Source of the DNA: Bdellovibrionales bacterium | GTDB taxonomy: Bacteria > Bdellovibrionota > Bdellovibrionia > Bdellovibrionales > UBA1609 | Direction of reading: 5' to 3' | Assembly (NCBI GenBank): GCA_026713205.1 | Contig: JAPOOY010000282.1 | Location: 1 to 11,479 of the forward strand | Length of the DNA stretch: 11,479 nucleotides | Shown here: in pieces, positions 1-11,479 of the stretch | Position numbering within the stretch: position 1 is the stretch's first letter | Layout of the letters: every line of letters begins with the position of its first letter | The notes under the pieces: model-generated | Databases searched by the model: none | Seen by the model: the letters and a program-made list of their open reading frames with translations, nothing else | Told to the model about the DNA's origin: nothing | Made by a program: the position numbers and the translations under genes

Positions 1-5892
<5,892 letters not shown>

Positions 5893-5893
<1 letters not shown>

Positions 5894-7023
5894 TAAAATC
5901 TCATTGGCATCACTATACAAATATAGTTTTTATTCTCTTCCTCACTTTCCTCTTCTTTAAATAAACAAGGGGAGGAACTTGCCTTAAAAAACATTTTTAC
6001 CCGTTTCTTTTTCATAGAATGAAGCACATCCAACACATATTTTGAATTAAGTCTGATTTTTAGTTTTGAAGTCTGACTCTCACAATTAATAATTTCCCGA
6101 GCTTCTTCCTGAGTATCTGTATTAATAAACTCCATAGTCAATTTGCTTTTTGTGAAAGAAAATGTCACTCCCTTAAAACGAGCGCTCGCTAAAACTGAAA
6201 CCCTTCTTAATCCAGCTAAAAATTCCTCCCGATCCAATGATATTTCCTTCCCTGGATCATCCGGTATCAGGCGTTTATAGTCAGGATAAGCTCCCTCTAT
6301 CAAACGAATACCAAGCTTTTGATTTTTAAAATGAACAATAAGACGGGGAACTTCAATGGCTATATCCACTTCATCATTTTCCTCTGCCGAACTCAGCATT
6401 TTTTTAATCTCCTGAAGACCTTTTTTTGGAATAATAATCTGCTGATCCGTAAACTCCAGCTTTTGTTTCATGGGAGTATCCATGCAGCTCAACCTATAAC
6501 CGTCTGTTGCCACCCAGCGATATTTTGATTCTTTAGGAAAAGATTCCAGAAAAACCCCCATCAGGTGGTAACGAGAATCATCTAAAGAAGTACAATAAAC
6601 AGTTTTATCAATAGACTCCAGCAGTTCCTTTGCCTTAAATTTCTGAAAATCTTTTGTTTGAACGGGAGGGAAAACAGGAAAATCCTCATCTTTCAAACTA
6701 TGAATTTGAAATTTGGAATCCCCCTTAGTGATTTGAATCTTACGATGAGATTCATTACTTAAAGTCATCGCGCCCGAAGAAAGCTCTCTGATAATTTCAA
6801 AGAGACGCTTCCCGTTAACAACCAGACTTCCCGGAGTATTTACTTTACCTGGAAAATGACCTGAAAAACTTAATTCCGAATCGGATGCATAAAGAGTGAT
6901 ATGCTCCCCTTCCGTTTTAATTAAAACATTCTCAAAAATAGGTGTATTGGTTCGTTTTTCCAATAGACCCTGAATTTGACTTATAAGGGGCCAGAAATGT
7001 TCTCGTTCCACAGTTATATTCAT
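5893..7023 (-). CDS. dnaN: DNA polymerase III beta sliding clamp (DnaN)
   Basis: The beta clamp is a ring-shaped homodimer that tethers DNA polymerase III and many repair proteins to DNA. The 376-residue protein has the three repeated clamp folds. Landmarks are RYHLMGVFLE (about 151-160), ATDGYRLS (172-179), LIEGAYPDYKRLIP (241-254) and the C-terminal MPMRF, close to the family's usual MPMRL ending that lies at the partner-binding pocket. The ATG at 7023 has a clear ribosome-binding site, AAAGGAAAG, about five bases upstream. This is the first gene of the four-gene overlapped operon dnaN-recF-gyrB-gyrA. The gap to dnaA is 197 bases, so dnaN probably has its own promoter there, although I could not pick a convincing -35/-10 pair. 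Length and motifs are ordinary. Confidence 0.98.
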
Positions 7024-7220
7024 AACAACTTTCCTTTATATATAACTTGTCGTAGTAGGGTTGTGTAAAGAGTGGAAAATTTATAAACTATTGAAATCAT
7101 TTTAATTTTTCTCATTTGTTTGAAGAATAACTTCTTAAAAAACCATCTTTTTTTAAATTATTTTAGTTACTCCAAAAATAAAAAACAACTTTTCCACAAG
7201 AATATTGTCATTTATTTAAA
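7024..7220. other. AT-rich dnaA-dnaN intergenic region, best oriC candidate
   Basis: This 197-base gap is strongly AT-rich, with long A and T runs between about 7081 and 7190 that could serve as an unwinding element. No perfect TTATCCACA box is present. The closest words are TTTTCCACA (7190-7198, one mismatch), TGTGGATTT just inside dnaA (7235-7243, two mismatches on the minus strand) and AGTGGAAAA at 7071-7079 (a degenerate TTTTCCACT on the minus strand). The plus strand goes from clear C excess in dnaN to near-equal G and C in dnaA, although both genes point the same way, which places a skew change here. An origin between dnaA and dnaN is known in several bacteria; its location here is inference. 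The gap must also hold the dnaN promoter. Confidence 0.5.
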
Positions 7221-7237
7221 TCATAGGGAAAAGTTGT
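7173..7237 (-). terminator. Possible Rho-independent terminator of dnaA
   Basis: In the dnaA mRNA sense an 11-bp perfect inverted repeat (ACAACTTTTCC, plus-strand 7227-7237, with GGAAAAGTTGT, plus-strand 7185-7195) is followed at once by a T-rich run (TTTTTATTTTT). That is the layout of an intrinsic terminator. Against this, the loop is about 31 nt, the stem is not GC-rich, and one arm includes the last codons of dnaA. The arms also carry the DnaA-box-like words TTTTCCACA and TGTGGATTT, so the symmetry may instead reflect paired protein-binding sites. Confidence 0.4.
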
Positions 7238-8555
7238 GGATTTCCCTGTGTAAATCCTCCAAAACCTTTTTAAAAGAAGGGTCTTGCAACTGTAATTTTT
7301 TCACTTTTTTAAGGGAATTGATTACGGTGGTGTGGTCCCGTCCTCCAAATAGACGCCCGACATCATTCAAAGATTTTCTTAAAAGGGTTTTGATGAGAAA
7401 CATAGCTGTTTGTCTGGCTGTTACAATATTTTTTGTTCGGCTTTTCCCTTGTAAATCCTCTATACAAACGGAAAAGCTTTTAGCAACTTTTTTTTGTATT
7501 TCTTCCGGTGTGCACTGCTGAGGAGTTAGGGATTTGAGTATTTGTTCAATATGCCGGGAGGAAAAGGTTCCTTTATGGAGATCCTTCATCATTTTTATTC
7601 TATTTAAGACACCCTCCATTTCTCTAACGGATTTTCCACAGGAAGAAGCGATTTTAAGAAGAAAGCTTTCCGAAAGAAGAAGATTTTTTTTATTTGTTTT
7701 ATCTCTTAAAATCGCCAGTTTGGTTTCCATGTCCGGATAGGAAATATCCACAACAAGCCCTCCATCCAGGCGCGTCCGAATTCTTTCCTCCAAATTAGGA
7801 ATTTGATTTGGAAATTTATCACAACAAACCACAACCTGAACCTGTTTATGATAAAGTTCATTAAATGTGTGAAAAAACTCCTCTTGCACGGCGCATCCTT
7901 TGGCAATCATTTGAATATCATCCATCAACAATACATCCACATTTTTTCTGTACTTTTCCTGAAAAGAGGACATTTTCCTGTTTTGAATGGATTGAATACA
8001 TTCATTTAAAAATCTTTCTGCGGAAAGGTAGAGAATTCGGGCTTTAGGTGTGTTTTTTTGAACTTCTTGTCCAATAGCGTTAAGAAGATGTGTTTTTCCC
8101 AATCCTGAAGGGCCACAGATAAATAAGGGATTGAATCTTCTTTCCTGTTTTGTAATGGAAAGACAGGCTCCATAAGCAAATTCATTATTTTTTCCCACAA
8201 TAAAAGAATCAAAGGTATATTCGGAGTTAAAAAACACATTATTTGTTTTTTTTACTCCCTGGACCTTTCTAAGATGAAAGGGAACAGGGAGGTCCGGAAC
8301 CGTTACTTTTAAGCGAATTCCACAGGGTTTTTGATAGCGATGAGTGATTTGGCTGGTAATATCTTTTATAACATTATCTTGAATCCATCTTTTATGGAGA
8401 TCTGAGGGGATTTGTAAAGTAAAAAGAATTTCCTGTGAGTTTTCCTCCAAATTTACCGGTTGGATGGAATTTAACCAGGATTGAAATACGCTGCCGCTTT
8501 TTTTATGATCCAGAAGATTCCGCTTCAACTCAGCCCAAAGGGACTTAGCTTCCAT
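7221..8555 (-). CDS. dnaA: Chromosomal replication initiator DnaA
   Basis: DnaA binds origin boxes and unwinds DNA to start replication. The 444-residue protein has an N-terminal interaction domain (SLWAEL...W, about 1-75), a short linker, an AAA+ domain and a C-terminal DNA-binding domain. Walker A is GPSGLGKT (148-155), Walker B LLMDD (209-213), and the arginine-finger region is LEERIRTRLDGGLVVDI. The domain IV signature is GGRDHTTVI (404-412). The usual SDRPP after sensor 1 reads CDKFP, a mild departure. The ATG has a strong AAGGAG seven bases upstream (plus-strand 8563-8568). An overlapping ATG five bases earlier is out of frame. dnaA is divergent from rpmH and is transcribed toward the candidate origin. 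Its length is on the short side of normal because domain II is small. Confidence 0.98.
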   Translation of the reverse strand: MEAKSLWAELKRNLLDHKKSGSVFQSWLNSIQPVNLEENSQEILFTLQIPSDLHKRWIQDNVIKDITSQITHRYQKPCGIRLKVTVPDLPVPFHLRKVQGVKKTNNVFFNSEYTFDSFIVGKNNEFAYGACLSITKQERRFNPLFICGPSGLGKTHLLNAIGQEVQKNTPKARILYLSAERFLNECIQSIQNRKMSSFQEKYRKNVDVLLMDDIQMIAKGCAVQEEFFHTFNELYHKQVQVVVCCDKFPNQIPNLEERIRTRLDGGLVVDISYPDMETKLAILRDKTNKKNLLLSESFLLKIASSCGKSVREMEGVLNRIKMMKDLHKGTFSSRHIEQILKSLTPQQCTPEEIQKKVAKSFSVCIEDLQGKSRTKNIVTARQTAMFLIKTLLRKSLNDVGRLFGGRDHTTVINSLKKVKKLQLQDPSFKKVLEDLHREIHNFSL

Positions 8556-8682
8556 TTCATTTCTCCTTTTGTTCCCGCTTTTGAAAGATTTGAGGCATCA
8601 GGGAATTATTAAGGGGTAACACAGTTAAGGGCTTGACGAAAAGGGGAAAATTTATTATGCGTCACATTCAACGGAGAGAAAA
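8556..8682. promoter_or_regulatory. Divergent dnaA/rpmH promoter region
   Basis: This 127-base region separates the divergent dnaA and rpmH start codons, so it must contain both 5' leaders and probably both promoters. The dnaA ribosome-binding site AAGGAG is at 8563-8568 (minus strand) and that of rpmH, GGAGAG, at 8673-8678. I found no DnaA-box match of eight or more bases, so it is a weaker origin candidate than the dnaA-dnaN gap. No convincing minus-strand -35/-10 pair for dnaA could be chosen. Confidence 0.6.
8633..8661 (+). promoter_or_regulatory. Candidate rpmH promoter
   Basis: TTGACG (8633-8638) matches the sigma70 -35 consensus at five of six positions. Downstream are TATTAT (8653-8658), a good -10 word but with a 14-nt spacer, and TATGCG (8656-8661), a poor -10 word with the preferred 17-nt spacer. 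Either would give a leader of roughly 15-25 nt before the rpmH ribosome-binding site and start. Its position fits a promoter for the rpmH-rnpA-yidD-yidC cluster. The -10 choice is unresolved. Confidence 0.5.
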
Positions 8683-8832
8683 ATGAAAAGGACCTATCAA
8701 CCCAGTGCGGTAAAAAGAAAAAGAACCCATGGATTTCGTGTCAGAATGCAAACCAAAGATGGCAGACAGGTTTTAGCCCGAAGAAGACAAAAGGGGCGAA
8801 AAAGGTTGGCAGTAACGATTGGCCACAAATAA
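8683..8832 (+). CDS. rpmH: 50S ribosomal protein L34
   Basis: L34 is a small, very basic protein of the large ribosomal subunit. The 49-residue reading begins MKRTYQPS and continues with the family hallmarks [20 protein letters not shown] and KGRKRLAV, ending with a short extra TIGHK tail beyond the usual 44-46 residues. The ATG has GGAGAG five bases upstream (8673-8678). The gene overlaps the start of rnpA by 14 bases, in keeping with the nearly universal rpmH-rnpA pairing. It is too short for many gene finders but unmistakable. Confidence 0.97.
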
Positions 8833-9112
8833 AACAGAGTTTTTTAGGTATCAATGGCTGAAAGGAAGTTATACACCTGAAAAAACCTCTCTTTTTTTTT
8901 GGTCTCTTCCAAAAAGGGCGATTCCACGGGCTGTGGATCGAAACCGGTTGAGACGCTGGGGGCGGGAAAACTTAAAAACCCTGCAAATGACAGGACATTT
9001 CACTGTCCTATTTCTGCCAGCGGGCAAGGGATTTTATAAAACTCTTTGCAGACGGGAATTTGATGATGTCTTTTTTAATTTATTTGAAAAAATTCAGAAA
9101 ACCCACAGATAG
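8819..9112 (+). CDS. rnpA: Ribonuclease P protein component (RnpA), TTG start
   Basis: RnpA is the protein cofactor of RNase P and helps the RNA subunit bind pre-tRNA leader and cleave 5' ends. The 97-residue reading keeps the F-x8-G strand region near the N-terminus (FFRYQWLKG) and the diagnostic [13 protein letters not shown] block at about 38-50, where the RNR motif contacts RNA. The frame opens only three bases before a TTG at 8819 (stop TAA at 8813-8815), and no ATG or GTG lies before the conserved core, so TTG is the only sensible start. It overlaps rpmH by 14 bases and lacks a strong ribosome-binding site, so initiation probably depends on rpmH translation. The N-terminus is about ten residues shorter than typical 110-120-residue homologues. 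The identification rests on the motif and on position after rpmH. Confidence 0.93.
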
Positions 9113-9401
9113 GATTTTAAAGTTCATAGCTTTTTTTGTTATCAGCTTTTATAAGGTCATTGTAAAAGGGCTCTTTGGAGGAGGGGGAGGCTGTCGTTTT
9201 TATCCCACCTGTGGAGACTATGCCCTTCAGGCTTATGAAAAGTATTCTTTTTTTGAAGCCACCCGGAGAACTCTTCGCCGCCTTTTAAGCTGTCATCCTT
9301 TTAGTTTAGTGGGGCAACCTCTTTGGGAACAAAAGGAAAATTCCTTTGATAAAGGGGAGAAGAAAAAGGGAGAGATCGGGAGCGAGATTCCTTTGGTTTG
9401 A
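9063..9401 (+). CDS. yidD: Membrane protein insertion efficiency factor YidD
   Basis: YidD is a small membrane-associated protein that improves YidC/Sec-dependent insertion and is usually encoded between rnpA and yidC, as here. The 112-residue reading has a hydrophobic helix (about residues 18-32), CRFYPTCGDYALQAYEKYSFFEA with the conserved cysteine pair, and LLSCHPFSLVG matching the family RLLRCHPF motif. The segment before the first Cys is a run of five glycines (FGGGGGC), where homologues usually have G-P-R or similar. A charged Lys/Glu-rich tail of about 25 residues follows the conserved core and ends inside the left outer arm of the palindromic repeat. Starts at TTG 9060, ATG 9063 or ATG 9066 are possible. 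GGGA at 9054-9057 fits either ATG. The start region overlaps rnpA by about 50 bases. Confidence 0.93.
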   Translation: MMSFLIYLKKFRKPTDRILKFIAFFVISFYKVIVKGLFGGGGGCRFYPTCGDYALQAYEKYSFFEATRRTLRRLLSCHPFSLVGQPLWEQKENSFDKGEKKKGEIGSEIPLV

Positions 9402-9593
9402 ATTTTGAGGTTTTTAAAGATGGATAATTATATGACTCCCTTCCTGAGAGAACAGGGACCAAAAGTGAGTTCGGCTTTGACACAGGTGCGGCTGTAAGTC
9501 GCTCTGTGGCAAAACGCATGTTTGAACTTTTGGTCCCTGTTCTCTCAGGAAGGGCATCCTTTGATTGCAGCAGAAAACCTCAAAATTCAAACC
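9395..9593 (+). repeat. Nested palindromic repeat element, copy 1 (full extent)
   Basis: Outer arms are a perfect 20-bp inverted repeat: GGTTTGAATTTTGAGGTTTT (9395-9414) and its exact complement at 9574-9593. The yidD stop codon (9399-9401) lies inside the left arm. Within it is a second, perfect 29-bp inverted repeat (9438-9466 with 9526-9554) around a 59-nt loop (9467-9525). The two arm pairs are separated by non-complementary spacers of 23 nt on the left and 19 nt on the right. It occupies most of the yidD-yidC gap and would fold into a very stable hairpin in the transcript. A related copy follows yidC in opposite orientation. The organisation resembles small dispersed palindromic elements such as REP or Rickettsia palindromic elements, but I recognise no named family. 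Confidence 0.85.
9438..9554 (+). repeat. Inner 29-bp stem and conserved 59-nt loop of copy 1
   Basis: The inner arms pair at 29 of 29 positions. The loop has its own nested pairing: TTTG-A-CACAG (9476-9485) with CTGTG-G-CAAA (9504-9513), one A/G mismatch; then GCGGCT (9488-9493) with AGTCGC (9497-9502), closing a three-base GTA loop. The GCGGCT/AGTCGC stem needs a G-U wobble in this strand and would have an A/C mismatch in the complement, which favours this strand as the folded RNA. Between arms and mid-stem lie conserved unpaired segments GAGTTCGGC and ACGCATGTTTGA. Copy 2 matches this loop at 54 of 59 positions with no indel. Confidence 0.85.
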
Positions 9594-9637
9594 GGAGAGG
9601 GCAGATTTATGCGTTTAAAAAACTCAAACTGGAGAGG
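9587..9637 (+). repeat. Direct repeat of a ribosome-binding-site-like motif
   Basis: TCAAACCGGAGAGG (9587-9600) recurs as TCAAACTGGAGAGG (9624-9637), 13 of 14 identical with a 37-nt period; both are followed by a similar (G/T)ATTT stretch. A third, looser match (CAACCCTGGAGGG, 9656-9668) contains the true yidC ribosome-binding site. The first unit overlaps the right outer arm of the palindromic element, and a related AAACCGGAGGAG is seen (minus strand) near 11332-11343 beside copy 2. Confidence 0.6.
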
Positions 9638-9680
9638 ATTGATTTTGTTGAAATACAACCCTGGAGGGACATTTAGGTGA
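9609..9680 (+). CDS. Possible 23-residue leader peptide upstream of yidC
   Basis: An ATG at 9609 is preceded by GGAGAGGG (9594-9601) at seven bases spacing, as good a ribosome-binding site as any in the window. The frame encodes 23 residues, beginning MRLKNSNWRG, with a short hydrophobic ILL centre, and ends in a TGA at 9678-9680 that overlaps the yidC GTG as GTGA. Such stop/start overlap suggests coupled translation. No similarity is recognised. It lacks a real membrane segment or a known arrest motif. It may be a genuine regulatory or coupling peptide, or chance in a region of duplicated ribosome-binding-site motifs. Conservation in relatives would decide. Confidence 0.3.
   Translation: MRLKNSNWRGLILLKYNPGGTFR
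9663..9668 (+). promoter_or_regulatory. Ribosome-binding site fixing the yidC GTG start
   Basis: GGAGGG (GGAGGGA at 9663-9669 in context) lies eight bases before GTG 9677. No upstream in-frame start is available because TAG at 9674-9676 directly precedes the GTG. This decides the start and gives the normal short cytoplasmic N-terminus before the first YidC membrane helix. Confidence 0.8.
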
Positions 9681-11254
9681 ATCAGGAAAAAGAGACTTTT
9701 TTTGATAAAAATACTCTTATAGCTATTTTTCTTTTAGGGCTTTGTTGGGTCGGTTGGGATTATTATATGAAAAAAAAATATCCCGGACAGGCTAAACAGG
9801 AACAATCCGAAGCTCAAACCAAAGCTGAAGAAGCATCCCCTTCAAACATTTCATCAGTAAAAACAGCAGATCAAAAGATAAAATCCAAAGGAAAGGAAAC
9901 CACTTATGTTTTTTCCGGTGAAAAAATGGAATTTGTCCTTTCTTCTTTCGGCATGGGTTTTAAGGAGATTCGCTTAAAGTCGTTTTTTGACAGAGACAAA
10001 CAGCCTGTTGTTTTCAAGAATGAGGAGGCCCCCCCTCTTTCCGCAACGGGGCTTTTGAAAACGGAGGAATTGATTCCTTTTAAAGTTCGTCGGGAAAAAA
10101 ATAAATTTATCGGTCACTATGCCTCAAAAAATCTTGAAGTGACAAAGATTCTTGAGGTGGATGAGGATAATTTTATTTTTAAAACCCAAATAGAGGTTTC
10201 CCGTCAATCCCGGCATTTTACAGGGTTGAGGCTCTTTTTTTATCAGGCTGTTCCGCAGAGCGCTCCTAAATCCTGGATTTCCAAAATGCTTTTTATAGTG
10301 GGACAGGATGTTTACGGAGGATTTGTTTTTTCGGAAGAAAAAAGCGAACAAATTGTGGAAACAGAATTGGAAACACCCAAAAACTATCAAAACCTTTCTA
10401 TTCTGGGTTTGGGAAGTAGATACTTTGGACAGGCATTCCTGAATAAGTCCAGCCTTCTTCCGTCAGGAATTTTGAAAAAAAGAGAAAAAGGTCTCCAGGG
10501 GGTTGTGGATTACAAACCTCTCACAACAAGCCCTTTTTCTTTGGATTATGAGGTTTTTTATGGACCAAAATCCCTGGAACATCTTGCCAAAAGAGATTCC
10601 AGACTTGGAAAGTGGATAAATTTTGGTTTTTTTGAGTGGCTGGCTCGTCCGCTTTTACAGCTTTTAAGGGGGTTTCATAAAATAACGGGGAACTGGGGAT
10701 TTGCCATTATTTTGTTAACTTTCTTTGTTCGGCTTTTACTGTTGCCCCTGAATATTCGCTCCTACAAATCCATGAAAGCGATGCAAAAAATACAGCCTCA
10801 GCTTCAGGAATTAAGGGAAAAACATAAAAAAGATCCTCAAACCCTTAATCGGGAAATGATGGCTTTAATGAAGGACCAGAAAGCCAATCCTTTAGGGGGA
10901 TGCCTTCCCCTTATGTTGGTACAGCTTCCTGTTTTTATAGCCCTATACAGAGTCTTGGGGGAAAGCATTGAGCTTTATCAGGCCCCCTTTATCCTTTGGA
11001 TACGGGATCTGAGTTTGTTTGACCCTTGGTATGTTCTGCCCGTTTTAAGCGGAGCGACTTTATTTGTTCAGCAAAAAATAACACCTATGAATGTTCCTCC
11101 GGCGCAGGCGCGCCTGTTCACTTTAATGCCTCTTGTGTTTTCTGTGTTTATGCTCAAATTGCCCAGCGGGCTCACATTATATATTTTTGTAAGCGGGCTT
11201 TTTGGCCTGATTCAGCAATTCTTTTTTGTTAAGTGGAAAAAAGAAAAGGCTTAG
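9677..11254 (+). CDS. yidC: Membrane protein insertase YidC
   Basis: YidC (Oxa1/Alb3 family) inserts inner-membrane proteins alone or with SecYEG. The 525-residue protein has the Gram-negative layout. The first helix is at about 13-28 (FDKNTLIAIFLLGLCWVGWDYY). A Lys/Gln/Glu-rich linker follows, then a large periplasmic P1 domain (about 70-320). The conserved core has helix 2 near 340-358, containing the essential-type hydrophilic-groove arginine R352 (FFVRLLLLP), then the cytoplasmic hairpin with MKAMQKIQPQLQELREKHKKD, PLGGCLPLMLVQLPVFIALY, and the last helices ending PSGLTLYIFVSGLFGLIQQ. The GTG start has a strong ribosome-binding site. It follows yidD, its functional partner, but the two are separated by the palindromic element, which could affect read-through or mRNA stability. 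Length is typical (about 520-560). Confidence 0.97.
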   Translation: MNQEKETFFDKNTLIAIFLLGLCWVGWDYYMKKKYPGQAKQEQSEAQTKAEEASPSNISSVKTADQKIKSKGKETTYVFSGEKMEFVLSSFGMGFKEIRLKSFFDRDKQPVVFKNEEAPPLSATGLLKTEELIPFKVRREKNKFIGHYASKNLEVTKILEVDEDNFIFKTQIEVSRQSRHFTGLRLFFYQAVPQSAPKSWISKMLFIVGQDVYGGFVFSEEKSEQIVETELETPKNYQNLSILGLGSRYFGQAFLNKSSLLPSGILKKREKGLQGVVDYKPLTTSPFSLDYEVFYGPKSLEHLAKRDSRLGKWINFGFFEWLARPLLQLLRGFHKITGNWGFAIILLTFFVRLLLLPLNIRSYKSMKAMQKIQPQLQELREKHKKDPQTLNREMMALMKDQKANPLGGCLPLMLVQLPVFIALYRVLGESIELYQAPFILWIRDLSLFDPWYVLPVLSGATLFVQQKITPMNVPPAQARLFTLMPLVFSVFMLKLPSGLTLYIFVSGLFGLIQQFFFVKWKKEKA

Positions 11255-11400
11255 AGCATGTCCTCATAAGGTTTTTTATGAGAATTTCATTACCAAAAAG
11301 AGCTTTAATCCCTATTTTAGTCTAACTATACTCCTCCGGTTTGAAAATTTCCGGTTCTTCATAAGAAAAAATACTTACACCCTTTATAACAGCCTGTAGG
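11255..11400. other. Intergenic stretch after yidC, no gene seen
   Basis: I see no convincing coding frame here on either strand. It holds a small hairpin (11263-11282) and the word CTCCGGTTTGA (11334-11344). That word is the complement of TCAAACCGGAG at the right outer arm of copy 1 (9587-9597) and lies at a comparable distance from the repeat core (roughly 120-126 nt in both copies). This suggests copy 2 extends leftward through much of this stretch, although the sequence between is not alignable by eye. Confidence 0.5.
11263..11282 (+). terminator. Weak hairpin downstream of yidC
   Basis: CTCATAA and TTATGAG form a perfect 7-bp stem with a six-base GGTTTT loop eight bases after the yidC stop. 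It is AT-rich and is followed by AATTTCATT rather than a clean T run, so it is at best a weak terminator or an mRNA-end structure. The larger palindrome of repeat copy 2 lies downstream and may do the same job. Confidence 0.3.
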
Positions 11401-11479
11401 GGTCAAAAATTCAGACATGCATTTTGCCACAGAGCGACTTTCAGCCGCTACTGTGTCAAAGCCGAACTCATTTTTGACC
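11401..11479 (-). repeat. Palindromic repeat element, copy 2 (inverted, truncated by window end)
   Basis: GGTCAAAAAT (11401-11410) and ATTTTTGACC (11470-11479) are perfectly complementary arms around a 59-nt loop (11411-11469). On the minus strand the loop matches copy 1 (9467-9525) at 54 of 59 positions with no gaps. The apical stem is slightly longer here (AGCGGCT with AGTCGCT, closing GAA) and the mid-stem CACAG/CTGTG is unchanged. The arms differ from copy 1 (GACCAAAAGT there, GGTCAAAAAT here) but remain self-complementary. The right arm reaches the last base of the window, so its full length cannot be seen. The orientation is opposite to copy 1, so the two cores flank yidC as inverted repeats. 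Confidence 0.85.

What the first reader, a model, noticed from the sequence alone, without database searches (positions are those of the whole stretch)
9395..9593. Unnamed palindromic element with nested perfect inverted repeats in the yidD-yidC gap
A 199-bp unit with 20/20 outer arms and 29/29 inner arms around a structured 59-nt loop is far beyond chance and is not a simple terminator: there is no T run and the loop is large and itself folded. A second copy with a 54/59 matching loop proves it is a dispersed family in this genome. Known analogues are REP/BIME and Rickettsia or Wolbachia palindromic elements, but none that I can recall has this core. It may be a mobile non-autonomous element or a structured RNA.
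Basis: partly seen in the sequence, partly recalled or inferred. Interest (0 to 1): 0.75.

Follow-up and report, generated by a model that had tools for sequence, protein, structure and literature searches.

The report
Nested self-complementary jumping DNA hairpins
This is a small mobile DNA element that folds into a long hairpin and is scattered through draft genomes of relatives of the predatory bacterium Bdellovibrio; its two arms differ from copy to copy yet stay mirror images of each other, which suggests that one arm is rewritten from the other when the element spreads.

Summary
The window copy has 20/20 outer and 29/29 inner arms. A 20-nt core motif has 148 matches in this 1.5-Mb draft genome, none for the reversed control. 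The structure is two nested palindrome families that occur apart in other genomes: an outer MITE-like palindrome (TATACCGATCnnGTTTGAA ends) and an inner 'cap' hairpin (GAGTTCGG-hairpin-GCATGTYTGA) on long arms. Empty sites in relatives, including yidD-yidC (3 and 6 nt against 275 nt here), show insertion. Inner arms are mostly distinct (74 of 89) yet nearly perfectly complementary. Among low-mismatch copies, arm states shared between copies are two-sided (40 against 5), private ones mostly one-sided (20 against 8). That favours arms made complementary around mobilisation, with drift afterwards. The cap is inverted in 6 of 66 classifiable copies. Copies are intergenic with mixed orientation to genes in this genome, so an RNA gene or terminator is unlikely here. 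No Rfam family reaches its cut-off; plasmid and phage searches found nothing. The mobilising enzyme is unknown. New variant of the small palindromic mobile element.

The parts
9388..9437 (+). left half of the outer palindrome: degenerate end, outer arm 9395-9414, left spacer; supplies the stop codon of yidD (TGA 9399-9401)
   Evidence: the outer limit 9388 is set by eye, because the consensus left end TATACCGATC is degenerate in this copy
9438..9466 (+). left inner arm (stem P1), 29/29 complementary to 9526-9554
9467..9525 (+). cap (59-nt core): 5' GAGTTCGG and 3' GCATGTTTGA around an internal hairpin P2
9476..9513 (+). internal hairpin P2 of the cap
9526..9554 (+). right inner arm (stem P1)
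9555..9599 (+). right half of the outer palindrome: right spacer, outer arm 9574-9593, right end (limit set by eye)
9621..9637 (+). likely solo remnant of another outer right end
   Evidence: read, by eye
11327..11479 (-). second composite copy, cut by the contig end; its cap is at 11411-11469 on the - strand
   Evidence: start 11327 by eye
9060..9401 (+). yidD (upstream neighbour)
   Evidence: NCBIfam TIGR00278
9677..11254 (+). yidC (downstream neighbour)
   Evidence: NCBIfam YidC models

Best explanation
A composite non-autonomous mobile element. An outer MITE-like palindrome carries in its centre an inner mobile hairpin: a conserved cap with an internal-loop motif, on long arms. SHOWN: both families are repeated and occur apart in other genomes; insertions are missing at orthologous sites; arms vary in sequence but stay complementary; the cap is inverted in some copies. 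INFERRED: copies spread through a single-stranded (ssDNA or RNA) hairpin of the core strand that an unknown enzyme recognises by its cap. Around mobilisation one arm is rewritten from the other by fold-back copying or template switching, so each copy starts with near-perfect arms; afterwards it drifts and mismatches accumulate. Between yidD and yidC the insertion is probably neutral or mildly polar and not adaptive.
For: Copies: 148 core matches, control 0; 219 outer ends, control 0. Dissociation: outer ends number 219 in G000, 319 in G002, 96 in G016 and 106 in G025, and 0-6 in the other 43 of 47 family genomes, where the reversed control gives 0-9. G025 has no cap match; G001, G004, G028 and G038 have 19-75 model matches (at most 75 places per genome were scored) and only 1-4 outer-end matches. 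Capless outer elements with the same junction occur at two G000 places (L367, L369). Empty sites: yidD-yidC gap 3 nt in G001 and 6 nt in G002 (by eye) against 275 nt here; 22 nt in G137 against 115 nt in G128; two G016 copies missing in G031 and one G002 copy missing in G001. Arms: 55 of 89 copies perfect over 29 or more pairs, 74 distinct arms. In 77 of 87 copies (10 mismatched ones left out beforehand) 28 of 32 arm pairs change on both sides; 587 two-sided cells in the whole structure against 155 in shuffles and 54-121 in slid registers. Spanning tree of 68 distinct arms (only copies with up to 4 mismatches): 170 two-sided, 30 one-sided; 15 of 21 single-step edges two-sided; 76 of 170 transversions. 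Same set: states private to one row 8 two-sided, 20 one-sided; states shared by two or more rows 40 and 5 (p 3e-7); with up to 12 mismatches 8/37 and 40/21 (p 1.3e-6). Cap inverted relative to its spacers in 6 of 66 classifiable copies, 20 of 86 unclassifiable. Core-strand bias: G.T 16, A.C 5 in 78 of 89 copies (p 0.027); in all 89, 43 and 26.
Against: No enzyme was identified. Y1 transposase is found in 9 of the 16 carriers but not in G001, G002, G004, G016, G017, G031 and G038. The IS630-type DDE domain is missing in the 12 carriers searched; G025, with the outer family alone, has one. Reverse transcriptase is weakly enriched (10 of 16 carriers, 9 of 31 others). Some mismatches are shared between copies (5 shared states), so perfecting is not absolute. 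The strand bias is lacking in G038, G002 and G043 (12/11, 2/3, 2/3). Target-site duplications were not resolved. The spanning tree is not a phylogeny. All copies come from draft assemblies without reads; 17 of 60 fetched stretches have a cap within 150 nt of a contig end.
Confidence: 0.6

Rival explanations
1. Ordinary replication template switching inside resident palindromes keeps arms identical and inverts the loop, independently of mobility.
For: Predicts two-sided changes and spacer inversion, both seen; described for yeast inverted repeats (PMC8604942, abstract read) and for RNA hairpins (PMC8794818, passages read).
Against: States private to one copy are mostly one-sided (20 against 8). 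Arm mismatches (83) exceed what private or rare cap changes predict (21-34) in 84 of 88 copies, so standing copies are not corrected efficiently; the caveat is that the cap may be more constrained than the arms.
Confidence: 0.25
2. A functional RNA (regulatory hairpin, terminator or processing site) kept by selection for base pairing.
For: G.T bias on one strand in G000 and G028. The P2 helix shows one-sided G.U states (38 cells) as often as two-sided changes (39 cells). In G028, G008 and G043 0 of 17 copies with both neighbours called lie between divergent genes (7 convergent, 10 codirectional, counted; G008 copies with short arms were left out).
Against: In G000 19 of 64 copies lie between divergent genes; arm changes rarely pass through G.U states; no Rfam match over gathering score.
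Confidence: 0.1
3. A REP-type element mobilised by a RAYT (Y1 HUH transposase), which acts on single-stranded hairpins.
For: High copy number, intergenic, hairpin, strand bias; Y1 genes in 9 of 16 carriers, G000 among them with one at a contig edge.
Against: No Y1_Tnp match in 7 of 16 carriers, six of them 83-94% complete and rich in caps; Y1 is common in non-carriers too (119 of 147 genomes in all).
Confidence: 0.1
4. The arms are host DNA copied in inverted orientation beside each inserted cap.
For: In 11 G028 copies identity between copies falls from 0.93 at the cap to 0.34-0.39 at 30-60 nt, while pairing within copies rises from 0.77 to 0.99-1.00.
Against: Distal G028 arms still resemble each other beyond shuffles (Smith-Waterman 17.9 against 14.8, sd 0.40), pointing to diverged common ancestry; G008 (4 arms) shows no excess, and for G043 the reverse-complement score is about as high as the direct one. 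G000 arms fall into subfamilies (by eye).
Confidence: 0.08

Closest known systems
REP/BIME elements with RAYT transposases
   Same: small, intergenic, high copy number, hairpin, possibly mobilised in single-stranded form
   Different: much longer variable arms and a conserved cap at the tip, not a GTAG/CGTC tag at one end (PMC3733652, start of abstract and passages seen); Y1 gene not found in 7 of 16 carriers
Bacterial MITEs such as Correia/NEMIS, ERIC/RU-1, YPAL/RU-2 (names recalled; RU sizes from the start of the abstract of PMC2759123 in a search listing)
   Same: short non-autonomous palindromic insertions with terminal inverted repeats
   Different: no partner transposase established; composite of two families; inner arm sequence differs between copies. 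Not compared by sequence here
Rickettsia and Wolbachia palindromic elements (recalled)
   Same: dispersed palindromes of about 100-200 bp
   Different: the Rickettsia ones are known for insertion inside coding frames (recalled); 94 of 100 copies here do not overlap an ORF of 100 aa or more
Template-switch homogenised inverted repeats (PMC8604942, PMC8794818)
   Same: two-sided arm changes and spacer inversion
   Different: here tied to a dispersed mobile family with a conserved cap; changes private to one copy are mostly one-sided

Membership tests
REP element of the RAYT system | RAYT/Y1 transposase gene in the genome | tested here: inconclusive
   Y1_Tnp in 9 of the 16 carriers (G000, G007, G008, G010, G015, G020, G028, G039, G043), not in G001, G002, G004, G016, G017, G031, G038; drafts, so absence is not final; whether any is a RAYT was not tested
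REP element of the RAYT system | GTAG or CGTC tag at one end of a short stem | not tested
   no systematic search
MITE of an IS630/Tc1-mariner type | terminal inverted repeats | tested here: met
   outer ends, 219 matches, control 0; solo palindromes of about 40-100 bp read
MITE of an IS630/Tc1-mariner type | related transposase gene (DDE_3) | tested here: not met
   PF13358: no match in the 12 carriers searched (G000, G001, G002, G004, G007, G008, G010, G015, G016, G017, G020, G028); 5 of 49 genomes positive, G025 with the outer family among them; G031, G038, G039, G043 not searched
MITE of an IS630/Tc1-mariner type | target-site duplication (TA) | tested here: inconclusive
   ends often read TATA, but TA may be part of the end; relatives are too diverged to align to the base
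Rickettsia palindromic element | in-frame insertion in genes | tested here: not met
   94 of 100 copies do not overlap an ORF of 100 aa or more (crude ORF calling)
Rfam RNA family | covariance-model match over gathering score | tested here: not met
   window; six loci with caps (9 matches up to E 1, all below their cut-offs; best MIR847, 51 bits against 184)
Template-switch homogenised inverted repeat | two-sided arm changes and spacer inversion | tested here: met
Template-switch homogenised inverted repeat | correction of standing copies in place | tested here: inconclusive
   private states 20 one-sided, 8 two-sided speak against efficient correction; no same-site strain pairs were available

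The most novel reading that the evidence does not exclude
A new class of bacterial mobile element: a capped palindrome whose GAGTTCGG/GCATGTYTGA internal loop is recognised on a folded single strand and which copies itself through self-primed (snap-back) synthesis. Only the cap is then inherited as sequence, while the arms are inherited as complementarity and drift freely; such units nest inside one another's loops.
Probability: 0.25. Interest if true: 0.9.

Novelty: new variant of a known kind. Interest (0 to 1): 0.7.

Why it matters
Paired changes in stems are usually read as proof of a selected RNA. Here is a dispersed family with dozens of natural replicates in which changes shared between copies are two-sided, changes private to a copy are mostly one-sided, and placement argues against an RNA gene. 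It is a natural test bed for how palindromes are copied, how they stay mirror-perfect and how they are tolerated. It warns against taking covariation alone as evidence for RNA function, and it may lead to an unknown enzyme that recognises a hairpin tip. It also breaks assemblies: 17 of 60 fetched stretches have a cap within 150 nt of a contig end.

Tried and rejected
Broad cap pattern in viral contigs: 48 hits, but none has more than 4 complementary bases in a row next to the motif, so they are chance or phage-gene matches; the narrower pattern had 0 hits. Host-flank-copy idea for the arms (note): weakened. In-place correction as sole cause: weakened. A regex search for solo outer elements was too strict (2 with cap, 0 without) and was replaced by reading chosen places. 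A regex core scan timed out and was replaced by BLAST. Of the four G016 copies on L095, two have a clean empty site in G031; at the third G031 has unrelated sequence without a cap, at the fourth it has a cap of its own nearby. Pairs of species with copies near the same gene gave no clear arm comparison. The rows near contig ends were malformed; flips were recounted. One palindromic locus (L160) was counted on both strands; one search counts it once. Paper searches showed no description of this family in their listings.

Full report
Setting. The window holds the usual chromosome-start genes: gyrB, dnaA, yidD and yidC are named by NCBIfam; gyrA, recF, dnaN, rpmH and rnpA are my reading (the rnpA frame had no NCBIfam match). 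It is contig C284 of a 302-contig, 1.5-Mb draft, 85% complete.

Check of the observation. Both arm pairs are as described, the fold of the whole unit is far outside shuffles, that of the core alone is not, and the second copy is at 11398-11476. There is no Rfam match over cut-off in the window.

Copy number. A 20-nt motif of the core gives 148 matches at up to two mismatches against none for the reversed control. The outer end motif gives 219 against none. Of 60 stretches fetched around copies, 17 have a cap within 150 nt of a contig end.

Two families. Outer ends are abundant in G000, G002, G016 and G025 and number 0-6 in the other 43 of 47 family genomes (reversed control 0-9). Caps are found in 16 of 47 family genomes by covariance model (strict filters, at most 75 places scored per genome) and in 17 of 368 genomes of the phylum by pattern (one hit of the reversed control). 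G025 has the outer family without caps; G001, G004, G028 and G038 have caps with 1-4 outer-end matches. Capless outer elements are seen in G025 and G000. In G000, G002 and G016 the two are found combined. Nesting goes further: another palindrome sits in the cap loop in G031, and a cap sits inside a cap in G132; both by eye.

Insertion. yidD and yidC are 3 nt apart in G001 and 6 nt apart in G002, against 275 nt here, and the element supplies the yidD stop codon (by eye; G003 had no yidC match). Further empty sites: G137 against G128 (22 and 115 nt), G031 against G016 twice and G001 against G002. Some of these intervals hold more than one inserted palindrome; the yidD-yidC interval also holds a likely outer-end remnant.

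Arms. In 89 G000 copies with long enough flanks, 55 are perfect over at least 29 pairs, with 74 distinct 28-nt arms; over 28 pairs there are 2320 Watson-Crick pairs, 43 G.T, 26 A.C and 103 others. On 77 copies (10 of 87 left out because mismatched) 98.7% of cells pair and 28 of 32 arm pairs change on both sides; sliding the register drops pairing to 35-56% (its shuffles do not keep relatedness). Along a spanning tree of 68 distinct arms with up to 4 mismatches there are 170 two-sided and 30 one-sided changes. On the same set, states private to one row are 8 two-sided and 20 one-sided, states shared by two or more rows 40 and 5; allowing up to 12 mismatches gives 8 and 37 against 40 and 21. Mismatches are no rarer than private cap changes predict (83 against 21-34; 4 of 88 copies with displaced arms dropped). 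Thus changes that have been passed on are mostly two-sided, and changes since the last spread mostly one-sided. Together with cap inversion (6 of 66 classifiable, 20 more unclassifiable, the window copy among these) this points to copying of one arm from the other at or near mobilisation. Template switching with these two signatures is published for other systems (PMC8604942 abstract; PMC8794818 passages).

Other genomes. Arms differ between genomes and reach 72 bp in G028 and G020. In G028 identity between copies falls away from the cap while pairing within copies rises (11 copies); weak similarity beyond shuffles remains in the distal arms, so they look like diverged relatives and not copies of host flanks. 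G.T exceeds A.C on the core strand in G028 (19 and 1), G004 (9 and 2), G008 (6 and 3), G031 (4 and 1) and G000 (14 and 3), is about even in G038 (12 and 11), G001 (8 and 6) and G016 (5 and 3), and is not in excess in G002 and G043 (2 and 3 each). This agrees with a folded single strand only in part of the genomes.

Placement. By crude ORF calling 94 of 100 G000 copies are intergenic; of 64 with both neighbours 19 lie between divergent, 31 between codirectional and 14 between convergent genes. In G028, G008 and G043, 0 of 17 lie between divergent genes (counted; only copies with arms of 15 bp or more). A general terminator role does not fit G000 but is not excluded in those three.

Machinery. 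Y1 is found in 9 of 16 carriers and in 119 of 147 genomes overall, DDE_3 in none of the 12 carriers searched but in G025, which has the outer family alone and is therefore a lead for that family, reverse transcriptase in 10 of 16 carriers and 9 of 31 others (p 0.034). None singles out a partner for the cap.

Verdict. A real, abundant, composite mobile palindrome; a new variant of a known kind, with an unusual mode of arm inheritance whose mechanism is inferred.

Noticed in passing
L078:1352-1491, L114:1018-1158, L070:909-1070: A different palindrome (CATTCCGGCG...GGCCGGAATC type in the first two) sits in the loop of the cap hairpin in G031: palindromes nested in hairpin tips.
   Followed up: partly
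L059:1501-1955; L050:1-400: Caps in near-tandem arrays (start-to-start about 184 nt in G004, about 127-143 nt in G001).
   Followed up: no
L236, L250, L262 around 1500: In G132 a cap unit seems to sit inside the hairpin of another cap unit.
   Followed up: partly
L371: A G000 element that has lost its cap and one inner arm by an apparent deletion.
   Followed up: no
L186:1-324: The only Y1-type transposase match of G000, at a contig edge.
   Followed up: no
L200: IS630-type DDE_3 transposase match in G025, the genome with many outer palindromes but no cap.
   Followed up: no
L151:1327-1385: Left and right inner arms of different subfamilies around one cap: recombinant copy or assembly chimera.
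   Followed up: no
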